From positions 95,186 to 159,185 of the forward strand of contig JAQUMH010000001.1 of the NCBI GenBank assembly GCA_028718185.1: a stretch of DNA of 64,000 bases, in the 5' to 3' direction. This DNA is from Elusimicrobiota bacterium (lineage in GTDB: Bacteria; Elusimicrobiota; UBA8919). Under the pieces are notes generated by a model that ran no database searches, was not told where the DNA came from, and saw only the letters and a program-made list of their open reading frames with translations. Positions 1 to 64,000 of the stretch are shown piece after piece. How positions within the stretch are numbered: the first letter of the stretch is position 1; the number at the start of each line of letters is the position of its first letter. Position numbers and translations under genes: made by a program.

Positions 1-989
1 ATTGTCGCTTTTGGTTTTTCAACGACAAACCCAAGTTTATTGAGCCCATCACAAAATTTATCTCTTCTTTTTCTGTATTCTTCCAACGTTTTTTTCATCA
101 TATCTTCATTGGAATTTATCGCCGCAACACTTGCTAACTGCAAAAATGTCGGTACTCCATAGTCAACGTATGATTTAAATTTTTCCAGCGGAGCGATAAC
201 ATTGGAATTCCCAAGGCAGAAACCAACCCGCCAACCACACATGTTATATGTTTTTGAAAGAGAATAAAATTCCACACCCACATCTTTTGCACCGGGCATT
301 TGTAAGAATGAAGGGGCAACATAACCATCAAAAGTAACCTCGGAATATGCATTATCATGACAAACAATTATATTATATTTTTTAGCAAATTTTATCACTT
401 CTTTAAAGAACGAAGTATCTTCTACGACAGCTGTTGTCGGATTGTTAGGATAGCTCAGGAACATAAGTTTTGCTTTTCTTGCAATCTTTTCCGGAATTTT
501 TGTTAAATCGGGAAGCCATCTGTTCTTAGGAAGCAATGGCATATCATGAACTATTCCACCCGCTAAAATTACACCGTTAAGATGCACAGGATAAGCAGGA
601 TTTGCAACAAGTGCAATATCACCCGGCTCTAAATAAGCCATGCATAAATGAGCAATCCCTTCTTTAGAGCCAATTAAAACAAGGGCTTCATTTTCAGGAT
701 TTAACTCTACATCAAATCTTTTTTTATACCAACCACAAATTGCTTTTCTTAATTTTGGCATCCCCTTTGCTTGAGGATAACGATGAGTACCGGGATGATT
801 TTTAACTGTGTCGACAAGCCGGTTAACAATATAATCCGGCGTAGCAATATCCGGATTACCCATAGCTAAATCAATAACATCCATTTTTTTAGAATGTGCT
901 TCTTTTTTCAAAACATTTATTCTTGAAAAAATATAAGGTGGAAGTTTATCTAACTTTTTAGAATATGCTTTCATTTTCGCTTCGCTCAT
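1..989 (-). CDS. Class I/II aminotransferase, LL-diaminopimelate aminotransferase-like (partial)
   Basis: PLP-dependent fold-type I aminotransferase whose C-terminus is cut off by the left window edge; about 329 codons are visible. The reading frame gives an N-terminal PPYIF motif, AMGNPD, YPNNPT and the Schiff-base lysine motif SLSKTYNMCGWR, which is the pattern of the LL-diaminopimelate/alanine aminotransferase group. The start is either the ATG at 989 or an in-frame ATG at 974, and neither has a strong ribosome site. The substrate cannot be fixed from sequence: diaminopimelate/lysine synthesis or alanine/2-oxoglutarate transamination are both possible. It is downstream of ilvC on the same strand but separated by a repeat-rich gap. 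Confidence 0.85.
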   Translation of the reverse strand, partial: MSEAKMKAYSKKLDKLPPYIFSRINVLKKEAHSKKMDVIDLAMGNPDIATPDYIVNRLVDTVKNHPGTHRYPQAKGMPKLRKAICGWYKKRFDVELNPENEALVLIGSKEGIAHLCMAYLEPGDIALVANPAYPVHLNGVILAGGIVHDMPLLPKNRWLPDLTKIPEKIARKAKLMFLSYPNNPTTAVVEDTSFFKEVIKFAKKYNIIVCHDNAYSEVTFDGYVAPSFLQMPGAKDVGVEFYSLSKTYNMCGWRVGFCLGNSNVIAPLEKFKSYVDYGVPTFLQLASVAAINSNEDMMKKTLEEYRKRRDKFCDGLNKLGFVVEKPKAT

Positions 990-1002
990 TACACGAACAA
1001 CA

Positions 1003-1156
1003 CATCCCGAATATTATCACGAATTTTCACGAATGAGATTTTTCATCTTCGGTTCAGAATGACTGCTTTTGTGATGTCATGCTGAGTGAAATGAAGCATC
1101 CTATCCTTGCATTTATTCGTGCTGTGTTCGTGATGTTCGCTTTTATTCGTGTTCCT
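1003..1156. repeat. Dispersed repeats with TTCGTG/CACGAA words
   Basis: Gap between the aminotransferase and the next small gene. It is built of degenerate repeats of TTCGTG/CACGAA words, plus a segment containing GTCATGCTGAGTG. No ORF, tRNA or terminator is recognisable here. Confidence 0.6.
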
Positions 1157-1405
1157 TTATTCGCGTTCTATTACCTCAGGGATTCTTTTTGAAAATTCAA
1201 AAACTACTAAACCGACAACAATACAAGCAAGACCATACACTATTTCAAATCCTGCATATTTTGTCCATTTGGCAAGTGTAACAAACTCGGATTCAGGAAG
1301 TCCTAAAAAAGCATCATAAAACCCTTTTAGAGCTACTATTACTCCCCAAACGACAAAAATCCAACCACTGCCTTTGAAAACACCACGATACATTATCTTT
1401 TGCAT
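1157..1405 (-). CDS. Small membrane protein of unknown function
   Basis: 82 residues with two predicted membrane helices (about residues 14-32 and 53-71) joined by a short loop, then a charged C-terminal tail. I do not recognise a family. The gene stands alone between two stretches of TTCGTG-type repeats, so it does not belong clearly to the ilvC operon. A weak AT-rich upstream region gives no firm ribosome site. It is probably real because the hydrophobic pattern is coherent, but no function can be assigned. Confidence 0.55.
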   Translation of the reverse strand: MQKIMYRGVFKGSGWIFVVWGVIVALKGFYDAFLGLPESEFVTLAKWTKYAGFEIVYGLACIVVGLVVFEFSKRIPEVIERE

Positions 1406-1536
1406 AATTTAATACTACAATCACGAATAACTTATCACAAATGTTATCACGAATTTTCACGAATAAATAATTGCTATTATTCGTGTTGTATTCGTGATGT
1501 TGCATCTATTCGTAAGTAGTCATTCGCGATTAATTA
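1406..1536. repeat. Dispersed repeats with TTCGTG/CACGAA words
   Basis: Second copy of the CACGAA/TTCGTG repeat family. It contains an inverted arrangement: CACGAA words on the left and ATTCGTG words on the right, around 1440-1500, so it could fold into a long imperfect hairpin downstream of ilvC. Confidence 0.6.
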
Positions 1537-2598
1537 CTATTTCTTTTTGCCCCAGTTCTCAGGCCTCAACGACCTTACGGCGGCACCGGCTCGCCACATT
1601 TCAGATTCTCTAATCTGCTTTAACTCTTTTTCCAATTTTTCCCTGTAGTCAGAAGCACTGTTTATTTCAATTACCCTCTTTGTTTCCTTCCCGGAAAAAA
1701 CTCTTTCATAAAGTTCATCAAATACAGGCTCAACGGCTTTCCTGAATTTTGGTGACCAGTCAAGTGCGCCTCGCTGGGCGGTTGTGCTGGTATTTGCATA
1801 CATCCAATCCATTCCATTTTCGGCAACCAGCCTTATCAAACTCTGTGTAAGTTCTTCAACTGTCTCATTAAATGCTTCGGACGGACTATGACCATGTTTC
1901 CTGAGAACATTATACTGCGCTTCAAACATACCGGCAAGCGCCCCCATCAGAGTTCCTCTCTCACCTGTAAGATCTGAATAAACTTCATTTTCAAATGTTG
2001 TAGGAAAAAGGAAACCTGAACCAACAGCTATGCCGAGAGCAAGTGTTCTTTGCATGGCTTTTCCTGTTGCATCTTGAAAAACAGCAAAACTCGAATTGAT
2101 TCCGCTACCACTTAAAAAATTTCTTCTAACAGATAGACCTGAACCTTTTGGTGCAACCAATATAACATCTATATCTTTAGGCGGTATAACTTTTGTCTGG
2201 TCTTTATATACAATAGAAAAACCATGTGAAAAATATAATGCTTTCCCTTTTGTGAGAAATGGTTTCAACTTGGACCACTGCATCATCTGTCCCGCGTCGG
2301 AAATCAGATACTGTATTATTGTTCCTTTCTGTGCCGCTTCCTCAATACTGAAAAGTGTTTTACCGGGTATCCAACCATCAGCAACAGCTTTGTCCCAATA
2401 CGCTTTTTCCTCAGGTCTCTGACCGATAATAACATTTATCTTATTATCTCTCATATTCATCGACTGTGCAGGACCTTGAACTCCATATCCGATTACTGCA
2501 ACAACTTCATCCTTCAAAACTTCCTGTGCCTTAGCCAAAGGAAATTCTTCCCTTGTTACAACTTCTTCCATAACTCCGCCAAAATCAATCTTTGCCAT
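1537..2598 (-). CDS. ilvC: Ketol-acid reductoisomerase
   Basis: Catalyses the NADPH- and Mg-dependent isomeroreduction of acetolactate or acetohydroxybutyrate in branched-chain amino acid synthesis. The 353 residues contain the Rossmann motif GYGVQG (37-42), the SHGF motif, and the metal-binding region with SDLTGERGTLMG and FNETVEE. The wording of the C-terminal half (SPSEAFNETVEELTQSL, STTAQRGALDW, final LRPEN) resembles the fungal/mitochondrial-type branch more than the usual short bacterial class I enzyme. A GGAGGG ribosome site precedes the ATG. It follows tyrS by 4 bp of non-coding sequence, so the two are probably cotranscribed. Confidence 0.97.
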   Translation of the reverse strand: MAKIDFGGVMEEVVTREEFPLAKAQEVLKDEVVAVIGYGVQGPAQSMNMRDNKINVIIGQRPEEKAYWDKAVADGWIPGKTLFSIEEAAQKGTIIQYLISDAGQMMQWSKLKPFLTKGKALYFSHGFSIVYKDQTKVIPPKDIDVILVAPKGSGLSVRRNFLSGSGINSSFAVFQDATGKAMQRTLALGIAVGSGFLFPTTFENEVYSDLTGERGTLMGALAGMFEAQYNVLRKHGHSPSEAFNETVEELTQSLIRLVAENGMDWMYANTSTTAQRGALDWSPKFRKAVEPVFDELYERVFSGKETKRVIEINSASDYREKLEKELKQIRESEMWRAGAAVRSLRPENWGKKK

Positions 2599-2602
2599 TG
2601 CT

Positions 2603-3769
2603 CTACCCTCCCTTTTTAATTTTTTTGAATTTTCTTTTGCCGACTTGAACTAAAATTTCACCGTCTATTTTTATAACTGTATCCGCTTGTATTTTTTCTT
2701 CGTTGATTTTAACTCCACCCTGCTTAATCAGCCGCTCAGATTCTTTTTTGCTTTCCGAAAGCCCTGCTTCAACAAGCAATTCCGATATCTTTATCTCGCC
2801 CTTCGATACTGTATATTCTTCTATTTGTGATGGTAATCCCTTATTGGAAAATATTTTATTAAATTCTTCTTCTGATTGTTGTGCAATCTCTTTTGAATAA
2901 AATTTACTGACAATGATTTTTGCGAGATTCTGCTTCATCTCCTTTGGATGCCCTTTCTTAACAACATCTAAGTTTTCATGCGTCAGGAGTTCATAATATC
3001 TATACATTAATTCATCGGAAACCGACATAATCTTTCCGAATATTTCTGATGGTAGTTCGGAAATACCGATATAATTCCCATATGATTTGGACATTTTCTG
3101 AATACCGTCTGTTCCTTCCAAAAGCGGCATTGTAATAACAACTTGCGGCAATTGCCCGTAATCCCTTTGTATTTCCCGTGCCATTAAAAGATTAAACTTC
3201 TGGTCAGTACCACCAAGTTCTATATCACTATTGACTGCAACAGAATCATATCCTGTCAGAAGAGGATACAAAAATTCAAGGATTGTAATATCATCTCCTT
3301 TTTTATATCTCTGGTCAAAATCTGAACGGGCAAGCATTTGAGCAACTGTTGAATGTTTTGTCAGTTCTAAAAGACCGTCAAGCCCTAATGAGTAAAGCCA
3401 ATGGCTGTTAAATCTAATTTCTGTTTTTTCTTTATCAAGAATCTTAAATACCTGTTCCTGATATGTCTTCGCATTTTCTAAAATCTTTTCCTCACTTAAC
3501 ATAGGGCGGGTTTCACTCCTGCCGGACGGATCACCGATCCTTGCAGTAAAATCACCTATTATAAAAATAATTTTGTGCCCGAACTCCTGAAATGTTTTTA
3601 ATTTCTCAATAACAACCGTATGTCCCAGATGTATATCAGGAGACGTTGGGTCGACACCCAGCTTTACTCTTAATTGTTTCCCTGATTTTAACTTTGTTGT
3701 TAATTCATCTTCAGAGATTATCTCAACAATACCTCGTTTTATTTCAGATAATTGTTCATTTAAATCCAT
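2603..3769 (-). CDS. tyrS: Tyrosyl-tRNA synthetase
   Basis: Cytosolic class I aminoacyl-tRNA synthetase that charges tRNA-Tyr. The 388-residue protein has the HIGH-type signature HLGH at 47-50, the KMSKS loop at 225-229, and a C-terminal S4 RNA-binding domain (about 325-385). Length and domain order suit the TyrZ-like bacterial form. Its start overlaps the end of the upstream YfhO-like gene by about 10 bp, and ilvC follows immediately, giving a yfhO-tyrS-ilvC transcription unit. Confidence 0.97.
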   Translation of the reverse strand: MDLNEQLSEIKRGIVEIISEDELTTKLKSGKQLRVKLGVDPTSPDIHLGHTVVIEKLKTFQEFGHKIIFIIGDFTARIGDPSGRSETRPMLSEEKILENAKTYQEQVFKILDKEKTEIRFNSHWLYSLGLDGLLELTKHSTVAQMLARSDFDQRYKKGDDITILEFLYPLLTGYDSVAVNSDIELGGTDQKFNLLMAREIQRDYGQLPQVVITMPLLEGTDGIQKMSKSYGNYIGISELPSEIFGKIMSVSDELMYRYYELLTHENLDVVKKGHPKEMKQNLAKIIVSKFYSKEIAQQSEEEFNKIFSNKGLPSQIEEYTVSKGEIKISELLVEAGLSESKKESERLIKQGGVKINEEKIQADTVIKIDGEILVQVGKRKFKKIKKGG

Positions 3770-5868
3770 AGATTTTTAATTTTAGCAAAAAATAAGTAAA
3801 AAATCAAGCAAAATAATGAAAAAACTGACACCCATTTTCCGACTATGAAATAATACGGCTTATATGCAAATCTGATTAAATGCCTGTCCGGGGGTACTTC
3901 TACGGCACGAAAAATATAGTCCGCTTTGTATATCTTTGTTTCTTGACCGTCTATAAATGCCTTCCAACCGGGATAAAAAGAGTCCGTTAAAACAAGAAAC
4001 CCGCCATTGTCGGAAGTCACTTCTATTTCAACCTCCCCGTCTAAATACTTCTTAACACTAACATTACCCTTTCCGGTATAATGATATTTTCTAGTAGTTT
4101 CTTCTAAAACCACAGCCTGTGCGGGATTAAAATCTTTATTGAACATCTGTTCAATTACCTCGCTGCTTAAAACCATATCTTTAACAAAAAATGCCTTTTC
4201 CATGAAAAGTTTATTTTCGTAAATTTTTATCGCAGGCAGACTTGTATAATATTCATATTCTTTTTTTATGTCAAGATACGGCGATGTTATACTATATGTT
4301 GTAATTATATATTTCCCGCCGGCAAGACCTATAAATCTCAATGTTTCATAACTAATTCCTCTTTTCATCATTTCATCCCAGATTTCATAAAACCTTTTCG
4401 GACGAAGCCCGCCGTGACCCTCTATTGCAGGAATATTCCAAATAATATTGGAATTGGGTTGCAAAAAATTCCTATAATTAAGATATGGCATTAATTCACC
4501 TGAAAAACCATTAACACAATTAAATGCTAAATTATATGAATTTATGTTCCATACACGGTAGTCGCTCTTATCCTTTTTCATAAATTCAACTACAGGCGGA
4601 GCATCCATCCAATCAGACTTCTTATAAAAAGCATTTTGCTTATTGGCAAAGTAAAATAAATCGGCAACGACTAAAAGAAAAACAAGAATCTTTAAAAAAT
4701 TATTTTTAAGCTTCTCAAAAATATACCCAAAAAATAAACATAATGAAAAAACAGTAAAAATTAAAATGCGCTGGTGAAGACGAAACTGCTCAAAACCGGG
4801 AACACTGTCAAGAAAAGCTGTAATTCCCAAAGATGACGAAAGTGCAATGATAAAAGTTAATATTACGGTTACTGCAAAAAATGTATTTTTTTTAAATCTA
4901 TAAAACAATCCGATAACTCCTGTAACAAATGCTATCTTGCTCATATAAAATGAATTCTCAATAAATATAGAGTGCAACTTGTGAAATGAATTATTGAAAG
5001 GCAAACCGTATTTAAAAGGAACCAGCCATGTAATTAAATCTGAGAAATCATATGCCCACCACCATCTGGCAGGATCTTTTGCAAAACCAGTTTTTCTTGC
5101 AGTAAAATTAACAAGCTCAAGCGTGGGAAGCCACTGAATAGCAGAAATCCCCAACCCAATCAGAACAAACAACAAAAAACCTTTAACTCTATATAAGACA
5201 TTTCCCCCGGTTTTACTTTGTAAAACTGACAGGGGAATAACTTTTTCTACAAAAAAGTATAGAAACGAAAATATTAACGTATAATATGCAAATTGTGGAA
5301 AACCTGCAAGAATTTGGATGCCAAACGAAATCCCTGCACCGGCGATGTTTTTATAATCACCGCTTTTTAAATATCTTTCTATAAAATAAAAAATCAACGG
5401 AAACCATATAACAGCATTCAACATATTCAAATGCTGAATATGACAGAAAAAGAATCCGGAAAAAGAAAATATAGTTGCAGAAAATACAGCAGTTTGCTTT
5501 TTAAGTCCGATTTCGGCAAAAAATAAAAAACTAAAAAAAGTGCACAGAACGAAATTTAGAATAAAAGACAGATTAAAACTGATATCTGCCGGAAAAACTG
5601 AGAATAACATAACATTTAGCGGATAACAAAACCCACCCTGCCCCTCAGCATGAAGAGGATATCCACACCAAATCAGATTAGACCAAACAGGAACTTTGTA
5701 ATTCTTAAGCGAATTTGCTAAAAAATGTCTATATGGGAAATTCAAATCAGTTATATCGCTTCCACCCAGACCCGGTGTAATCGGCAAATGTGTCATTAGA
5801 CATATTTTCGGTAGAAAAATTAGTGTAAGTACTGTTGAAAATATTATAATAGAAGCATTTTTTTTCAC
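3760..5868 (-). CDS. YfhO-family multi-spanning membrane protein
   Basis: Large polytopic inner-membrane protein (about 702 residues from the GTG at 5868) with many hydrophobic helices in the first 430 residues and a soluble C-terminal part, ending in one more helix. The pattern, including an acidic SDITDLNFPYR segment after the first helix and a GWKA(F)IDG motif near the end, matches the YfhO family, GT-C-like proteins linked to glycosylation of envelope polymers. The reading frame is open up to a TTG at 5937, but the GTG at 5868 has a GAGAGG ribosome site and avoids the divergent promoter, so I prefer it. The exact sugar donor and acceptor are unknown. Confidence 0.8.
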   Translation of the reverse strand: MKKNASIIIFSTVLTLIFLPKICLMTHLPITPGLGGSDITDLNFPYRHFLANSLKNYKVPVWSNLIWCGYPLHAEGQGGFCYPLNVMLFSVFPADISFNLSFILNFVLCTFFSFLFFAEIGLKKQTAVFSATIFSFSGFFFCHIQHLNMLNAVIWFPLIFYFIERYLKSGDYKNIAGAGISFGIQILAGFPQFAYYTLIFSFLYFFVEKVIPLSVLQSKTGGNVLYRVKGFLLFVLIGLGISAIQWLPTLELVNFTARKTGFAKDPARWWWAYDFSDLITWLVPFKYGLPFNNSFHKLHSIFIENSFYMSKIAFVTGVIGLFYRFKKNTFFAVTVILTFIIALSSSLGITAFLDSVPGFEQFRLHQRILIFTVFSLCLFFGYIFEKLKNNFLKILVFLLVVADLFYFANKQNAFYKKSDWMDAPPVVEFMKKDKSDYRVWNINSYNLAFNCVNGFSGELMPYLNYRNFLQPNSNIIWNIPAIEGHGGLRPKRFYEIWDEMMKRGISYETLRFIGLAGGKYIITTYSITSPYLDIKKEYEYYTSLPAIKIYENKLFMEKAFFVKDMVLSSEVIEQMFNKDFNPAQAVVLEETTRKYHYTGKGNVSVKKYLDGEVEIEVTSDNGGFLVLTDSFYPGWKAFIDGQETKIYKADYIFRAVEVPPDRHLIRFAYKPYYFIVGKWVSVFSLFCLIFYLFFAKIKNLWI

Positions 5869-5930
5869 GAGACCTCTCAATTTGAATGCCTTTTTATTAA
5901 ACGTTATTATTTTATCATATTTTTTACCAC

Positions 5931-5959
5931 TTGACAATATCGTTATCCAAAGATATAAT
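5931..5959 (+). promoter_or_regulatory. Consensus sigma-70-type promoter of the penicillin-binding protein gene
   Basis: TTGACA at 5931-5936 and TATAAT at 5954-5959 with a 17-bp spacer is a perfect consensus match. The predicted start of transcription (about 5965-5966) coincides with the ATG at 5966, so the mRNA is probably leaderless. Confidence 0.8.
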
Positions 5960-5965
5960 AAAAAT

Positions 5966-8164
5966 ATGAAAAAATGGATTTATTTGGCACTTGGAGTTAT
6001 TCTGTTTTTTGCTTTCATTGAGCGACTGATAAAATATTTAGGCGACATTCCGGATCCGGCTCAGTTAATCAATTATACCCCCTCTTTAACCACGAAAATT
6101 TACGATATAAATGGTGAAATGATTGCCGAGCTTTTTACTGAAAAAAGAACCTTTATACCGATTTCTCAAATTCCAAAAGACATGATAAACGCAGTAATTG
6201 CTATTGAAGATACCCGTTTTTTCAACCATTGGGGGATTGACCCTTACAGGATTGTCGGTGCATTTGTTTCCAATTTGAAAGCAGGAGGAGTAGTTGAAGG
6301 TGGCTCAACAATTACCCAGCAACTTTCAAAAATAATATTTTTATCCAGAAGAAAAACCCTGACGCGCAAAATTAAAGAGGTAATTCTTGCACTACAATTA
6401 GAGCGAGATTACTCAAAATATGAAATCTTAGAAATGTATCTTAATCAAATTTATTTTGGAAGCGGCGCGTACGGTATTACCACGGCTGCAAAACTTTACT
6501 TCGGAAAAAATGTTCAAAATTTAACCCTTGAAGAATGCGCATTATTAGCAGGTTTACCAAGAGCACCATCTATGTATTCGCCGTTCAAAAACCCAGAAAA
6601 AGCAATCCAAAGAAGAGCAATCGTTTTAGCAAGGATGCGGGATGTCGGTTTTATTACAAATGAACAAAAAAAAATAGCAGAAGAAAAAAACATTGTTATA
6701 GCACCGCCATTTATAACAACTAAAATAGCACCTCATTTTATTGATAATATCAGACAGTCGCTTGAGGTAAAATATGGAAGTCAGTTATACGAAGGCGGAC
6801 TTGAAATTTATACAACACTTGACAAAAAAATGCAGATAGCAGCAGAAAGTGTTTTTCAGCGAAATCTTACAAACTTTGATTCTTTAAAAAAATCAACCAG
6901 TCCGGTAGAAGGTGCACTTTTGTGTTTGGATGTTAAAACTGGTGGAATAAGAGCTTTAGTCGGAGGTAGAAACTTTCAGACAAGTCAATTTAACAGGGTT
7001 TTCCAGGCACAACGGCAACCCGGCAGTTCTTTTAAAGCTTTTGTTTATACTGCTGCTATTGAAAATGGATTTACACCCGTATCAATTATAGAAGACACAC
7101 CGGTTACATTTTTCAACAACGGCAGAGATTGGGAACTCTTATCAAACACAACCGATTTTTCAGATGTCCAGGATAAAATTTTACTTAACAATCTTATAAA
7201 AAAAGATAAAGAAGCAAAAAATCCAAATGAAAAGGTCTTATGGAAACCACAAAATTACTCGGAAAAATTTTACGGATTAGTTCTTTTAAGAAAAGCACTT
7301 GAACATTCTCTAAATATTTGTTCTATAAAAATAACTGAAAAAATCAGTCCGACAGTAGTGGCATATTATGCAAAGCAACTTGGCATAGAATCCCCGCTAA
7401 CAGCAACATTATCACTTGCACTCGGCTCATCAGAAGTTACGCTAAAAGAAATGACTTCTGCTTTTGAATGCTTAGCTAATTCAGGCATTAAAACAATTCC
7501 TTACTCAATTGTAAGAATTTTAAACAGTAAAGGCAGGATATTGGAAGAATATGCTCCTGAAGAAAAAGATGTAATAACACCTCAGACGGCATTTATAATG
7601 ACAAATCTTTTAAGGGGCGTTATAGAACACGGAACAGGTGTAAATGCCAAAGAGTTAAGAAGACCGGCTGCAGGAAAAACAGGTACAACTAATGATTGTG
7701 CAGATGCATGGTTTATTGGTTATACCCCTCAACTTGTATGTGGTGTATGGGTTGGTTATGATAACCACCAATCGCTTGGTAATAAAATGACGGGGGGACG
7801 AATTGCGTGTCCAATATGGACTGAATTCATGAGAGCGTCCCTCAAGGGTCAGCCAACAATAGACTTCTCACCTCCATCTAACATAACATTCGTAAAAATT
7901 GACCCTAAAACAGGACTTTTATCATTAGGTAATTCAAAAGAAACATATCTTGAATCATTCATTACAGGAACAGAACCTAAGGAATTCTCGTTTAGTAAAG
8001 ACATAGCCACACAAAGCAAGATAAAAAAAATTGATGATGAAACGGAAGTAAATGCATCAACTGTTCCGGCAATATCAGTAACAAAAACAAATCTTGTTGA
8101 CGGTACAACCAAACCTGCACCTGTTTTACCTACAATTAATAATGATTCAGAAGGCGGATTCTAG
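5966..8164 (+). CDS. Class A penicillin-binding protein (PBP1A-like)
   Basis: Bifunctional peptidoglycan glycosyltransferase/transpeptidase anchored by an N-terminal helix (residues 4-20). The GT51 domain shows the catalytic EDTRFFNHWG (Glu81) and GGSTITQQ (112-119). The transpeptidase domain shows SSFK (nucleophile Ser354), SLN (448-450) and KTGT (571-574). The total of 732 residues is normal for the family. The frame is open further upstream (to 5882), but the perfect promoter at 5931-5959 places the start at 5966 with no room for a ribosome site. It is divergent from the YfhO-like gene and is one of the few plus-strand genes here. The C-terminal 70 residues are low-complexity. Confidence 0.96.
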   Translation: MKKWIYLALGVILFFAFIERLIKYLGDIPDPAQLINYTPSLTTKIYDINGEMIAELFTEKRTFIPISQIPKDMINAVIAIEDTRFFNHWGIDPYRIVGAFVSNLKAGGVVEGGSTITQQLSKIIFLSRRKTLTRKIKEVILALQLERDYSKYEILEMYLNQIYFGSGAYGITTAAKLYFGKNVQNLTLEECALLAGLPRAPSMYSPFKNPEKAIQRRAIVLARMRDVGFITNEQKKIAEEKNIVIAPPFITTKIAPHFIDNIRQSLEVKYGSQLYEGGLEIYTTLDKKMQIAAESVFQRNLTNFDSLKKSTSPVEGALLCLDVKTGGIRALVGGRNFQTSQFNRVFQAQRQPGSSFKAFVYTAAIENGFTPVSIIEDTPVTFFNNGRDWELLSNTTDFSDVQDKILLNNLIKKDKEAKNPNEKVLWKPQNYSEKFYGLVLLRKALEHSLNICSIKITEKISPTVVAYYAKQLGIESPLTATLSLALGSSEVTLKEMTSAFECLANSGIKTIPYSIVRILNSKGRILEEYAPEEKDVITPQTAFIMTNLLRGVIEHGTGVNAKELRRPAAGKTGTTNDCADAWFIGYTPQLVCGVWVGYDNHQSLGNKMTGGRIACPIWTEFMRASLKGQPTIDFSPPSNITFVKIDPKTGLLSLGNSKETYLESFITGTEPKEFSFSKDIATQSKIKKIDDETEVNASTVPAISVTKTNLVDGTTKPAPVLPTINNDSEGGF

Positions 8165-8215
8165 AGAAAACCGCAGATTTAGGCAGATATCTCAGATAAA
8201 CGCAGATAAAACCAG
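8165..8215 (+). repeat. CAGATAAA-type degenerate tandem repeat
   Basis: The short gap between the penicillin-binding protein and the DUF2148 gene consists of variants of CGCAGATAAA, a tandem word of about 8-12 bp. It resembles the other text-like intergenic repeats of this window and lies just before an AGGAGG ribosome site. Confidence 0.5.
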
Positions 8216-8223
8216 GAGGATGT

Positions 8224-8754
8224 ATGAAAATTGAATCTAATAATGCAGAAATAAGCGGAATTATAACTGTTGCTAATATTATGTGTGTTGCAGCGAGAAC
8301 TGCACCAAAAGCAAGAGGTATTGACAATATAGTTACTTTAATTTTAGATGGCAAAGAAAAAGATGAACTTATCGATAAAATGATTGAAGTAGCCAATAGC
8401 GGGTATAGAACAAACACATTTTTAAGAGACGCTGAATGCGTTAGAAAAGCGACCGCAATCGTTTTAATAGGAACCAAAATTTCTACAATTGGACTGGATT
8501 GTGGTTTTTGCGGGTTTGATACTTGTAAAAATTGTGAAGAAAAGAAAGGCGTATGCTCTTATAATTCCGGTGATCTAGGAATTGCAGTTGGATCCGCAGT
8601 ATCTGTAGCTGCAGATAATCGTATTGACAACAGGGTCATGTATACAGCGGGTTATACAACAATAAAAAACAAACTATTTGGTGATAATGTAAAAATCGCT
8701 TTTGGAATACCACTTTCAGCTTCCGGTAAAAATATTTTTTTTGAAAGAAAGTGA
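8224..8754 (+). CDS. DUF2148 ferredoxin-domain protein
   Basis: 176-residue cysteine-rich protein with the layout of the DUF2148 family: an N-terminal conserved MCVAARTAPKARG block (about 20-33) and a central cysteine cluster (CGFCGFDTCKNCEEKKGVC, about 98-116) that could ligate an iron-sulfur cluster. The biochemical role of the family is not established. A strong AGGAGG lies 5 bp before the ATG. It is on the same strand as the penicillin-binding protein and converges with the VWA gene to its right. Confidence 0.85.
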   Translation: MKIESNNAEISGIITVANIMCVAARTAPKARGIDNIVTLILDGKEKDELIDKMIEVANSGYRTNTFLRDAECVRKATAIVLIGTKISTIGLDCGFCGFDTCKNCEEKKGVCSYNSGDLGIAVGSAVSVAADNRIDNRVMYTAGYTTIKNKLFGDNVKIAFGIPLSASGKNIFFERK

Positions 8755-8782
8755 ATAGTTTTTGTACCTCTTTCAGCAAAAA

Positions 8783-10150
8783 CTAAAATGTTCTTCTTAC
8801 AAATAGCGCAGGAACAAAATTGGTGTTTCTCAGGGAACCAAAATATATATCATAATTGTTTTTTGCAAATCTCTGATATTCCACTGCCTCGTTATTATGC
8901 ATTTCAGCAGAAATAAAAGTAAGCATCTGAAGACCATATATTAACCTTAGGATGTTCCTGCAATCAGTTCTAATATTTTTTCTATCAGAACTGTCACCAT
9001 TAATTCCTCCCGGTATCGGATTGACCAATTTGTAATAAAAAAATCCTGTCCAGCAAATATAAGAAAGTCCTGCTTCCGGATTATCGCCAATATATAGTTG
9101 TCCCCAACCCGGAAGGACAACTGATCTTAAAAATGCGCCCTCTGGTGATTTCATCTCCCAATGTTCCTTATTATTCCTGTTCTCCGCATAAAGATATGCA
9201 CCGATACTACTTGAAAGATAAAAGCTTAAACAAGAAAAATCAAGAAAATCTTTTGGAAATGAAGCTAAAGGGTTACTTTTATATTCATGTATCTGTGTAA
9301 TATTATAATTAAAACCTATCAGCATCCATTCTGAAACAAAATCAATAATTCCTTTTATTGGTCTATCTGTATAGATTTGACCTAAACCGGGAAAAAACAA
9401 TGAATACTCCATAGCACTAAAAGGTTCTTTGCTTTCCCAAGTATCTTGTTTTAATTTTATTCTTTCTTTCGGTTTTTCCATAAGATTTTCATATCCGATA
9501 ATACCCCTAATATTTTCTTCTAAAGTTTTACTATTATTAACAGCACTATATGTTCCACTTGAAACAACAGCAATTTCTTTTAACATTTGTTCGTCTTCTT
9601 TCCCAACAGCATAACCAATAACATTTATGACAATATTAAAACCTTCATTTCTAAGCTGCTTTGCAACAACGACAGGGTCGCCACCACCACTCTCCCGTCC
9701 ATCAGTAATAAGAATAATCATATTGTTGCCGCCTATTGGAAAATCATAACTTGCCATTAGCAAAGAATATGCTATCGGGCTATAACCGCTTGGAATTATA
9801 TTATTAAGTTTATATTCGAATTCTTTAAGATTTAATTCTTCAAGCGGAATAAGAAGCTGGGAATCCTTTTTATAATCAATATCTTTTTCTTCACCAAAAG
9901 TCCTTAACCCTATCCTAAAATAAGATGAAGTACTTGGTGAGATATCTGAAAGTATTTTTAAGATTGTTTTTCTGGCAATATCTATTTTTTTATCATCGTT
10001 AATTTCACCGTTCATACTTACAGATGCGTCAAGTATAATCTCAATGTTTTTATTTTTAGCCTGCGGGAAAACAAAAGACATGCCGCAAATTAAAAAAAGA
10101 GCAAGTGTCAGAAACACACTTAAACTCTTTTTAAAAACACTTGTCAACAT
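8783..10150 (-). CDS. Exported von Willebrand factor A domain protein
   Basis: 455 residues starting with a signal peptide or membrane anchor (about 8-30). The VWA domain follows at once, with the metal-ion-dependent adhesion site DASVS at 41-45 and a later ITDGRES. The C-terminal half has two copies of a PGxGQxY motif (FPGLGQIYTDRP and LPGWGQLYIGDNP) each followed by hydrophobic stretches, as in DUF5683/TM2-like proteins. It is the last gene of a leftward envelope operon after the HAMP and TPR genes. Likely a periplasm-facing metal-dependent binding protein; the ligand is unknown. Confidence 0.82.
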   Translation of the reverse strand: MLTSVFKKSLSVFLTLALFLICGMSFVFPQAKNKNIEIILDASVSMNGEINDDKKIDIARKTILKILSDISPSTSSYFRIGLRTFGEEKDIDYKKDSQLLIPLEELNLKEFEYKLNNIIPSGYSPIAYSLLMASYDFPIGGNNMIILITDGRESGGGDPVVVAKQLRNEGFNIVINVIGYAVGKEDEQMLKEIAVVSSGTYSAVNNSKTLEENIRGIIGYENLMEKPKERIKLKQDTWESKEPFSAMEYSLFFPGLGQIYTDRPIKGIIDFVSEWMLIGFNYNITQIHEYKSNPLASFPKDFLDFSCLSFYLSSSIGAYLYAENRNNKEHWEMKSPEGAFLRSVVLPGWGQLYIGDNPEAGLSYICWTGFFYYKLVNPIPGGINGDSSDRKNIRTDCRNILRLIYGLQMLTFISAEMHNNEAVEYQRFAKNNYDIYFGSLRNTNFVPALFVRRTF

Positions 10151-10175
10151 TTTATAATTATGGATTTTGTCTTTG

Positions 10176-10610
10176 TTATTTATTTGTTTTTTTTCTTATA
10201 AGCTCATTGAGAACTTCAACGAATTCATGTAACTCATCGTTTTTTCGAATTTTAATCTCAATCAATTCCCCGTTATCAAGCCCTTCTTTTATCACTTTCT
10301 CTATCCTGTATAAAGGTCCCGCTATTTTATGAGAAAGTCCTAAACTCAGCCAGGAAGCAATTGCAACAAAAATTATTGTCTCAACCAATATTATAGCATT
10401 TAACCATAAAAGCATATCTTTTATTTTACCCAAAGTATAATATTCCAAAGATATCTTTTCTAGTCCGAAAAGAAATGATATATATATTGTCAATACAACT
10501 ATAATCATCATTGCAATAATAGTAAAAACTATCGTTAAAAGATATTTCATCTGCATTCTTTTTTTTCTAACAAGTGTCTTCAGACTTCTTTTATCAATTT
10601 CATTATTCAT
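10176..10610 (-). CDS. Orphan HAMP-domain membrane protein
   Basis: About 144 residues with two membrane helices (roughly 22-48 and 68-94) and a C-terminal HAMP-like segment starting at SHKIAGPLYRIE, but no kinase, cyclase or chemoreceptor domain. The ATG at 10610 has a well spaced AAGGAG; the in-frame ATG at 10619 lies too close to it. The start overlaps the TPR gene by 8 bp, so the two are coupled. A second protein of the same design is at 48504-49085. It may relay conformational signals to a partner, but that is inference. Confidence 0.7.
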   Translation of the reverse strand: MNNEIDKRSLKTLVRKKRMQMKYLLTIVFTIIAMMIIVVLTIYISFLFGLEKISLEYYTLGKIKDMLLWLNAIILVETIIFVAIASWLSLGLSHKIAGPLYRIEKVIKEGLDNGELIEIKIRKNDELHEFVEVLNELIRKKTNK

Positions 10611-11289
10611 CTTTGCCATTCTCCTTTTCCTTGATGTTTTTCTCTATTACATATGCTTTATTAAAAAGTCTCAGGGATTCATTATTGTCGCCTTCTTCCT
10701 GATATATTCTGCCGATTTTTCTTAGTGATTCTGCAGATAGGTAACCATTGTTTATTTTAGAGCTTATTTCGTAAGATTTTTGGTAATAATCTATCGCCTG
10801 GTTATGCTTACGTAAATAAAAATACATATCACCTATACTATTTAAAGTTATTGCTTTAAGCTTGTCGTTTTTCAAACTATTAAGCATACGTAAAATATCA
10901 TCGTATGTTTTTAATGCATTTTCATAATCTTCTAACTTTTCATATGCAATAGCAAGATGGTTCAACACCACCACCATATCTGATTTATTATCAAACATTT
11001 TCTTTATTTCATATGATTGCAAATAAAACTGTATAGCTTTTTTATATTCACCTTTGTTCTTATAACATAACCCGATATTATTCAAAGCAGTTGCTTCAAT
11101 TTCTTTTAAATAGTTTTCTTGTGCAATTTTCAAAACTTTAGCAAAACTTTCGATTGCCGAATCATATTTTTTTTCATTATACAACTTCAATCCTTCCAGA
11201 TAATATTGTGATGATTCCTCTCTTGTTTGAGAGAAAACAGGTGCCAAAATAGAAATTAAAATAAAAAAACAAATAAGCTTTTTTAACAT
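10603..11289 (-). CDS. Exported tetratricopeptide repeat protein
   Basis: 228 residues from the ATG at 11289: a signal peptide (about 1-20, ending near VFSQ) and then five TPR units of about 40 residues, recognisable by repeated ALNNIGxCYxxKGEYxxAIxxY patterns. The frame runs on upstream to 11337, but the ATG at 11289 places the signal peptide correctly and lies 4 bp after the previous stop. TPRs mediate protein-protein contacts, presumably in the periplasm. It belongs to the leftward envelope cluster (lipoproteins, HAMP, VWA). Confidence 0.78.
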   Translation of the reverse strand: MLKKLICFFILISILAPVFSQTREESSQYYLEGLKLYNEKKYDSAIESFAKVLKIAQENYLKEIEATALNNIGLCYKNKGEYKKAIQFYLQSYEIKKMFDNKSDMVVVLNHLAIAYEKLEDYENALKTYDDILRMLNSLKNDKLKAITLNSIGDMYFYLRKHNQAIDYYQKSYEISSKINNGYLSAESLRKIGRIYQEEGDNNESLRLFNKAYVIEKNIKEKENGKDE

Positions 11290-11293
11290 TATC

Positions 11294-12046
11294 TCACTTG
11301 TTAAAATCTTCCAATTGTTTAAAAAGATCACCGCCAAAATCTGATTCTTTTTTAGCCGGCTTTCCCTGGTTTTTATCTGCAGGCTTATCGGCTGGTTTTT
11401 CCTTTGATTTTTCTGCTACATCTTTTTCAATCACTTCTTTTTTATGAGTATCTAATTTATATTGTGAAAGTGTAACCCTTTTTACATTTATTTTCGGAGG
11501 AAGTTTACCTTCATTCAACGCAACAATCCCCCCTGCATTTCCATTATAATAAATCCTGAATGGCGCATCTTTAATAGTCGGCTGGTAAGAAACTCCCTTA
11601 ATTTCAAGCTCAGATTCCCATTTTGGATGAATTATTAGCTTACCGTTTGCATCGGCAATACCTTTAACAATGGGAATCGAAAACCTAATTTTATATACAC
11701 CATTAACATCAGTTACTGCATTTTCATAACCTATACCGTCAACCATTACCTGAATATCTGCCAGCGGGACTCCTTCTTCATCAACAATTTCACCTTTTAA
11801 AAATCCCTCAAACCAGTCAGTATAATTGGGGCTCGAAAAAAACATAAATTTTTTATAACCGGCAAGTTTTTTAGTAATTGATAAATCAGCCAAACGGTCC
11901 GGGCTCAAATTCTCGTTTATTGTAGTAATCTTACCTGTTGACTTTTTCCCGATTAACGGAAAACCGGCACAACCAGTAAAGACAGTAAGTAGGAAGTAGA
12001 AAGTAGGAAGTAGGAAAAGCATATTAAAAATCTTTGTTTTCCACAT
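11294..12046 (-). CDS. Lipoprotein with carboxypeptidase-regulatory-like domain
   Basis: From the ATG at 12046 this is a 250-residue lipoprotein: hydrophobic segment, then FTGC (lipidated Cys near residue 27), a beta-rich domain with EVDEEGVPLADIQVMVDG and VTDVNGVYKIRF typical of CarboxypepD_reg-like folds, and a Lys/Pro-rich tail. The frame also opens at 12109, but that extension is translated GTCCGAT-type repeat DNA and would bury the signal. The signal peptide itself is encoded by AAGTAGG repeats. Function unknown; cotranscribed with the TPR lipoprotein upstream. Confidence 0.7.
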   Translation of the reverse strand: MWKTKIFNMLFLLPTFYFLLTVFTGCAGFPLIGKKSTGKITTINENLSPDRLADLSITKKLAGYKKFMFFSSPNYTDWFEGFLKGEIVDEEGVPLADIQVMVDGIGYENAVTDVNGVYKIRFSIPIVKGIADANGKLIIHPKWESELEIKGVSYQPTIKDAPFRIYYNGNAGGIVALNEGKLPPKINVKRVTLSQYKLDTHKKEVIEKDVAEKSKEKPADKPADKNQGKPAKKESDFGGDLFKQLEDFNK

Positions 12047-12111
12047 TGAACCTTTGCCTTTAGACATCGGACATTGGACATCGGACTTCGGACTTATTCT
12101 GTCGTTCATAA

Positions 12112-12678
12112 TTACTCCGTTTGTTTTTTTATAATTATTTTATCAATCTCTTCTATTTTCTTTTTAGCCCATCTGTTTTCAGAATATTTTGTAAGTAGTA
12201 TTTCCTTTATCTTTTTTACAGCATCCGGTCTCTGCGGCATAGTGTAATATTCCTCAATTATTCTCTGGTAAATCCTGACCGCTTCCCTGAAATTTGAAAT
12301 CTGTTCGTAAATTTTTGCCGATTCATCTAAAGCCCATGATGCATATTGACTCTTTGGAAACTTATTAGTAAGTTCTTCGTATGATTCAGCCGCTTCATTC
12401 CATTGATTCATTCTGACAAATGATTCAGAGATTTTTTTTTGTGCTTCATCTCCATAATAAATATCACCGAATTGGTCGATATAATACTGGTATTCAGCAA
12501 TTGCTTCATTATATTTACCATCGTAGTAATATTTTTCTGCCCTTTGGAATTGTTGTACCGCTGCCTGGTTCCCCCAATAATCACCCGTTCTTATTGCCCT
12601 ATTTGTAGAACAACCGGAAGATAAAACAAGAAACAAGAAGCAAGAAGCAAGAAACAAGAAATCTTTAGCTTTTATCAT
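12112..12678 (-). CDS. BamD/YbgF-like TPR lipoprotein
   Basis: 188 residues with a lipoprotein signal peptide ending in LSSGC (Cys23) and four or more TPR-like helices pairs (YYDGKYNEAIAEYQYYIDQFG, WNEAAESYEELTNKFP). This is the organisation of outer membrane assembly lipoprotein BamD and related coordinators, although the protein is shorter than BamD (about 245 residues). It may help outer membrane protein insertion. The signal peptide core is encoded by a tandem TTTCTTG/CTTCTTG repeat. It follows ppdK by 22 bp and leads the envelope cluster. Confidence 0.68.
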   Translation of the reverse strand: MIKAKDFLFLASCFLFLVLSSGCSTNRAIRTGDYWGNQAAVQQFQRAEKYYYDGKYNEAIAEYQYYIDQFGDIYYGDEAQKKISESFVRMNQWNEAAESYEELTNKFPKSQYASWALDESAKIYEQISNFREAVRIYQRIIEEYYTMPQRPDAVKKIKEILLTKYSENRWAKKKIEEIDKIIIKKQTE

Positions 12679-12700
12679 TCTTCCCTCACTTATAAAATAT

Positions 12701-15427
12701 TTACTTTTTCAATTTGCCTTCTACTACTGCTTGAGCAGCAGCAAGTTTGGCAATTGGTACCCTGAACGGAGAACAAGAAACATAATTCATACCTACACGA
12801 TGGCAGAACTTTACCGATTCCGGGTCGCCGCCATGTTCACCGCAAATTCCTACTTCTAAATTCTTTTTAGTTTTTCGTCCTCTTTCTATTCCAATTTTTA
12901 TTAACTCACCTATACCCTCGAAATCAATAGTTGCAAACGGGTCACAAGGAAGAATATTCTTATTTAAATAATCAGGCATGAACCCGCCTATATCGTCCCG
13001 TGAAAAACCAAACCCCATTTGTGTAAGGTCATTAGTTCCAAAAGAGAAAAACTCTGAAATTCCCGCAATTTTACCAGCAGTCAGTGCTGCTCGCGGAATC
13101 TCAATCATTGTCCCGAAAAGATAAGGAATCTTCTTTATTCCGAACTTTAGAATCACTTCCTTATATATCTTCTCAACAATAATCTTCTGGTCTTTAATTT
13201 CGTTATCTACTCCTACAACAGGAATCATTATTTCAGGAATGATTTTTCTGCCTTCCTTTATAAGTTCTGCCGATGCCTCAAAAATTGCCCTAACCTGCAT
13301 CTCTGTGATTTCAGGATAGGTAATTCCCAGACGAACTCCCCGATGACCCATCATAGGATTTGATTCATGTAGAGCATCTGCCCTTTTATTAAATTCCTCA
13401 CTACCTATTCCTAAACTTTCCGCAAGTTTTTTTCGTTCATCTTCCCTTTTTGGAACAAATTCATGAAGCGGCGGGTCAAGAAGACGGACAACTACCGGGA
13501 AACCTTCCATTGCAGAAAGAGTTCCTTTTATATCACTTTTAACAAAAGGAAAAAGTTCAGCAAGAGCTTTTTTCCTTTCTTCTAAATCCTTAGAAATTAT
13601 CATTTTTCTTAATAAAAACAACGGTTGTTCAGAGTTTTTTCCATAAAACATGTGTTCAGTTCTAAAAAGCCCGATTCCTTCAGCACCGAAACTCCTGGCT
13701 CTTTTTGCATCATCGGGAGTATCGGCGTTTGTCCTGACGCCGAGTTTCTTCACAGAATCGCATATTTTCACAAACTCCACAAAATATGGATTCTCTTCGG
13801 CAGCTTTTACCATTGGAAGTTGGCCATTGTAAATATAGCCTTTTGAACCATTCAACGTAAGCCAGTCACCTTCTTTTAATGTGACATCTCCTGTTTTTAG
13901 TGTTTTATCCTTGTAATCTATGCGAAGCTCGCCGGCTCCGACAATACAACATTTACCCCAACCCCGTGCAACAAGCGCTGCGTGAGATGTCATCCCGCCT
14001 CTTGCAGTTAAAATCGCATTCGCAGCACGCATACCTTCAACATCTTCCGGGTTAGTTTCTTCTCTTACAAGAATAACGTTCTTTCCATCCTTTTTCCACT
14101 GGACAGCGTCGGATGCAGAAAAAACAATCATTCCCGTAGCACCACCAGGACCAGCAGGAAGTCCTTTTGCTATTGGTTTTGAATTTTTTTCTGCAGCAGG
14201 GTCAACAATCGGATGCAAAAGTTCGTCCAACTGAGAAGGAGTAACGCGAACTACTGCCATTTCTTTAGAAATAAATTTTTCTTTTACCATATCAACAACC
14301 ATTCTTACCGCAGCAGGACCATTCCTTTTACCGACACGACACTGAAGCATCCAAAGAATACCTTCCTGAATAGTAAACTCAATATCCTGCATATCCTTAT
14401 AATGCTTTTCAAGTTTAATTTGAATAGTATCAAGCTGCTTATATAATTCAGGCATCTTCACTTCAAGTGAAGAAAGATGCTTATTGTGTTCAGTTTTACC
14501 CTGTTCATTTATAGGATTCGGCGTTCTGATACCCGCAACAACATCTTCACCCTGAGCATTAACTAACCATTCACCATAAAATACTTTTTCACCTGTTGCA
14601 GGATTTCTGGTAAATGCTACTCCGGTAGCAGAAGAATTACCCATATTTCCAAAAACCATTGCCTGAACATTTACTGCAGTTCCCCATTCTTCCGGAATAT
14701 TTTCTATTTTGCGGTAAGATATAGCTCTCCTACCGTTCCAAGATTGAAAAACAGCGCCGACTCCGCCCCAAAGTTGTTCCATAGGGTCTTCCGGAAAATC
14801 TTTTCCCAAAACTTCTTTTACCTTTGCTTTATATATCTCAACAAGTTCTTTTAAATCTTCAGCAGTAAGATCCGTATCCTGCTTAACACCTCTTTTCTCT
14901 TTCATTTTATGAAGTTCTTTTTCAAGCTGTTGACGTACACCTTTACCTTCCGCAGGCTCAATACCTGCTGCTTTTTCCATTACAACATCAGAATACATCT
15001 GTATAAGACGGCGATGTGCATCGTAAACAAATCTTGGATTATTTGTTTTTTTGATTAGCCCTTCTCTCGTTTCATTATTAAGCCCTACATTTAATACCGT
15101 CTCCATCATACCGGGCATTGATTTCCTCGCGCCGCTTCTTACGGACACAAGTAAAGGATTTTCTTTATCACCAAACTTATAACCCATTAGTTTTTCAACT
15201 TTTTTTAATGAGTCTTCAACTTGCTTTTTAAGTTCTTTCGGATATTTCTTTTTATTTTTATAATAAGCTGTACAAACCTCTGTTGTGATAGTAAATCCGG
15301 CAGGAACCGGAAGTCCGATTTTTACCATTTCTGCAAGATTTGCACCCTTGCCACCCAAAAGATTCTTCATCTTTTCATTTCCATCTGCATGTCCCTTACC
15401 AAAAAAATAAACATACTTCTTTGCCAT
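12701..15427 (-). CDS. ppdK: Pyruvate, phosphate dikinase
   Basis: Interconverts pyruvate, ATP and phosphate with phosphoenolpyruvate, AMP and pyrophosphate. The 908 residues carry the ATP-grasp domain (GGKGANLAEM at about 24; SVRSGARKSMPGMM), the swivelling phosphohistidine domain with GGMTSHAALVARG, and the C-terminal TIM-barrel PEP domain ending with GICGEHGGDP. It is slightly longer than the common 875-890 residues. The ATG abuts the motB stop directly (TAAATG), with GGGGAGG inside motB as ribosome site. Presence suggests pyrophosphate-linked glycolysis or gluconeogenesis. Confidence 0.97.
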   Translation of the reverse strand: MAKKYVYFFGKGHADGNEKMKNLLGGKGANLAEMVKIGLPVPAGFTITTEVCTAYYKNKKKYPKELKKQVEDSLKKVEKLMGYKFGDKENPLLVSVRSGARKSMPGMMETVLNVGLNNETREGLIKKTNNPRFVYDAHRRLIQMYSDVVMEKAAGIEPAEGKGVRQQLEKELHKMKEKRGVKQDTDLTAEDLKELVEIYKAKVKEVLGKDFPEDPMEQLWGGVGAVFQSWNGRRAISYRKIENIPEEWGTAVNVQAMVFGNMGNSSATGVAFTRNPATGEKVFYGEWLVNAQGEDVVAGIRTPNPINEQGKTEHNKHLSSLEVKMPELYKQLDTIQIKLEKHYKDMQDIEFTIQEGILWMLQCRVGKRNGPAAVRMVVDMVKEKFISKEMAVVRVTPSQLDELLHPIVDPAAEKNSKPIAKGLPAGPGGATGMIVFSASDAVQWKKDGKNVILVREETNPEDVEGMRAANAILTARGGMTSHAALVARGWGKCCIVGAGELRIDYKDKTLKTGDVTLKEGDWLTLNGSKGYIYNGQLPMVKAAEENPYFVEFVKICDSVKKLGVRTNADTPDDAKRARSFGAEGIGLFRTEHMFYGKNSEQPLFLLRKMIISKDLEERKKALAELFPFVKSDIKGTLSAMEGFPVVVRLLDPPLHEFVPKREDERKKLAESLGIGSEEFNKRADALHESNPMMGHRGVRLGITYPEITEMQVRAIFEASAELIKEGRKIIPEIMIPVVGVDNEIKDQKIIVEKIYKEVILKFGIKKIPYLFGTMIEIPRAALTAGKIAGISEFFSFGTNDLTQMGFGFSRDDIGGFMPDYLNKNILPCDPFATIDFEGIGELIKIGIERGRKTKKNLEVGICGEHGGDPESVKFCHRVGMNYVSCSPFRVPIAKLAAAQAVVEGKLKK

Positions 15428-16072
15428 TTACTTTGCCTCCCCTTCTGGTGAAACCAGTTTTATTAAAAACACCACCCTTCTATTTTTAGCTTTATTTGCA
15501 TCTGAATCATTTGGAACTATCGGCTTGTGTTCTCCATATCCAATCGCTGCCATTTTTTCAGGTGAAATTCCCTGACTTATAATATATTTTACAACATTTG
15601 TCGCGCGCGCAGTTGAAAGCTCCCAATTGGATGCAAATTGAGTTGTTGCTATTGGAACATTATCCGTATGACCTTCAACAATAAGAACGTTATTTTTTAG
15701 TGCAAGTCCTTTTTTCAATACCGGTGTTATTTTGTTAATATACTGTTTCATTGCAGGAAGAAGTTCAGCACTACCTGAAACAAAAAAAGGAACACTTTGT
15801 TGCTCTTCAAATGTAATCTTTAATCCCTCTTTAGTCATTTTTGCTTCACCGGCTATTCCTTCCTGTTTCATAGTTTCTTTTACTTCTTTTGTTGCCTTCT
15901 GCATTGTACCTGAAAGTGCAGATGCCATAGCATACATCATTATAAAAAATGCAGCTAATTCCGTCATTAAGTCAGCATAGTTTATAAGCCATGGAGGTGC
16001 TGCATGTCCCACTTGTGAAACTCTTGCATCAGTTTCAGAAATGTATCCTCTTGGTGGTTTTAATATTGACAT
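15428..16072 (-). CDS. motB: Flagellar motor stator protein MotB
   Basis: 214 residues. A single membrane helix near residues 28-50 contains the proton-binding aspartate in the PPWLINYADLMTELAAFF motif, followed by a plug/linker and a periplasmic OmpA-like peptidoglycan-binding domain (VEGHTDNVPI, NWELSTARA, NRRVVF). Together with MotA it forms the ion-driven stator of the flagellum. It is shorter than enterobacterial MotB (about 308). Its neighbours motA and flbD support the flagellar assignment over a TolR/ExbD-type role. Confidence 0.93.
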   Translation of the reverse strand: MSILKPPRGYISETDARVSQVGHAAPPWLINYADLMTELAAFFIMMYAMASALSGTMQKATKEVKETMKQEGIAGEAKMTKEGLKITFEEQQSVPFFVSGSAELLPAMKQYINKITPVLKKGLALKNNVLIVEGHTDNVPIATTQFASNWELSTARATNVVKYIISQGISPEKMAAIGYGEHKPIVPNDSDANKAKNRRVVFLIKLVSPEGEAK

Positions 16073-16078
16073 AAGTTT

Positions 16079-16876
16079 TTATACTTGATTAGTAGTAGTC
16101 TTAGCTGTTTTTACAGCAAGCCGCTGTGCCGGTTCAAGATACGCTTTCAAATTCGACTCCATTATTAACGGGCTTACACCTGACTGCAAAAGCAACACTC
16201 CGCGAATTATAATTTCTTTTACCAATAGTTCTTCTTCACTACGCCGTCTCAACTTTCCTGCCATCGGATAAAACAACAGGTATCCGGCAGAAAGCCCGTA
16301 AAATGCTGCAGCAAGAGCCAATGCCATTCTTTTTGGGACCATTGAAACATCATCTACTCCACTTAATAAAAGTATCATTCCGAGAACAGTACCTATAATT
16401 CCAAAAGCCGGCGCATATGTCCCCAATGAATTGAAAATTTCCTGGCCAACCTTATGCCTCTCCCTGATAAATCCTATTTCTGTTTCTGTCATATTCCTTA
16501 TAAATTCCGAATCAAATCCATCTATTACAAGCTGTACACCACGCCTCATAAAATCATTCTTAATATTCTTTACGTCAGATTCAAGAGAGAGAAGCCCTTC
16601 TGTTCTCGCTTTTTTTGTAAAATTAACAAATGTACTTACTATTTCTGTAGTATCTTCGCCAATTGATAAAAGAACTTTTTTTAAGACTTTTCTCACCCCT
16701 AAAACCTGGCTCAACGGGTAATTTACGAGTAATGCACAGAAAGTACCGCCAATAACAACTAAAAATGCTTCCACATTTATAAACGGTTTAAAACCTCCGA
16801 TACCTTCCGACATAAAAATAGAAGCAAAAACAAATCCAAGAAATACAATTATACCTGTAAATGTTGCTATATCCAT
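16079..16876 (-). CDS. motA: Flagellar motor stator protein MotA
   Basis: 265 residues with four membrane helices (about 5-25, 32-52, 148-170, 180-200) and a cytoplasmic loop between helices 2 and 3. The GGTFCALLVNYPL motif and the PAFGIIGTVLGMILLL motif with the conserved proline are typical of MotA. It conducts ions with MotB, 6 bp downstream. No other structural flagellar genes are in the window. Confidence 0.94.
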   Translation of the reverse strand: MDIATFTGIIVFLGFVFASIFMSEGIGGFKPFINVEAFLVVIGGTFCALLVNYPLSQVLGVRKVLKKVLLSIGEDTTEIVSTFVNFTKKARTEGLLSLESDVKNIKNDFMRRGVQLVIDGFDSEFIRNMTETEIGFIRERHKVGQEIFNSLGTYAPAFGIIGTVLGMILLLSGVDDVSMVPKRMALALAAAFYGLSAGYLLFYPMAGKLRRRSEEELLVKEIIIRGVLLLQSGVSPLIMESNLKAYLEPAQRLAVKTAKTTTNQV

Positions 16877-16925
16877 TTAACACCTCACTGATTAACGCTG
16901 ATAAATCTGCAGCCATCTATCAGCA

Positions 16926-17111
16926 TTATTTAGAAAATATTCTTTTTTTAAATTCAACAATTTTGTCTATTACTTCTTCCGGCTTTTCTTTAACAATAAT
17001 TTTTACACCTGTAGTTAAAAGAATAGTTGTGTTAGGATGACACTCCATACTATCAATCAAATCAGGATTTAAAAATATTTCTTTATCGTTGAGTTTAGTT
17101 AATTTAACCAC
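16926..17111 (-). CDS. flbD: Flagellar protein FlbD
   Basis: 61 residues matching FlbD/SwrD-type proteins: MVKLTKLN...EIFLNPDLIDSMECHPNTTI followed by a VxEKPEEVIDKI helix. Proteins of this family are encoded beside motA/motB in many flagellated bacteria; SwrD in Bacillus is reported to boost motor power. It is upstream of motA here with a 49-bp gap. Confidence 0.85.
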   Translation of the reverse strand: MVKLTKLNDKEIFLNPDLIDSMECHPNTTILLTTGVKIIVKEKPEEVIDKIVEFKKRIFSK

Positions 17112-17175
17112 TATTTGATAGTTTTTTGCAGAAAACCTTATGATTTAATTCAAGGAATGAATGCTAAAAACGTAT

Positions 17176-17211
17176 CCCCCTGTCAGTTTTGTCTACGACA
17201 AAACTAGGGGG
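17176..17211. repeat. Long hairpin upstream of flbD
   Basis: CCCCC (17176-17180), GTTTTGTC, loop TAC, GACAAAAC and GGGGG (to 17211) form an almost perfect palindrome in the gap between rlmB and flbD. There is no U-tract on either side, so it is more like a REP-type hairpin than an intrinsic terminator. Confidence 0.6.
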
Positions 17212-17254
17212 AATAATATATTTTACTTTCATTCTCCGTAAGTATCACGAAGAA

Positions 17255-18037
17255 TTAAGATTTTAACCCCCTATCTTTAATTATATCACTTTCAACCGAA
17301 TTGTCAAGTGCTTGCCCTCGTTGACGATTTACTTCATAGAAAATTATAGATGCAGACATAGCGGCATTTAAAGAATTTATTTCTCCTGTTATTGGAATCT
17401 TTATTAAGAAATCACATCTCTCTTTTGTAAGCCGTCTCAACCCGCTGCCTTCGTTACCAATTACAATTGCTATTTTTCCTTCTATTTTTTTCTGAAAAAC
17501 CGGTTCTCCCGACATATCGGCACCATAAACCCAAAAACCGCTTTTTTTGAGCGATTCTATCGCCTGAACAACATTAACAACCCGTACAATGGGTATATAT
17601 TCAATAGCTCCCGCTGATGCTTTTGCCGTTCCGGTTGAAATTCCTGCAGAAGCCCTCTGCTGGGTAACTATAGCATCAACCCCAAAGCATACAGCAGAAC
17701 GGATAATTGTACCAAGATTCTGAGGGTCTTCAATCTCGTCAAGTATACAAACTACCGCATCTTTTTTATCTCTGACAAAAGCAAGCAGTTGTTCAAATTG
17801 CCAGTATTCTTTCGGAGACACATACGCAACGACACCCTGATGGTTTCCCGAATACGCAATAAGTTTCTTACCGTCCACAAACTGTACCAGAATATTTTTT
17901 TTTCTTGCAAGTGCTATTATTTTTTCAACAATTTCACCTTCGTACTTTTTTGCGACTAAAACTTTCCTAAAATTTCTTTTACCCGCAGTCAATGCTTCAA
18001 GAACAGGATGACGACCAAAAATAATTTCAGTATTCAT
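17255..18037 (-). CDS. rlmB: 23S rRNA 2'-O-methyltransferase, TrmH family (RlmB-like)
   Basis: 260-residue SpoU/TrmH methyltransferase. An N-terminal L30e-like substrate-binding domain (FGRHPVLEAL to about 75) precedes the SPOUT knot, with the three signature motifs LDEIEDPQNLGTIIRSA, IVIGNEGSGLRRL and IPITGEINSLNAAMSASIIFYE. The group usually methylates G2251 of 23S rRNA. It overlaps cysS by 4 bp, a frequent pairing in bacteria. TrmH tRNA methylation is less likely because of the L30e domain. Confidence 0.93.
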   Translation of the reverse strand: MNTEIIFGRHPVLEALTAGKRNFRKVLVAKKYEGEIVEKIIALARKKNILVQFVDGKKLIAYSGNHQGVVAYVSPKEYWQFEQLLAFVRDKKDAVVCILDEIEDPQNLGTIIRSAVCFGVDAIVTQQRASAGISTGTAKASAGAIEYIPIVRVVNVVQAIESLKKSGFWVYGADMSGEPVFQKKIEGKIAIVIGNEGSGLRRLTKERCDFLIKIPITGEINSLNAAMSASIIFYEVNRQRGQALDNSVESDIIKDRGLKS

Positions 18038-19431
18038 AGTTTTTTTATTTTGGGACCAGATTTTGTATCTTCCACCTCAAATCCCTCTCCTTTAATTTTT
18101 TCTCTCAATTCATCTGAAAGTTTCCAGTTCTTAGATTTTCTTGCCTCTTCACGCTGATTAGCAAGAAGTTTAACAATCTCCGGAATTTCAATTTTTCTTT
18201 CAACCAACAACCCGAAAACATTACAAAGTTCTAAAACCTTGCTTTTATATTCAAAAATAGACTCTTTAATTTCATTTTTGTCCGGTTGCTCAACCAAATC
18301 CTCATAAAAACCATTTAATTTTGTAACAAGCTCATGAATACAAGCCAATCCACCTGATGTATTAAAATCATCATCCATAGATTTAACAAATTCTTTATCA
18401 ATCCCAGTATTTTCAAATACGATATTTTTAGTTATAGGCACTTCTTTTGTCTTCTCTATAATATTAAAAATATTTTCAATAGCACTTTTGGCCTGTTCAA
18501 GCTTATCTTGTGTAAAATCCAGAGGTTGTTTGTAATGTTGTGTCAGCAACATATACCGGACAACCATTGGGTCATATTTTTCAAAAATTTCCCTTAATGT
18601 AAAAAAATTGCCAAGTGATTTTGACATTTTTTCTTTATTTATGGTTACAAACCCATTATGTATCCAGTATTTTACAAACTGTTTTCCAAGTGCTGCTTCT
18701 GATTGCGCAATTTCATTTTCATGATGCGGGAAAATCAGGTCCTGCCCGCCACCGTGTATATCAAATGTTTCATGACCAAACTCATTTAGCGACATTACGG
18801 AACATTCAATATGCCAGCCTGGACGTCCTTTTCCCCAAGTACTGTCCCATGAGGGTTCATTCTCTTTTGCTTTTTTCCAAAGCGCAAAATCCAGCGGATC
18901 ATTTTTTCTCTCATCTACTCCAACTCTTGCTCCACTCCTTAAATTCTCTATATCTCTTTTTGAAAGTTTCCCATAATCCTTAAATTTTCTTACTGAAAAA
19001 TAAACATCACCATCTATGATATAGGCGTAACCATTATCAATTATTTTTTGGATAAATTTCTTTATATCTTCTATTTTTTCAGTTACTTTTGGATATGAAT
19101 CAGCACGCAAAATATTAAGTTTATCCATCTGTTCAAAATATTCATTTATGTATTTTTCTGCCAAATCATTACTCGTTACCCCTAACTCATTACTTCTTTT
19201 TATTATCTTATCATCTATATCAGTGAAATTTTGGATGTATTTAACTTTATAACCTTTATATTTTAAATAACGGCGAATAACATCGAAAACAACATAACAT
19301 CTGGCATGCCCCAAATGAACTTCATCATATGGCGTAACTCCACAAACATACATGTTGATATTTTTACCATTTTTATCAATAGGTATAAATTCTTCTTTTT
19401 TCCCGGATAGCGTATTATAAACTTTTAACAT
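18034..19431 (-). CDS. cysS: Cysteinyl-tRNA synthetase
   Basis: Class I synthetase of 465 residues charging tRNA-Cys. It shows the zinc-ligand cysteine in MYVCGVTPYD, the HIGH-type HLGHAR, GWHIECS, the zinc-ligand HHENEIAQSEA and KMSKSLGN. The C-terminal DALR-like helical domain is complete. The start overlaps ispF by 7 bp and the end overlaps rlmB by 4 bp, giving a coupled ispD-ispF-cysS-rlmB group. Confidence 0.97.
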   Translation of the reverse strand: MLKVYNTLSGKKEEFIPIDKNGKNINMYVCGVTPYDEVHLGHARCYVVFDVIRRYLKYKGYKVKYIQNFTDIDDKIIKRSNELGVTSNDLAEKYINEYFEQMDKLNILRADSYPKVTEKIEDIKKFIQKIIDNGYAYIIDGDVYFSVRKFKDYGKLSKRDIENLRSGARVGVDERKNDPLDFALWKKAKENEPSWDSTWGKGRPGWHIECSVMSLNEFGHETFDIHGGGQDLIFPHHENEIAQSEAALGKQFVKYWIHNGFVTINKEKMSKSLGNFFTLREIFEKYDPMVVRYMLLTQHYKQPLDFTQDKLEQAKSAIENIFNIIEKTKEVPITKNIVFENTGIDKEFVKSMDDDFNTSGGLACIHELVTKLNGFYEDLVEQPDKNEIKESIFEYKSKVLELCNVFGLLVERKIEIPEIVKLLANQREEARKSKNWKLSDELREKIKGEGFEVEDTKSGPKIKKL

Positions 19432-19910
19432 TTTTCAATCAAACATACAGCATAAGCACATATTGCTTTGCCTTTGCCTATATCCCCAATTCCTTCGTTT
19501 GTGGTCGCCTTTACACTTATATTTACATTTGCAACAATTTTCGATATTTTGTTTTTCATCTCTTTAATATATGGAAAAATCTTCGGCTGCTGGGCGACAA
19601 CCATTGAATCGATATTTATTATTCTGTAACCGGCTTTTCTTAATAAATTACATGTTTCTTTAAGTAAAATCAAACTGGAAATGTTTTTATATTTTTTACT
19701 TGTATTAGGAAAATGCTGCCCTATATCACCAAGATTCGATGCACCGAGAAGCGAATCACAAATTGCATGCAAAAGAACATCACCATCAGAATGGGCAAAT
19801 AACCCTTTAGAAAAAGGTATCTTTACACCACCCAACAAAAGAGGCTTGCCTTTGACTAATTTGTGAATATCGTAACCAAAACCGACCCGAATACTGCTAA
19901 ATGCGTTCAT
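19425..19910 (-). CDS. ispF: 2-C-methyl-D-erythritol 2,4-cyclodiphosphate synthase
   Basis: Fifth enzyme of the MEP isoprenoid pathway. The 161 residues contain the metal-binding GYDIH (Asp14, His16), the AHSDGDVLLHAICD motif and the CDP-binding KATTNEGIGDIG. Length and motifs are standard. The start is the ATG at 19910, which lies next to GTTCACGTGTTC-like repeats. The partner gene ispD is upstream but separated by about 300 bp of palindromic repeat DNA, which is unusual for this pair. Confidence 0.96.
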   Translation of the reverse strand: MNAFSSIRVGFGYDIHKLVKGKPLLLGGVKIPFSKGLFAHSDGDVLLHAICDSLLGASNLGDIGQHFPNTSKKYKNISSLILLKETCNLLRKAGYRIINIDSMVVAQQPKIFPYIKEMKNKISKIVANVNISVKATTNEGIGDIGKGKAICAYAVCLIEKC

Positions 19911-19998
19911 GTGTTCACGTGTTCAAATGTTCATGTATTAAAAAACATTTAATTCGTTTCTTTATTAAACATTTTACTTTGACTTCATCGCGGAGCGA

Positions 19999-20095
19999 GG
20001 GAGAAATTTCTGAAGAGCCTGAATTTGCGACTTATTCGTTCCAGGAGCAAATGCTAGAGCGACCTCAAGGGAGCGTCTCGAAGAAATTTACTCCC
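19999..20095. repeat. Palindromic repeat, copy A (divergent)
   Basis: 97-bp structured repeat with terminal GGGAG...CTCCC, then AGAAATTT...AGAAATTT-type arms and an inner GAATTTGC...AGCAAAT stem. It is the divergent member of a family with copies B (20122-20217) and C (55707-55802); the outermost stem differs in sequence but stays complementary. Confidence 0.75.
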
Positions 20096-20121
20096 GTGCA
20101 TATATTTAATATTAGAGCGAA

Positions 20122-20217
20122 GCAAGAAATTTTCGCAGAGCCTAGATTTGCGACTACTCTTTCAAGAGCAAATCTCAGAGCGAGTTGGTGCCGAGCGACT
20201 CAAGAAAATTTACTTGC
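20122..20217. repeat. Palindromic repeat, copy B, overlapping the ispD stop
   Basis: 96-bp palindrome: GCAAG...CTTGC outside, AAATTTTC...GAAAATTT next, and inner AGATTTGC...GCAAATCT. It is 91/96 identical by eye to copy C 35 kb away, and lies 26 bp from copy A. The ispD stop codon at 20210-20212 is inside it, so the last codons of ispD come from the repeat. Confidence 0.85.
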
Positions 20218-20854
20218 GAGCGATATCTTGTTTGGTTGTTATCTTTATATTTTTATAGTCACCTGTTATAACTTTTACTTTTTTACCTAACTTTTCAACA
20301 AGTGCTGAATCATCAGTCGAAAAATATTTAGCTTCAAACGCCTTTTTATATGCTTTCATTATAAGCGAATATTTAAATGTTTGCGGTGTTTGGGCAAGAA
20401 AAATATTTTTTCTTTCAGGAGTAGAAATTACATATCCATTTTTGACAATTTTTACCGTATCTTTAACCGGAACAACCGCAACACAAGCACTGCTTTTTCT
20501 TGCTGTTGAAATACTGTCTTTAATGATTTTATCTGATATGAACGGACGGACCCCGTCATGAATAACAACAATATCCGTATCTGCCGAAAGTGCTGATAAC
20601 CCGTTATACACAGAGTGCTGCCTTGTTGCTCCCCCTGCAATAATTTTAACACGGGTTGAAAAATTAAATTTTCGCTTTAAATCTTCTTTTGGCAAGACAA
20701 CAACTATTTCTTTTATCTGTTGAATTTTTAAAAATATGGAGAGCGTTATTTCCAATACTTGTTTTTTGCCGTCTATCTGAAGCAGAACAAACTGTTTTTT
20801 TGAACCGAACCTCTTACCTCTTCCGGCTGCAACTATAACTGCGGCTATTCTCAT
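20210..20854 (-). CDS. ispD: 2-C-methyl-D-erythritol 4-phosphate cytidylyltransferase
   Basis: Third MEP-pathway enzyme, making CDP-methylerythritol. The 214 residues show the nucleotide-binding VAAGRGKRFGSKKQF near the N-terminus, AGGATRQHSVYNGL, VIHDGVRPF, and the C-terminal TGDYKNIKITTKQD motif. It is a little shorter than usual (about 230). The last few codons and the TAA lie in palindromic repeat copy B, which probably replaced the native C-terminus. It follows the PIN/TRAM gene by 8 bp. Confidence 0.95.
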   Translation of the reverse strand: MRIAAVIVAAGRGKRFGSKKQFVLLQIDGKKQVLEITLSIFLKIQQIKEIVVVLPKEDLKRKFNFSTRVKIIAGGATRQHSVYNGLSALSADTDIVVIHDGVRPFISDKIIKDSISTARKSSACVAVVPVKDTVKIVKNGYVISTPERKNIFLAQTPQTFKYSLIMKAYKKAFEAKYFSTDDSALVEKLGKKVKVITGDYKNIKITTKQDIARK

Positions 20855-20862
20855 AAAAATAC

Positions 20863-21852
20863 TTATCTTTCCGCCTCTTCCTTGAAATTGGCAAAAATCA
20901 TTCTCCCGGTTGATGTCTGCAAAACATTTGACACAACAACGTCAACTTTTTTACCAAGAAATCCCCGACCATTTTCAACAACAATCATAGTCCCGTCATC
21001 CAAATATGCAATTGCCTGTTTTTTTTCTTTTCCTTCCTTCATAAGGTAAATATTAAGTGTTTCACCCGGAAGCAGTACAGGCTTCACAACTCCCGCCAAT
21101 TCATTAATATTCAACACCGCAACACCATGTACAGAAGCAACCTTATTAAGATTAAAATCGGTTGTGATAATTTTTGCTTTCAGGTCCTCGGCTAGTTTCA
21201 GCACTTTTGCATCTGTTTGTTTTATCTCAGGATAATCTTTTTCAAAAATCTTTACAACTACTTTTTGATTTTGCCGGATTTTACCAAGCAACTCAAGTCC
21301 CCGCCGCCCGCGCTGCCTCTTTATTGAATCTGCTGAATCCGCTAATGTTTGCAACTCTGAAACTATAAATTCAGGAACTACAATTATCCCTGAAATAAAA
21401 TTTGTCTCTACAACATCTAAAATTCTCCCGTCAATAATTGCCGATGTGTCTAATATTTTTAAATCATCCTGCCTTTTTTTAGATGATAGATGTATATCCT
21501 TATCTAACAAAGAAAGCTCTTCTTTTTTTCTTATTGCAATTATAAAACCTAAATATGCAAGAATTATTTTTATAAAAATAGAATATGTTTTCATAAATGC
21601 ATCTAATTTTACATCTTCCATCAAATAAACTGAATAATCTAGAAGTTTTGCAGTAATCAATCCAAGAATTGCACCGAGACAGCCCGCGACAATTGAGTCA
21701 AGCGGTATCATTTCAATAATAATTTCCACAAAAATAACAACTAATGCCGTACCAACTCCTATTAAAATTCCTTTTGCATCTTTTGAAATCTGGAACCAGC
21801 CGACAATAGGTCCTGCGATAATAATAAACGATCTAATTAACCAAATAAACAT
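20863..21852 (-). CDS. PIN/TRAM-domain membrane protein (YacL-like)
   Basis: 329 residues: four N-terminal membrane helices (to about residue 110), a PIN nuclease-fold domain (DTSAIIDGRILDVVE with catalytic Asp at about 134; IITTDFNLNKVA) and a C-terminal TRAM domain (GKEKKQAIAYLDDGTMIVVENG). This is the YacL family, found next to radA and ispD in many bacteria, as here. Likely an RNA-binding or RNA-cleaving membrane protein; its substrate is not known. Confidence 0.9.
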   Translation of the reverse strand: MFIWLIRSFIIIAGPIVGWFQISKDAKGILIGVGTALVVIFVEIIIEMIPLDSIVAGCLGAILGLITAKLLDYSVYLMEDVKLDAFMKTYSIFIKIILAYLGFIIAIRKKEELSLLDKDIHLSSKKRQDDLKILDTSAIIDGRILDVVETNFISGIIVVPEFIVSELQTLADSADSIKRQRGRRGLELLGKIRQNQKVVVKIFEKDYPEIKQTDAKVLKLAEDLKAKIITTDFNLNKVASVHGVAVLNINELAGVVKPVLLPGETLNIYLMKEGKEKKQAIAYLDDGTMIVVENGRGFLGKKVDVVVSNVLQTSTGRMIFANFKEEAER

Positions 21853-21959
21853 AAAACCCCCAAAAGCGTCATAGCGTCCTTAACATCATAGAGTCTGTTA
21901 AGTCAAATCTCCAATCCCACAATCCCACGACCCCACGACCCTCTGACTCTACGACGCTT
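21853..21959. repeat. Degenerate CCCACGAC-type tandem repeat
   Basis: The gap between radA and the PIN/TRAM gene is made of loose variants of TCCCACAA, CCCACGAC and CTCTGACTCTACGACG. No terminator or ORF is evident. Confidence 0.5.
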
Positions 21960-23330
21960 TCAACTTTTAATTTTTTCTATTGCTTCAAATACTGTTTCAA
22001 CAGGAATGATTTTCATTCCTGATTTTCCATCAATTCCTTTTGAGTTTACTTTCGGAATTATACACTTTTCAAACCCGAGCTTTTCAAATTCACTTAACCT
22101 CTGAGATATATGTGTTACAGCCCTTACTTCGCCTGTCAATCCCACTTCACCGACAATTCCTATCTTGACCGGTACGGTAAAATTTCCTGCCGCGGAAGCA
22201 ATCGCACAAGCAACCGCTAAATCTGAAGACGGTTCTTTTGTCTTAATACCACCGACCACATTTACAAAAATATCCTGATTTGAAAGCCGAAGTCCTATAC
22301 GTTTTTCTAAAACCGCAATAATAATTGTTACCCTGTTATAGTCAGGTCCGGAAAATTGCCTTCTTGGAACAGGAAGCGGAGTAGATGATACTAACGCCTG
22401 GACTTCTAATAAAATGGGGCGAACACCTTCAATAATGCAGGTTATTACGCTACCTGAAACATTTTTTGGTTTGTCACCGATGAATATTTCAGACGGATTT
22501 TTAACTTCTTTTAACCCATCTTCCTGCATTTCAAAAATTCCTATCTCATTTGTAGAACCGAACCTGTTTTTAAAACATCTCAAAATACGATATGTATGGT
22601 GTTGTTCAGAACTGAAATAAAGGACAGTATCAACAATATGCTCCAAAACCCTGGGACCTGCAAGTGTACCTTCCTTTGTAACATGCCCGCATATAAACGT
22701 TGTAATGGAAAGTGATTTACTTATATTTAAAAGCTCTGCTGTTGTCTCCCTTACCTGTGAAACACTGCCGGGAGCTGATTCAATATCATCACGATACATT
22801 GTCTGTATTGAATCAATAAAAACAAATTTTGGTTTGTTTTCTTTAATTTTTAAAACTATTTCAGAAAGCAATGTTTCTGACACTAAGAACAGATTACCAT
22901 CTTTAATTTTTAGCCGGTTAGCCCGCAGCTTCAATTGTTCAATTGATTCCTCACCGGAAACATACAAGCAATTAAACTGCCTGGAAAGATGACCTGCTAC
23001 CTGCAAAAGTAACGTTGATTTTCCTATACCGGGTTCCCCACCGACTAAAATCATTTGCCCGTCTACAACCCCGCCGCCAAGCAAATTATCAAACTCATTT
23101 ATTGTCGTCTGATATCTATTCTTCAGACACAACGTATCTGATATTTCATCAATCTTTTTTACTTGCGATGAAAAACTTGTTATAGGTGTTCTGCCTCTGT
23201 TTGTCGGTACTTTATGTTCTTCAACAAAAGAATTCCATTTCTCGCAGTCTGGACATTTACCCAGCCACTTTGTGGATTGATACCCGCATTCCTGGCATAT
23301 AAATTGAGTTGTTTCTTTTGCCATTTTCAT
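21960..23330 (-). CDS. radA: DNA repair protein RadA
   Basis: 456-residue RecA-like branch-migration helicase acting in homologous recombination. A four-cysteine zinc finger (Cys12, 15, 26, 29) precedes the ATPase domain with Walker A GGEPGIGKST (about 98-107), the RadA-specific KNRFGS motif, and the C-terminal Lon-protease-like domain. The start overlaps the mlaD stop as ATGA, implying translational coupling. Confidence 0.97.
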   Translation of the reverse strand: MKMAKETTQFICQECGYQSTKWLGKCPDCEKWNSFVEEHKVPTNRGRTPITSFSSQVKKIDEISDTLCLKNRYQTTINEFDNLLGGGVVDGQMILVGGEPGIGKSTLLLQVAGHLSRQFNCLYVSGEESIEQLKLRANRLKIKDGNLFLVSETLLSEIVLKIKENKPKFVFIDSIQTMYRDDIESAPGSVSQVRETTAELLNISKSLSITTFICGHVTKEGTLAGPRVLEHIVDTVLYFSSEQHHTYRILRCFKNRFGSTNEIGIFEMQEDGLKEVKNPSEIFIGDKPKNVSGSVITCIIEGVRPILLEVQALVSSTPLPVPRRQFSGPDYNRVTIIIAVLEKRIGLRLSNQDIFVNVVGGIKTKEPSSDLAVACAIASAAGNFTVPVKIGIVGEVGLTGEVRAVTHISQRLSEFEKLGFEKCIIPKVNSKGIDGKSGMKIIPVETVFEAIEKIKS

Positions 23331-24142
23331 TGTTCTTTTTTAGTTTCTTTTTCCAGATTCTTTTTAATTTCTTTTGCTTTTTTATCATCCACAATCCAAC
23401 TGGAAGGAGCATCCTCCATTACTTTACTAAAAACCCGCATACTGGAAATAGTCTCCCTGAAATCTTTTTCAAGCTTCTTATCAGAAAAAAGTTTACCAAG
23501 CAGCCCGTCGCCGTTTTCTGCTGACTTCGAAAGACTTTCCAAAGAAGTAAGCGTATTGTCTAATTTTTTTGAAATACGGTCAAACCTGCCGTCTGAAACT
23601 GATTTTCTCACTTCTCTCGATATAACAGTTAAATCACTAGAAAACTTATTCAGGTTATCAATTGTCATTTTTATACTTGTATCTCCGGTTAAACCCTTTA
23701 ATGAATCAAGAAGCGAATTTACCGCAGTTTGTGTTTTCTCAAACATTTTATCAATTGAGATAGGATCAACACCTGTAATAACATCCTCATCTTTCAAAAG
23801 TTCATAAAACGTAGTTCCGGAAGTCAGCTGAATGAACTTTACACCTATAATCCCGGAAGAGAATATATAAGCTGCTGAATCCTTATGAATTTTAACGTCA
23901 CTATTAAGCCACACGTTAACTCGTGCTCTATCACCTTCCAGTATGATATCTTTTACATAACCGACATTGACACCGGCGACTTGCACTTTTGCCTGTTTTA
24001 GCAAACCCTGGATATCGTTAAATAAAATATTAATTTTGTATCCTCTTTCAAAAACCCGTACACCCGATAAAATCATAATAGCAATGGCAAAAACTAACAA
24101 ACCGACAATAATCACCATGCCCACTTTTGTTTCTTGTTTCAT
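23327..24142 (-). CDS. mlaD: MlaD/MCE-family lipid-binding protein
   Basis: 271 residues with an N-terminal membrane anchor (7-27), the MCE beta-barrel domain (INILFNDIQGLLKQAKVQVAGVNVGYVKDI) and a long helical C-terminal region. It is the periplasmic substrate-binding component of an Mla-type phospholipid transporter. It follows mlaF by 3 bp and overlaps radA. The long C-terminal helical extension resembles MCE proteins that build a hydrophobic channel across the periplasm. Confidence 0.92.
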   Translation of the reverse strand: MKQETKVGMVIIVGLLVFAIAIMILSGVRVFERGYKINILFNDIQGLLKQAKVQVAGVNVGYVKDIILEGDRARVNVWLNSDVKIHKDSAAYIFSSGIIGVKFIQLTSGTTFYELLKDEDVITGVDPISIDKMFEKTQTAVNSLLDSLKGLTGDTSIKMTIDNLNKFSSDLTVISREVRKSVSDGRFDRISKKLDNTLTSLESLSKSAENGDGLLGKLFSDKKLEKDFRETISSMRVFSKVMEDAPSSWIVDDKKAKEIKKNLEKETKKEQ

Positions 24143-24145
24143 AAT

Positions 24146-24904
24146 TTACCTCTCTCTCACTTTCATTTTTATTGGTCCTATTGAAGAACCGGTAGTAAAC
24201 TGTTTCATATATTGATTATCCGTCATTTTTATTTCATCCGGACTACCGGAACCGATAATTTTTCCTTCATAAAGCATAGCGACTTGATTGGAAATCTTAT
24301 AAGCACTCTTCATATCGTGAGTAACAACAATTGAGGTTATATTTAAAGTCTTCTGAAGATGAATAATTAAATCGTTAATTACATCTGCCATAATAGGATC
24401 TATTCCTGTTGTTGGTTCATCGTAAAAAATATATTTCGGGTCAGTAGCAATCGCCCGTGCTAAAGCAACTCTTTTTTTCATTCCACCGGAAAGCTCCGAC
24501 GGCTTCATTCTTTCAATACCTTCAAGACCAACCATAGAAAGACATTCTTTTACTTTTAATGATATTTTGTCCTCAGGTAAATTCTTAAGATTTCTTAAAC
24601 CAAAAGCAACATTATCGCCTACGGTCAACGAATCAAAAAGCGCAGCTCCCTGGAAAAGAAAACCAAATTTTTTTTGGACTTCTGAAAGCGACTCTTCATC
24701 AAGTTTCGTTATTTCCATATCATCAACATATATTTCACCGCTATCGGGTTTTAAAAGTCCGACAATATGTTTTATCAAAACAGATTTCCCGCAACCGCTA
24801 CCGCCGATAATTGTAATCGTTTCACCGTCTTTTATTTCAAGATTAACACCATTAAGAACCGTATTCCTGCCGAACGATTTATAAAGATTGACAATTTTTA
24901 TCAT
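24146..24904 (-). CDS. mlaF: MlaF-like ABC transporter ATPase
   Basis: 252-residue ATP-binding subunit. It has Walker A GGSGCGKSVL, the Q-loop FQGAALFDSLTV, signature LSGGMKKRVALARA, Walker B YIFYDEPTTGID and the switch histidine VVTHDM. The SGGMKKR wording and mlaE/mlaD neighbours identify the lipid-asymmetry type of importer. Confidence 0.95.
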   Translation of the reverse strand: MIKIVNLYKSFGRNTVLNGVNLEIKDGETITIIGGSGCGKSVLIKHIVGLLKPDSGEIYVDDMEITKLDEESLSEVQKKFGFLFQGAALFDSLTVGDNVAFGLRNLKNLPEDKISLKVKECLSMVGLEGIERMKPSELSGGMKKRVALARAIATDPKYIFYDEPTTGIDPIMADVINDLIIHLQKTLNITSIVVTHDMKSAYKISNQVAMLYEGKIIGSGSPDEIKMTDNQYMKQFTTGSSIGPIKMKVRER

Positions 24905-24959
24905 ACTATAAATACTTTGCGCGTGAATTCGCGTTTGATTCGCGTATTTTCGCGTTCTC

Positions 24960-25757
24960 CTATCCTACTCCTAGTAGAACTAACAGTGCTGTTAAAAAAT
25001 AATCCGACACAAGAATCATAACCATTGAAATCACAACTGTTTGTGTGGTTGCACGACCGACACCTTCAGCACCACCTTCACAATTAAAACCTTTATGACA
25101 GGCAACAGTAACAATAATCAATGCAAAAAATACAACTTTTATAAGCCCGTGCATTAAATCTTCAATGCGCATATAATCAAGTATATCATTTTTATATACT
25201 GCAGGAGCTATACCCAATTTATAAATACTTACAAAAAATCCGCCTAATATACCTATTATATCGGCAAAAACCGTAAGTATCGGCAGCATTATCATTATCG
25301 AAATAAACCTTGGAACAGCAAGGTATTTTACAGGATTTGTACCCAGGAGATGAAGTGCATCAATCTGCTCAGTAACTTTCATTGTCCCAAGTTCTGCAGC
25401 AATAGCTGCTCCGACCCGACCGGCAATAACCATTGCAGTTAAAACAGGACCTAATTCCTTAACTATTGAAAATCCGACAACACTACCTATATAAATTGGT
25501 TCGTTGAAAATATTCTTTGTTGAATATGCCGTTTGCAAAGCTAAAACCATTCCCGTAAAAGCAGATGTTAAAACTATAACTGGTATGGACATTACACCTA
25601 TTGCTATCATTTGATTTGTAATGTTCTTCCTGTCATATTTTTTAACAATTAGATTTTGAAATACATCCAAAAACATCTTAAAGGCACTACCTACCTCTTC
25701 AGATATTTCCATGAATTCCCGTCCGATTAAGTAAATAATTTTATAAATAATTCTCAT
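24960..25757 (-). CDS. mlaE: MlaE-like ABC transporter permease
   Basis: 265 residues with five or six membrane helices and the family motifs GMVLALQTAYS, ELGPVLTAMVIAGRVGAAIAAELGTMKVTEQIDAL and FNCEGGAEGVGRATTQTVV. This is the inner-membrane permease of the Mla-type transporter. The start overlaps alr by 4 bp. A 55-bp gap with GCGTTTGATTCGCG-like repeats separates it from mlaF. Confidence 0.95.
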   Translation of the reverse strand: MRIIYKIIYLIGREFMEISEEVGSAFKMFLDVFQNLIVKKYDRKNITNQMIAIGVMSIPVIVLTSAFTGMVLALQTAYSTKNIFNEPIYIGSVVGFSIVKELGPVLTAMVIAGRVGAAIAAELGTMKVTEQIDALHLLGTNPVKYLAVPRFISIMIMLPILTVFADIIGILGGFFVSIYKLGIAPAVYKNDILDYMRIEDLMHGLIKVVFFALIIVTVACHKGFNCEGGAEGVGRATTQTVVISMVMILVSDYFLTALLVLLGVG

Positions 25758-26857
25758 CTATAAATCCTTGGAACTCTTTTTGAAATGGATGTGACAATTT
25801 CATAATTTATTGTACCGCATCTATTAGCGACTTCTTCTGCAGTGATTTTTTCTTTTCCCTGAGAACCAATAACCACTACCACATCCCCCAACGATACATT
25901 TTTAATATCAGTAACATCTATCATTGTCATATCCATACAAACGTTACCGACAACAGGTGCTCTTTTACCTCTTACCAGAACTTCTGCATTATTTGAATTA
26001 TATCTGAAAAAACCATCAGCATAACCAATAGGTATTGTAGCTATTTTTGACTGCTTTTTAGTAAAAAATGTCCTGCAGTAACTTATTGACGTTTTTCCGA
26101 CGACTGTTTTTAAGAAAGTTATTTTTGTTTTAAGAGATAATACAGGTTTTGTGGGTATAACTTTGTCTGAATTATTAAACGGTAAAAGCCCGTAAACTAA
26201 AAGTCCGGGTCTAACCATATTAAAATGTGAACTTTCATATTTTGCAATAGAAGCACTTGCCGCTGTATGCATATAGTTTGCTGAAATATGTTCTGTTGTT
26301 TTCCTGAATTCCGAAATCTGCTTTTTAGTAAAATCTTTTGATTCAGAAGCACAGGCAAGGTGTGTATAAATCCCGTCCATTCTGATATTTTTTAATCCTT
26401 CTGCTTTTTTTACTGCTAATACTGCATCATCCTTAGTCAACCCTATCCTGCCCATTCCGGTATCAATTTTTAGATGAAACCGTACTTTTCCATTAAATCG
26501 TTTAGCACAATTATCAAGTGCTTTCATACCAGAAATATTTGACACGGTCGGTATAAGATTATATTTTATTACTTCAGAAAAACCTTCAAACGGATAGATA
26601 CTCCCAAATACCAAAATATCTTTTTTTATCCCGGCGTTCCGCAACTCTATACCTTCTTCAATTGTTGCTACACCGAAAATCCTTACAACTGATTTTTCTA
26701 ATATCCTCGCAATTTCAACAGCACCGTGACCATATCCATCGGCTTTAATCACTGCAAGAATATTAACATTTTTGCCGATAAACCTTTTTATAACTTCAAT
26801 ATTATGTCTTATATTTTCTAGATTAATTTCTACATATGTAGGTCTTAAAATTTTCAT
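25754..26857 (-). CDS. alr: Alanine racemase
   Basis: PLP-dependent racemase supplying D-alanine for peptidoglycan. The 367 residues have the Schiff-base lysine in AVIKADGYGHGA (Lys38), KIDTGMGRIG, the PIGYADGFFR region and VCMDMTMIDVT. Both the N-terminal TIM barrel and C-terminal beta domain are complete. It sits between dnaB (61-bp gap) and mlaE (4-bp overlap). Confidence 0.96.
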   Translation of the reverse strand: MKILRPTYVEINLENIRHNIEVIKRFIGKNVNILAVIKADGYGHGAVEIARILEKSVVRIFGVATIEEGIELRNAGIKKDILVFGSIYPFEGFSEVIKYNLIPTVSNISGMKALDNCAKRFNGKVRFHLKIDTGMGRIGLTKDDAVLAVKKAEGLKNIRMDGIYTHLACASESKDFTKKQISEFRKTTEHISANYMHTAASASIAKYESSHFNMVRPGLLVYGLLPFNNSDKVIPTKPVLSLKTKITFLKTVVGKTSISYCRTFFTKKQSKIATIPIGYADGFFRYNSNNAEVLVRGKRAPVVGNVCMDMTMIDVTDIKNVSLGDVVVVIGSQGKEKITAEEVANRCGTINYEIVTSISKRVPRIYR

Positions 26858-26918
26858 CTGGTTTTACAAAAAGATATTTTTTCAATGTAGATTGCACCAG
26901 TAATCTCTGTGTTATCTA

Positions 26919-28277
26919 TCATTTACTGGCGTTTTCAAATCTTGTGTATTCTTTGAAAAATCTTAGTTTTACAGTGTCGGTCTTGCCATTTCTGTTTTTG
27001 GCAATAATTATGTCAGCATCACTCACAGGACTTGCTGCTTCAATACCGTCAAGTTTATATAAGCTCGGCTGATAAATCATTAAAACCAAATCAGCATCCT
27101 GTTCAATAGCACCGGATTCCCTTAAATCTGCAAGACGTGGACGGCCTGCCTGGTTTCCGGTTCTCTTTTCAGGTTCTCTTGATAATTGTGATAAAGCAAT
27201 TATAGGAACACTTATATCTTTGGCCATGATTTTTAATGAACGGGAAATTTCTGCGATATCCTGCTGCCTATATTCGGAACGTCCGGTCTTACCTGACATA
27301 AGCTGCAGATAATCAATAATAATAAGATCAAGTCCTTTAATTTCGGAATCAAGCCGCCGCGCACGGGCTTTCATTTCCAAAACAGAAACTGCCGCTGAGT
27401 CATCTATAAATATTTTTGCTTCTTTTAATTTACCTGCTGCTGTCGTTATCCGAGGCCAGTCGTCCTTTGCCATATACCCGTTCCTGACTCTCTCACTGGC
27501 TACCCGTGCCTGAGAACACAAAAATCTTGTAAATAATTCATCATTTGACATTTCAAGCGAGAAAATTAAAACAGATTTTTTATGGAAGAGTGCCGCGTTT
27601 TCAGCAATATTCATACAAAGAGAGGTTTTACCTGTACTGGGACGACCTGCAATAATGATTAAATTTGATTTTCTGAACCCGCCTGTTATATTATCTAAAT
27701 CAACAAATCCGCTTGGAATACCGGGAACTTTTTCTTTGTTTTCGTAAATCGCTTCTATATTATCAAGCGACTGGTTTATCAAATCAGCTACTCTAACAGG
27801 TCCTTTTATTACCCGTTTTTCAGAAATATTAAAAATCATTTGTGCAACACTATCAACTATCTCACCGACATCATCTACCTGACCTGTTGCACCTCCGACT
27901 ATTTTTCTTCCTGCTGATATCAATTCCCTTAGAACAGATTTATCTTTTACAATTTTCGCATAATTCTCAACATTGGCTGCCGTAACAACAGTATCTACAA
28001 GAGACGTAAGATATGCATTTCCGCCTAATTGTAAAATCATCTGTTCTGATTTAAGAGATTCTGAAATTAAAAGTATATCAACATCGCCTCTGTTCTTATC
28101 ATATAAATCAATTATTTCTTTAAAGATAAGCTTGTGTGCAGTAGAATAAAAATCGTTCTCGCTTAAAATATCAAAAACGATTTCTATTGCTTCTTTTTCA
28201 ATAAGCATTGAGCCAAGAACTGCTCTTTCCGCCTCTAAACTATGCGGCGGAACTATTTCAGTTAAATTACCGTTCAT
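26919..28277 (-). CDS. dnaB: Replicative DNA helicase DnaB
   Basis: 452-residue hexameric helicase. The N-terminal primase-interacting domain begins with PPHSLEAERAVLGSML; the RecA-like domain has Walker A GRPSTGKTS, FSLEMSNDEL, IIIDYLQLM, SRSLKIMAKD and LSQLSR, ending with AKNRNGKTDTVKLRF. No intein is present. The ATG shares one base with the rplI stop (TAATG), keeping the classic rpsF-rpsR-rplI-dnaB order. Confidence 0.97.
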   Translation of the reverse strand: MNGNLTEIVPPHSLEAERAVLGSMLIEKEAIEIVFDILSENDFYSTAHKLIFKEIIDLYDKNRGDVDILLISESLKSEQMILQLGGNAYLTSLVDTVVTAANVENYAKIVKDKSVLRELISAGRKIVGGATGQVDDVGEIVDSVAQMIFNISEKRVIKGPVRVADLINQSLDNIEAIYENKEKVPGIPSGFVDLDNITGGFRKSNLIIIAGRPSTGKTSLCMNIAENAALFHKKSVLIFSLEMSNDELFTRFLCSQARVASERVRNGYMAKDDWPRITTAAGKLKEAKIFIDDSAAVSVLEMKARARRLDSEIKGLDLIIIDYLQLMSGKTGRSEYRQQDIAEISRSLKIMAKDISVPIIALSQLSREPEKRTGNQAGRPRLADLRESGAIEQDADLVLMIYQPSLYKLDGIEAASPVSDADIIIAKNRNGKTDTVKLRFFKEYTRFENASK

Positions 28278-28726
28278 TACTTATCCTTTTTCACAACCCA
28301 TACTTTAATCTTAGCAATAACTTCAGGATGTACTTTTACTGACACTTCAAAAGCACCAAGTTCTTTTATATTATCTTCGTAGATTATAGATTTTTTATCA
28401 ATTTCAAATCCCTCAACCTTTAATGCGTCGGATATATCGGATGGGGTTACTGAACCGAAAACCTTATTATCCTCCCCAACTTCAACCGGTATTGTAACCG
28501 ACACTGCAGATAATTTTTTAGCATATTCCTGGGCTTCGTCAATTTTCTTTTTTACAATAGATAATATTTTGTTCTTTTCTTTTTCAACAATTTTTAAGTT
28601 ATTTTCGTTCGCAGCAAGCGCTAACCCCTTTGGAAAAAGAAAATTCCTCGCATAACCGTCTTTTACATTTTTCACATCACCCGTTTTCCCTAACCCTTCA
28701 ACTTCCTGTTTTAAGATAATCTTCAT
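28277..28726 (-). CDS. rplI: 50S ribosomal protein L9
   Basis: 149 residues: MKIILKQEVEGLGKTGD with the conserved VKDGYARNFLFPKGLA, a central helix, and the C-terminal domain with FGSVTPSDIS. The ATG at 28726 follows GGGGG and is inside the end of the DUF2232 gene (29-bp overlap). The frame is open upstream to 28768 but those codons are not L9-like. Confidence 0.96.
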   Translation of the reverse strand: MKIILKQEVEGLGKTGDVKNVKDGYARNFLFPKGLALAANENNLKIVEKEKNKILSIVKKKIDEAQEYAKKLSAVSVTIPVEVGEDNKVFGSVTPSDISDALKVEGFEIDKKSIIYEDNIKELGAFEVSVKVHPEVIAKIKVWVVKKDK

Positions 28727-29591
28727 TACCACTACCCCCTTTTTTCTTTCTAAAATTAAACCAAACATCAGAAATCCCTAAAAACATAGCCAATGGCGGA
28801 TATAACAAGAAAATCAAATAAATAATAACAACCATCAGACGATTTTTGTTAAAAAAATATTTTCCTATTGTTAACCCTCCTATAAAATACAGAAAAAATA
28901 CCAGATATAGCATATTTTCAAAAACCTGAGGAAATACGTTATATTTAAAATGTGCGGTAATCATATAAAACAAAATGGAAAATATTAAAAAAAATATCAT
29001 TTGTTCGGGCATCCGCCATTCTTCATAAGACTGAAATCTTTCAATTGTGATATTAAACTTTGGAGCTGCATAAGACAAAAATATATACGAAAAGAAAACA
29101 TTTATTATTGCAAAAATTACCATAATTGCATAAATATTTCTGCTGATTATTTCCACTATCATGCCTACTTTATCTTTTGGCAGACCAACCATAACCTTAT
29201 CAAATACCCATGAAATCTGAAATCCCTTCATAAACATAAATATGATTCCAGCGACTAAAATTATCGAAGTTATTATGCAGGAATCAAGAACTGTTTGCAA
29301 TGGTTTGTTTTTCCTTGTGATTCCATGATACAAAACAAGGGAGTTTAATGAAACAAATAATATAAATAAAATCAGAAAAAGATACCCAGCCGGAATTATT
29401 TTATATATTGCCAATGCCGATAAAATCATACCACATACACCGGCAAGAACACCATTTTTCATAAACAATAAAACTATTGACACTGATGAAAGAGGCAAAA
29501 TAAATAAACCTATAGCAGGCAGGTAAAATCCGGATATGAAGAACAAAAAAGTTGCAATCGAAAAAAACAAAAATTGTTTTATTGTAGACAT
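28698..29591 (-). CDS. DUF2232 multi-spanning membrane protein
   Basis: 297 residues with about eight hydrophobic helices and little else. Its position between rpsR and rplI, and the conserved SYEEWRMPEQM-like loop followed by helices, match DUF2232 (YybS-like) proteins found at this locus in many bacteria. Function unknown. The last nine codons overlap the rplI start. Confidence 0.82.
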   Translation of the reverse strand: MSTIKQFLFFSIATFLFFISGFYLPAIGLFILPLSSVSIVLLFMKNGVLAGVCGMILSALAIYKIIPAGYLFLILFILFVSLNSLVLYHGITRKNKPLQTVLDSCIITSIILVAGIIFMFMKGFQISWVFDKVMVGLPKDKVGMIVEIISRNIYAIMVIFAIINVFFSYIFLSYAAPKFNITIERFQSYEEWRMPEQMIFFLIFSILFYMITAHFKYNVFPQVFENMLYLVFFLYFIGGLTIGKYFFNKNRLMVVIIYLIFLLYPPLAMFLGISDVWFNFRKKKGGSGNEDYLKTGS

Positions 29592-29630
29592 TTTTATATT
29601 TTATATTAGTTTTCGTTTTACTAACAATTA

Positions 29631-29906
29631 TTATAAATTGGCGAAAGGAATTATCGCTATATTTCTTGCACGTTTCACCGCTCTGGTTAAAATTCTTTGG
29701 TGCTTTATACACACACCGGTAAACCTTGATGAAAATATTTTGCCACCCTCGCTAATATAGTTTTTCAGCAATCCCACATTTTTGTAATCAATCTCAATTT
29801 TATCTGCACAAAATTTACAAAACCTCTTTTTGAGCATTTTCCTCTTATTGAATTTTCCGGTTTTCTTAAACCCGCCTTTTGTGCTTTTCTTCTTAAACTC
29901 TACCAT
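29631..29906 (-). CDS. rpsR: 30S ribosomal protein S18
   Basis: 91 residues from the ATG at 29906 (good GGAGGATAT before it). It has the S18 core KRFCKFC, a third cysteine in GVCIKHQR, and [18 protein letters not shown]. The CxxC plus downstream cysteine suggests a zinc-binding (C+) version. The basic N-terminal tail is typical. Confidence 0.95.
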
Positions 29907-29949
29907 ATATCCTCCCTCCATTTTTCAATCTTAAGCAATAACTAATTCA

Positions 29950-30417
29950 TTAAAACGGCACTTCGCTATCACTTTTCCGTTTTACTTGTTTTACTTCTGC
30001 TGCCTGGTAATCATCATTTGTATCGCCTACTGTTTCAATACCTTCTCCTATCACATCACTTCCGGTATCTGCGGTTTTACCACCCGTTTTCTTCGGCATT
30101 AAATAAAGTCTTTCACCCACTACTACGAGTTTACTCCTTTTTTGGCCATCCTTACCTTCCCAGTTATCTTGTTTAAGCCGACCTTCTACTAAAAGACTGT
30201 CACCTTTTTTAACATATTTTTGACAGATTTCTGCAGATTTACCAAAAAAAGTAACATCAACAAAAGACGTCTCTTCTTTAGTTGAACCATCCACTGCTTT
30301 GTATCTTCTATTGATACCTATACTAAAACCCGCAATTGCAGAACCGCTTGGTCCAAATCTAACTTCCGGATCTTTTGTAATATTCCCCATCATAATAACT
30401 TTACTAAAACTTGCCAT
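29950..30417 (-). CDS. ssb: Single-stranded DNA-binding protein
   Basis: 155 residues from the ATG at 30417. The OB fold has MGNITKDPEVRF, AIAGFSIGINRRY, SFVDVTFFGKSAEICQKYVKKGD and the acidic tail ends SEVPF, close to the DDDIPF consensus that recruits partner proteins. The upstream extension of the frame to 30483 is translated repeat DNA (ACAAGC/GCTTGT words) and is not likely part of the protein. Confidence 0.96.
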   Translation of the reverse strand: MASFSKVIMMGNITKDPEVRFGPSGSAIAGFSIGINRRYKAVDGSTKEETSFVDVTFFGKSAEICQKYVKKGDSLLVEGRLKQDNWEGKDGQKRSKLVVVGERLYLMPKKTGGKTADTGSDVIGEGIETVGDTNDDYQAAEVKQVKRKSDSEVPF

Positions 30418-30421
30418 TATA

Positions 30422-30492
30422 TACCCCCACTTTACCACAAGCGGTTTACACGCTTGTGGTTTACAAGCTTGTGACTTACACACCGCTTTTGA
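30422..30492. repeat. Inverted ACAAGCG/CGCTTGT repeats before ssb
   Basis: The rpsF-ssb gap has alternating ACAAGC and GCTTGT words that can pair with each other in several registers, placing hairpins just before the ssb ribosome site. No ORF of its own. Confidence 0.5.
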
Positions 30493-30509
30493 TTTACCCT
30501 ATCAAAGTA

Positions 30510-30890
30510 TTATGATTTAGCAACAGGACCTTCTATATTTCCGCTCTCAGTCTTTACCTGGTCCGGTTTCTTTTCTTTTTTAGCTTCTGCGTTTTTCTTA
30601 AAAGATTTTTCAATTTTGATGGTAATATATTTAATTACATTATCGGTTGTTCTAAAGTAATTTTCCAGTTCACCGACAACTTTACCTTCAGATGAAAAAT
30701 GAAAAAGATAGTAGCTTCCTTCTTTATGTTTTTTTACCGGGTAGGCAAGTCGTCTTTTACCCCAACTATCAGATAAAGTAACTGACCCTTTGTTAGAAGT
30801 TATAACCCCTTTAATCTTTTCCAGTACTTCCTCAACCTTTTCTGCGGATAATGTTGGTTTTAGAATAAAAACCGTTTCGTAATCAGGCAT
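30510..30890 (-). CDS. rpsF: 30S ribosomal protein S6
   Basis: 126 residues from the ATG at 30890, preceded by GGGGGG. It shows YETVFILKPTLS, WGKRRLAYPVKKHKEGSYYLFHF and a charged C-terminal extension. It leads the rpsF-ssb-rpsR group and binds S18 in the small subunit. A promoter and a structured leader are upstream. Confidence 0.95.
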   Translation of the reverse strand: MPDYETVFILKPTLSAEKVEEVLEKIKGVITSNKGSVTLSDSWGKRRLAYPVKKHKEGSYYLFHFSSEGKVVGELENYFRTTDNVIKYITIKIEKSFKKNAEAKKEKKPDQVKTESGNIEGPVAKS

Positions 30891-30972
30891 GATTCCCCCC
30901 TTTTTGGCCATTAGGCCCTCCCGATTAATCGGAAGAGCAAAGTGCAGGCATTTTTAAAGATATGATATGTCG
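30891..30972 (-). promoter_or_regulatory. Structured leader of the rpsF operon (possible S6:S18 leader)
   Basis: The roughly 80-nt leader between the predicted transcription start and rpsF contains the perfect palindrome CCGATTAATCGG followed by GGCCTAATGGCC. S6:S18 autoregulatory leaders with a CCG-containing hairpin are known in many bacteria, so autoregulation is plausible; the exact known consensus could not be matched by eye. Confidence 0.4.
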
Positions 30973-30978
30973 CTGTTA

Positions 30979-31007
30979 ATTATACAACAAATATACTGCT
31001 TTTACAA
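30979..31007 (-). promoter_or_regulatory. Predicted promoter of the rpsF operon
   Basis: On the minus strand TTGTAA (31007-31002) and TATAAT (30984-30979) are separated by 17 bp. It fits the start of the rpsF-ssb-rpsR operon about 83 bp upstream of the S6 ATG. Confidence 0.65.
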
Positions 31008-31069
31008 CAATAAAAACATTTTTTGTTTTTTTCCCTCCCAAAATACCCTGTAAATCCATACGTGAAGAT

Positions 31070-33252
<2,183 letters not shown>

Positions 33253-33263
33253 TTTAAATAATA

Positions 33264-33450
33264 TCTGAATTTAGACTTACTTAAAAATCATTTTTTTATG
33301 ATATAGATGTTTTTAGCTTATAAAATCGTTAAAAATTGCTATGTCTGACGAGCAAAGCGAGGAGTTTAGCAATTTTAGATTTTTTAAGCGTTAAAAAACA
33401 TCGTTAAATAAAAAAACTGATTTTTAAGTAAATATTCTGCCCTATTCAGA
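33264..33450. repeat. 187-bp imperfect palindrome (MITE-like)
   Basis: TCTGAAT...ATTCAGA at the ends, a 14-bp perfect pair TTACTTAAAAATCA/TGATTTTTAAGTAA inside, and further pairing up to a centre at about 33354 (GACGAGCAAAGCGAGG). It has no ORF, so it resembles a miniature inverted-repeat element or a very long hairpin. It marks the left border of the accessory region. Confidence 0.75.
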
Positions 33451-33577
33451 CACTTACCAAGATTTTCCCACCGTCGTAGATGAATTTAAGTTTATTATCA
33501 AACTAATTAAAAAAGGTAAGAAAACACTTATTTTTACTTGAAATGTGATTATAACAAATTTTTATATTTATTTCAAC

Positions 33578-33612
33578 AAAAAAAGCAACCTCTTTTCAGA
33601 AGTTGCTTTTTT
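33578..33612 (-). terminator. Intrinsic terminator downstream of the PEGA lipoprotein gene
   Basis: GCAACTTCT/AGAGGTTGC-type stem flanked by A7 on one side and T6 on the other, 24 bp past the stop of the lipoprotein gene. The T and A tracts on both sides allow termination in both directions. Confidence 0.8.
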
Positions 33613-33635
33613 AAGTAAAGTATTATTATTTATGG

Positions 33636-34034
33636 TTATTTTTTTGTTGCTTCCAGAGATGTATTTATTGTTGTTGGTTCTAAATCATTCCAAGCACCTG
33701 TTAAGCCATCTACTATTAAGCCAAAACCACCCCATAACAAAATATCCCATACCAAATAACTTGTTCCCATTCCATTGTTAATACTGACCATTGAAGGTTC
33801 ATAACCATCTTTGGCTATTTTAATAGAATGGTCTTTCTTGGATGTCAATTTTAAGGAAGTTGGTGTTTTACCAAGCATAGCACCACTACTTGCATCAAAA
33901 ATTTTAGCCCCTGATGGTTCTGAATTGAATGTTATCTGTCGTTGTGAACCTTTAGTAATAGTTGCACAACCAGAAAACATTATACTTGAAATAATACTCA
34001 TACATACAAAGATACTAAACACTTTTTTTAACAT
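33636..34034 (-). CDS. PEGA-domain lipoprotein
   Basis: 132 residues: lipoprotein signal ending SGC (Cys23), a PEGA-like beta domain (ITFNSEPSGAKIFD...GKTPTSLKL...HSIKIAKDGYEPS) and a C-terminal hydrophobic region with WDILLWGGFGLIVDGLTGAWNDL. Similar small outer-membrane lipoproteins are common in Gram-negative accessory regions. It is transcribed in the same direction as the GIY-YIG gene 36 bp upstream and may be cargo of the mobile element. Confidence 0.72.
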   Translation of the reverse strand: MLKKVFSIFVCMSIISSIMFSGCATITKGSQRQITFNSEPSGAKIFDASSGAMLGKTPTSLKLTSKKDHSIKIAKDGYEPSMVSINNGMGTSYLVWDILLWGGFGLIVDGLTGAWNDLEPTTINTSLEATKK

Positions 34035-34069
34035 ATCTAATCACCCCCTTTTTTTGAGACCTTTCTCCA

Positions 34070-34588
34070 TCAAAAAATATTTTTTTTTGAACGCTTTAAA
34101 TATTGATGAAGAATGCATATTTCATTACCATATTCTTTTCCGTAATGAACTTTAATTAACTTCTTTTTTAACATTTTTGCTTTATATGGGTCAAGAAGTG
34201 GGTCATAACCTGATACACTAACTTTTATAAAACCATATCTTTTAATAATTTTTTCTAAAAATTTTAATCCACATTGTTGGTTCTGATTAGGAAACCTATC
34301 TATCTCATTTGAGATTTGTAAAAGTATTTGTTCAAGTATTTTTGCCTTGAATTTATATTCTTTTTTAGAATTATCTCCTATAATTGCTAATAATCCACTT
34401 ATAGGTTTTGCACACTTATCACTATTTTTCATATGGTCTGATAATCTTCTCATTATCAATCCTTCTCCAATATAAGTGGGTTTAACCCAAGCCCTACCTG
34501 ACCATATAACATATACTCCAACTGCATTAAAAAGTTTATCAACAGGTATATCTACCAATCTTAGAAACTCTGCATCTATTTTTAACAT
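34070..34588 (-). CDS. GIY-YIG nuclease-like protein
   Basis: 172 residues from the ATG at 34588 (AAGGAG upstream). The first half has the GIY-YIG signatures GVYVI (24-28) and YIGEG (39-43), with conserved Arg48 and His52, and a Glu in the helix KILEQILL. The C-terminal part (KFLEKIIKRYGFIKVSVSGYDPL) is not recognised. GIY-YIG enzymes cut DNA in homing, restriction and repair. The gene is preceded by a structured leader of about 190 nt with its own promoter, unusual for a nuclease gene, and sits in the mobile element with a serine recombinase. Confidence 0.72.
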   Translation of the reverse strand: MLKIDAEFLRLVDIPVDKLFNAVGVYVIWSGRAWVKPTYIGEGLIMRRLSDHMKNSDKCAKPISGLLAIIGDNSKKEYKFKAKILEQILLQISNEIDRFPNQNQQCGLKFLEKIIKRYGFIKVSVSGYDPLLDPYKAKMLKKKLIKVHYGKEYGNEICILHQYLKRSKKNIF

Positions 34589-34591
34589 AAT

Positions 34592-34776
34592 TACTCCTTG
34601 CCCCAAATAAAAAAGGGCACATATCAGTATCGGCAACTTGTAAGTAAAACCGATATTGACTGCCACCCTTTCCGTCCGAAGACGGAGTATGACAGCAAAA
34701 CCCTTACTTACAAGTTAGGTGGACTCTCTCCACCTTTAAGGATATGCTAAAAAACTACTTAATAACAAAGAACTAT
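34592..34776 (-). ncRNA. Pseudoknot-capable structured leader RNA
   Basis: Predicted transcript from about 34776 to the GIY-YIG ATG. In 5'-3' order on the minus strand it has hairpin GGTGGA/TCCACC (34736-34720 region); arm AACTTGTAAGTAA (34716-34704); hairpin CTGTCA/TGGCAG (34695-34660) capped by CCGTC-TTCG-GACGG; and a 9-bp stem CAATATCGG/CCGATACTG whose loop carries TTACTTACAAGTT (34647-34635), perfectly complementary to the earlier arm. Loop-arm pairing would make a pseudoknot. The C-A mismatch on the plus strand becomes G-U on the minus strand, supporting an RNA on that strand. A U-rich tract and GGGGC near the ribosome site could serve expression control. Class unknown. Confidence 0.6.
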
Positions 34777-34782
34777 AAGATT

Positions 34783-34810
34783 ATTATAATAAATCAAATA
34801 TAAAAGTCAA
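34783..34810 (-). promoter_or_regulatory. Predicted promoter for the structured leader and GIY-YIG gene
   Basis: Minus-strand TTGACT (34810-34805) and TATAAT (34788-34783) with 16-bp spacing. Transcription would start near 34776, giving a leader of about 188 nt. Confidence 0.65.
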
Positions 34811-34852
34811 CACATTTTTTTATAATAAGATAACTATAAATCCCATAAAAAA

Positions 34853-34900
34853 TACCGCAATATTTACCGCAGATAATACCATTCAAAATACCACAGTAAA
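34853..34900. repeat. Four 12-bp iterons beginning TACC
   Basis: TACC occurs at 34853, 34865, 34877 and 34889, exactly 12 bp apart, each followed by a similar A-rich octamer (GCAATATT, GCAGATAA, ATTCAAAA, ACAGTAAA). The array lies between the two divergent promoters of the element. It could be a recombination accessory site, operator or replication iteron. Confidence 0.6.
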
Positions 34901-35088
34901 TCAACACTACTGATAACTAAAAACTACAACAAGTAAATTATAAAAAATATGTTATCCCAAGAAATATATATTTTTCTATTTATTGTTTTTTATTGCAATT
35001 ATATTTTACTTTTATCTTAATTGCACTTTTGCGAATTCCAACTATTGCCCACCTCAAAATAAAAATATTATAAAAAATAAAAAAGTGC

Positions 35089-35135
35089 TTGACAAAAATA
35101 TTTTTATATGATACACTATGATACATAAGGATACA
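35089..35135 (+). promoter_or_regulatory. Promoter and GATACA operator of the HTH gene
   Basis: TTGACA (35089-35094), 17 bp, then TACACT (35112-35117). GATACA recurs at 35110, 35120 and 35130, a strict 10-bp period covering the -10 region and start site. This is the arrangement expected for autorepression by the HTH protein encoded 23 bp downstream. Confidence 0.6.
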
Positions 35136-35157
35136 ATACAGCATATTATAGGTTTTT

Positions 35158-35442
35158 ATGAAGAAAGATTATATTGATAAAGGATTTTTAACAACCCAGC
35201 AAGTAGCAGAGGTTTTTGGAAGGGCAAATGTTACTATCCGTAAATGGATTGGAAAGAAAAAAATAAAACCTGCTTTAAAAGCAGGAATGCTTAATCTTTT
35301 TAATGTTAAAGATATTCTTGAATTGGCAAGGAAAGAAAATCTGTATTTAATAAGCCCTCCCCCAGCATTTCTGACTAAAGCCGTGAATTCAATTAAAACG
35401 AATTCAAAACAAAAGGGAAAGGAAGCGTGGCTTATAGGTTAA
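35158..35442 (+). CDS. MerR/excisionase-like helix-turn-helix protein
   Basis: 94 residues. The N-terminal winged-helix motif (LTTQQVAEVFGRANVTIRKWIGKKKIKPALKAGMLNLFNVKDILELAR) is of the MerR/excisionase (HTH_17) type; the last 35 residues are unstructured and basic. It probably controls the divergent promoters and/or recombination directionality of the element. Three GATACA repeats on its promoter are candidate binding sites. Confidence 0.72.
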   Translation: MKKDYIDKGFLTTQQVAEVFGRANVTIRKWIGKKKIKPALKAGMLNLFNVKDILELARKENLYLISPPPAFLTKAVNSIKTNSKQKGKEAWLIG

Positions 35443-35536
35443 TAAAAATATGAAAGAATATTCATAAATTATATAGGAGGAAACTTAAATACAATTAAAA
35501 AATATAATTATTTTAAATAAAATATAAGATAAAATC

Positions 35537-35566
35537 TTGACATAAGTCAGAGTAATTAAATACACT
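35537..35566 (+). promoter_or_regulatory. Predicted promoter upstream of the small acidic ORF
   Basis: TTGACA (35537-35542), 18 bp, TACACT (35561-35566), the same -10 hexamer as the HTH promoter. The start would be near 35573, only about 13 bp before a terminator-like hairpin. Confidence 0.5.
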
Positions 35567-35585
35567 TTCATAAAAGAAAGTTAGC

Positions 35586-35622
35586 CAACTGAACTTTATT
35601 ATAGAGTTACAGTTGGTTTTTT
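35586..35622 (+). terminator. Intrinsic terminator or attenuator
   Basis: CCAACTG...CAGTTGG with an inner AACT/AGTT extension, followed by nine T residues. It lies between a promoter and a well translated small gene, so it may act as an attenuator or define a tiny RNA of about 50 nt. Confidence 0.75.
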
Positions 35623-35659
35623 TTTACAAGTAACAGGGAACGAAAAGGAGGTGATTATT

Positions 35660-35815
35660 ATGTCAAATAGAATAGTAGTTTACGATAAAAAAGAAATTGT
35701 AGACTTGCTAAAAACAACTCTTGCAAAATTTGAATTAAACCCTGACGAAACAACTGTCAGTGAGTTAATTGCAGAGTTACAAGGAGACGATGATGATGGC
35801 GACGATGATGAATAA
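35660..35815 (+). CDS. Small acidic protein of the mobile element
   Basis: 51 residues with an excellent AAAAGGAGGTG ribosome site. The N-terminus is basic and mixed (MSNRIVVYDKKEIVDLLKTTL), the centre predicted helical, and the tail is nearly all Asp/Glu (GDDDDGDDDE). No family recognised. Acidic tails occur in DNA mimics and recombinase partners, but that is speculation. Confidence 0.6.
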   Translation: MSNRIVVYDKKEIVDLLKTTLAKFELNPDETTVSELIAELQGDDDDGDDDE

Positions 35816-35832
35816 TCATCATAAGCCATCGG

Positions 35833-35874
35833 ACTGTAGGGCGGGCAAAGGTAGTACTTCAACCGCCCTACAGT
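35833..35874. repeat. 12-bp perfect inverted repeat
   Basis: ACTGTAGGGCGG (35833-35844) and CCGCCCTACAGT (35863-35874) with an 18-nt loop, between the two small ORFs. There is no U-tract, so it is not a standard terminator. Each arm has GTAG/CTAC near its foot. Confidence 0.7.
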
Positions 35875-35907
35875 TATAAAAAAATAATCAAGTTAACGTG
35901 TGAAAAT

Positions 35908-36072
35908 ATGTTTTATATTGACCCAGAGGACTTAACACCTGAAGAACGATTAAATAAAATTGTTGAAATTTTAACAACGGGTGTATTGCGTTTATGTGAA
36001 GAACAAAATATTAAAACTACCAACCTACCTGAAAATTCCAAAATAGAAAATAAAAAAGATAAAATATTTTGA
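35908..36072 (+). CDS. Small helical protein upstream of the recombinase
   Basis: 54 residues beginning MFYIDPEDLTPEERLNKIVEILTTGVLRLCEEQ. Short proteins with a PEERL...IVEIL..GVLRL helix are commonly encoded just upstream of large serine recombinases in phages and integrative elements. Function is unknown, possibly a recombinase accessory factor. It precedes the recombinase by 64 bp. Confidence 0.6.
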   Translation: MFYIDPEDLTPEERLNKIVEILTTGVLRLCEEQNIKTTNLPENSKIENKKDKIF

Positions 36073-36136
36073 TGATTTATATTGATATATCATAATAAAT
36101 ATTATATAATAATACCATATTAAAGGGGGCTGATAT

Positions 36137-37726
36137 ATGGAGCAAAATAATATTGTTAAACGTTGTGCTGTATATACAAGAGTATCTACAGAAGAGCAGG
36201 GTAGAGGTTCAGATTTCACTTCAATAGATAATCAAAGAGAATGTAGTAAAGATTTCATTAAAAGTCAAAAAACAGTAGGTTGGCAAGTTTATCCTGAAAG
36301 TTACGATGATATTGGTTTTTCTGCAAAAAACATTGAACGACCTGCACTAAAAAGATTATTGACTGATATTCGCCAAAAAAAGTTTGATATTGTTGTAGCA
36401 TATAAATTTGACCGACTTTCACGCAATATAAAAGATTTTGTTAAGATATTAGACATATTTGAACAATATGGTGTATCTTTCGTAGCAGTAACACAACGGT
36501 TTGATACTTCCACTTCTACAGGTAGAATGATGATGACTATGTTAATGGGATTTGCCCAGTTTGAACGAGATATAATTAGCGAACGAACACACGATAAATT
36601 AAAAGCAATGGCAGAGAAAGGTAAATGGCGAGGTGGAGTACCTATTATTGGTTATGATATTAAAGACAAGAAACTTGTTGTAAATGAAAATGAATCAGAA
36701 CAAGCAATTGACCAGTTTTCATTTTATCTTAAAGAAAAATCTTTAAGCAAAGCCGCTAAATTATTAAATGCAAAAAACTACAGGTTAAAAGAATGGATTA
36801 CAAAAGCAGGTAATAAAATTGGCGGTAGAAAATATAATAAATGCAATCTTGCTTTTATTTTAAGAAATCCTCTACATATAGGAAAAATACGCTATAAAGA
36901 TACTTTATACAATGGCGAACATAAATCAATAATCCCAGATAAGCTATGGAATGTAGTTCAAAAACTTTTAGATAAAAACGGGATAACACATAAATCTGAA
37001 AATCAAGATAAACATAATTTTTTATTGAAAGGGTTAATAAGATGTAATTACTGTAGTTCAATGATGTCGCCAAATTTTGCTTATTCTCCCAATAATCATA
37101 AATATTTTTATTACAAATGTGTAAAGGTTTACAAAATGGATAAAACTGCTTGTAAAATTGGAAGTGTTCCAGCAAGAGAAATTGAAAAAATTGTTATTCA
37201 GAGATTAGCATTTCTTGGGAATAACAAAACTATTATAGAAAAAATAACAAAAAAAGCATTGGAGTCAAGTTATAACGAATTACCAACTTTAGAAAAAGAA
37301 AAAGTAAAATTAAATAGAGAATATACCAAGATTGAGCAAGAAGGTAAAAATTTAGTAGATATTCTTGCAAAAGATGAACAAAAGAAAAATAATGATTTTG
37401 TATTAACAAAATTAGATGAAATGCAAAAAAGTAAAAATGCTTTATCCGAAAAGAAAGAACAAATTGCCCTTGAAATAAACAAACTACAAAACAGAGTTAT
37501 TGATGCTGAAATTATAAGAAAAAATCTACAGACTTTTGAGAAAATTTTTGATAAACTTACACCTGTTGAACAGAAAGAGTTATTACAACTCCTGATTAAA
37601 GAAGTTATTTATGATGAGGACAATTCTAAAATAAAAATAAGCCTACGCCAGTTACCTGACATAAACTTATTTATTCAAGATAAAAATGTATGTTTTGACG
37701 AGAGTATGGTTAGTCTGCCAGGCTAG
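36137..37726 (+). CDS. Large serine recombinase
   Basis: 529 residues. The N-terminal resolvase domain has the nucleophile in YTRVSTEEQ (Ser17), FDRLSRN and the RMMMTMLMGFAQFERDIISERT helix. A recombinase domain follows (180-290), then a zinc ribbon with Cys303, 306, 328 and 339, and a coiled coil (380-470). This is the complete large-serine-recombinase architecture, so it is likely functional. GGGGG precedes the ATG. The stop codon falls inside the 3' end of the oppositely oriented tRNA-Gln gene (12-bp overlap), suggesting a junction between element and chromosome. Confidence 0.95.
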   Translation: MEQNNIVKRCAVYTRVSTEEQGRGSDFTSIDNQRECSKDFIKSQKTVGWQVYPESYDDIGFSAKNIERPALKRLLTDIRQKKFDIVVAYKFDRLSRNIKDFVKILDIFEQYGVSFVAVTQRFDTSTSTGRMMMTMLMGFAQFERDIISERTHDKLKAMAEKGKWRGGVPIIGYDIKDKKLVVNENESEQAIDQFSFYLKEKSLSKAAKLLNAKNYRLKEWITKAGNKIGGRKYNKCNLAFILRNPLHIGKIRYKDTLYNGEHKSIIPDKLWNVVQKLLDKNGITHKSENQDKHNFLLKGLIRCNYCSSMMSPNFAYSPNNHKYFYYKCVKVYKMDKTACKIGSVPAREIEKIVIQRLAFLGNNKTIIEKITKKALESSYNELPTLEKEKVKLNREYTKIEQEGKNLVDILAKDEQKKNNDFVLTKLDEMQKSKNALSEKKEQIALEINKLQNRVIDAEIIRKNLQTFEKIFDKLTPVEQKELLQLLIKEVIYDEDNSKIKISLRQLPDINLFIQDKNVCFDESMVSLPG

Positions 37727-37785
37727 GACTCGAACCTAGAACAAGGCGTCCAGAGCGCCCCGTGTTACCATTACACCACCCGGCA
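37715..37785 (-). tRNA. tRNA-Gln (anticodon CTG)
   Basis: 71-nt cloverleaf on the minus strand: acceptor TGCCGGG/CCTGGCA, D arm GTG...CAC, anticodon arm GGGCG-CTCTGGA-CGCCT (anticodon CTG, codon CAG), T arm CTAGG-TTCGAGT-CCTAG, discriminator G. CCA is not encoded. The last 12 bp overlap the serine recombinase ORF on the other strand. It lies near gltX. Confidence 0.93.
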
Positions 37786-37796
37786 ACTTTTATATT

Positions 37797-37892
37797 ATAG
37801 AGTTTTAGAGTTATAGGGTTTTAGGGTTTAGTCTATAACTCTACGAACTCTATAACCCTATAACCCTATAACCCTATAACTCTATAACTCTT
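37797..37892. repeat. Telomere-like simple repeat array 1
   Basis: T/G-rich words (AGAGTTATAGGGTTTTAGGG) on the left switch to A/C-rich words (AACCCTATAACCCTATAACT) on the right, so the array can fold back on itself. The period is about 8. It ends at the stop of the DUF1844 gene. Confidence 0.75.
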
Positions 37893-37893
37893 T

Positions 37894-38184
37894 TCAGTTA
37901 CTACGATGCTCGATTTTTGTATCTTTTTGCAGTTCGTCAACAAAATTCAACTGCAAATCCGATAAAGTTGATTCCAAAAATTTATTCTCATCTTCACTTA
38001 AATTACCTTTTGTTTTTACTTTAAGCATTTCAATCATATCAATTGAAATTTTCGCTTGTTCTAAATTTTTTTCAACCTTACTTGTTAACGGATTGGAAAT
38101 CTTCCCCATTTGCTGCATAGCAGCAGATGATAGTGAAAACAACAAACTTAAAAAATATTCATCAATTTTTCCCTGTTCAGTCAT
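37894..38184 (-). CDS. DUF1844 family protein
   Basis: 96 residues with the DUF1844 pattern: FLSLLFSLSSAAMQQMGKISNPLTSKVEKNLEQAKISIDMIEMLKVKTKGNLSEDENKFLESTLSDLQLNFV (quoted in pieces: SAAMQQMG, NPLTSKVEKNLEQAK, KTKGNLSEDE). All-helical cytosolic protein; function unknown. It overlaps gltX by 8 bp. Confidence 0.82.
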   Translation of the reverse strand: MTEQGKIDEYFLSLLFSLSSAAMQQMGKISNPLTSKVEKNLEQAKISIDMIEMLKVKTKGNLSEDENKFLESTLSDLQLNFVDELQKDTKIEHRSN

Positions 38185-39604
38185 TGCAACCTCCGATTAC
38201 ATTTTTTATTCTTAGTAAAGCCCTATCCCTGCCTAAAAGTTCTATCATATGAAAAAGTGACGGACCTTCAGCTCGCCCTGAAACTGATATTCTTACCGGG
38301 TGAAATATTTGTGAAGTCTTTAATGATTTTGCTTCTGCATATTTTCTTGTTTCGTTTTCTATTTCCGCAGCCGTAAAGTCTTTTGTATTTTTGTATATTT
38401 CATAAATATCAATTAGTATTTTTTTTACTCCGTCTTTTTCAATAACTTTCTGAACCGCTTTTTCATCGTAAACAATATCTTCCTTTAAGAAAAAACTAAT
38501 AAGGTCAGGTATGTCAGATAAAAGTTTTATTTTATCCTGCTCCAATAAAATACATTTTTTCAAAAATTCGAAATTATTTGTTTCAAACCCTGCTTTTTGA
38601 ATAAAAGGTATTGCCCTGTTTGTAAGTTCATCTATTGTCATTTTTCTTATATACTCACCGTTCATCCAAAGCAATTTTTGTGTATCAAATATCGCACCTG
38701 ATTTACCACATCTTTCAAGTGTAAATTTTTCAATTAATTCTTCTTTAGTAAAAATCTGCTGGCTATCTTCGGTTGACCACCCAAGCAACGCTATGTAATT
38801 TAAAATCGCTTCTTGTAAATATCCTTTATCCCTGTAATCTTCTACAGCAACATCACCTTGACGTTTACTCAACTTGGATTTATCAGGGTTTAAGAGTAGT
38901 GGAAGATGTGCAAACATTGGCGGTGCCCAGCCAAAATATCTATATAGTATTATATGTTTCGGCGTAGAAGAAAGCCATTCCTCACCGCGTATTACATGTG
39001 TAATTTCCATTTCGTGGTCATCTATAACATTTGCCAAATGATATGTCGGATAACCGTCAGATTTTAATATTACCTGGTCATCAATCAAAGAACCGTGAAA
39101 TTTTACTTTACCCCTGATAACGTCTTCAAATGCAATCTCTTCGGACGGCATCTTCATTCTAACAGTAAAAGGTTTTTCTTTTGATAATTTTTCCGACTCT
39201 TCCTTAGAGATATTTTTACAACATCCATCATACTTTGGCGGCTGTTTCTTAGCTATTTGATTTTTCCTCATTTCATCCAGCCGCTCAGATGAACAAAAAC
39301 ATCTATATGCAAAATCTTTTTCCAAAAGTTGCTGAACGTGTTTTTTATAAATATCTAAACGTTTTGACTGAACAACCAGTTCATCATCATATTCTAATCC
39401 GCACCACTTTAATATGTCTAAAAGTTTTTCAACTGCTCCTTCAATATATCTGGTCCTATCAGTATCTTCAATACGCAGTAAAAACTTCCCCTTATTATGT
39501 CTTGCAAAAATATAGTTATAAAGCGCAGTCCTAAGACCGCCTATATGCAAAAACCCCGTAGGCGAAGGCGCAAACCGCACACGAATAGTGTTAATAGAGT
39601 TCAT
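38177..39604 (-). CDS. gltX: Glutamyl-tRNA synthetase
   Basis: 475-residue class I synthetase. It has APSPTGFLHIGGLRTALYNY (HIGH-type motif), a Cys-containing RCFCSSERLDEM insertion, and KLSKRQGDVAVEDYRDKGY (KMSKS-type). The C-terminal anticodon-binding domain is discriminating/non-discriminating undetermined; a non-discriminating enzyme would also charge tRNA-Gln, whose gene is close by. Flanked on both sides by simple repeat arrays. Confidence 0.96.
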   Translation of the reverse strand: MNSINTIRVRFAPSPTGFLHIGGLRTALYNYIFARHNKGKFLLRIEDTDRTRYIEGAVEKLLDILKWCGLEYDDELVVQSKRLDIYKKHVQQLLEKDFAYRCFCSSERLDEMRKNQIAKKQPPKYDGCCKNISKEESEKLSKEKPFTVRMKMPSEEIAFEDVIRGKVKFHGSLIDDQVILKSDGYPTYHLANVIDDHEMEITHVIRGEEWLSSTPKHIILYRYFGWAPPMFAHLPLLLNPDKSKLSKRQGDVAVEDYRDKGYLQEAILNYIALLGWSTEDSQQIFTKEELIEKFTLERCGKSGAIFDTQKLLWMNGEYIRKMTIDELTNRAIPFIQKAGFETNNFEFLKKCILLEQDKIKLLSDIPDLISFFLKEDIVYDEKAVQKVIEKDGVKKILIDIYEIYKNTKDFTAAEIENETRKYAEAKSLKTSQIFHPVRISVSGRAEGPSLFHMIELLGRDRALLRIKNVIGGCND

Positions 39605-39776
39605 AGAGTTTTAGAGTTCATAGAGTTCATAGAGTTTTAGAGTTCATAGAGTTCATAGAGTTTTAGAGTTTATAGAGTTCATAGAGTTCATAGAGTTTTA
39701 AAGTTTAAACCCTATAACCCTATAACCCCATAACCCTATAACTCAATAACTCCATAACCCTATAACCCTTTTAATA
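39605..39776. repeat. Telomere-like simple repeat array 2
   Basis: About 170 bp of AGTTCATAGAG and AGTTTTAGAG words, then a palindromic centre GTTTAAAC (39703-39710), then ACCCTATA and ACTCAATA words. Period 8-11. The polarity switch lets it form a long hairpin. It separates gltX from hisG. Confidence 0.8.
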
Positions 39777-40643
39777 TATAACTTTGTTAAGCGGATATTC
39801 TATAATTCCTTCAGCACCTAATCTTTTCAGTTCCGGAATTATTTTTTTCAAGGTCTTTTCTTCCATAATTACTTCTAACGCAACCCAACCGGGGATTGTA
39901 AGCCTTGAAACTGTCGGCCTTTTAAGAGCCGGAAGAATATTCATAATTTTGGCAATATCATTTTCTTTAAGATTCATCTTCAATCCAACCATTCCGAACG
40001 CTTCAAGCGCACCTTTCAGGAGTATCGAAAGATTTTCTATCTTTCTCTTTTTCCATGGATTTTTTATTGAATTTTTATTAGCGATTAATCGCGTGGTAGA
40101 TGTTAAAACTTCGTCTATAATCTCTAAGTTATTAGCCCTTAACGATGAACCTGTTTCTGTTAACTCTACAATAGCATCTACGAGCGTAGGTGTCTTTGCT
40201 TCAGTGGCGCCCCACGAAAACTCAACTTCTGCTTTTACTTTATTTTTTGCAAGATATTTTTTTACAACATTTACCAATTCCGTTGCAATCCTCTTACCTC
40301 TGAGATTCTTTACTGATTTAATTTTGGAATTTTTAGGCACCGCAAGAACCCACCTGACAGGCCGGAAACTACTCTTAGCATAACGCAACTCAGATATCTC
40401 TTTTACATCAGTACCTGATTCACAAATCCAATCATACCCGGTAATTCCTGCATCAAAAACACCGTCTTCAACATATTTTGCAATCTCTTGAGAACGAACC
40501 AGCATGATTTCCAATTCTTCATCATCAGAGCTTGGAAAATACGAACGTTCAGACGCAAATATTTTTATTCCCGCTTTTTTAAAAAGCTCAAAAGTCGCTT
40601 CCTGTAAACTCCCCTTTGGCAACCCAATCTTAATTTTATTCAT
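39771..40643 (-). CDS. hisG: ATP phosphoribosyltransferase, long form
   Basis: 290 residues starting at the ATG at 40643. First enzyme of histidine synthesis. It has [28 protein letters not shown], the phosphate-binding [14 protein letters not shown] signature and a C-terminal ACT/PII-like regulatory domain ([21 protein letters not shown]), so it is the hexameric form regulated by histidine and needs no HisZ. No other his genes are nearby. Confidence 0.95.
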
Positions 40644-40664
40644 TTTATCCTCCACTACAACTAC

Positions 40665-40737
40665 AGTTATTGGGTTATAGCGTTATAGGGTTATAGGGTT
40701 TAAACTCTAAAACTCTAAAAACTCTAAAACCCTATAA
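40665..40737. repeat. Telomere-like simple repeat array 3
   Basis: GTTATAGGGTTATAGG words, centre GTTTAAAC (40698-40705), then CTCTAAAACTCTAAAA and CCCTATAAC. Same design as arrays 1 and 2. Confidence 0.78.
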
Positions 40738-41067
40738 CTACTTCTTACAATACGGTCCGCTTTTATTACGCCATGCTTCGGCAAAACCGGACTTTATCCA
40801 ATCAAGTGCTGCTTGTTGTAAACCGACATCATAACCTAACTTTTGAGATAGAAACCATTTATGCTTTTCCATCTCTTTCTTTTGCGCTTCAAAATCAGCT
40901 TTCATTTTTTCTGCACGCCATTTTTTCGAGTGATTATTAAACCAGTCTTGTAATGCAAAATCAATACCAACATCGCGGCACGCTTTCTCCGACAAATACC
41001 ACTTGTTGGTAAGAACAGCATTAATTTCATCTAAAGACAATACATCAAGTTTAGGATTCCCTTCCAT
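40738..41067 (-). CDS. Protein with two copies of a KWYLSExxxxDVG domain
   Basis: 109 residues built from two homologous segments: NKWYLSEKACRDVGIDFALQDW (about 22-43) and HKWFLSQKLGYDVGLQQAALDW (about 69-90), each followed by a WR motif. I do not recognise the family. No membrane segment or signal peptide. It is encoded between the hisG repeat array and the glycosyl-1-phosphate transferase; the internal duplication suggests a small helical binding module. Confidence 0.65.
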   Translation of the reverse strand: MEGNPKLDVLSLDEINAVLTNKWYLSEKACRDVGIDFALQDWFNNHSKKWRAEKMKADFEAQKKEMEKHKWFLSQKLGYDVGLQQAALDWIKSGFAEAWRNKSGPYCKK

Positions 41068-41119
41068 AAAATAATCTCCGTTTTAAGTTACTTTTTGTTG
41101 AAAAAGGCACAAAAACTAT

Positions 41120-42169
41120 TTAAACTTTACCGTTAAAAACAGTAATTAAAATTGCACACATCGACAAAACAAAAGTAATAACATATACCAAAAGCACAAT
41201 TTCCCTGTGGGTCCAACCGATATTTAATAACCTGTGATGAAAATGTCCTTTATCTGCTTCCATTATCGGTTTCTTGTTATGAAATCTTCTTACTATTGAA
41301 AATGCAACATCTAAAACCGGTAAAGCAACGACCGTTATTGGGATAAAAAGCGCAACGACTGCTGTTGTTTTAAGTGTTCCTATTACACTAATTGCTCCAA
41401 GCATAAATCCCAAAAATTGACTGCCGCTATCACCCATGAATATTTTTGCAGGATGAAAATTATGATACAAGAAACCTATACAGGTACCGGTAAGAGCAGC
41501 ACAAAGAATAGCTGCAAGTTTTAACTGCTTTGAAAAAAGAATTACTTTTGTATCACTTTGCAGTATTGCAACAATTAAAAATGCAGAAGAAGCAATCGCA
41601 ACAATACCTGCCGCAAGCCCGTCAAGGCCGTCAATAAGATTTATGGTATTCATAAAACCAATAAGCCAAAAAACAGTAATTATCTGACTCACCAGCAAAG
41701 GAAAATTCATATAATTACTGATAAAAGGCAAATTCAATCCTGATATATTTACACCATAACTTATAACTGCTAACGCGGCAATGATTTGTATTAAAAATTT
41801 CGGAAATGGTAACACACTTTTTTTATCATCCCATAAACCTAAAATAAATACAATTGTTCCGCCGACTAATATTCCCATTAGTTGTTTGTCAATTGACAAA
41901 ACATCTACTAAAACATTTTTTACAATAACTTTATGCCGGAAAGCAAGCAAGGCACTAAACCGTGGAAAGGAATACAAACAAACAATTCCTGCTATAAAAC
42001 CCAGATATATAGCAATCCCTCCCCAACGCGGCATATTCCTAGAATGAATTTTCCGCCCGTCAGGACTATCGATTACATTATATTTTTTTGCTAACCATTT
42101 AGCAATAGGAGTTATTGTGAACGATACAAATAAAGCGATAACAAACGCAGATAAATACAAATAATTCAT
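41120..42169 (-). CDS. MraY/WecA-type undecaprenyl-phosphate sugar-1-phosphate transferase
   Basis: 349 residues, about ten membrane helices. Motifs include the Asp-rich LWDDKK loop, NTINLIDGLDGLAAG, FMGDSGSQFLGF and the C-terminal loop KGHFHHRLLNIGWTHREIVLL, as in WecA/TagO-like GlcNAc-1-phosphate transferases. The HFHHRL loop favours WecA over MraY. It starts polymers such as O-antigen or other envelope glycans. It follows glyA by 2 bp. Confidence 0.9.
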   Translation of the reverse strand: MNYLYLSAFVIALFVSFTITPIAKWLAKKYNVIDSPDGRKIHSRNMPRWGGIAIYLGFIAGIVCLYSFPRFSALLAFRHKVIVKNVLVDVLSIDKQLMGILVGGTIVFILGLWDDKKSVLPFPKFLIQIIAALAVISYGVNISGLNLPFISNYMNFPLLVSQIITVFWLIGFMNTINLIDGLDGLAAGIVAIASSAFLIVAILQSDTKVILFSKQLKLAAILCAALTGTCIGFLYHNFHPAKIFMGDSGSQFLGFMLGAISVIGTLKTTAVVALFIPITVVALPVLDVAFSIVRRFHNKKPIMEADKGHFHHRLLNIGWTHREIVLLVYVITFVLSMCAILITVFNGKV

Positions 42170-42171
42170 AG

Positions 42172-43419
42172 TTAACGTTCTAACCTATTTTTATAGATTG
42201 GAAATTTACTGCAAAGCAACCTGACCTTTGCTTTGATTTTTTTAAGACCATTCTCATTATCTTTTTGTGTTATTGCTTCTTTTATAAAACTTGCAATAAT
42301 ATGCATTTCTTTTTCTTTCATTCCTCTGGTAGTAACAGCAGGCGTTCCAATTCTTATTCCTGACGTGATAAAAGGTTTCTGAGTATCAAACGGGACAGAA
42401 TTTTTATTAACGGTAATACCTGCTTTATCCAATGCTTTTTCAATTTTTAATCCGGTAAGTTTCTTATTACTTAAATCAACAAGCAAAAGATGTGAATCTG
42501 TACCACCGGAAACAATTTCGAAACCATCTTCATGGAGTGCAGCAGCTAACTCCCTGGCATTTTTCAATATTTGTAACTGATATTTTCTAAACTCGGGTTT
42601 TAATGCTTCCCCGAAGGCAACAGCTTTTGCTGCAATTACATGCATAAGAGGCCCGCCCTGTGTTCCCGGAAAAACTGTTTTATCAATCACAGAAGCATAT
42701 TTTTCTTTACACATAATCATTCCACCGCGAGGACCCCTTAATGTTTTATGAGTCGTAGTCGTAACAAAATCAGCGTATGGAATCGGGGATGGATAAATAT
42801 CAGCAGCGATTAAACCGGCATAATGAGCTATATCAGCCATTAAATATGCGCCGACTTCATCACATATATTTCTGAACTTTTTCCAGTCAATAACCCTTGA
42901 ATATGCAGAAGTCCCTGCGACGATAAGTTTTGGCATGTGTTTTATAGCAAGCCGTTTGGCTTCCACGTAATCTATGAGACCGGTTTTTTTAGACACACCT
43001 ATCGGCACCGTCTTAAAATATTTTCCGGAAAAATTTACAGGATGTCCATGTGAAAGATGTCCGCCGTGAGATAAGTGCATTCCCATGATTGTATCGCCGA
43101 GATTTAACACGGCAAAATATACCGCCATATTTGCCTGGGTTCCCGAATGAGGCTGGACATTTACATGCTCACAATTAAAAAGCTTTGTTGCCCTTTCGAT
43201 TGCAATTTTTTCGGCAATATCAACAAACTGGCAACCTCCGTAATACCTCTTATCAGGATAACCTTCTGCATATTTATTTGTTAAAATAGACCCCTGGGCT
43301 TCCAAGACAGATTCAGATACAAAATTTTCAGAAGCGATCAACTCAAGATTTTCCGATTGCCTTTTCGTTTCGCTTTGAATCGCATCCCATATTTCATAAT
43401 CCGTTTTTTTCAAATTCAT
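42172..43419 (-). CDS. glyA: Serine hydroxymethyltransferase
   Basis: 415-residue PLP enzyme converting serine and tetrahydrofolate to glycine and methylenetetrahydrofolate. It has [38 protein letters not shown], the Schiff-base lysine in [14 protein letters not shown], and [17 protein letters not shown] near the C-terminus. Standard length. Confidence 0.97.
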
Positions 43420-43429
43420 TTTTTACTCC

Positions 43430-43550
43430 GTTTTTGAGATTGTAAAAAATAAACAATCACTGATTACACCGATTAAACACAAGATTACACAGATTAAAAC
43501 ATAGTTATAGTATCTGTGTAATCGCTTTTTAAAATCCGTGTAATCGTTTC
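43430..43550. repeat. ATTACACAGATTAAA-type repeat with inverted arm
   Basis: The glyA-tsaC gap has GATTACACAGATT words on the left and CTGTGTAATC words on the right (43440-43545), a long imperfect inverted repeat. No ORF. Confidence 0.6.
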
Positions 43551-44174
43551 TTACAATTTCATAAATTTTTCAATTTTCGCTTTGGTTATAGAACCCTCTC
43601 TTAAAATACTATACGGAAATCTGCTTACATCTACAATAGTAGATACTATACCTATTTTTGTGGTCCCGCCATCAATTAATATATCAACATTTTTTAACAA
43701 TTTCTTATTCAAATCCGGGATACAAACACAATTATTTTTCCCGGAAACATTTGCACTTGTACCAACAAGAGGACAACCCATTTCCTTTATTACGGAAAGC
43801 AGCAATTTGTTATCGGGAATCCTTACTGCAATTGTTTTTTTGCCACCGGTCAAAATCGTTCCAAGCTCGTTAGTCTCAAATATAAGAGTAAGCGGTCCGG
43901 GCCAAAACTGCCGCACCAATTTATTTGCGCCGGAAGGTAATTTTTTTACAATTTTTTTAATCTGTCCGATATTTTCAAAAAGAATCGGCAATGGTTTTTT
44001 ATAATCCCTGCCCTTAATCTTACATATTTTTTTTACTCCATGCCGGTGAAAAGCGTTCGTTCCAATACCATAAATAGTATCTGTAGGAAAAACTGCAATT
44101 TTACCTTCTTTTAATTCTCCGGCAATTTCTTTAATTACTTTTTTGTCTATTTTTTTTAATTTATAAGATTTCAT
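43551..44174 (-). CDS. tsaC: Threonylcarbamoyl-AMP synthase (Sua5/YwlC/TsaC family)
   Basis: 207 residues making threonylcarbamoyl-adenylate for tRNA t6A37. It has the N-terminal AVFPTDTIYGIGTNAF, KGRDYKKPLPILF, WPGPLTLIF, VAVRIPDN-like IAVRIPDN and LVGTSANVSG motifs and lacks the extra C-terminal Sua5 domain, so it is the short TsaC type. Upstream is a 150-bp gap of AATTTCTAT-like repeats. Confidence 0.93.
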   Translation of the reverse strand: MKSYKLKKIDKKVIKEIAGELKEGKIAVFPTDTIYGIGTNAFHRHGVKKICKIKGRDYKKPLPILFENIGQIKKIVKKLPSGANKLVRQFWPGPLTLIFETNELGTILTGGKKTIAVRIPDNKLLLSVIKEMGCPLVGTSANVSGKNNCVCIPDLNKKLLKNVDILIDGGTTKIGIVSTIVDVSRFPYSILREGSITKAKIEKFMKL

Positions 44175-44327
44175 TATTTATATTTCCAAACAAACAGAGA
44201 TTAAATGACATAGAAATTTACTTCGTGATATTTATTGAAACTTATTTAAATTTATTGTTAATTCCTTTATTTCTATCAATTTCCATAAATTTCAATTTTA
44301 ATTTCAAATTCTCTGAAGTACAATTTT
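44175..44327. repeat. Degenerate AATTTCTATCAATTT repeat
   Basis: Low-complexity gap between argJ and tsaC, built of AATTT and TTTCTAT words; the same type is found again at 53080-53138. No ORF or promoter is evident. Confidence 0.45.
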
Positions 44328-45509
44328 TCAACTTCTATACGAGGCGTTAACTTTTATATAACCTTCAGTAAAATCACAAGTATAAACAGTTGCAGATTCC
44401 CTGTCTATATTTAAATTAATGTTAATAGAAACTTCCTTTTGGGATATAACATCTTTTGCTCTTTTCTCTGAGAAATTTACCGGACTTCCTGTTTTAAAAA
44501 CATAAACGTTACCAAAGGAAATATCAACTTTTCTTGAATCTATTTCTACACCGCTTCTGCCGATTGCAGCTACAATTCTTCCCCAATTTGCATCATTTCC
44601 ATAGATTGCTGTCTTAACAAGCGGGGAATTAGCTACTATTTTTGCTACCTTCCTGGCATCTGAAAAACTTTTAGCACCTTTTACATTTACATTTATAAGT
44701 TTTGTTGCACCTTCACCGTCTTTTGCAAGCATCTTTGTAAGACCCATACAAACGTCAGTTAGTTTGTCACAAAACAATTGAAAATTTTTACCATTAGAAA
44801 TAACTCTGTTGCCCGCCTCACCATTGGCTAAAACAAGAACAGTATCATTAGTTGACGTATCGCTATCAACCGTCAAACAATTAAAACTTCTTTCAACTGC
44901 AATTTTCAAGGCACGCTCTAATGCTCTTTTAGTAATTGCAACATCAGTTAATACAAAAGAAAGCATTGTAGCCATATTCGGCTCAATCATACCCGAACCC
45001 TTCGCACAAGCCCAGATATTAACTTCAGAATTAAGAATTAAGAATTCAGAATTAAGAACTTTCGGAAAAGTATCAGTAGTCATAATTCCTTCAACTGCAT
45101 TCATTTCATTAACACGTGAATTCTTGAGCTCGTGAACAATATTCTTTATGCCTTTTTCTATTTTACTGATTGGTAAAAATTGACCTATTACTCCTGTCGA
45201 TGCGACTAATACATTTTTTGGGTTTATATTAAGTTCCTTTGCTGTTAATTCACATATCTTTTCAGCATCTTTAATACCCCTTTTACCGGTACACGCATTA
45301 GCACAACCCGAATTAGCTATAATCCCGTAAATTTTATTTCTTATGTTTTTTTGTGAAACTATCACAGGCGCCGCTTTAAAAATGTTTTTTGTAAACATTC
45401 CTGCAGCAACACAAGGTTTTCCCGAATAGAAAAGAGACAAATCTTTTTTCCCATTTTTCTTTATACCGCAATGTAACCCGTTAACAAAAAACCCTTTCGG
45501 AAAACTCAT
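44328..45509 (-). CDS. argJ: Ornithine acetyltransferase / N-acetylglutamate synthase
   Basis: 393 residues. Bifunctional enzyme of the cyclic arginine pathway, autocleaved before the Thr of the MATML motif (KGSGMIEPNMATML). Other motifs: SGCANACTGKRG, DSDTSTNDTV, GEGATKL, GNDANWGRI. Just before the KGSGM motif an insertion VLNSEFLILNSEVN is encoded by a tandem GAATTCTTAATTCTT repeat, in place of the usual REVEIGGK-type strand. The start overlaps argC by 4 bp. Confidence 0.95.
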   Translation of the reverse strand: MSFPKGFFVNGLHCGIKKNGKKDLSLFYSGKPCVAAGMFTKNIFKAAPVIVSQKNIRNKIYGIIANSGCANACTGKRGIKDAEKICELTAKELNINPKNVLVASTGVIGQFLPISKIEKGIKNIVHELKNSRVNEMNAVEGIMTTDTFPKVLNSEFLILNSEVNIWACAKGSGMIEPNMATMLSFVLTDVAITKRALERALKIAVERSFNCLTVDSDTSTNDTVLVLANGEAGNRVISNGKNFQLFCDKLTDVCMGLTKMLAKDGEGATKLINVNVKGAKSFSDARKVAKIVANSPLVKTAIYGNDANWGRIVAAIGRSGVEIDSRKVDISFGNVYVFKTGSPVNFSEKRAKDVISQKEVSININLNIDRESATVYTCDFTEGYIKVNASYRS

Positions 45510-46519
45510 ATCAGCCCTTCTTTTTCGTCAAAACCATACATTAAATTCATATTCTGAATCGCCTGTTGTGATGCCCCGCTTCCAAGATTATCAATTACAG
45601 ACGTTACTATTAAAACATTTGTCCTATTGTCCTTATTCACAGCCACTTCACAATAGTTGGTATTTTCAACATTTTTAGTTTGAGCACTTTCAACAACCCG
45701 TGTAAATACTTCATTTTCATAGTATTTCCTGTAAACCTTTACAATCTCATCCTGTGAAATATCTTTCTTTAAATTCAGGTAAATTGTTGACAAAAGACCC
45801 CTTTCCTGCGGAATTATATGCGGAGTGAAACATATTTTTATTGCTGCTTTTGTTGAGGCAATTTGTGAAAGTTCCTGCTCAATTTCCGGGATATGCCTGT
45901 GATGCCCTCCTATTTTATAAGCATATGTATTTGGGGATTTATATTCCTTGACGAATTTTCTGCCGCCACCGGAAATTCCGCTCTTAGAGTCAACAATTAT
46001 TTTTTCAATATCAGCAATTTTTTCTTTTATAGCAGGATAACAACCCAGAATCGTACTTATCGGGTAGCAGCCGGGATTCGCTATTAAATCTGCTTTTTTT
46101 ATTTTCTCCCTATAAAGCTCAGGTAATCCGTAAACTGCTTTATTTAAAAGCTCAGGATTAGTGTGTTTTTTACCATACCACTTTTCATATACATCCGGAT
46201 CTTTTATCCGATAGTCCGCACTCAGGTCAATCACTTTCTTTCCTAAAGAAATAAATTTTGCCACATATTCCATGGATACATTGTGCGGAAGCGCCGTGAA
46301 AATGATATCGGAACCGCCTGCAATTTTTTCAACATCAATATCTTCACATAAAATGTCGAGTTTGTCTTTTAGATAAGGATATATTTCACTTATATGTTTT
46401 GGTTTACCTTCCATCCTTCCGGTTAAAAATGAAATTTTTGCCTTAGGATGCTTTATAAGATTTTTAATAAGTTCTTCACCTGCATAACCTTTCACACCGA
46501 TAACAGCAGCTCTAATCAT
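45506..46519 (-). CDS. argC: N-acetyl-gamma-glutamyl-phosphate reductase
   Basis: 337 residues. NADP-binding GVKGYAGEELIKNLIKHP at the start, the catalytic cysteine in NPGCYPISTILGCYP, and the HRHIPEIEQEL histidine. It reduces N-acetylglutamyl phosphate, the step before argD. It overlaps argJ and rsmI by 4 bp each, so rsmI-argC-argJ are coupled. Confidence 0.96.
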   Translation of the reverse strand: MIRAAVIGVKGYAGEELIKNLIKHPKAKISFLTGRMEGKPKHISEIYPYLKDKLDILCEDIDVEKIAGGSDIIFTALPHNVSMEYVAKFISLGKKVIDLSADYRIKDPDVYEKWYGKKHTNPELLNKAVYGLPELYREKIKKADLIANPGCYPISTILGCYPAIKEKIADIEKIIVDSKSGISGGGRKFVKEYKSPNTYAYKIGGHHRHIPEIEQELSQIASTKAAIKICFTPHIIPQERGLLSTIYLNLKKDISQDEIVKVYRKYYENEVFTRVVESAQTKNVENTNYCEVAVNKDNRTNVLIVTSVIDNLGSGASQQAIQNMNLMYGFDEKEGLI

Positions 46520-47208
46520 TCTTCCCTCTCAATAGATTCTTTAGTGGAAATCAACACTGTGATTTCGCCTAATATTTTCTCGGGTAATTTTCCTATTACC
46601 TCCGGTAATTTGCCTCTTATAAATTCTTCAAACTTTTTTGTAATCTCGCGGGCAACCACCACGTCCGCATCTTCCGGTAATACTTCTGAAATTATTTCTA
46701 ACGTCTTTTTTAAACGGTACGGCGATTCATAAAATATTACGGTTTTATCGAGCTTAGCGAACTTTTCAAATGTTTTTCTGATTTTTCCTTTTTTTCTCGG
46801 TAAAAATCCTAAAAAAATAAAACCGTCAGAAGGCAATCCGCTTCCTGAAAGTGCCGTGATTACTGCTGAAGCGCCGGGTATAGAAACAACTAAAATGTTC
46901 TCCTTAATCGCTTCTTTTACAAGATAGAAACCGGGATCAGAAACAGACGGAGTCCCCGCATCAGTTACAACCGCTATATTGCTGCCCTTTTTTAACTGTT
47001 CAATTATAAAAGGTATTTTTTTAAATCGGTTCTGCTCGTAAAAACTTGTAAGCGGTTTTGATATGTTATAGTTCGACAGCAAAGTTTTACTATGGCGGGT
47101 ATCTTCACAAGCAATTAAATCAACTGACTTCAGGATTTCTAATGCTCTTATAGTAATATCTTTAAGATTTCCAATCGGTGTTGCAACAACATAAAGTACT
47201 CCGGACAT
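46516..47208 (-). CDS. rsmI: 16S rRNA (cytidine-1402-2'-O)-methyltransferase
   Basis: 230 residues from the ATG at 47208. The tetrapyrrole-methylase-fold enzyme has VATPIGNLKDIT, CEDTRHSKTLL, VTDAGTPSVSDPG, SIPGASAVITALSGSGLP and FYESPYRL, the full RsmI signature set. It methylates C1402 in the decoding centre. Confidence 0.95.
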   Translation of the reverse strand: MSGVLYVVATPIGNLKDITIRALEILKSVDLIACEDTRHSKTLLSNYNISKPLTSFYEQNRFKKIPFIIEQLKKGSNIAVVTDAGTPSVSDPGFYLVKEAIKENILVVSIPGASAVITALSGSGLPSDGFIFLGFLPRKKGKIRKTFEKFAKLDKTVIFYESPYRLKKTLEIISEVLPEDADVVVAREITKKFEEFIRGKLPEVIGKLPEKILGEITVLISTKESIEREE

Positions 47209-47229
47209 AATCTTGAAAACCACATATTG

Positions 47230-48495
47230 CTAAATCTTATCAATTAGCAATTCTTTCCCCTTTTTTTTATTTTCTTTTTCAATAATTCTCAGAAATGCGC
47301 TCACAATCTTAGGGTCAAATTGACTGCCCGCACCCTTCTTTAATTCTGCAATAGCAATTTCCTGGGGCAATGCTTTTCTATAAGGCCTGTCAGAAGTCAT
47401 AGCATCGTAAGCGTCGATAACAGCAACTATCCTGGCGCCTATCGGTATTTCCTCACCAACCAATCCCTCAGCGTAACCTGAACCATTGAACCATTCGTGA
47501 TGATAAAGAATTAAAGGTGCAATAGGTGCTAAAAATTCTATTGGTGCTATTATTCTCTCACCAATCAAAGGATGTTTTTTTATTTCTTCTCTTTCAGAAT
47601 CAGTAAGTTTCGATGTTTTTAACAAGATTTCTTCCTTTACTCCTATTTTTCCGATATCATGCATCATAGCAGCATATTCAATATGCTTAATCATTGATTC
47701 CGGAAGATGAATCTCTTTAGCAACCAACTTTGCAAAATAACCTGACCTATCAACGTGTTCTCTTGTATAAGAATCTTTTGCATCAATTGCTTTTGCAAGA
47801 GTCTGCATTGTTTCAAAATAAAGCCGCTGAAGGCTCTGATACAATTCTATGTTTTCTATTGTAGTCGCTGCTTGTCCTGCTAAAAGTTGTAATAAACGCA
47901 AATCATTTTCATTAAATTTTTCCCCTTCTTTTTCCCTATTAACATTAAGAACACCTATAACCTTATTTTTAATTTTAAGAGGAACCGAAATAAATGACCT
48001 TGATGGGTATCTTACGTTTTCTGCTTTAAAAAACCTCGGGTCTGTTTTAACATCTTCAACTAAAATAGGATCGCCGTCACGGGCAACAAGTCCTGCAATT
48101 CCTTCACCAATTTTCAGATGCGTTGTTTCCATTATATCTTTAGGAATTCCCCTGGCAGCGACAATTACAAGTTCATTAGCTGTTTCGTCAATTAACATAA
48201 GCGAACCAATAGTTGTTTTTAACATTTTTATTGCATAATCAATTATCATCTTGGAAAGTATTTGTTTGCTGTGACTTGCAGAAAACTCTAACCCGAAATC
48301 CCTAAGGTCAAACAGCATATTTACAAGATTATTAGCAGAGCTGACACTGTTTGTATATTTTACTTTCACCTCATCTAATTCTTTTTTGAGACTACTTAAA
48401 TGGAATGATTGCGACTTATATCTAAAATAAAGATATATACTGATAAAAACCAAAGCGAATATCAAAAATAAATAAATATACATAAAATATCTCAA
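47230..48495 (-). CDS. GAF / HD-GYP domain protein (putative c-di-GMP phosphodiesterase)
   Basis: 421 residues: N-terminal membrane helix (5-24), a coiled segment, a GAF sensor (about 75-215) and an HD-GYP domain. The latter has HVDRSG, MHDIGKIGV, HPLIGERI, HHEWFNGSGYAEGL and DAYDAMTSDRPYR; the GYP triad is GYA here, a conservative deviation. HD-GYP proteins hydrolyse cyclic di-GMP or related dinucleotides. It follows the HAMP gene by 8 bp, so the two probably form a signalling pair, and the stator genes and pilins elsewhere are plausible outputs. Confidence 0.88.
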   Translation of the reverse strand: MRYFMYIYLFLIFALVFISIYLYFRYKSQSFHLSSLKKELDEVKVKYTNSVSSANNLVNMLFDLRDFGLEFSASHSKQILSKMIIDYAIKMLKTTIGSLMLIDETANELVIVAARGIPKDIMETTHLKIGEGIAGLVARDGDPILVEDVKTDPRFFKAENVRYPSRSFISVPLKIKNKVIGVLNVNREKEGEKFNENDLRLLQLLAGQAATTIENIELYQSLQRLYFETMQTLAKAIDAKDSYTREHVDRSGYFAKLVAKEIHLPESMIKHIEYAAMMHDIGKIGVKEEILLKTSKLTDSEREEIKKHPLIGERIIAPIEFLAPIAPLILYHHEWFNGSGYAEGLVGEEIPIGARIVAVIDAYDAMTSDRPYRKALPQEIAIAELKKGAGSQFDPKIVSAFLRIIEKENKKKGKELLIDKI

Positions 48496-48503
48496 AAACT
48501 ATC

Positions 48504-49085
48504 TTAAACCTTAAAATTTGAAGAAATTTTACTCAAATCAGAGGCAACTTTGGTAAGCTGTCTGGATATTTCCGAAAGATCAGCCGAAGAAATATTTTGC
48601 TGTGAAAACTGCGAAGAAATTGCAGCAAGTTTTTCTGCAGTAACTTTTGAAAGTTCCTTATTATCAGAAACACCCTTTTGAATACTTTCTACCATATTGT
48701 TAAATCTTTCCTGAAGTTCCATAAGTTCGTCACCGGCACGCAAATGCACGCGATGGGTTAAATCGCCTTCAGCAATAGTATCACAAGATTTTTCAAACCT
48801 GAATATCGGACCGGCAAATTTATGTGAAACAAAAATAGAAATAATAAACACAACCACGATTAAAACCACAAGTTTCCCAAGCATCAAATTATTTATCTTA
48901 ACCATCAGCGGAAACAACTCGGGATGATTTAAATCAATAATAGCTCTACCGACTGTATAATAAACATCCCAACCTACAGTAAAAGCAACCAGCAGCATTG
49001 CAACAATAACAATAGTAATGTATTTGAACTGCAAAGCTCTCTTTACAATAACAATTCTTCTTTTGTATTTTGGTTTTTGTTCCAT
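48504..49085 (-). CDS. Orphan HAMP-domain membrane protein
   Basis: 193 residues, two membrane helices (about 20-42 and 71-90) and a HAMP domain (SHKFAGPIFRFEKSCDTIAEGDLTHRVHLRAGDELMELQERFNNM in pieces), then a Ser-rich coiled coil but no signalling output domain. Paralogue-like to 10176-10610 in the SHKxAGPxxRxE motif. It is the first gene of an operon with the HD-GYP protein. Confidence 0.82.
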   Translation of the reverse strand: MEQKPKYKRRIVIVKRALQFKYITIVIVAMLLVAFTVGWDVYYTVGRAIIDLNHPELFPLMVKINNLMLGKLVVLIVVVFIISIFVSHKFAGPIFRFEKSCDTIAEGDLTHRVHLRAGDELMELQERFNNMVESIQKGVSDNKELSKVTAEKLAAISSQFSQQNISSADLSEISRQLTKVASDLSKISSNFKV

Positions 49086-49146
49086 TCTTCCCCTCCATTA
49101 AAAGTTATGATAAAAATTGAATAAAACGTTAAATTCTATTTATATA

Positions 49147-49175
49147 AATATAACACAAAACCCGAAAAAAGTCAA
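49147..49175 (-). promoter_or_regulatory. Predicted promoter of the HAMP/HD-GYP operon
   Basis: Minus-strand TTGACT (49175-49170) and TATATT (49152-49147) with a 17-bp spacer, about 60 bp upstream of the HAMP start. The rest of the 333-bp gap (49086-49418) is AT-rich with nothing else recognised. Confidence 0.6.
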
Positions 49176-49418
49176 GTAAATTATGCACTACTGCCTGTGA
49201 CTTGTGATTTTACTACAATTTACCGTACCAATTTGTGCATTTTTTGCAAATTTTCCAAACAACGCATACCTAATTGTTTTCTTTTTGCCACAATTATAAA
49301 TTATTATTTTACGGTAATTTTACATATATTTCACAAGAATTCAAGAAATATTTAATAGAGATTAACAAACCGGAGAATTCTTTAATTAAACGAGGGAATT
49401 GAAATGTTTTTACTTAAT

Positions 49419-49793
49419 TTATTTTCTGTATTTATTGTATTCTTTTTGTTTATTATCTATCATTTTTTTAAGTTCTTTTTCCTGCTGCTTTTCCGGAAGG
49501 TTGAATACTTTTCCATATTCTTTGTTATAAGCTGCCTCTGATTTTTCTATTTGCGGTTTTACTCCATCTATCATTTTCTGCATCTTTTTAAGTTCCCTTT
49601 CATTCCTGGCATCCATTTGCTCGTTTTGCTCCCGATACTCTTGTGCTTTTATTATCATTCCACCCCCCTGTGATTTAAAAACTTCTTTTTTTACCTCAGC
49701 CGGTGATAAAACCACTCTATTAACAAAAAGATAAACACCGGAAAGTATTATTAATACTAAAACAATAAAAACAATTTCATTAAATTTAATCAT
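49419..49793 (-). CDS. Single-helix membrane protein with coiled coil
   Basis: 124 residues from the ATG at 49793 (an in-frame ATG at 49829 lies inside a terminator hairpin). One membrane helix near the N-terminus (about 7-27) and a highly charged, Gln/Lys/Glu-rich helical remainder with ELKKMQKMIDG and EKQQEKELKKMIDNKQ. No family recognised. It is downstream of the TadE-like pilin gene and may be part of the pilus cluster. Confidence 0.6.
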   Translation of the reverse strand: MIKFNEIVFIVLVLIILSGVYLFVNRVVLSPAEVKKEVFKSQGGGMIIKAQEYREQNEQMDARNERELKKMQKMIDGVKPQIEKSEAAYNKEYGKVFNLPEKQQEKELKKMIDNKQKEYNKYRK

Positions 49794-49820
49794 GTGATTG
49801 TTGAAAAACTTAACAATCCT

Positions 49821-49853
49821 CAAGACCATTGAGACTTTTTCAATGGTCTTTTA
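49821..49853. terminator. Hairpin between pilin and coiled-coil gene
   Basis: AAGACCATTGA...TCAATGGTCTT, a perfect 11-bp stem followed by TTTT on the plus strand and preceded by T-poor sequence on the other. It directly follows the TadE-like gene on the minus strand and overlaps the extended start of the next gene. Confidence 0.6.
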
Positions 49854-50318
49854 AAAGGACGCCCTGCCACAAACAACCGATTCTGAAAATATTTTATCTT
49901 CCCGGGGTGTATCCGTCCAAAAAGAAAGTTTACCCAAATTAAAAATCTTCAGATTATATTCAACAGTAACCTTATCTCCTTTTACAAGCCCGACTCTTAC
50001 TGATTCCCATTTTACTTTTATTTTTGATGTATCAAATTTTGGCCACCCTTCCACAAAATATTGCCTGACTTCGTTTTCCATAATATTTTTTTCTACCCTA
50101 TCTGTCGCCATCAAAAACGCACCATGCCTCGCTGCCTGATGTAACCGCTGCTTAACAATAAATATCTTCGCAATAGTAATCGTCCCGCTAATAAACAAAG
50201 GAAGAACAATCAAAGCAATAATAAATTCTATAAATGCCTGCCCGCCAAAGCCTAGTGGCGTGGCCTGCCCGCTATGACACAATGTCGCGGCATTACCTTT
50301 AATATTAAATAATTTCAT
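49851..50318 (-). CDS. TadE-like pseudopilin
   Basis: 155 residues. A leader of about 27 residues ends in a class III prepilin site G/QAFIEF (Glu at +5), followed by a hydrophobic helix and a soluble domain with an R-H-G-A-F-L motif typical of TadE proteins. The leader contains a 9-residue motif (ATPLGFGGQ) coded by repeat DNA shared with the Flp genes. Cleavage by a TadV/FppA-like peptidase would remove it. Part of the pilin cluster 49.8-53.3 kb. Confidence 0.75.
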   Translation of the reverse strand: MKLFNIKGNAATLCHSGQATPLGFGGQAFIEFIIALIVLPLFISGTITIAKIFIVKQRLHQAARHGAFLMATDRVEKNIMENEVRQYFVEGWPKFDTSKIKVKWESVRVGLVKGDKVTVEYNLKIFNLGKLSFWTDTPREDKIFSESVVCGRASF

Positions 50319-50425
50319 ATTAAATTACGGGAAAATTCCTTTATAATGTCATGTTTGCATAGGGAAAACAAGCACATAAAGACAAATCCTTTTTTGTAGT
50401 CGCACCGCAAGGCGGTGCTGCTACA
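50310..50425. repeat. Pilin upstream repeat, copy 1, with GTAG hairpin a
   Basis: About 100 bp upstream of the TadE-like gene closely matches 52236-52331 upstream of the Flp gene (shared CATATTAAATTACG, GAAAATTCCT, ACATAAAGACAAATCC). It ends in a hairpin with GTAG at 50396-50399 and stem CACCGC/GCGGTG. Confidence 0.8.
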
Positions 50426-50577
50426 TTTTTAATGAACACTTACCAACCAAGATAGACTACTATAATTACTGAGTTATCTATTACTCTAAGCTTTTCGTTT
50501 CCTGTTTCTCATTTCTTATTTCCTAATTTCCAATTTCTTTCCCACTTCCTACTCCCTACTTCCTACTTCCTGTCTAT
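50426..50577. repeat. Degenerate ACTTCCT/TTTCTTA tandem repeat
   Basis: From 50500 to 50575 the gap consists of 7-bp words such as ATTTCTT, ACTTCCT and CCTACTT. The left part (50426-50500) shows nothing recognisable. Confidence 0.5.
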
Positions 50578-51513
50578 TTAATGCTGATACCCCCCTTGAA
50601 CCGGAACTAACCGGGCATCAAACTGTGGCCAGAAACAAATAGGTTCTACTCCCCAACCCCAACCTCCCTCATCTCTATCTCTCGGAAAACCGCCATTATG
50701 TAAAGATGAACCTTTCTTAACGTTTAACCAAACTTTCGCCTGAGCTATCGCCATTGCCTGGGCAGGTTTTTGTAAACCAATTAACGAGGAAGCATATGTT
50801 TCATTGTTTTTACATGCCACCCATTCCATTTCCTGGTCCGGCTGGGCGTTTCTATAACTATTTTCCCAAATCCTGCAATAATACGCAGTATCATACGTTT
50901 TTCTAAACGGCGGCCATGGAACAGGTATATGACCTATCATCTTTAATATTGTAAATCTCATTTTCCTGCTTTTCATCCCCGTCCCGGAACCGCCTTTAAC
51001 AAATTTCCCGATACTGCTATCTGCCCCGTTCATTTTCGCTGCCTGATAACCTGTCAGATAAGGTCCTCCACCCGCACCCTGATTCATTGCTTTCAATGCT
51101 GTAAGATGTGCTTGAAAAGGACCCATCATACCTTTAAACATTCCGCCTTCTTTGATATTATGGAACATATAAATAGAATACAAATGAGTTCCTGCATTCA
51201 ATTCAGATGTCTTATTAAGGAAAGCAGCTCTACATCTTACGGCTGAAAGTGCAGCAGCATCAGCAGCCGTTTGCATTTTTTGCCGGTTCAACTCAAGCAT
51301 ACCAAGATTCCAAACAAGAATTGAAAACATTGAAAGCACAACCACCACCAAAGCCACAAGCGGCAAAACCTGCCCTTTATTTGAATGTAAAAATACCAAA
51401 TCAGATTGCTTCGTCGTCACAAACACATTATGACCCCTCGCAATGACCACACTTTCCTTGTCATTGCGAACCAAAGGTGAAGCAATCTCATCTTTTTTTA
51501 AATTTCCGGACAT
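50578..51513 (-). CDS. TadG-like pilus protein
   Basis: 311 residues from the ATG at 51513 (GAGGAG 7 bp upstream). After a 50-residue leader the motif NKG/QVLPLVALVVVVLSMFSILVWNLGMLELNRQKMQTAADAAALSAV matches the N-terminal region of TadG-type proteins (quoted in pieces: QVLPLVALVVVV, NRQKMQTAADAAALSAV). The leader is translated from a GCAATGA/TCATTGC palindrome. The soluble part has an AxQAHLTAL segment and a Pro/Trp-rich tail. Probably a pilus-associated periplasmic or surface protein. Confidence 0.72.
   Translation of the reverse strand: MSGNLKKDEIASPLVRNDKESVVIARGHNVFVTTKQSDLVFLHSNKGQVLPLVALVVVVLSMFSILVWNLGMLELNRQKMQTAADAAALSAVRCRAAFLNKTSELNAGTHLYSIYMFHNIKEGGMFKGMMGPFQAHLTALKAMNQGAGGGPYLTGYQAAKMNGADSSIGKFVKGGSGTGMKSRKMRFTILKMIGHIPVPWPPFRKTYDTAYYCRIWENSYRNAQPDQEMEWVACKNNETYASSLIGLQKPAQAMAIAQAKVWLNVKKGSSLHNGGFPRDRDEGGWGWGVEPICFWPQFDARLVPVQGGYQH
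51439..51468. repeat. CGCAATGA...TCATTGCG palindrome inside a pilin leader
   Basis: A palindrome of the widespread TGTCATTGCGAG family lies in codons 16-25 of the TadG-like gene. The same family recurs at 60081-60172. Confidence 0.75.
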
Positions 51514-51591
51514 TAAGATACTCCTCACTTATCACAAATATTCGTGAACTATTCGTGATTTTTTGCTTATTCGTGTTTATTCGTGAATATT

Positions 51592-52026
51592 TTACGGTAG
51601 AGGATTTGGAATTTCTGTTTGCATCCTGGATGTAACTTTTATCGGAACACCTGCTTTCCAACTTCCATATTTAAAAATAGGGTCATAATAAAATAATATT
51701 GTAGCGTTTATTGAATAAATTTTTAAATCATCCTTACTCAAAGGATATATAGCAAAATTACTCTTTGTTGCTATATTTGTTTTATTAATTGTAACAGAAC
51801 AGGGCAAACCGAGTGTCCGCATAGTTACATAATTAGCTGCAATCGCCGGACTTTTATTTACGGAGACAGCCCGGACAGCAGCAAAAGCAGCACCGTTTAA
51901 GTGAAACATAGTCCACGATAACCGCGCAATATCCATTATCCCAAAAATAAGTGCAATTAATAATACGGAAATAATAGCAAACTCAACAATAGTCTGACCT
52001 TTGTTTGCATGAACGTTTATTTTCAT
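51592..52026 (-). CDS. TadE-like pseudopilin
   Basis: 144 residues with short leader MKINVHANKG, class III prepilin site G/QTIVEF (Glu +5), then a long hydrophobic helix and the characteristic NGAAFAAVRAVSV after a short gap. This is a TadE-type minor pilin. It overlaps the Flp gene by 4 bp and is the only member whose leader has no repeat insertion. Confidence 0.8.
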   Translation of the reverse strand: MKINVHANKGQTIVEFAIISVLLIALIFGIMDIARLSWTMFHLNGAAFAAVRAVSVNKSPAIAANYVTMRTLGLPCSVTINKTNIATKSNFAIYPLSKDDLKIYSINATILFYYDPIFKYGSWKAGVPIKVTSRMQTEIPNPLP

Positions 52027-52244
52027 GGCACCATCCCGGCTGCACCTGCTCTCGCAGATGATGCCTTGCCGTATACATTAACAAGCCGTGCTTGAAAACC
52101 ACTGATTCCGACCCAAGCCAAAATAACACATAGCAAAAGAACCAGCACATATTCCGTCATCGCCTGCCCGCCATGATTTAGTGGTGTGGCCTGCCCGCCA
52201 TGACTTAGTGGCGAGGCTTGCCCTTTAAAACTAAATAATCTCAT
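52023..52244 (-). CDS. Flp-type major pilin with triplicated leader
   Basis: 73 residues. The mature part begins QAMTEYVLVLLLCVILAW (class III site G/QAMTEY with Glu +5, Tyr +6) and ends in a short helix. The leader reads GQASPLSHGGQATPLNHGGQA, two extra copies of a 9-residue unit encoded by 27-bp DNA repeats. Only the last GQ is followed by the correct TEY, so only it should be cleaved. Confidence 0.78.
   Translation of the reverse strand: MRLFSFKGQASPLSHGGQATPLNHGGQAMTEYVLVLLLCVILAWVGISGFQARLVNVYGKASSARAGAAGMVP
52157..52222 (-). repeat. In-frame 27-bp leader repeats (two units)
   Basis: Two consecutive units reading GCC-ACA-CCA-CTA-AAT-CAT on the minus strand (A-T-P-L-N-H-G-G-Q). Single or partial units occur at 50236-50278 and 52488-52521. 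Confidence 0.8.
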
Positions 52245-52344
52245 ATTAAATTACGTGAAAATTCCTGCATATTGTTATGTTTGCCAAGGGCAAACGACTA
52301 CATAAAGACAAATCCTTTTTTGTAGTCGCACGCCCTTGGCGTGC
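52236..52344. repeat. Pilin upstream repeat, copy 2, with GTAG hairpin b
   Basis: Matches copy 1 over about 95 bp and ends in GTAG (52322-52325) plus hairpin GCACGCC-CTT-GGCGTGC. It is between the two Flp genes. Confidence 0.8.
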
Positions 52345-52347
52345 TAA

Positions 52348-52551
52348 TTATTTACCGGACTGTGTTGCTGTACCTATCTTTTTTGCTCCCGTTTCAAACG
52401 CTGTTTTTATTTTTCCACCGAACAACTCAACAGCAGCATATGCAAGAATAGCAATAAGAAATACTATTAGAACATATTCCGTCATTCCCTGCCCGCCATG
52501 GTTTAGTGGCGCGGCCTGACCTTTTTTGTTATTCAAAAACCGTTTAATCAA
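52348..52551 (-). CDS. Flp-type pilin
   Basis: 67 residues: leader MIKRFLNNKKGQAAPLNHGG, class III site G/QGMTEYVLIVFL (Glu +5, Tyr +6), one helix and a basic C-terminus. Leader includes one unit of the 27-bp repeat. A plausible major pilin of the Tad/Flp system; the assembly ATPase (TadA) and platform genes are not in the window. Confidence 0.78.
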   Translation of the reverse strand: MIKRFLNNKKGQAAPLNHGGQGMTEYVLIVFLIAILAYAAVELFGGKIKTAFETGAKKIGTATQSGK

Positions 52552-52584
52552 TTTACATCACCCCCTTTTTGTAAAGAATTATTT

Positions 52585-52608
52585 AGCCGAGCAAGCTCAG
52601 CAACTACA
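52585..52608 (-). repeat. GTAG hairpin d (3' of RAYT gene)
   Basis: Minus strand GTAG (52607-52604) followed by a TGCTGAGC/GCTCGGC-type stem. Nearly the same 25 bp recurs as hairpin e inside the RAYT gene. It overlaps the RAYT stop. Confidence 0.75.
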
Positions 52609-53058
52609 ACTTTCATAAAATTGCTCAAATTTAATATTATCTGCAAGCGGATTGTTTCGAATATATTCTCTAATCTTTGCTAATGCCTTTTCATTTCTTA
52701 TAATATGTTCATAATAATTGGGTTGCCACAGCCGTTTTTGTAGTTGCCAACCTTGGTTGGCATATTTTTTCACAAAAACAGTAGTTTTTGATTTAAACTT
52801 TCTCATAACTTCACCAAGTGTGTATTTACAGTCTTGAAGTATTACAATTAAATGTATATGGTTTGGCATTAATGTGTAATAATCTAATTTTACTCCTCTC
52901 AAATTATTCAGCCGAGCAAGCTCGACAACTACAACTTTTTTAATTTGAGAATTCTCTAAATATGGTTTATTATAATTTGTACATAATGTTATAAAATAAC
53001 ATCCTTCAGTTTTATAATCATAATCTTTTAATCTGATATTTTTTCGTTTGTTTAACAT
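52597..53058 (-). CDS. REP-associated tyrosine transposase (RAYT, Y1/IS200-like)
   Basis: 153 residues with the HUH motif MPNHIHLIV (His67, His69) and the nucleophile region WQPNYYEHIIRN (Tyr115/116), the signature of TnpA-REP proteins, single-strand DNA nickases that act on REP hairpins with a GTAG foot. Two GTAG hairpins lie within the coding sequence and a third at the stop codon. The segment KKVVVVELARLNNL and the segment YANQGWQLQKRL are encoded by those hairpins. It may be the mobiliser of the GTAG family seen around it. Confidence 0.88.
   Translation of the reverse strand: MLNKRKNIRLKDYDYKTEGCYFITLCTNYNKPYLENSQIKKVVVVELARLNNLRGVKLDYYTLMPNHIHLIVILQDCKYTLGEVMRKFKSKTTVFVKKYANQGWQLQKRLWQPNYYEHIIRNEKALAKIREYIRNNPLADNIKFEQFYESCSC
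52739..52763 (+). repeat. GTAG hairpin c (inside RAYT gene)
   Basis: GTAG (52740-52743) followed by stem TGCCAACC/GGTTGGCA. It encodes part of the RAYT protein on the opposite strand. Confidence 0.75.
52910..52933 (-). repeat. GTAG hairpin e (inside RAYT gene)
   Basis: Minus strand GTAG (52932-52929) followed by TCGAGC-TT-GCTCGG. It matches hairpin d except for a two-base swap. Confidence 0.75.
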
Positions 53059-53138
53059 ATTTTCTTTATTTCACATTATATTTATTTTTAATTTCTATCA
53101 ATTTCTACAAATTTCTTAATTTCTATCTTATTTTTTAC

Positions 53139-53318
53139 TCATTTCATATTAACTGTTATATTATCTATTGCTTGCAAAAAGGCTAAGTCTAAAGCTTTAC
53201 CGAATAACTGGACGGCGCCTAATGATATAATTACAATTAAAAAAATAATCAGTATATACTCAACCATGGATTGACCATTTTTATTTATATTGAGTCCGGC
53301 TTTTTTCCAATATTTCAT
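53139..53318 (-). CDS. Third Flp-type pilin (short, unannotated)
   Basis: 59-residue ORF. Leader MKYWKKAGLNINKNG, class III site G/QSMVEYILIIFL (Glu +5, Tyr +6), then IVIISLGAVQLFGKALDLAFLQAIDN. Architecture equals the neighbouring Flp pilins. The first 38 bp overlap the end of the PorV-like gene and no strong ribosome site is visible, so it could be translationally coupled. Confidence 0.7.
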   Translation of the reverse strand: MKYWKKAGLNINKNGQSMVEYILIIFLIVIISLGAVQLFGKALDLAFLQAIDNITVNMK

Positions 53319-55107
53319 TTGCTTTTTTTAACGCCTTTTTTGCATACTCATGCCCGGGATCTAACCTTAACACCTGCTCCCATTTCATTACCGCTTCTGT
53401 CAGGTGACCTTCGGCATATTTTCTTAAACCCTCGTTATAAAGTTTATCGGCGAGATTTTTATAATCTTTCTTGGGAACACTTGAATCCGTATTTTCTTTT
53501 TCCGGTTTTCCCATTTTCTGATACTCTTTTTCCTTTTTCTTTTCAGCATCATTTTCTTTAGCACGAATCGCTGCTTTTGCTTTTTTAATATATTCGTCCG
53601 CTTCCTTGTCTTCGGGATTCAACTTTAATATCTCTTTGAAATATTCTATCGCAGTATCGTATTTCTCAGCGTTAAAATCATCCAGTCCTTTTTTTCTAAG
53701 CTCTTCTATTTTCCGGTTAGTCAGCTCCCTGTTCTTCTCTTCAATTTTGTTTAAATATTCCGCCACTTCCAGATTATTCGGATTAATGCTGATTATCCTC
53801 CTGAACGATTTTTCCGCTTCTTCATAATTTCCGTCTTTCTTGTAAATATACCCTCTGGTATATTCCAGTTTTTCCAGGTTAATATCTGTTGTCAATAATG
53901 CAAACTCTTTCATTTCCTTATCCATATTATTTATAAACTCAATTGCATCTTCATAAACCGGTGTTTCAGAAAACCTGTAATTTTTAAGTAATTCGTTTTC
54001 AGAATAGCGTTTTTCACCCTCACTAACCAGCCATTCAAACTTATCTCTTGCTTTAAGGTACCATTTTTTCCTGTAAAAACTTTTTGCTTCTTTGTAAGCA
54101 GATTTCAACTCATCACATATAACCTTTATCTGCTCGACAATTTTATTTTTATCTTTTTTGTCTTCATCCCTTATTTTAATATTTTTAACATTAACCATCC
54201 GCTCAGCAAATAAATATTTCAACCCTATTCTATGGGTATTACCTAAATCACCGAAAGGAACATAAGCATAATCCAAGACATATGAACCAACTTTAAAACC
54301 AATCCCGGCAGTTAAACCGGCTGAATTGCCCAGCTCCTTCCTGCCCGTAATGTAACCCAACCTTAAAGCAATCAACATATCGCTCACAATTCCGGCAGAA
54401 TATTCACCTCCGATATTCATCCTGGCATCACTGTCGATTGACTTGTTTATATCAAGAGCCCCGGTAAATTGATTATCAGATGAAAAAACCATTAAATACG
54501 AAATTCCTGCTTTAAAATTTAACGGAAGCGGGTCACCTTTTATTTTTGTACCGATATTCTGTATTGATGTTTCTATCTGGCATTTTCCGATTATTAACTG
54601 ACTTCCCAAATCTATTGCAGAAGCCGATGCCGAATTATTATCTATCCTATCAATAATATATTTCAAGTTACTGCCGATTCTTAATTTATTCAGACTCCTG
54701 GCAAAAGAAAAAACAACAAGCGTATCCGAAGCGTTATAACTGCCAACCTTATCCATAACATTGTTATACTTATCTACCGACCCCATAGTAAAATACGCAG
54801 AAGAAAACGCAAACGCACCATGCGCGGTAGGCTGAGCATAAGAAATATTCCCAAATCCCATTGTTTCAATCCATTTCGTATACATAAAAGACGCTTGCTT
54901 TACAGATAAATTAGCCAATCCCGCCGGATTCCAATATATGCTATCAATATCGTTATTAACCGTATCCGTCTCACCCATCCCCACATTTTTAGCACTCATC
55001 CCAATCTTTAAAAATGAAGCAGTAGCTGTCCCCTCACCACCCGCAAATAGGTAAGAAGTATTAAATAAAACAATAAAACTCAAAAAATTATATAAATATC
55101 GTTTCAT
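53281..55107 (-). CDS. PorV/PorQ-like outer membrane protein with TPR domain
   Basis: 608 residues. Signal peptide (1-22), then a beta-barrel-like N-terminal domain resembling the PorV/PorQ/UPF0164 family (SFLKIGMSAKNVGMGETD, DSIYWNPAGLANL, repeated 10-residue strands to about residue 305), and a C-terminal region with TPRs (EAEKSFRRIISINPNNLEVAEYL; YDTAIEYFKEILKLNPED; LTEAVMKWEQVLRLDPGH). PorV shuttles type IX secretion substrates. It neighbours a T9SS-like cargo protein, so a role in that pathway is plausible. Confidence 0.78.
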   Translation of the reverse strand: MKRYLYNFLSFIVLFNTSYLFAGGEGTATASFLKIGMSAKNVGMGETDTVNNDIDSIYWNPAGLANLSVKQASFMYTKWIETMGFGNISYAQPTAHGAFAFSSAYFTMGSVDKYNNVMDKVGSYNASDTLVVFSFARSLNKLRIGSNLKYIIDRIDNNSASASAIDLGSQLIIGKCQIETSIQNIGTKIKGDPLPLNFKAGISYLMVFSSDNQFTGALDINKSIDSDARMNIGGEYSAGIVSDMLIALRLGYITGRKELGNSAGLTAGIGFKVGSYVLDYAYVPFGDLGNTHRIGLKYLFAERMVNVKNIKIRDEDKKDKNKIVEQIKVICDELKSAYKEAKSFYRKKWYLKARDKFEWLVSEGEKRYSENELLKNYRFSETPVYEDAIEFINNMDKEMKEFALLTTDINLEKLEYTRGYIYKKDGNYEEAEKSFRRIISINPNNLEVAEYLNKIEEKNRELTNRKIEELRKKGLDDFNAEKYDTAIEYFKEILKLNPEDKEADEYIKKAKAAIRAKENDAEKKKEKEYQKMGKPEKENTDSSVPKKDYKNLADKLYNEGLRKYAEGHLTEAVMKWEQVLRLDPGHEYAKKALKKANEILEKSRTQYK

Positions 55108-55124
55108 TTGTATTGTTATTTAGT

Positions 55125-55225
55125 CCCCCCTCACCTTTAATCCTCTCCCCAATGGGTAGAGGAAATCATCAACTTTGATCATCTTTCATCCTCTCCCCTG
55201 TGGGGAGAGGAAAGAGGTGAGGGGT
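55125..55225. repeat. CCTCTCCCC hairpins at the 3' side of the DUF559 gene
   Basis: Two hairpins built from CCTCACCTTT, CCTCTCCCC and GGGGAGAGG words. The second (about 55190-55225) extends into the 3' end of the DUF559 gene. A matching unit lies on the other side at 55578-55620. Confidence 0.75.
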
Positions 55226-55577
55226 AGTTCTTTTTATTCTCTATCGTATTTTTAATTACTTCATAAACTGCCTCAATATCACACAATATATCACGGTCAC
55301 TAAATCTTAATATCTCTACTCCAAACTTCGATAATTCTTTAGTTCTCAATTCATCTCGTTTTTTACCTTCATCCTCATAATGTTGTCCACCATCGGCTTC
55401 AATACCGAGTTTATATACAGGAGAATAAAAATCTAATATATACCTGCCAATAGAAAATTGTCTTCTGAATTTTACTCCAGATAAACTGCGATTGCGTAAA
55501 ATAAACCAAAGTTTACGTTCAGCATCAGTCTGATTTTTTCTAAGATTTCTACATTTACCTATATTATTTCGCTTCAT
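55179..55577 (-). CDS. DUF559 (Vsr-like) endonuclease
   Basis: 132 residues. The core matches DUF559: NLRKNQTDAERKLWFILRNR, FRRQFSIGRYILDFYSP and GIEADGGQHYED, with the PD-(D/E)XK-type Glu/Asp. The last 15 residues (YPSPLSSPHRGEDER) are translated repeat DNA of the CCTCTCCCC family. DUF559 genes are often found associated with this repeat, suggesting a mobile unit. Confidence 0.8.
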   Translation of the reverse strand: MKRNNIGKCRNLRKNQTDAERKLWFILRNRSLSGVKFRRQFSIGRYILDFYSPVYKLGIEADGGQHYEDEGKKRDELRTKELSKFGVEILRFSDRDILCDIEAVYEVIKNTIENKKNYPSPLSSPHRGEDER

Positions 55578-55620
55578 CCCCCCTCACCTTTCATCCTCTC
55601 CCCTGCGGGGAGAGGAAATC
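55578..55620. repeat. CCTCTCCCC hairpin at the 5' side of the DUF559 gene
   Basis: CCCCTCACCTTTCATCC then CCTCTCCCC-TGC-GGGGAGAGG, the same unit as at 55125-55225, in direct orientation. Confidence 0.75.
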
Positions 55621-55706
55621 TTTTTAAGAACATTAGACATCAGACCATTAGAACACGCGAACATCAGAACTTAAGAACGCCTTTTCCCCTTCTAATCGTA
55701 AAGCTA

Positions 55707-55802
55707 GCAAAAAATTTTCGCAGAGCCTAGATTTGCGACTACGCTTTCGAGAGCAAATCTCAGAGCGAGTTGGTGCCGAGCGACTCAAGAAAATTTGTTT
55801 GC
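55707..55802. repeat. Palindromic repeat, copy C
   Basis: 96-bp repeat homologous to copy B (20122-20217). The outermost stem is extended here as GCTAGCAAA...TTTGCTAGC (55703-55806). The stop codon of the giant gene lies in this terminal stem. Confidence 0.85.
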
Positions 55803-58800
55803 TAGCGTATTATTCCCAACCTTCCCCTAACCTTCTTTCCATTCTCTGGATTTGTAACCAGATAGATGTACATTCCCCTGGCAACCTTTTCACCGCCGTT
55901 ATTGACCGTTTCCCATTTGTATTCATCTTCAATTACACTGTCTTTATTTCCTTCAAAAACCAGCTCACCGGCTATATTAAATATCTTTATGTTTGCTTTT
56001 GCAGTTAATCTTTTGAACACAATATTTTTACCTTCAACACCGCCATACCTCGAATCACCTTCTTTATACGGGTTCGGATATACAAAAACTTCCGACAGGT
56101 CTTTGGCAGATGATTTCGCAAATATCCGGTAAACACTAAACGAACTTACAGTTGCAGTTACAGTTTTGGCAATTTTATCCAATTGCTGGGCTCCCCCGAC
56201 AATTTCCCATCTTGCTCTAACTTCATTAAGATGAAATATCCTTAACGCATCCTCTAAATCCGACCTTACATCAACACCTTTATACGATAGTACAATTTGT
56301 ACCGGGGATAATAATGCACTACCATCCGATATCTTAAATTCACACGCAGTGTCATTTAAATTATCAAATATTGTATTATTAATAACATACTCCCTCTTCG
56401 CATAAATATCTGCTGTATCTACTACTGTTTTTTTTGCAGGGTCAACCTTAATAATATTTATCATTTTATCAACATTAGTATTCGGCGTTACTTTCACTTT
56501 TACCTCACTGTTAAATCCCGCCTCGATAGTCCAGTCGCCATTACTACCTACTTTATTATTAGCAGCCCAGACAGGACCCGTAGATATTAAATTCTCATAT
56601 AACATATTTCCCGTATTATCCTTTGCAATCACGCAAACATAATATTTGGTATCTGCACTAAGACCTGTCAATTCATAAGTTTTTGTCCCTTTCGGTATGT
56701 CCTTTACAACACCAATCGCAGATTTAGTATCTGAAAATATATTAAACGCATAGTATATCAGGTAGGATGAAACATTAGCCGGCTCGGTATATACCCAACT
56801 GACAACAACACAACCTCCGGCATCGCTTGGCTTATCAATCGCAGTAAGATTTCCTATTATAGCCGGCGGAATAGAAGTAGATGTTACTGTTTCAAAAACA
56901 TTTACTATCGTATCAATATTATCCCAGTTCCTTGCCAATATCCTGCCATAATAAGTCGTGTTATCCGGCAGCCCGGAAACTGTTACCCCGTCACTATCGC
57001 TACGTATGCTTGATGAAGAATATAATGCAGTTGTAAAACCGGCTGTCGTTGATAACTGAACCGTATAATTTGTGTCAGACGGATTATCAGGTACCGATTC
57101 TTTCCACCTCACTGTTATACTGGTTGTAAATACATCACTCCAGTACGGGTTTGGTGCCGAACATAAAGTCGATTTCCAACCCGGGCTTAATGTGGTTGTT
57201 GAATATACATTTCCATACTTTTGGACAATAACTCTCGCAAAATAAGTCGTATTAGGTATTAGAGAAGTAATTGTTGACGTATAAACACCGGATACAGTCG
57301 TGCTTGAATATATATTTGCCCCTTCCACAAAATTAGCGCTGGATAACTCTACTTTACATTCCATATCCGGCTGTTCTGAATGTGTAAATTTTTCCCAACT
57401 TATACTTACACCGGAAATCCCTATACTTGACCACACCGGCTGAATTGCATTAGATAAAGTAGTTTTACAACCGCTTACAGAAACTGTTGAACCTGCACCT
57501 TCCCAGTTCCTTACCGAGACCCTTGCATAATAAGTTGTATCTTCCGATAACCCCGAAACTATTACCCCGTCACTATCGCTTCGGATGCTTGACGAAGAAT
57601 ATATTGTAGCCGTAAAATCATTTGCCGTTGATAACTGAACCGTATAATTTGAATTAAACGGATTATCAGGTGAAGACTCGTTCCACCGGACAGTTATGCT
57701 TGATGTAAACACATCGCCAAAATATGGATTTGGTACCGAGCATAAAGTTGAATTCCAACTATTAAGATTAATAACAGCAAGATTACCGGTTATATTTCCC
57801 GCTATCAACCTTGCGTAATATGTCGTATTAGGTAAAAGTGTATTTATAATTGCAGAATTATTCCCTTTTATTGTTTCTGATGAATAAATTGAACCTGTCC
57901 AATCGCCTCCGGTAGATAATTGAACAGTATATTTAGTCCCCGTCGGATTATTAGTAGTATCATTCCAAATAACCGTCACCGAAGAAACAAATAATCCTCC
58001 CCAACTAACCCCGTCCGGTTTTTGATAATATTTTATAGTTACATCCTCAATAACCGGTGTCAGTGACGAATTTAAAGTTGTAAACGTTGCAAAATACTGG
58101 ACATACCTGCCTGATAAATTAACGTCTGCATTGTTTGAAACTTCAACCCAGACAGGAACCTCATCATTAATTCCAAACAAAGTATTAGACGCCCTGAATA
58201 AAACAAAAATACTTGTTTCAGCAATTTGTGAAACAGGCGACCAGCTTACAGTAGATATTCTCGTATCGGCTGAGCCGGTATCAATGACATTGGATTTATA
58301 ACTGCACGGGTAAGTCTGAAACCCTGAAGGAAATTTTCCTGAAAAATAAGCCGGATTTGTTGAACCTGAAAGTGAAGAACAATCCAGACGAATCCTTCCA
58401 ACCCCGCCGCCACCGCCTCCACCCGCAAATAAAGAAGAAGGAGAAACCGGACCGCCGACTGAATTTATTGAACCTGCTGTTATTGTTCCGGCAATTAAAT
58501 ATATTGAACCGCCTGAACCGCTTCCTCCACCCGCATTTAGAAGCAAAGAAGAAGAACCGTTATCACCGTTAGATAATATACTCCCGATATTTGAAATTGA
58601 ATTAGAATAAATTAAAATAATCCCGCCGCCACTCCCACCTTCTGAATAGTTGTCTCCACTACCGCCTGTGCTACCGGCACCGCCCCCACTCCCAAAAAAT
58701 AACTTAGTAACATCCGGCGACCCATATAAACCCCCACCACCGCCTCCACCTCCTCCTCCAATGCCACCGCTATTACCTCCACCACCGCCACCGGTAAGAG

Positions 58801-59893
58801 CGCCATTCCCAGCTAAACCACCATTTGAGCCAATACCTTTAGAGCCAGCATTACCACCACTTCCATTATTAGCACCACCACCGCCCCCTGCAGAAACTAA
58901 TGTCGAACCACCTGTCCCGCCAACTCCTCCGTCAGTTCCATTATCATCACCGGCTCCGGCTCCACCGCCACCACCCGCATACCCACCGCCACCACCACCA
59001 CCGCCACCATCGTCAACTCCTGAATCAGCATACCCGCCGCCGCCACCACCACCACGACTTCCGCCTAATGTTGCAGAACCATTCCCCGCCCCTGTCCCAC
59101 CACCTGAAGACCCAAGCTGAGTCCTCTCTCCGCCTTTCCCTGAATAACCGTCAAAACTTTCCCCGTTTTGCCCGCCGAACAAACCCGGAACTGAACTCCC
59201 TCCGCCCCTATAACCTTTCCAGCTGACATCAATACTTCCGCTTCCCCCGATGGTTACTGTGCCTGCCGCCCTGAAAACAACCAAACCGCTTTTTTCACCA
59301 TCCCACTCGGAACAAAAAAAGTCATTGTTAACATTCACATTATTCCAGTTAGGCACTCTTTGAATTGATATTTTCTGGTTAGATAAATCGCTTCTTAAAT
59401 CTGTATGTGTCGAACCATACACCCTCTGTATATCTGAAATAAGAATAAGATTTTTCCCATCCACTTCCTTTACTCTTAAAAACTCGTAATTACCGACATT
59501 CCCGTAATCAGTCGTACACCCCTGCAAATTAATCAGGATTATCTCATCCGACGCCACTATCCCGAACGGAACAGACGAACAAGTAACCGATGAAACATAG
59601 ACACCTGTAACAGAATAGTTTACCCCATCCGGAAAAGTTCTCCCGCCTGACAGTACATCCGTATTTATATTTTCCGGCACACCAACAACAACAGAACCAT
59701 CCTTCCCTGTCCCGCGCCAGTCCAAAGAAAGATTTGCCAACACCCCCGTCCCGGAAGACCTCACCAAATTAAACCCCCCATCCCCCCAGTCCGCATCCGA
59801 TGTTTCTGTAAAAGTTTGCACAGAATACAGCACACTATTACTTAACGATAAAAGAAACCCAACAACCAAAACCAAAAATATTTTTTTATTCAT
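55802..59893 (-). CDS. Giant Gly-rich/Fn3 exported protein with T9SS-like C-terminal domain
   Basis: 1363 residues from the ATG at 59893, signal peptide MNKKIFLVLVVGFLLSLSNS. Residues about 230-520 form a Gly-run region (many GGGGG tracts, ALK/PGRS-like). Four Fn3-like units of 100-110 residues follow, each with a YTVQLST...TTYYAR pattern, then a further Fn3 unit. The C-terminus has VYPNPYKEG and GxYIYLVT motifs of T9SS type A (or FlgD-like) sorting domains. Likely a surface or secreted adhesin-like protein. The frame extends to 60055, but that extension is translated tandem GTAG repeats. Confidence 0.88.
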   Translation of the reverse strand: MNKKIFLVLVVGFLLSLSNSVLYSVQTFTETSDADWGDGGFNLVRSSGTGVLANLSLDWRGTGKDGSVVVGVPENINTDVLSGGRTFPDGVNYSVTGVYVSSVTCSSVPFGIVASDEIILINLQGCTTDYGNVGNYEFLRVKEVDGKNLILISDIQRVYGSTHTDLRSDLSNQKISIQRVPNWNNVNVNNDFFCSEWDGEKSGLVVFRAAGTVTIGGSGSIDVSWKGYRGGGSSVPGLFGGQNGESFDGYSGKGGERTQLGSSGGGTGAGNGSATLGGSRGGGGGGGYADSGVDDGGGGGGGGGYAGGGGGAGAGDDNGTDGGVGGTGGSTLVSAGGGGGANNGSGGNAGSKGIGSNGGLAGNGALTGGGGGGNSGGIGGGGGGGGGGLYGSPDVTKLFFGSGGGAGSTGGSGDNYSEGGSGGGIILIYSNSISNIGSILSNGDNGSSSLLLNAGGGSGSGGSIYLIAGTITAGSINSVGGPVSPSSLFAGGGGGGGVGRIRLDCSSLSGSTNPAYFSGKFPSGFQTYPCSYKSNVIDTGSADTRISTVSWSPVSQIAETSIFVLFRASNTLFGINDEVPVWVEVSNNADVNLSGRYVQYFATFTTLNSSLTPVIEDVTIKYYQKPDGVSWGGLFVSSVTVIWNDTTNNPTGTKYTVQLSTGGDWTGSIYSSETIKGNNSAIINTLLPNTTYYARLIAGNITGNLAVINLNSWNSTLCSVPNPYFGDVFTSSITVRWNESSPDNPFNSNYTVQLSTANDFTATIYSSSSIRSDSDGVIVSGLSEDTTYYARVSVRNWEGAGSTVSVSGCKTTLSNAIQPVWSSIGISGVSISWEKFTHSEQPDMECKVELSSANFVEGANIYSSTTVSGVYTSTITSLIPNTTYFARVIVQKYGNVYSTTTLSPGWKSTLCSAPNPYWSDVFTTSITVRWKESVPDNPSDTNYTVQLSTTAGFTTALYSSSSIRSDSDGVTVSGLPDNTTYYGRILARNWDNIDTIVNVFETVTSTSIPPAIIGNLTAIDKPSDAGGCVVVSWVYTEPANVSSYLIYYAFNIFSDTKSAIGVVKDIPKGTKTYELTGLSADTKYYVCVIAKDNTGNMLYENLISTGPVWAANNKVGSNGDWTIEAGFNSEVKVKVTPNTNVDKMINIIKVDPAKKTVVDTADIYAKREYVINNTIFDNLNDTACEFKISDGSALLSPVQIVLSYKGVDVRSDLEDALRIFHLNEVRARWEIVGGAQQLDKIAKTVTATVSSFSVYRIFAKSSAKDLSEVFVYPNPYKEGDSRYGGVEGKNIVFKRLTAKANIKIFNIAGELVFEGNKDSVIEDEYKWETVNNGGEKVARGMYIYLVTNPENGKKVRGRLGIIR

Positions 59894-59909
59894 TGTTTTA
59901 TATAAAACC

Positions 59910-60027
59910 TGTAGCCGCACCGCCTTGCGGTGCCCAATACTCCCCACCTTGCCAATGTAACCACACCGCCTCGCGCTGCCCAATATTCCCCACCTTATCA
60001 ATGCAGTCGCACCGCCTTGCGGTGCCC
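59910..60027 (+). repeat. Three tandem 46-bp GTAG-hairpin units (f, g, h)
   Basis: Units start at GTAG 59911, GTAA 59957 and GCAG 60003, exactly 46 bp apart. Each has a hairpin CACCGCC...GGCGGTG or variant followed by CCAATACTCCCCACC. They occupy the 5' flank of the giant gene. Confidence 0.82.
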
Positions 60028-60080
60028 TAACACATTCCCCAATTAAGCTTGCCAAGCAGACTGTGTCGTAAACTACAATT

Positions 60081-60172
60081 TGTCATTGCGAGAGCCAATT
60101 TATTGGCTCGTGGCAATCTCGTCTCCGACGGACTACATTTTATGAGATTGCTTCGCTATCGCTCGCAATGAC
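60081..60172. repeat. TGTCATTGCGAG...CTCGCAATGACA palindrome
   Basis: Ends TGTCATTGCGAG and CTCGCAATGACA pair perfectly, with inner GCAATCTC/GAGATTGC. About 90 bp in all. Member of a family also inserted in the TadG-like gene. Confidence 0.8.
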
Positions 60173-60237
60173 ATCATGACACAATCTCAAGGGCAAGCTA
60201 CTACATTATTTATATATTAAAATATATTTTTTTCTCA

Positions 60238-60750
60238 TCATAAAAATCCTATCTTTTTTCGCTTTGGTTCTGTCGGTGTCAATAATGCCTTTATTGCGTC
60301 AAATACCCCCCTGAATTGCCGGTCGTATTTCTTTTCCATTTCATCTATTTTCATTTGTAAGTCCTTATGGGAAGAAATTAATGCTCTTAATTTAGTAAAT
60401 GTCCTCATAATTTGTATATTGACATGAATTGCCCTTTTACTTCTCAGAACACTTGATAACATTGCAACACCCTGTTCACTAAAAACACGAGAGAACTTTC
60501 GAGTTCCACCCCAACTTGATGTTCCAAAATGGAATATCAAGTTTTTAAACTCTTCTTTAGTTAATTGAAACATAAAATCATCCGGGAAACGGTCTAAATT
60601 TCTATCTACTGCTTTATTTAAATTTCCTGTCGTAACCCCATAAAGTTCTGCTAAATCTTTATCCATCATAACTTTTTGTCCTCTGATAAAATAAATCTTA
60701 TTTTCTATGCTTTGTTCAATTACCACATCTTTCACTTTTCCCTCCAGCAA
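60238..60750 (-). CDS. ORF6N (KilA-N-like) domain protein
   Basis: 170 residues. ORF6N domain at the N-terminus: ENKIYFIRGQKVMMDKDLAELYGVTTGNLNKAVDRNLDRFPDDFMFQLT (in pieces: VMMDKDLAELYGV, NLNKAVDRN, RFPDDFMFQL). C-terminal part is a coiled helix. Such proteins bind DNA and are common in phages and mobile islands; the biological role is not known. Confidence 0.85.
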   Translation of the reverse strand: MLEGKVKDVVIEQSIENKIYFIRGQKVMMDKDLAELYGVTTGNLNKAVDRNLDRFPDDFMFQLTKEEFKNLIFHFGTSSWGGTRKFSRVFSEQGVAMLSSVLRSKRAIHVNIQIMRTFTKLRALISSHKDLQMKIDEMEKKYDRQFRGVFDAIKALLTPTEPKRKKIGFL

Positions 60751-60867
60751 TCAATTTTTTTCTTTTCCCTGCCCAATATTTACACAAATAACTATGCATA
60801 TTTTTTTGGCGATAAAAAAAGCCATACAGCTAAAAATAAAAAACATTTCTTATTCATTATTTACCAA

Positions 60868-60892
60868 TGTAGTTGCACGCCCTCGACGTGCC
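60868..60892 (+). repeat. GTAG hairpin i
   Basis: GTAG (60869-60872) followed by a GCACG...CGTGC hairpin. It is the last GTAG unit to the right of the RAYT gene. Confidence 0.65.
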
Positions 60893-61242
60893 CTATATTT
60901 TTAGTTCTTTGGTGTCACCCTCGAGCCGAAGGCGAAGGGTCTATTTTCACAATGACAATTATTACAATTTTCCCAGAAATGCTTCTTTGGAATGAGCCGG
61001 TTTACCCCAGCTATTTACGACGGGTTTGTTCGAAGGGTGAATTTTGTCCCAAGTTACGCAGGAACATTATTTAGGTTTAGATTAATTTTAACTAAAACCT
61101 TTAAATTCGTAGAAAAAGTACTTCCCGATGTACTAACGAGAAGCAAATTCACTTCATTATTATAAACGAAGTGAGCCCGCTTGAAAATTTCCTAACTTCA
61201 TCATACCTATATATAATTAAATAGCAATCTATTTTTTATTCA
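60893..61242. other. Gene-free stretch
   Basis: No convincing ORF on either strand. A plus-strand open frame runs through it but crosses repeats and lacks a start signal. No RNA gene recognised. Confidence 0.4.
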
Positions 61243-61336
61243 CGGAGGTCGGACCCACCGGACCGACTGAGTCTATGCGCGGAAGTCGGAGCAACTGCAC
61301 CGACTGAGCACATGATCCCTAACCTGCGGTTAGGGA
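61243..61336. repeat. Two 29-bp GTCGG/CCGAC units and a CCCTAACC hairpin
   Basis: Units at 61243-61271 and 61280-61308 (37 bp apart) each fold as GTCGG...CCGAC and share ACCGACTGAG ends. Then a perfect 9-bp stem TCCCTAACC/GGTTAGGGA (61316-61336) with loop TGC. Confidence 0.72.
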
Positions 61337-61435
61337 CACAACAAAAAAAAACCTTCCGGCTTTTTTATGTTTAATTAAAACAATAGAGTCTGTCTCATTT
61401 TTATGTTAACCAAGTTAACGCCGTCCCTGTGGAAC

Positions 61436-61472
61436 TATTTGAGGTCACAATTTGTGACCTCAAGTTTTTAAA
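61436..61472. terminator. Perfect-palindrome hairpin
   Basis: TTGAGGTCACAA directly followed by TTGTGACCTCAA and then TTTTT on the plus strand. It ends beside the stop of the small minus-strand ORF, so it may terminate transcription from the left. Confidence 0.5.
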
Positions 61473-61645
61473 AACCTAAAAACAATCTTATAATAATCAA
61501 AATCACCGGTTATTCCGGGTTCTATCTTATAAAAATATTTCCAATCGTTTATCATCTTATCAAAACCAGAACCAATATTTTTGATGGTTCGGGTCAACCC
61601 GCCAACAGACAGAAATATAGTTTCATAAATATTCCGCTGCTTCAT
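61460..61645 (-). CDS. Hypothetical protein
   Basis: 61 residues (MKQRNIYETIFLSVGGLTRT...) with no recognised motif, short and partly basic. Its start lies next to the plus-strand promoter of the putative ncRNA, so it is divergent from it. Weak ORF; could be spurious. Confidence 0.3.
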   Translation of the reverse strand: MKQRNIYETIFLSVGGLTRTIKNIGSGFDKMINDWKYFYKIEPGITGDFDYYKIVFRFLKT

Positions 61646-61652
61646 TTTTCAC

Positions 61653-61680
61653 TTGACATATTTTATGCTTTTGTTATACT
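61653..61680 (+). promoter_or_regulatory. Predicted promoter of the stand-alone ncRNA
   Basis: TTGACA (61653-61658), 16 bp, TATACT (61675-61680). Start of transcription near 61687; no ORF with a ribosome site follows. Confidence 0.65.
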
Positions 61681-61686
61681 AATAGT

Positions 61687-61852
61687 GGAATTGCTTGAGT
61701 CTTGATTAGTCGCCTTCATGGTGTGCGTTCTCAAAAGAGATAGGGACTCAAGACAAAAACAGAAAATCTTAAATATATTTTTAATACAACATAGAATTTG
61801 GATCGGGGTGTCCCCGGTCGGTAAAAGGCCTCTCAAAGGGGCTTTTTATTTT
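61687..61852 (+). ncRNA. Putative stand-alone small RNA
   Basis: A promoter at its 5' end and a terminator at its 3' end frame about 165 nt without a good ORF. The 5' hairpin has CTTGAGTC (61694-61701) pairing with GACTCAAG (61745-61752). A strong hairpin GATCGGGG-TGT-CCCCGGTC (61801-61819) precedes the terminator AAAAGGCC...GGCTTTTT. Class unknown; not 6S, SRP, tmRNA or RNase P by eye. Confidence 0.55.
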
Positions 61853-61994
61853 ATGGGAACAACTTCAATCCCCAACCGTCATATTTACCCTTTTTATCAC
61901 AATATATCTTTTCTTCTATAATATTAAACGGAATATAAGGTTCTTTAGGATTTATCAAGTCACCAGTTTCATCTAAAAAGAAATGATATTTCAT
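61851..61994 (-). CDS. Small ORF (MKYHFFLDETGD)
   Basis: 47 residues beginning MKYHFFLDETGDLINPKEP, like the N-terminal strand of DUF3800-type or other nuclease-fold proteins but too short for a whole domain. It may be the remnant of a longer gene. Its stop overlaps the ncRNA terminator. Confidence 0.35.
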   Translation of the reverse strand: MKYHFFLDETGDLINPKEPYIPFNIIEEKIYCDKKGKYDGWGLKLFP

Positions 61995-62048
61995 TATTTT
62001 CAAACCTTATTTTTACACACTTTAAAAAAAGCCTGTTCCCTTTTCCAA

Positions 62049-62303
62049 TCAGCCTTCATTACCAGCAGAACCCCTGAATAGGATTTTTCCTGTCTTTTTA
62101 GAAATGATAATTACAGTGCTACTTCTAATCATATAAGAAGAGTTTCTCGGCTTATTATACACGATATACCAGCAAGGGTCATTTTTATCACGAAATTTAT
62201 AACAATGAAATGTTTTAGGTTTCTTGCTATAAACAGTGAAATTATCTTTATTTGGCTTAAAACACCCAATCGCAATTTTAACAGCTTTAATTTTCGTTAT
62301 CAT
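62049..62303 (-). CDS. Hypothetical protein with GSAGNEG C-terminus
   Basis: 84 residues, alternating beta strands and a conserved-looking end (VIIISKKTGKILFRGSAGNEG). I have seen similar VII..KTG.ILF.GSA.DEG endings in small bacterial immunity-like or hypothetical proteins, but no family can be named with certainty. Confidence 0.5.
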   Translation of the reverse strand: MITKIKAVKIAIGCFKPNKDNFTVYSKKPKTFHCYKFRDKNDPCWYIVYNKPRNSSYMIRSSTVIIISKKTGKILFRGSAGNEG

Positions 62304-62458
62304 TTTTGTTTAATATAAAATATCATCTACTAGCACATCTTTTGTAAGTCAAACATTCAAACACCGTTCCGTTGCCCTTTTCGGCTATACAGCAAAACAA
62401 TTAGTATTGTGTCCCCCGATTCAGTGTCCGATTCGAGGTTGTGTTCCAAAAAAAATAC

Positions 62459-62568
62459 GGGGCTAAGAGGAATCGAACCTCTCACGCTCAACCCCATATG
62501 TAAAGGGTATTCTATTTGAAAAGACATATCTTCTCTTTTGATTTTGGAAACTGTCACCAGACAGCCCC
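62459..62568 (-). other. tRNA-like sequence (degenerate or fragment)
   Basis: The minus strand has a perfect T arm AGAGG-TTCGATT-CCTCT followed at once by TAGCCCC, which pairs with GGGGCTG 110 nt upstream (62568-62562). The interior lacks recognisable D and anticodon arms and CCA is missing, so it is not a functional tRNA and much too short for tmRNA. It may be a relic of an integration site or a decayed tRNA. Confidence 0.4.
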
Positions 62569-62618
62569 GCGAGCGTTGTCCCCGCCATCAAAAACATAAA
62601 AAATGTAAAGTTAATCAT
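62463..62618 (-). CDS. Small secreted-type peptide ORF
   Basis: 51 residues after a good GGAGG: MINFTFFMFLMAGTTLAGLSG looks like a signal peptide, then DSFQNQKRR and a polar tail. Its 3' part overlaps the tRNA-like sequence, and its TAG stop is in the acceptor stem. Existence uncertain. Confidence 0.35.
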   Translation of the reverse strand: MINFTFFMFLMAGTTLAGLSGDSFQNQKRRYVFSNRIPFTYGVERERFDSS

Positions 62619-62714
62619 GATCTTAACCTCCAAAGAGGCATTGACCAAAACCAACAATAAAAAAATATAAATCCTTTCGCTTACAATACCCACGTATGGG
62701 CATTATTTCATTTT

Positions 62715-64000
62715 TTATATATCTTTTGCAATTTTGCTAAATTTCTTTAATGCAATATTTAAATTCTTTGCGATGTCTTTGGCGATGATGTCGGGAGCGG
62801 GTAGATTTTCCAAATCCATAATACTGTCGTCTTTAAGCCAGATTATATCAAGATTGGTCTTGTCCCGCCTTATCAATTCGTTATATTTAAAACTTTTAAA
62901 TCTTTTTGCTTCTTTCCTGTTATGCCTATTATTTGCATTATAACATTTTACAAAATCCTCAAGATGTTCGTATTTTAAAGTGTTTTCTTTAAGCGTAAAA
63001 TGCATATTGGTTCTTAAATCATAAATCCAAAGTTTATCTGTCCATGGTTTTTCACTTGCTTTTCTTTTGTCAAAAAAAAGCACATTCGCCTTAACTCCCT
63101 GTGCGTAAAATATTCCGGTCGGTAACCGCAGTAAAGTATGAACATCACAAGTATCAAGCAGTTTCTTTCTTATTGTTTCCCCTGCCCCACCTTCAAAAAG
63201 AACATTGTCAGGAATGACTATTGCTACTTTACCATTTTCTTTCAATATGGTTTTCACATGCTGTAAAAAGTTAAGTTGTTTATTTGAAGTAGTTGCCCAA
63301 AAATCCTGTCTTCCGTAAACAAGCGATTCCTTATCTGCTTTGCCGTCTCCGTTTACAATAGTGATACTGCTTTTTTTACCAAAAGGCGGATTGGTAAGCA
63401 CCATTTCAAATCTGTCACCGGAATCGGATGCTAAAGCATCGCTAACAATAATTGGGCTTTCATCTCCACCTATACCATGTAAAAACAGGTTCATTACACA
63501 AAGCCGGGCAACTCCATCTACTATATCCCAACCCTTAAAAGTTTTTGACTTTAATATTTTCTTTTGGTCTTTATCCAGATTCTTTTTTGATAAATATTCA
63601 TAGGCAGCAAGTAGAAAACCACCGGTGCCACAAGCAGGGTCGCATATTTTCATTCCCAATTCGGGTTTCATTACATCTACCATCGCCCTAATCAATGGGC
63701 GAGGTGTAAAATATTGCCCGGCGCCGCTTTTAGTATCTTCGGCATTTTTCTGCAAGAGACCTTCGTAAATATCGCCTTTTACATCAATATCCATTCCTAT
63801 CCACGTCTCGGAATTAATAAGTTCCACCAACCGCTTTAATTTTGCAGGGTCTTGTATTCTATTTTGTGACTTACGGAAGATTACACCCAATAATCCCTTT
63901 TCTTTGCCAAGTTCCTGTAATATACGTCTATAATGGTTCTCAAGAGCAGTTCCATCCTTTGTTACCAAACTTTGCCAGTCAAGTCCTTTTGGTATTTCTG
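62715..64000 (-). CDS. hsdM: Type I restriction-modification DNA methyltransferase subunit (partial)
   Basis: At least 428 codons, continuing past the right edge. N-6 adenine methylase with the SAM-binding DPACGTGGFL motif (motif I), the catalytic NPPFGKK (motif IV) and a preceding helical HsdM N-terminal domain (ETWIGMDIDVKGDIYEGLLQ, AGQYFTPRPLI). The next 100 bp downstream has no specificity (HsdS) gene, only small ORFs and a tRNA-like fragment. The visible part starts inside the gene. Confidence 0.92.
   Translation of the reverse strand, partial: EIPKGLDWQSLVTKDGTALENHYRRILQELGKEKGLLGVIFRKSQNRIQDPAKLKRLVELINSETWIGMDIDVKGDIYEGLLQKNAEDTKSGAGQYFTPRPLIRAMVDVMKPELGMKICDPACGTGGFLLAAYEYLSKKNLDKDQKKILKSKTFKGWDIVDGVARLCVMNLFLHGIGGDESPIIVSDALASDSGDRFEMVLTNPPFGKKSSITIVNGDGKADKESLVYGRQDFWATTSNKQLNFLQHVKTILKENGKVAIVIPDNVLFEGGAGETIRKKLLDTCDVHTLLRLPTGIFYAQGVKANVLFFDKRKASEKPWTDKLWIYDLRTNMHFTLKENTLKYEHLEDFVKCYNANNRHNRKEAKRFKSFKYNELIRRDKTNLDIIWLKDDSIMDLENLPAPDIIAKDIAKNLNIALKKFSKIAKDI

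Follow-up and report, generated by a model that had tools for sequence, protein, structure and literature searches.

Small structured repeats between stop codon and next start in Elusimicrobiota operons, a probable superfamily of non-autonomous mobile elements

Judged by their described properties, the known systems that appear closest to the repeats analysed here are YPAL/RU-2, ERIC, BOX and RUP (PMC2229807, PMC3049150). YPAL/RU-2 of Yersinia resembles them in being small (~168 bp) and intergenic, in having internal inverted repeats and no TA ends, and in showing variable target duplications (3–26 bp) and sites that are filled in one genome and empty in a relative (PMC2229807). ERIC/RU-1 (~127 bp) likewise occupies transcribed intergenic regions and in Yersinia affects mRNA in a manner that depends on its orientation (PMC2229807), and BOX and RUP of Streptococcus pneumoniae are likewise structured, typically <200 bp, present at ~100 copies per genome and often clustered or nested (PMC3049150). 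The REP/REPIN elements associated with RAYT are also palindromic, intergenic and dispersed, with complementary changes.

The present repeats nevertheless differ from each of these. YPAL, compared here by its described properties alone, targets dyad symmetries, whereas these repeats have an A-rich target with a stop/start codon junction and an orientation that follows the operon. ERIC has been classed among the MITEs, which mostly end in TA; the duplications here are of ~9 bp and the ends are different. BOX and RUP are over-represented between convergent genes, whereas these repeats lie almost only between co-directional genes, and RUP has a candidate IS partner, of which none was found here. 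REPs are 20–40 bp long and border rayt genes, and in most of them one end bears a GTAG-type or CGTC motif; the elements here lack these defining features of REP/RAYT systems (PMC2817692, PMC3733652), having a ~117-bp unit, ends AGCGAG/GAGCGA and no rayt link. In common with MITEs, they are shorter than ~200 bp, dispersed and non-coding, with target-site duplication and empty sites; individual sites vary, one being without duplication. A limited literature search returned no description of these repeats.

Copies in the window and their family

The window, by which we mean the whole 64,000-nucleotide stretch analysed, contains three copies (A, B and C), with the following features.

19985..20102, plus strand: copy A, type I, GGGAG/CTCCC outer stem (alignment and covariance-model match)
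19999..20011, plus strand: 5' arm of the outer stem of A, GGGAGAAATTTCT, partner 20082-20095 (sequence)
20023..20052, plus strand: hairpin 1 of A, ATTTGC...GCAAAT (sequence)
20082..20095, plus strand: 3' arm of the outer stem of A, AGAAATTTACTCCC (sequence)
20108..20224, plus strand: copy B, type I variant, GCAAG/CTTGC outer stem (alignment, covariance model)
20122..20134, plus strand: 5' arm of the outer stem of B (sequence)
20204..20217, plus strand: 3' arm of the outer stem of B (sequence)
55693..55809, plus strand: copy C, type I variant, GCAAA/TTTGC outer stem (alignment, covariance model)
55707..55719, plus strand: 5' arm of the outer stem of C (sequence)
55789..55802, plus strand: 3' arm of the outer stem of C (sequence)
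19425..19910, minus strand: ispF, downstream of copies B/A in gene sense (Pfam YgbB, 6e-63)
20210..20854, minus strand: ispD, upstream of copies B/A in gene sense (Pfam IspD, 4.5e-61)
55802..60055, minus strand: fn3/CHU_C surface protein gene, 1417 aa (TAG stop at the edge of copy C)

An earlier note on this DNA had described A, B and C as sharing a 96-bp fold; the repeats overrun those borders and are ~117 bp each. Its account of their divergence was accurate. Copies B and C (20122-20217 vs 55707-55802) differ at exactly 5 of 96 sites, and the compensated change in the outer stem is a single pair, position 5 G to A with position 92 C to T, which converts GCAAG/CTTGC into GCAAA/TTTGC; the remaining differences are at positions 37, 43 and 91. 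The GGGAG/CTCCC stem was found in A as described. In gene sense the order is ispD, copies B and A, ispF, with A and B in a tandem arrangement that recurs at loci L009, L010 and L012. Copy B holds the final codons of IspD (I-A-R-K-stop, from the translated C-terminus) together with its TAA stop, the distance from the ispF start to copy A is 79 nt, and the edge of copy C provides the TAG stop of the fn3/CHU_C gene (CGC TAG).

The region had 39 BLAST matches in the 3.03-Mb assembly of the window's genome (G000), far above chance. The genome-wide collection and covariance model that the note had called for, built from 35 copies, gave 45 matches in G000, 76 in Elusimicrobia bacterium UBA4817 (G003) and 55 in Elusimicrobia NC_groundwater_1671 (G006), both of the same family as G000. 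There were 2–11 matches each in G001, G002, G005, G007 and G008, and 0 in G004; related genomes differ greatly in copy number. Among 198 genomes of the phylum, with G000–G008 set aside, the sole scoring copies were one weak copy each in G052 and G101. A phage or plasmid origin was rejected, as no element matched in the viral contigs, phages or plasmids searched. One short copy (L095:9795-9847) has NN between its two arms in the public assembly, which suggests that the palindrome disturbs assembly and that copy counts from MAGs are perhaps low.

Elements are ~117–130 bp long, occur in dozens of copies, and fold into two hairpins enclosed by an outer stem, the whole being bounded by short conserved ends, AGCGAG ... 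GAGCGA. These ends are common to types that are unrelated in sequence. Type II copies (interior CCTTGAGGAGCGACT...) lie beside type I in G003 and G006; type III has an unrelated interior and ends AGCGAGG...CCGAGCGA with the same plan of outer stem and hairpins, in which 25 of 35 pairs show at least two Watson-Crick types across 18 full copies. Type III (GTTGTTGAGCAGAACTTCACGGAG...) is found at L108:7686-7802, L199:5387-5504, L212:6433-6550 and elsewhere, adjoining a truncated type I copy at L108 and L212. The inverted arms are subterminal and the extreme ends variable; the gene-proximal end is T/C-rich and variable, and the termini are not clear terminal inverted repeats. Stops close each reading frame in most copies, by which a coding element (a mini-ORF from the duplicated ATG) was rejected. 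Deletion derivatives occur, with L105 collapsed between GAGCGA repeats and L093:7530 reduced to the outer stem alone. Other repeats have entered some elements: hairpin 1 is interrupted in some by a palindromic repeat, CGACGAAGTCGTTGCGAGG...GATTGCTTCGTCG, and others contain inserted GC-rich mini-palindromes (CCTGCCTGCCGGCAGGCAGG and similar); loci with inserted palindromic repeats include L043:275-448, L145:2354-2561 and L148:4612-4653.

Empty sites and placement within operons

Several copies have an orthologous empty site when G003 is compared with G006. In the clearest case (L129:8613/L101), TTTCATTTT stands on both sides of the element and once in the empty site; at L133:2813/L118 TCATTTTTT is likewise found at both borders of the element but as a single copy in the empty site, and ATTCATTT is duplicated at L099:3490/L142. 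The empty site of L108:3381/L145 is clean and without duplication, and L111:7994 has 17 matching bases instead of 9. In a registered test in which right flanks were permuted (89 copies, 2000 permutations), flanking repeats of at least 9 bp in register were present at 13 of 89 copies compared with a permuted mean of 3.6, a count reached in 0/2000 permutations; an unregistered direct-repeat test was mildly above shuffles at most, and most copies now have no visible duplication. Different types occupy some orthologous sites of G003 and G006 (L124/L121, L098/L137, L094/L145 and L108:933/L145), which a single insertion each does not simply explain. The elements are mobile. In a few filled sites (L140, L142) there is a hint that the element has brought in a new purine-rich SD-like stretch.

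Placement was scored on simple ORF calls on MAGs. Both neighbouring genes ran opposite to the plus strand of the element at 31 of 40 copies in G000, 73 of 89 in G003 and G006, and 10 of 14 in the others, and the reverse arrangement was seen at 3, 7 and 0 copies, respectively (114 vs 10 overall). Both element orientations occur within one 20-kb stretch, each usually fitting the local genes; thus orientation seems to depend on the direction of the genes and not on that of replication. Where the upstream ORF had at least 120 codons, and with offsets measured from the CGCTC anchor, its stop ended at -5 to 0 in 23/29 copies in G000, 57/74 in G003 and G006, and 9/13 in the others. This offset was mostly -4 or -1 and never -2, and a stop at -1 was TAG in 16 of 16 copies in G003 and G006, where TAG makes up 13% of stops genome-wide. 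The ATG of the next gene, on the strand opposite to the element, was found at 77 of the 89 G003 and G006 copies, with a peak at 24–26 nt; the distance was often longer in G000. Simple GAACATTAGAAC / AACTCTAAAACTC-like runs lie between element and downstream start in the window (19910-19985 and 55620-55680) and in the left flanks of L014, L025, L028 and L030 in G000, and may be the cause of this longer spacing. Overall, operons have been colonised without visible breakage, the elements lying almost exactly between the stop codon and the next start region. Downstream genes that were sampled had varied housekeeping roles (SecF, AtpF, GroEL, KsgA, PGI and others) and no common theme, and their housekeeping nature argues against a regulon.

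Pairing and the strand that folds

Covariation was measured on 35 copies in a MAFFT alignment made blind to structure. Cells of the alignment were paired in 92.2% of cases compared with 86.9% in shuffles, and 69 cells were changed on both sides compared with 23, with 0/500 shuffles equal. The covariation score of the hand-drawn structure was 0.216 compared with 0.111 when shuffled (0/500), and slid registers were all far worse than the true one. The fold is under constraint, as its pairing beats every shuffle and slide. Double-sided changes affected 11 of 26 RNAalifold pairs and 10 of the 28 pairs of the slightly larger hand-drawn structure, and the main source of the signal was the outer stem, in which columns 18-113 are GC, CG or UA, 19-112 AU or GC, 21-110 GC or AU, and 28-102 CG or UA. 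Among these 35 copies hairpin 1 was nearly invariant and so gave no covariation signal, and the apical part of hairpin 2, as drawn, was without support.

Pairing could also be kept with no selection on structure if one arm were copied onto the other, by palindrome correction at cruciforms or hairpins. The distant single-copy relative found at an orthologous locus of G101 and G052 (L192:5796-5913 and L193:6244-6366) fits such copying, as the two copies differ by three double-arm changes with zero stem mismatches and the orientation of the element against its flanks is reversed from one species to the other; this relative has the same core and another outer stem of ~30 bp. Among G000 copies with at most 10 differences, however, one-arm changes exceeded two-arm changes 21 to 7, as stepwise compensation predicts, and we consider arm copying improbable.

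A more serious candidate is an intercistronic RNA element that folds in the operon mRNA, sets the stability, processing or coupling of the two cistrons, and has spread because it is useful. Orientation fixed relative to transcription, a position between stop codon and RBS, and conserved pairing all agree with this, and ERIC of Yersinia is co-transcribed with an orientation-dependent effect on mRNA stability (PMC2229807). Wobble pairs, by contrast, gave no support for structural selection at the mRNA level. They were rare and were counted on the aligned strand, which is antisense to the genes, so that A-C there corresponds to G-U in mRNA; G-U and A-C numbered 12 and 9 in one alignment (A1) and 33 and 15 in a second (A2) that, having been fitted to the model, is biased in its favour. 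Thus, mRNA-sense G-U was not enriched in either. The predicted consensus fold was also weaker on the mRNA strand than on the antisense strand (-12.5 vs -18.1, and in a second case -36.3 vs -43.0), and elements are present or absent before the same gene in sister genomes, the genes having no common theme. That the strand predicted to fold better is antisense to the genes points weakly to a DNA-level or antisense role over an mRNA element, and, given the wobble and stability results, what maintains pairing could be a process acting on DNA, for example recognition of one strand in folded form during transposition. We regard the RNA element as unlikely, if still worth weighing.

Known RNA families were rejected separately: a tRNA was the sole Rfam match in the window, and a search of three element loci with the Rfam covariance models, allowing E values up to 1, gave no match within the elements. 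The two parts of the earlier note's claim thus fared differently. Retention of pairing despite sequence change was strongly borne out in the larger sample; the structural RNA it implied was not demonstrated. The elements are mobile intergenic repeats with empty sites in relatives, and their wobbles do not favour the mRNA strand.

Candidate machinery and the proposed origin

The window carries one gene of a possible mobilising enzyme.

52597-53058, minus strand: Y1_Tnp (RAYT-like) gene, one of seven in G000

The elements could be REP/REPIN sequences moved by the RAYT (Y1) transposases of these genomes, which number seven in G000, 4–5 in G003, G006 and G007, and six in G004; REPs likewise keep their palindromes through complementary changes (PMC2817692). 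Across the 28 loci examined, however, which comprised Y1 loci and a single RT locus, no element came closer than ~1.5 kb, and several RAYT genes in related genomes are flanked by a different repeat of GGGGACGGAGG type. In addition, G004 has its six Y1 genes and zero elements, whereas G008 has elements and no Y1 match, and the IS200/IS605 family makes no larger target duplications (PMC2817692). As the Y1 genes carry other repeats and not this element, mobilisation by RAYT was rejected as very unlikely.

Insertion at T-tracts through target-primed reverse transcription, as a SINE-like retroposon, would agree with the single orientation relative to a T-rich target, the target duplications and the A-rich gene-proximal end. 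An RVT_1 reverse transcriptase was absent from G003, G006 and G007 and present once in G000; because G003 and G006, the genomes with most copies, have no such gene, this origin was also set aside and seems barely credible. Searches for the DDE families PF01609, PF13358 and PF00872 returned few or no genes (none of the three in G000, PF00872 absent) and no candidate. Half-element searches recovered only truncated copies, nested repeats or known copies and no autonomous longer copy, and no element half lay beside a transposase gene in the stretches examined.

We consider it fairly probable that these repeats form a superfamily of small, non-coding, non-autonomous mobile elements, similar to MITEs and YPAL, that insert between co-directional genes with a ~9-bp duplication. 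This explanation draws on direct observations: the sequence is repeated, its pairing is constrained, filled and empty sites both exist, duplications are in excess, and the copies have a characteristic placement and orientation. From these we infer non-autonomy, recognition of the fold at the DNA level, and placement caused by target preference together with purifying selection. Insertion would occur at an A-rich target (AAAAATRA in gene sense) at the junction of two co-directional genes, duplicating ~9 bp, and the machinery would probably recognise the fold on one DNA strand. Recognition of the fold is suggested by the types sharing ends and fold but not sequence, and it would let arm sequences drift while pairing is kept. 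Such A-rich sites are frequent where genes adjoin in compact, AT-rich genomes, and insertion elsewhere would break genes. Surviving insertions would have one orientation and lie between the upstream stop and the downstream start region. The element end often supplies a TAG stop, the duplication would restore the ATG, and the stop-codon offset would follow if the duplicated target ended in TAA or TGA. A bolder version, which we offer tentatively as a possibility, is that putative fold-recognising machinery is aimed at gene ends (an A-rich run ending in a stop codon), and that insertions restore stop and start region so that operons keep working; its mobile elements would form a class whose types have ends and fold, but no sequence, in common.

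These repeats also carry a warning, since compensatory changes in a repeat need not imply a functional RNA. Accounts of small structured bacterial repeats usually place them anywhere between genes, whereas here placement is precise to the stop codon, orientation follows the operon, and different types occupy the same kind of place. The elements thus provide a clean system in which to ask whether a mobile element can be aimed at translation signals or selection alone filters its insertions, and whether transposon ends can be set by a fold instead of a sequence.

Follow-up and report, generated by a model that had tools for sequence, protein, structure and literature searches.

In the cobalamin riboswitch, a regulatory hairpin has a loop that base-pairs with a segment lying further upstream. 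The leader described here has a similar arrangement; however, its 11 bp form within a fixed 16-nt loop, the partner is a bulge in the helix P0, and the sequences are unrelated. T-box leaders are alike in their terminator/antiterminator logic, and the window copy contains AGGGUGGCA, which resembles the T-box sequence. A T-box assignment was rejected: the UGG is not conserved, the Omnitrophota copies have GAAAUGCAG, and UGGN is also absent from copies L076 and L078. Moreover, neither aminoacyl-tRNA synthetase nor amino-acid genes are found downstream, and there is no Rfam match. Orphan riboswitch candidates controlling terminators have been reviewed as a concept (PMC7266159). They share with the present leader a complex conserved 5'-leader fold, an intrinsic terminator that competes with it, and more than one target gene, the targets being unrelated. 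The leader differs in that it matches none of the 4227 Rfam 15 families, and in that its aptamer-like pseudoknot is built with the terminator hairpin's own apical loop.

The leader occupies 185 nt on the minus strand (34776-34592) of the window, which is the whole stretch of 64,000 nt analysed here from an Elusimicrobiota contig (JAQUMH010000001.1); its parts are listed in Table 1. A sequence-only reading had proposed a promoter followed by a hairpin, a 13-nt arm, a second hairpin, and a third hairpin with a loop complementary to the arm. The promoter is present on the minus strand, with a match that is the best of five in the region (shuffles expect 1.6), and the GGTGGA..TCCACC and UUCG-capped hairpins were both recovered. 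The arm, counted from 34717, is indeed complementary to the loop; the pseudoknot proper is 11 bp, and the next bases of the arm, UAAGG, pair instead with CCUUA 5' of P1. The resulting helix P0 was absent from the earlier description, and the last hairpin described there (P3) forms the upper part of an intrinsic terminator that extends to a U-run. On paper, the 11-bp pseudoknot is compatible with P3, whereas an arm:loop helix of 13-15 bp and P3 are mutually exclusive in full. The predicted fold of the 185-nt strand has an energy of -64.9 kcal/mol (z = -6.2), which none of 200 shuffles matched.

Table 1. Positions of the leader elements and of the neighbouring genes in the window
Feature	Position	Strand	Details
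Sigma-70-like promoter TTGACT-16-TATAAT	34783..34810	-	11/12 match; TTGACT 34810-34805, TATAAT 34788-34783, 16 nt between
Conserved 5' end GUUCUUU	34767..34773	-	just 3' of the predicted transcription start; kept in most copies
Helix P0	34694..34748	-	34748-34737 AGCAUAUCCUUA with 34706-34694 UAAGGGUUUUGCU; P1 and the arm bulge inside
Hairpin P1 GGUGGA/UCCACC	34718..34734	-	
11-nt arm UAACUUGUAAG, 5' pseudoknot strand	34707..34717	-	36 copies; 34717-34707 pairs with loop 34644-34634, 11 bp
P2	34660..34695	-	P2a 34695-34689 with 34666-34660; apical P2b 34686-34671, UCCGUC-UUCG-GACGGA, UUCG loop
P3	34628..34655	-	UAUCGG-(16 nt)-CCGAUA; 16-nt loop 34649-34634, of which 34644-34634 pairs with the arm
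Intrinsic-terminator conformation (predicted)	34605..34671	-	X1 34671-34665 with X2 34619-34615 and the following U; P3 on top
U-run of terminator	34614-34605	-	
X3 GGGGC	34600..34604	-	3' of the U-run, complementary to X2
Ribosome-binding site AAGGAG	34594..34599	-	sequence
172-aa orphan ORF	34070..34588	-	GIY-YIG-like motif GVY..YIG..R..H..E..N
PEGA-domain lipoprotein	33636..34034	-	PF08308, E=2.2e-5; likely second gene of the operon
Excisionase-like HTH_17 protein, window insert	35158..35442	+	PF12728, E=5.5e-8
Large serine recombinase	36137..37726	+	PF00239/PF07508/PF13408; 3' end overlaps tRNA-Gln
tRNA-Gln	37713-37786	-	tRNA prediction

One fold, composed of P0, P1, a bulge, P2 and P3, is shared by the 36 full-length copies. 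P0 was found in every one of them, with strands of about 11-16 nt, a CCUUA/UAAGG core and a covarying outer part; it encloses the bulge, which is 11 nt long (YAAC-N7). The apical hairpin of P2 is variable, its UUCG cap being that of the window copy. The loop of P3 is 16 nt in all copies, and the bulge pairs with its 11 final bases. Any loop length from 13 to 19 nt was open to the parser, lengths other than 16 being penalised, and L080 was set by hand. L106 (G003:C50, without the motif) and the truncated copies L111 and L112 were dropped from the set, and an antisense match (L021:1007-1088) proved to be a true copy read on its reverse strand.

The helices covary, as the sequence-only reading had asked of them. 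In an alignment of 32 sequences, 92.6% of the cells of 40 pairs are paired, and 31 of these pairs have changed on both sides (208 cells), compared with 20.9 pairs and 56.5 cells in shuffles and at most 16 pairs and 44 cells when the strands were slid. The inner six pairs of P0 are 97.4% paired, with both-side changes; P2a is 96.9% paired (changes on both sides in 5/5 counted pairs) and P3 98.4% (5/6 pairs), while the columns of P1 and of outer P0 are more poorly aligned. Among the well-aligned pairs of the whole family there are 132 G.U cells against 13 A.C cells, an excess that fixes the strand and places selection at the RNA level; the same argument for a minus-strand RNA had been drawn earlier from a single pair in the window.

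The arm:loop helix is 98.6% paired, with both-side changes in 8 of its 11 pairs, and the variable central pairs use all four Watson-Crick types. Among the 36 copies, 33 distinct central 7-mers occur; an arm matches its own loop at 7.9 of 8 positions, compared with 4.5 of 8 when partners are swapped. A pseudoknot of one turn (11 bp) between the P3 loop and the P0 bulge is thus strongly supported by the sequence comparison. In this geometry, the 3' strand of the pseudoknot would continue directly into P3, and five loop bases would have to bridge one helical turn, a span that the constant 16-nt loop would permit.

The arm also changes rapidly. In eight disjoint close pairs of copies, differences at the central seven arm positions number 20 among 56 sites, compared with 52 of 914 elsewhere (p=2e-10), and the loop has changed as often as the arm. 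Selection for orthogonal arms, by which cross-pairing within a genome would be avoided, was rejected: the mean arm distance is 4.06 of 7 within genomes and 4.24 between genomes, which shows no difference, although the closest within-genome pair is never at a distance below 2. The rapid change is therefore better explained by an arm whose sequence is free as long as pairing is strictly kept, the rest of the leader being under selection, and is no proof of a special diversifying process.

The first search with the 185 bases revealed nine further copies in five of 341 Elusimicrobiota genomes. A covariance model built from ten copies then gave 29 matches in 13 of the 341 genomes and at least seven families, a few of the weakest matches being later dropped or found truncated. 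Across all species genomes, a pattern scan matched MAGs of Elusimicrobia and Omnitrophota, and a second model found the leader in 11 of 384 Omnitrophota genomes. A third, small phylum is represented by four genomes, two of which gave a match; in the second of these two, P2 and the terminator are present and the arm was not found. Up to seven copies occur in one genome (seven in G004 and six in G011, ahead of different genes), and the window genome has a single one. No copies were found in the viral, phage and plasmid collections searched, and blastn of the window leader against plasmids gave short partial matches only.

In the search of the window against Rfam 15 at the gathering thresholds, the only match was a tRNA; the only weak match near the leader (E=1.7) lies inside the downstream ORF, and nine homologous loci also gave no leader match. 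A search of open-licence papers on structured RNAs in these phyla returned nothing relevant. The leader is, on the sequence evidence, a real and previously uncatalogued structured RNA family.

A same-strand gene follows the leader in the 33 copies for which the first gene could be called. The start codon is 7-60 nt past the RNA in 23 of them and 84-347 nt away in the others. This placement, directly upstream of same-strand coding genes, is that of a cis-regulatory 5' leader. By a crude rule, a signal peptide was predicted in 18 of the 33 first genes and in 32 of 191 other nearby genes (OR 6, p=1e-5). The Pfam families of the first genes include TPR, PEGA, trypsin-like protease, PDZ, transglutaminase-like and beta-propeller proteins, and cytosolic targets also occur, namely an ECF sigma factor and a DUF2130 protein, each seen once. 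The targets would often be exported or surface proteins and accessory genes. No single pathway is common to the downstream genes in Pfam, and thus no ligand is suggested by them. N-terminal sequences revealed three pairs of related first genes (L076/L078, L082/L083 and L084/L087), which suggests that the leader remains with some genes over time.

P3 forms the top of a longer hairpin ending at a U-run in all copies except L086. A terminator stem of 14-23 pairs with a U-run was found in 36 of 37 copies. For example, the terminator of L110 reads 5'-AAGGGGUG GCA GUCAUUAUCGG [16] CCGAUAGUGAU AUG UGCCCCUU-UUUAUUU. The lower 5' strand of the terminator, X1, sits in the 3' side of P2, so that P2a and the terminator are mutually exclusive. 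The complementarity of X1 to X2 exceeded that in all of 2000 permutations, and that of X2 to X3 was reached by 4 of 2000, relatedness being ignored in both tests. In most copies, the CUG of P2a has an upstream partner, CAG or UAG, in P0; the opening of P2a can therefore be offset by a longer P0. Predicted energies of the nested alternatives, which leave out the pseudoknot, lie close together, with means of -53.3 kcal/mol for the arm:loop state and -49.7 kcal/mol for the terminator, the former being favoured in most copies. Leader-peptide attenuation was rejected, as the leader has no conserved ATG.

Sequence comparison thus shows two mutually exclusive pairings, the pseudoknotted fold and the long terminator hairpin formed by X1 and the C-rich X2 beside the U-run, and a terminator stem in competition with conserved pairing is what distinguishes a transcription attenuator. 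The leader is probably a cis-acting attenuator of this type, and most likely an orphan riboswitch. Against this reading, a clear sigma-70 promoter is missing in many copies, and some targets are cytosolic. We infer termination at the U-run, a ligand and a direction of switching as follows. The pseudoknotted fold would hold X1 in P2 as the polymerase exits the leader, and transcription would read through. If P2a opened, X2 would capture X1 while the CUG of P2a re-paired with the upstream P0 strand, and transcription would stop. In the read-through RNA, X3, which lies beside the ribosome-binding site, would take X2. The ratio of stop to read-through would be set by a signal, probably a small molecule, through which the pseudoknotted core becomes more or less stable.

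The signal of the same switch might also be an RNA-binding protein. All of the evidence for attenuation would also fit a protein; the conserved unpaired AAG before P1, the GUUCUUU and the loop AUUUA could be its binding sites, and the patchy distribution of the leader could track the cognate protein. However, the surroundings of the copies revealed no regulator gene that travels with the leader, and the compact pseudoknotted core is more like that of a ligand-binding RNA, which makes a protein signal rather doubtful. Alternatively, the terminator could be constitutive and the product a free-standing small RNA, trans-acting or structural, with the genes expressed by read-through or from other promoters. 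The window copy has its own promoter and a strong terminator, and in several copies 84-347 nt separate the RNA from the following start codon. A ribosome-binding site and a start codon directly follow the RNA in many copies, however, and the conservation of X3 past the U-run together with the built-in competitor of X1 would make little sense for an RNA that simply stopped there, so that a free-standing product is considered unlikely.

For the leader as an orphan riboswitch, a more specific proposal can be put forward tentatively, at somewhat below even confidence. It might represent a new riboswitch class of uncultured phyla, in which the 16-nt loop of the terminator is one half of a freely varying one-turn pseudoknot, and a portable leader through which exported and accessory genes of different genomes would come to answer to a single signal. 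The class of regulatory RNA is apparently undescribed, and the phyla that carry it (Elusimicrobiota, Omnitrophota and the small third) have hardly any genetics. The fold, known from 36 copies with a 16-nt loop that never varies and a pseudoknot free in sequence but strict in pairing, is fixed enough for a direct test. Once found, the signal would reveal what these bacteria sense when making surface and accessory proteins. A terminator loop that forms part of the sensing fold would moreover be a useful new design for RNA switches.

The leader also appears to be mobile in two senses. Firstly, the window copy lies in an insert of about 4.4 kb (33253-37712) between the 3' end of tRNA-Gln and pfpI, which contains the leader, the orphan ORF, the PEGA lipoprotein, the serine recombinase and the excisionase-like gene. 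The insert is absent in G003, where tRNA-Gln and pfpI are 8 nt apart, and in G005, where the distance is about 600 nt; in relatives, tRNA-Gln occurs with pfpI or eno and no insert. A direct repeat of at least 14 bases of the tRNA-Gln end was not found at the other side of the insert. Secondly, pairwise comparison of the surroundings showed that homology between copies is mostly limited to the leader itself, spanning about -176 to +21 relative to where the RNA ends. The site behind queF carries different leaders and different toxin-antitoxin genes in two genomes; one of these leaders has a close relative behind lspA in the other of the two genomes, accompanied by the same DUF2442-type module.

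A site of recombination at the DNA level, similar to integron attC, would explain such flankless leaders with changing neighbours through folded single-stranded DNA. The leader is likewise short, foldable and near variable genes; only its own sequence is common to the copies, at changing sites, with toxin-antitoxin genes upstream, and some recombinases close by, and the arm:loop helix has AAC..GTT at its base. However, the GTT core is variable: GTG in L076, L078 and L079 (CAC/GTG) and GTC in L077, L080 and L098 (GAC/GTC) break the attC core. The 132:13 ratio of G.U to A.C needs selection on RNA, and the position ahead of genes is fixed and regulatory, with a U-run and a ribosome-binding site and no arrays of copies. 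A recombination site is therefore very unlikely. A retron was also rejected, since the window copy has no reverse transcriptase in its neighbourhood and the pseudoknot accounts for the a1/a2-like pairing. A self-cleaving or otherwise catalytic RNA might be suggested by the compact pseudoknotted fold and the conserved unpaired bases; yet no Rfam ribozyme matches, the strand order is unlike that of HDV, twister, pistol and hatchet, and the U-run and switch strands indicate termination, which leaves catalysis highly improbable.

The 172-aa ORF behind the window leader is an orphan that is GIY-YIG-like by motif alone. The motif arose in 4 of 20000 shuffles. Pfam gave no match at E<=10, including PF01541, and no confident family was obtained in Pfam, NCBIfam or PHROGs. 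No relatives were found in 100 related genomes, in 84,980 species genomes scanned with peptide patterns, or among viral contigs, phages, plasmids and the PDB. A structure model from the single sequence had a low pLDDT of 39.7. An RNA partner or guide of a GIY-YIG-like protein is hardly credible: the RNA and the ORF are adjacent in the window, but relatives of the protein were found at no other full-length copy nor anywhere searched, and unrelated genes follow the other leaders. An OMEGA/HEARO-type RNA was rejected similarly, as the nuclease ORF is missing from other loci and there is no consistent pairing with one nuclease family. Thus, from the proposal of a new cis-regulatory or mobile RNA that controls or partners a nuclease, the pseudoknotted cis-regulatory RNA and its mobility are supported, whereas the nuclease link is not.

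Several other features were observed around the copies. In the interval between the PEGA gene and pfpI there is an inverted repeat (33277-33431) of 38 nt, 82% complementary and 79 nt apart. Between tRNA-Gln and the gene adjoining gltX, tandem AACCCTAT octamers face an inverted copy in an inverted repeat with 34-nt arms (37795-37893). Toxin-antitoxin type genes lie just upstream of the RNA in about 10 of 17 Elusimicrobiota loci (L074, L075, L083-L085, L087 and L107-L110), and include HicA/HicB, DUF2442/DUF4160, PIN, MqsA, DUF433/DUF5615 and HI1420 antidote types; the downstream control set has one toxin-antitoxin family among the 25 families listed. The contig ends 100-380 nt past the RNA in five copies and less than 500 nt before it in one (copies near contig ends: G007:C92, G007:C77, G004:C126, G003:C26 and G344:C86), which would fit a region behind the leader that is repeated or differs within the population. 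In G004:C126, the start of a group II intron (RF02005, 5.6e-6; L125 1-83) lies tens of bases past the leader terminator. The truncated leader L111 (G011:C13) is broken in the P3 loop, where it gives way to a genuine GIY-YIG gene (PF01541, E=1e-16). A CRISPR-like array with the translated repeat VVDCGQASISYN is located at most 1.3 kb upstream of the RNA in L088.
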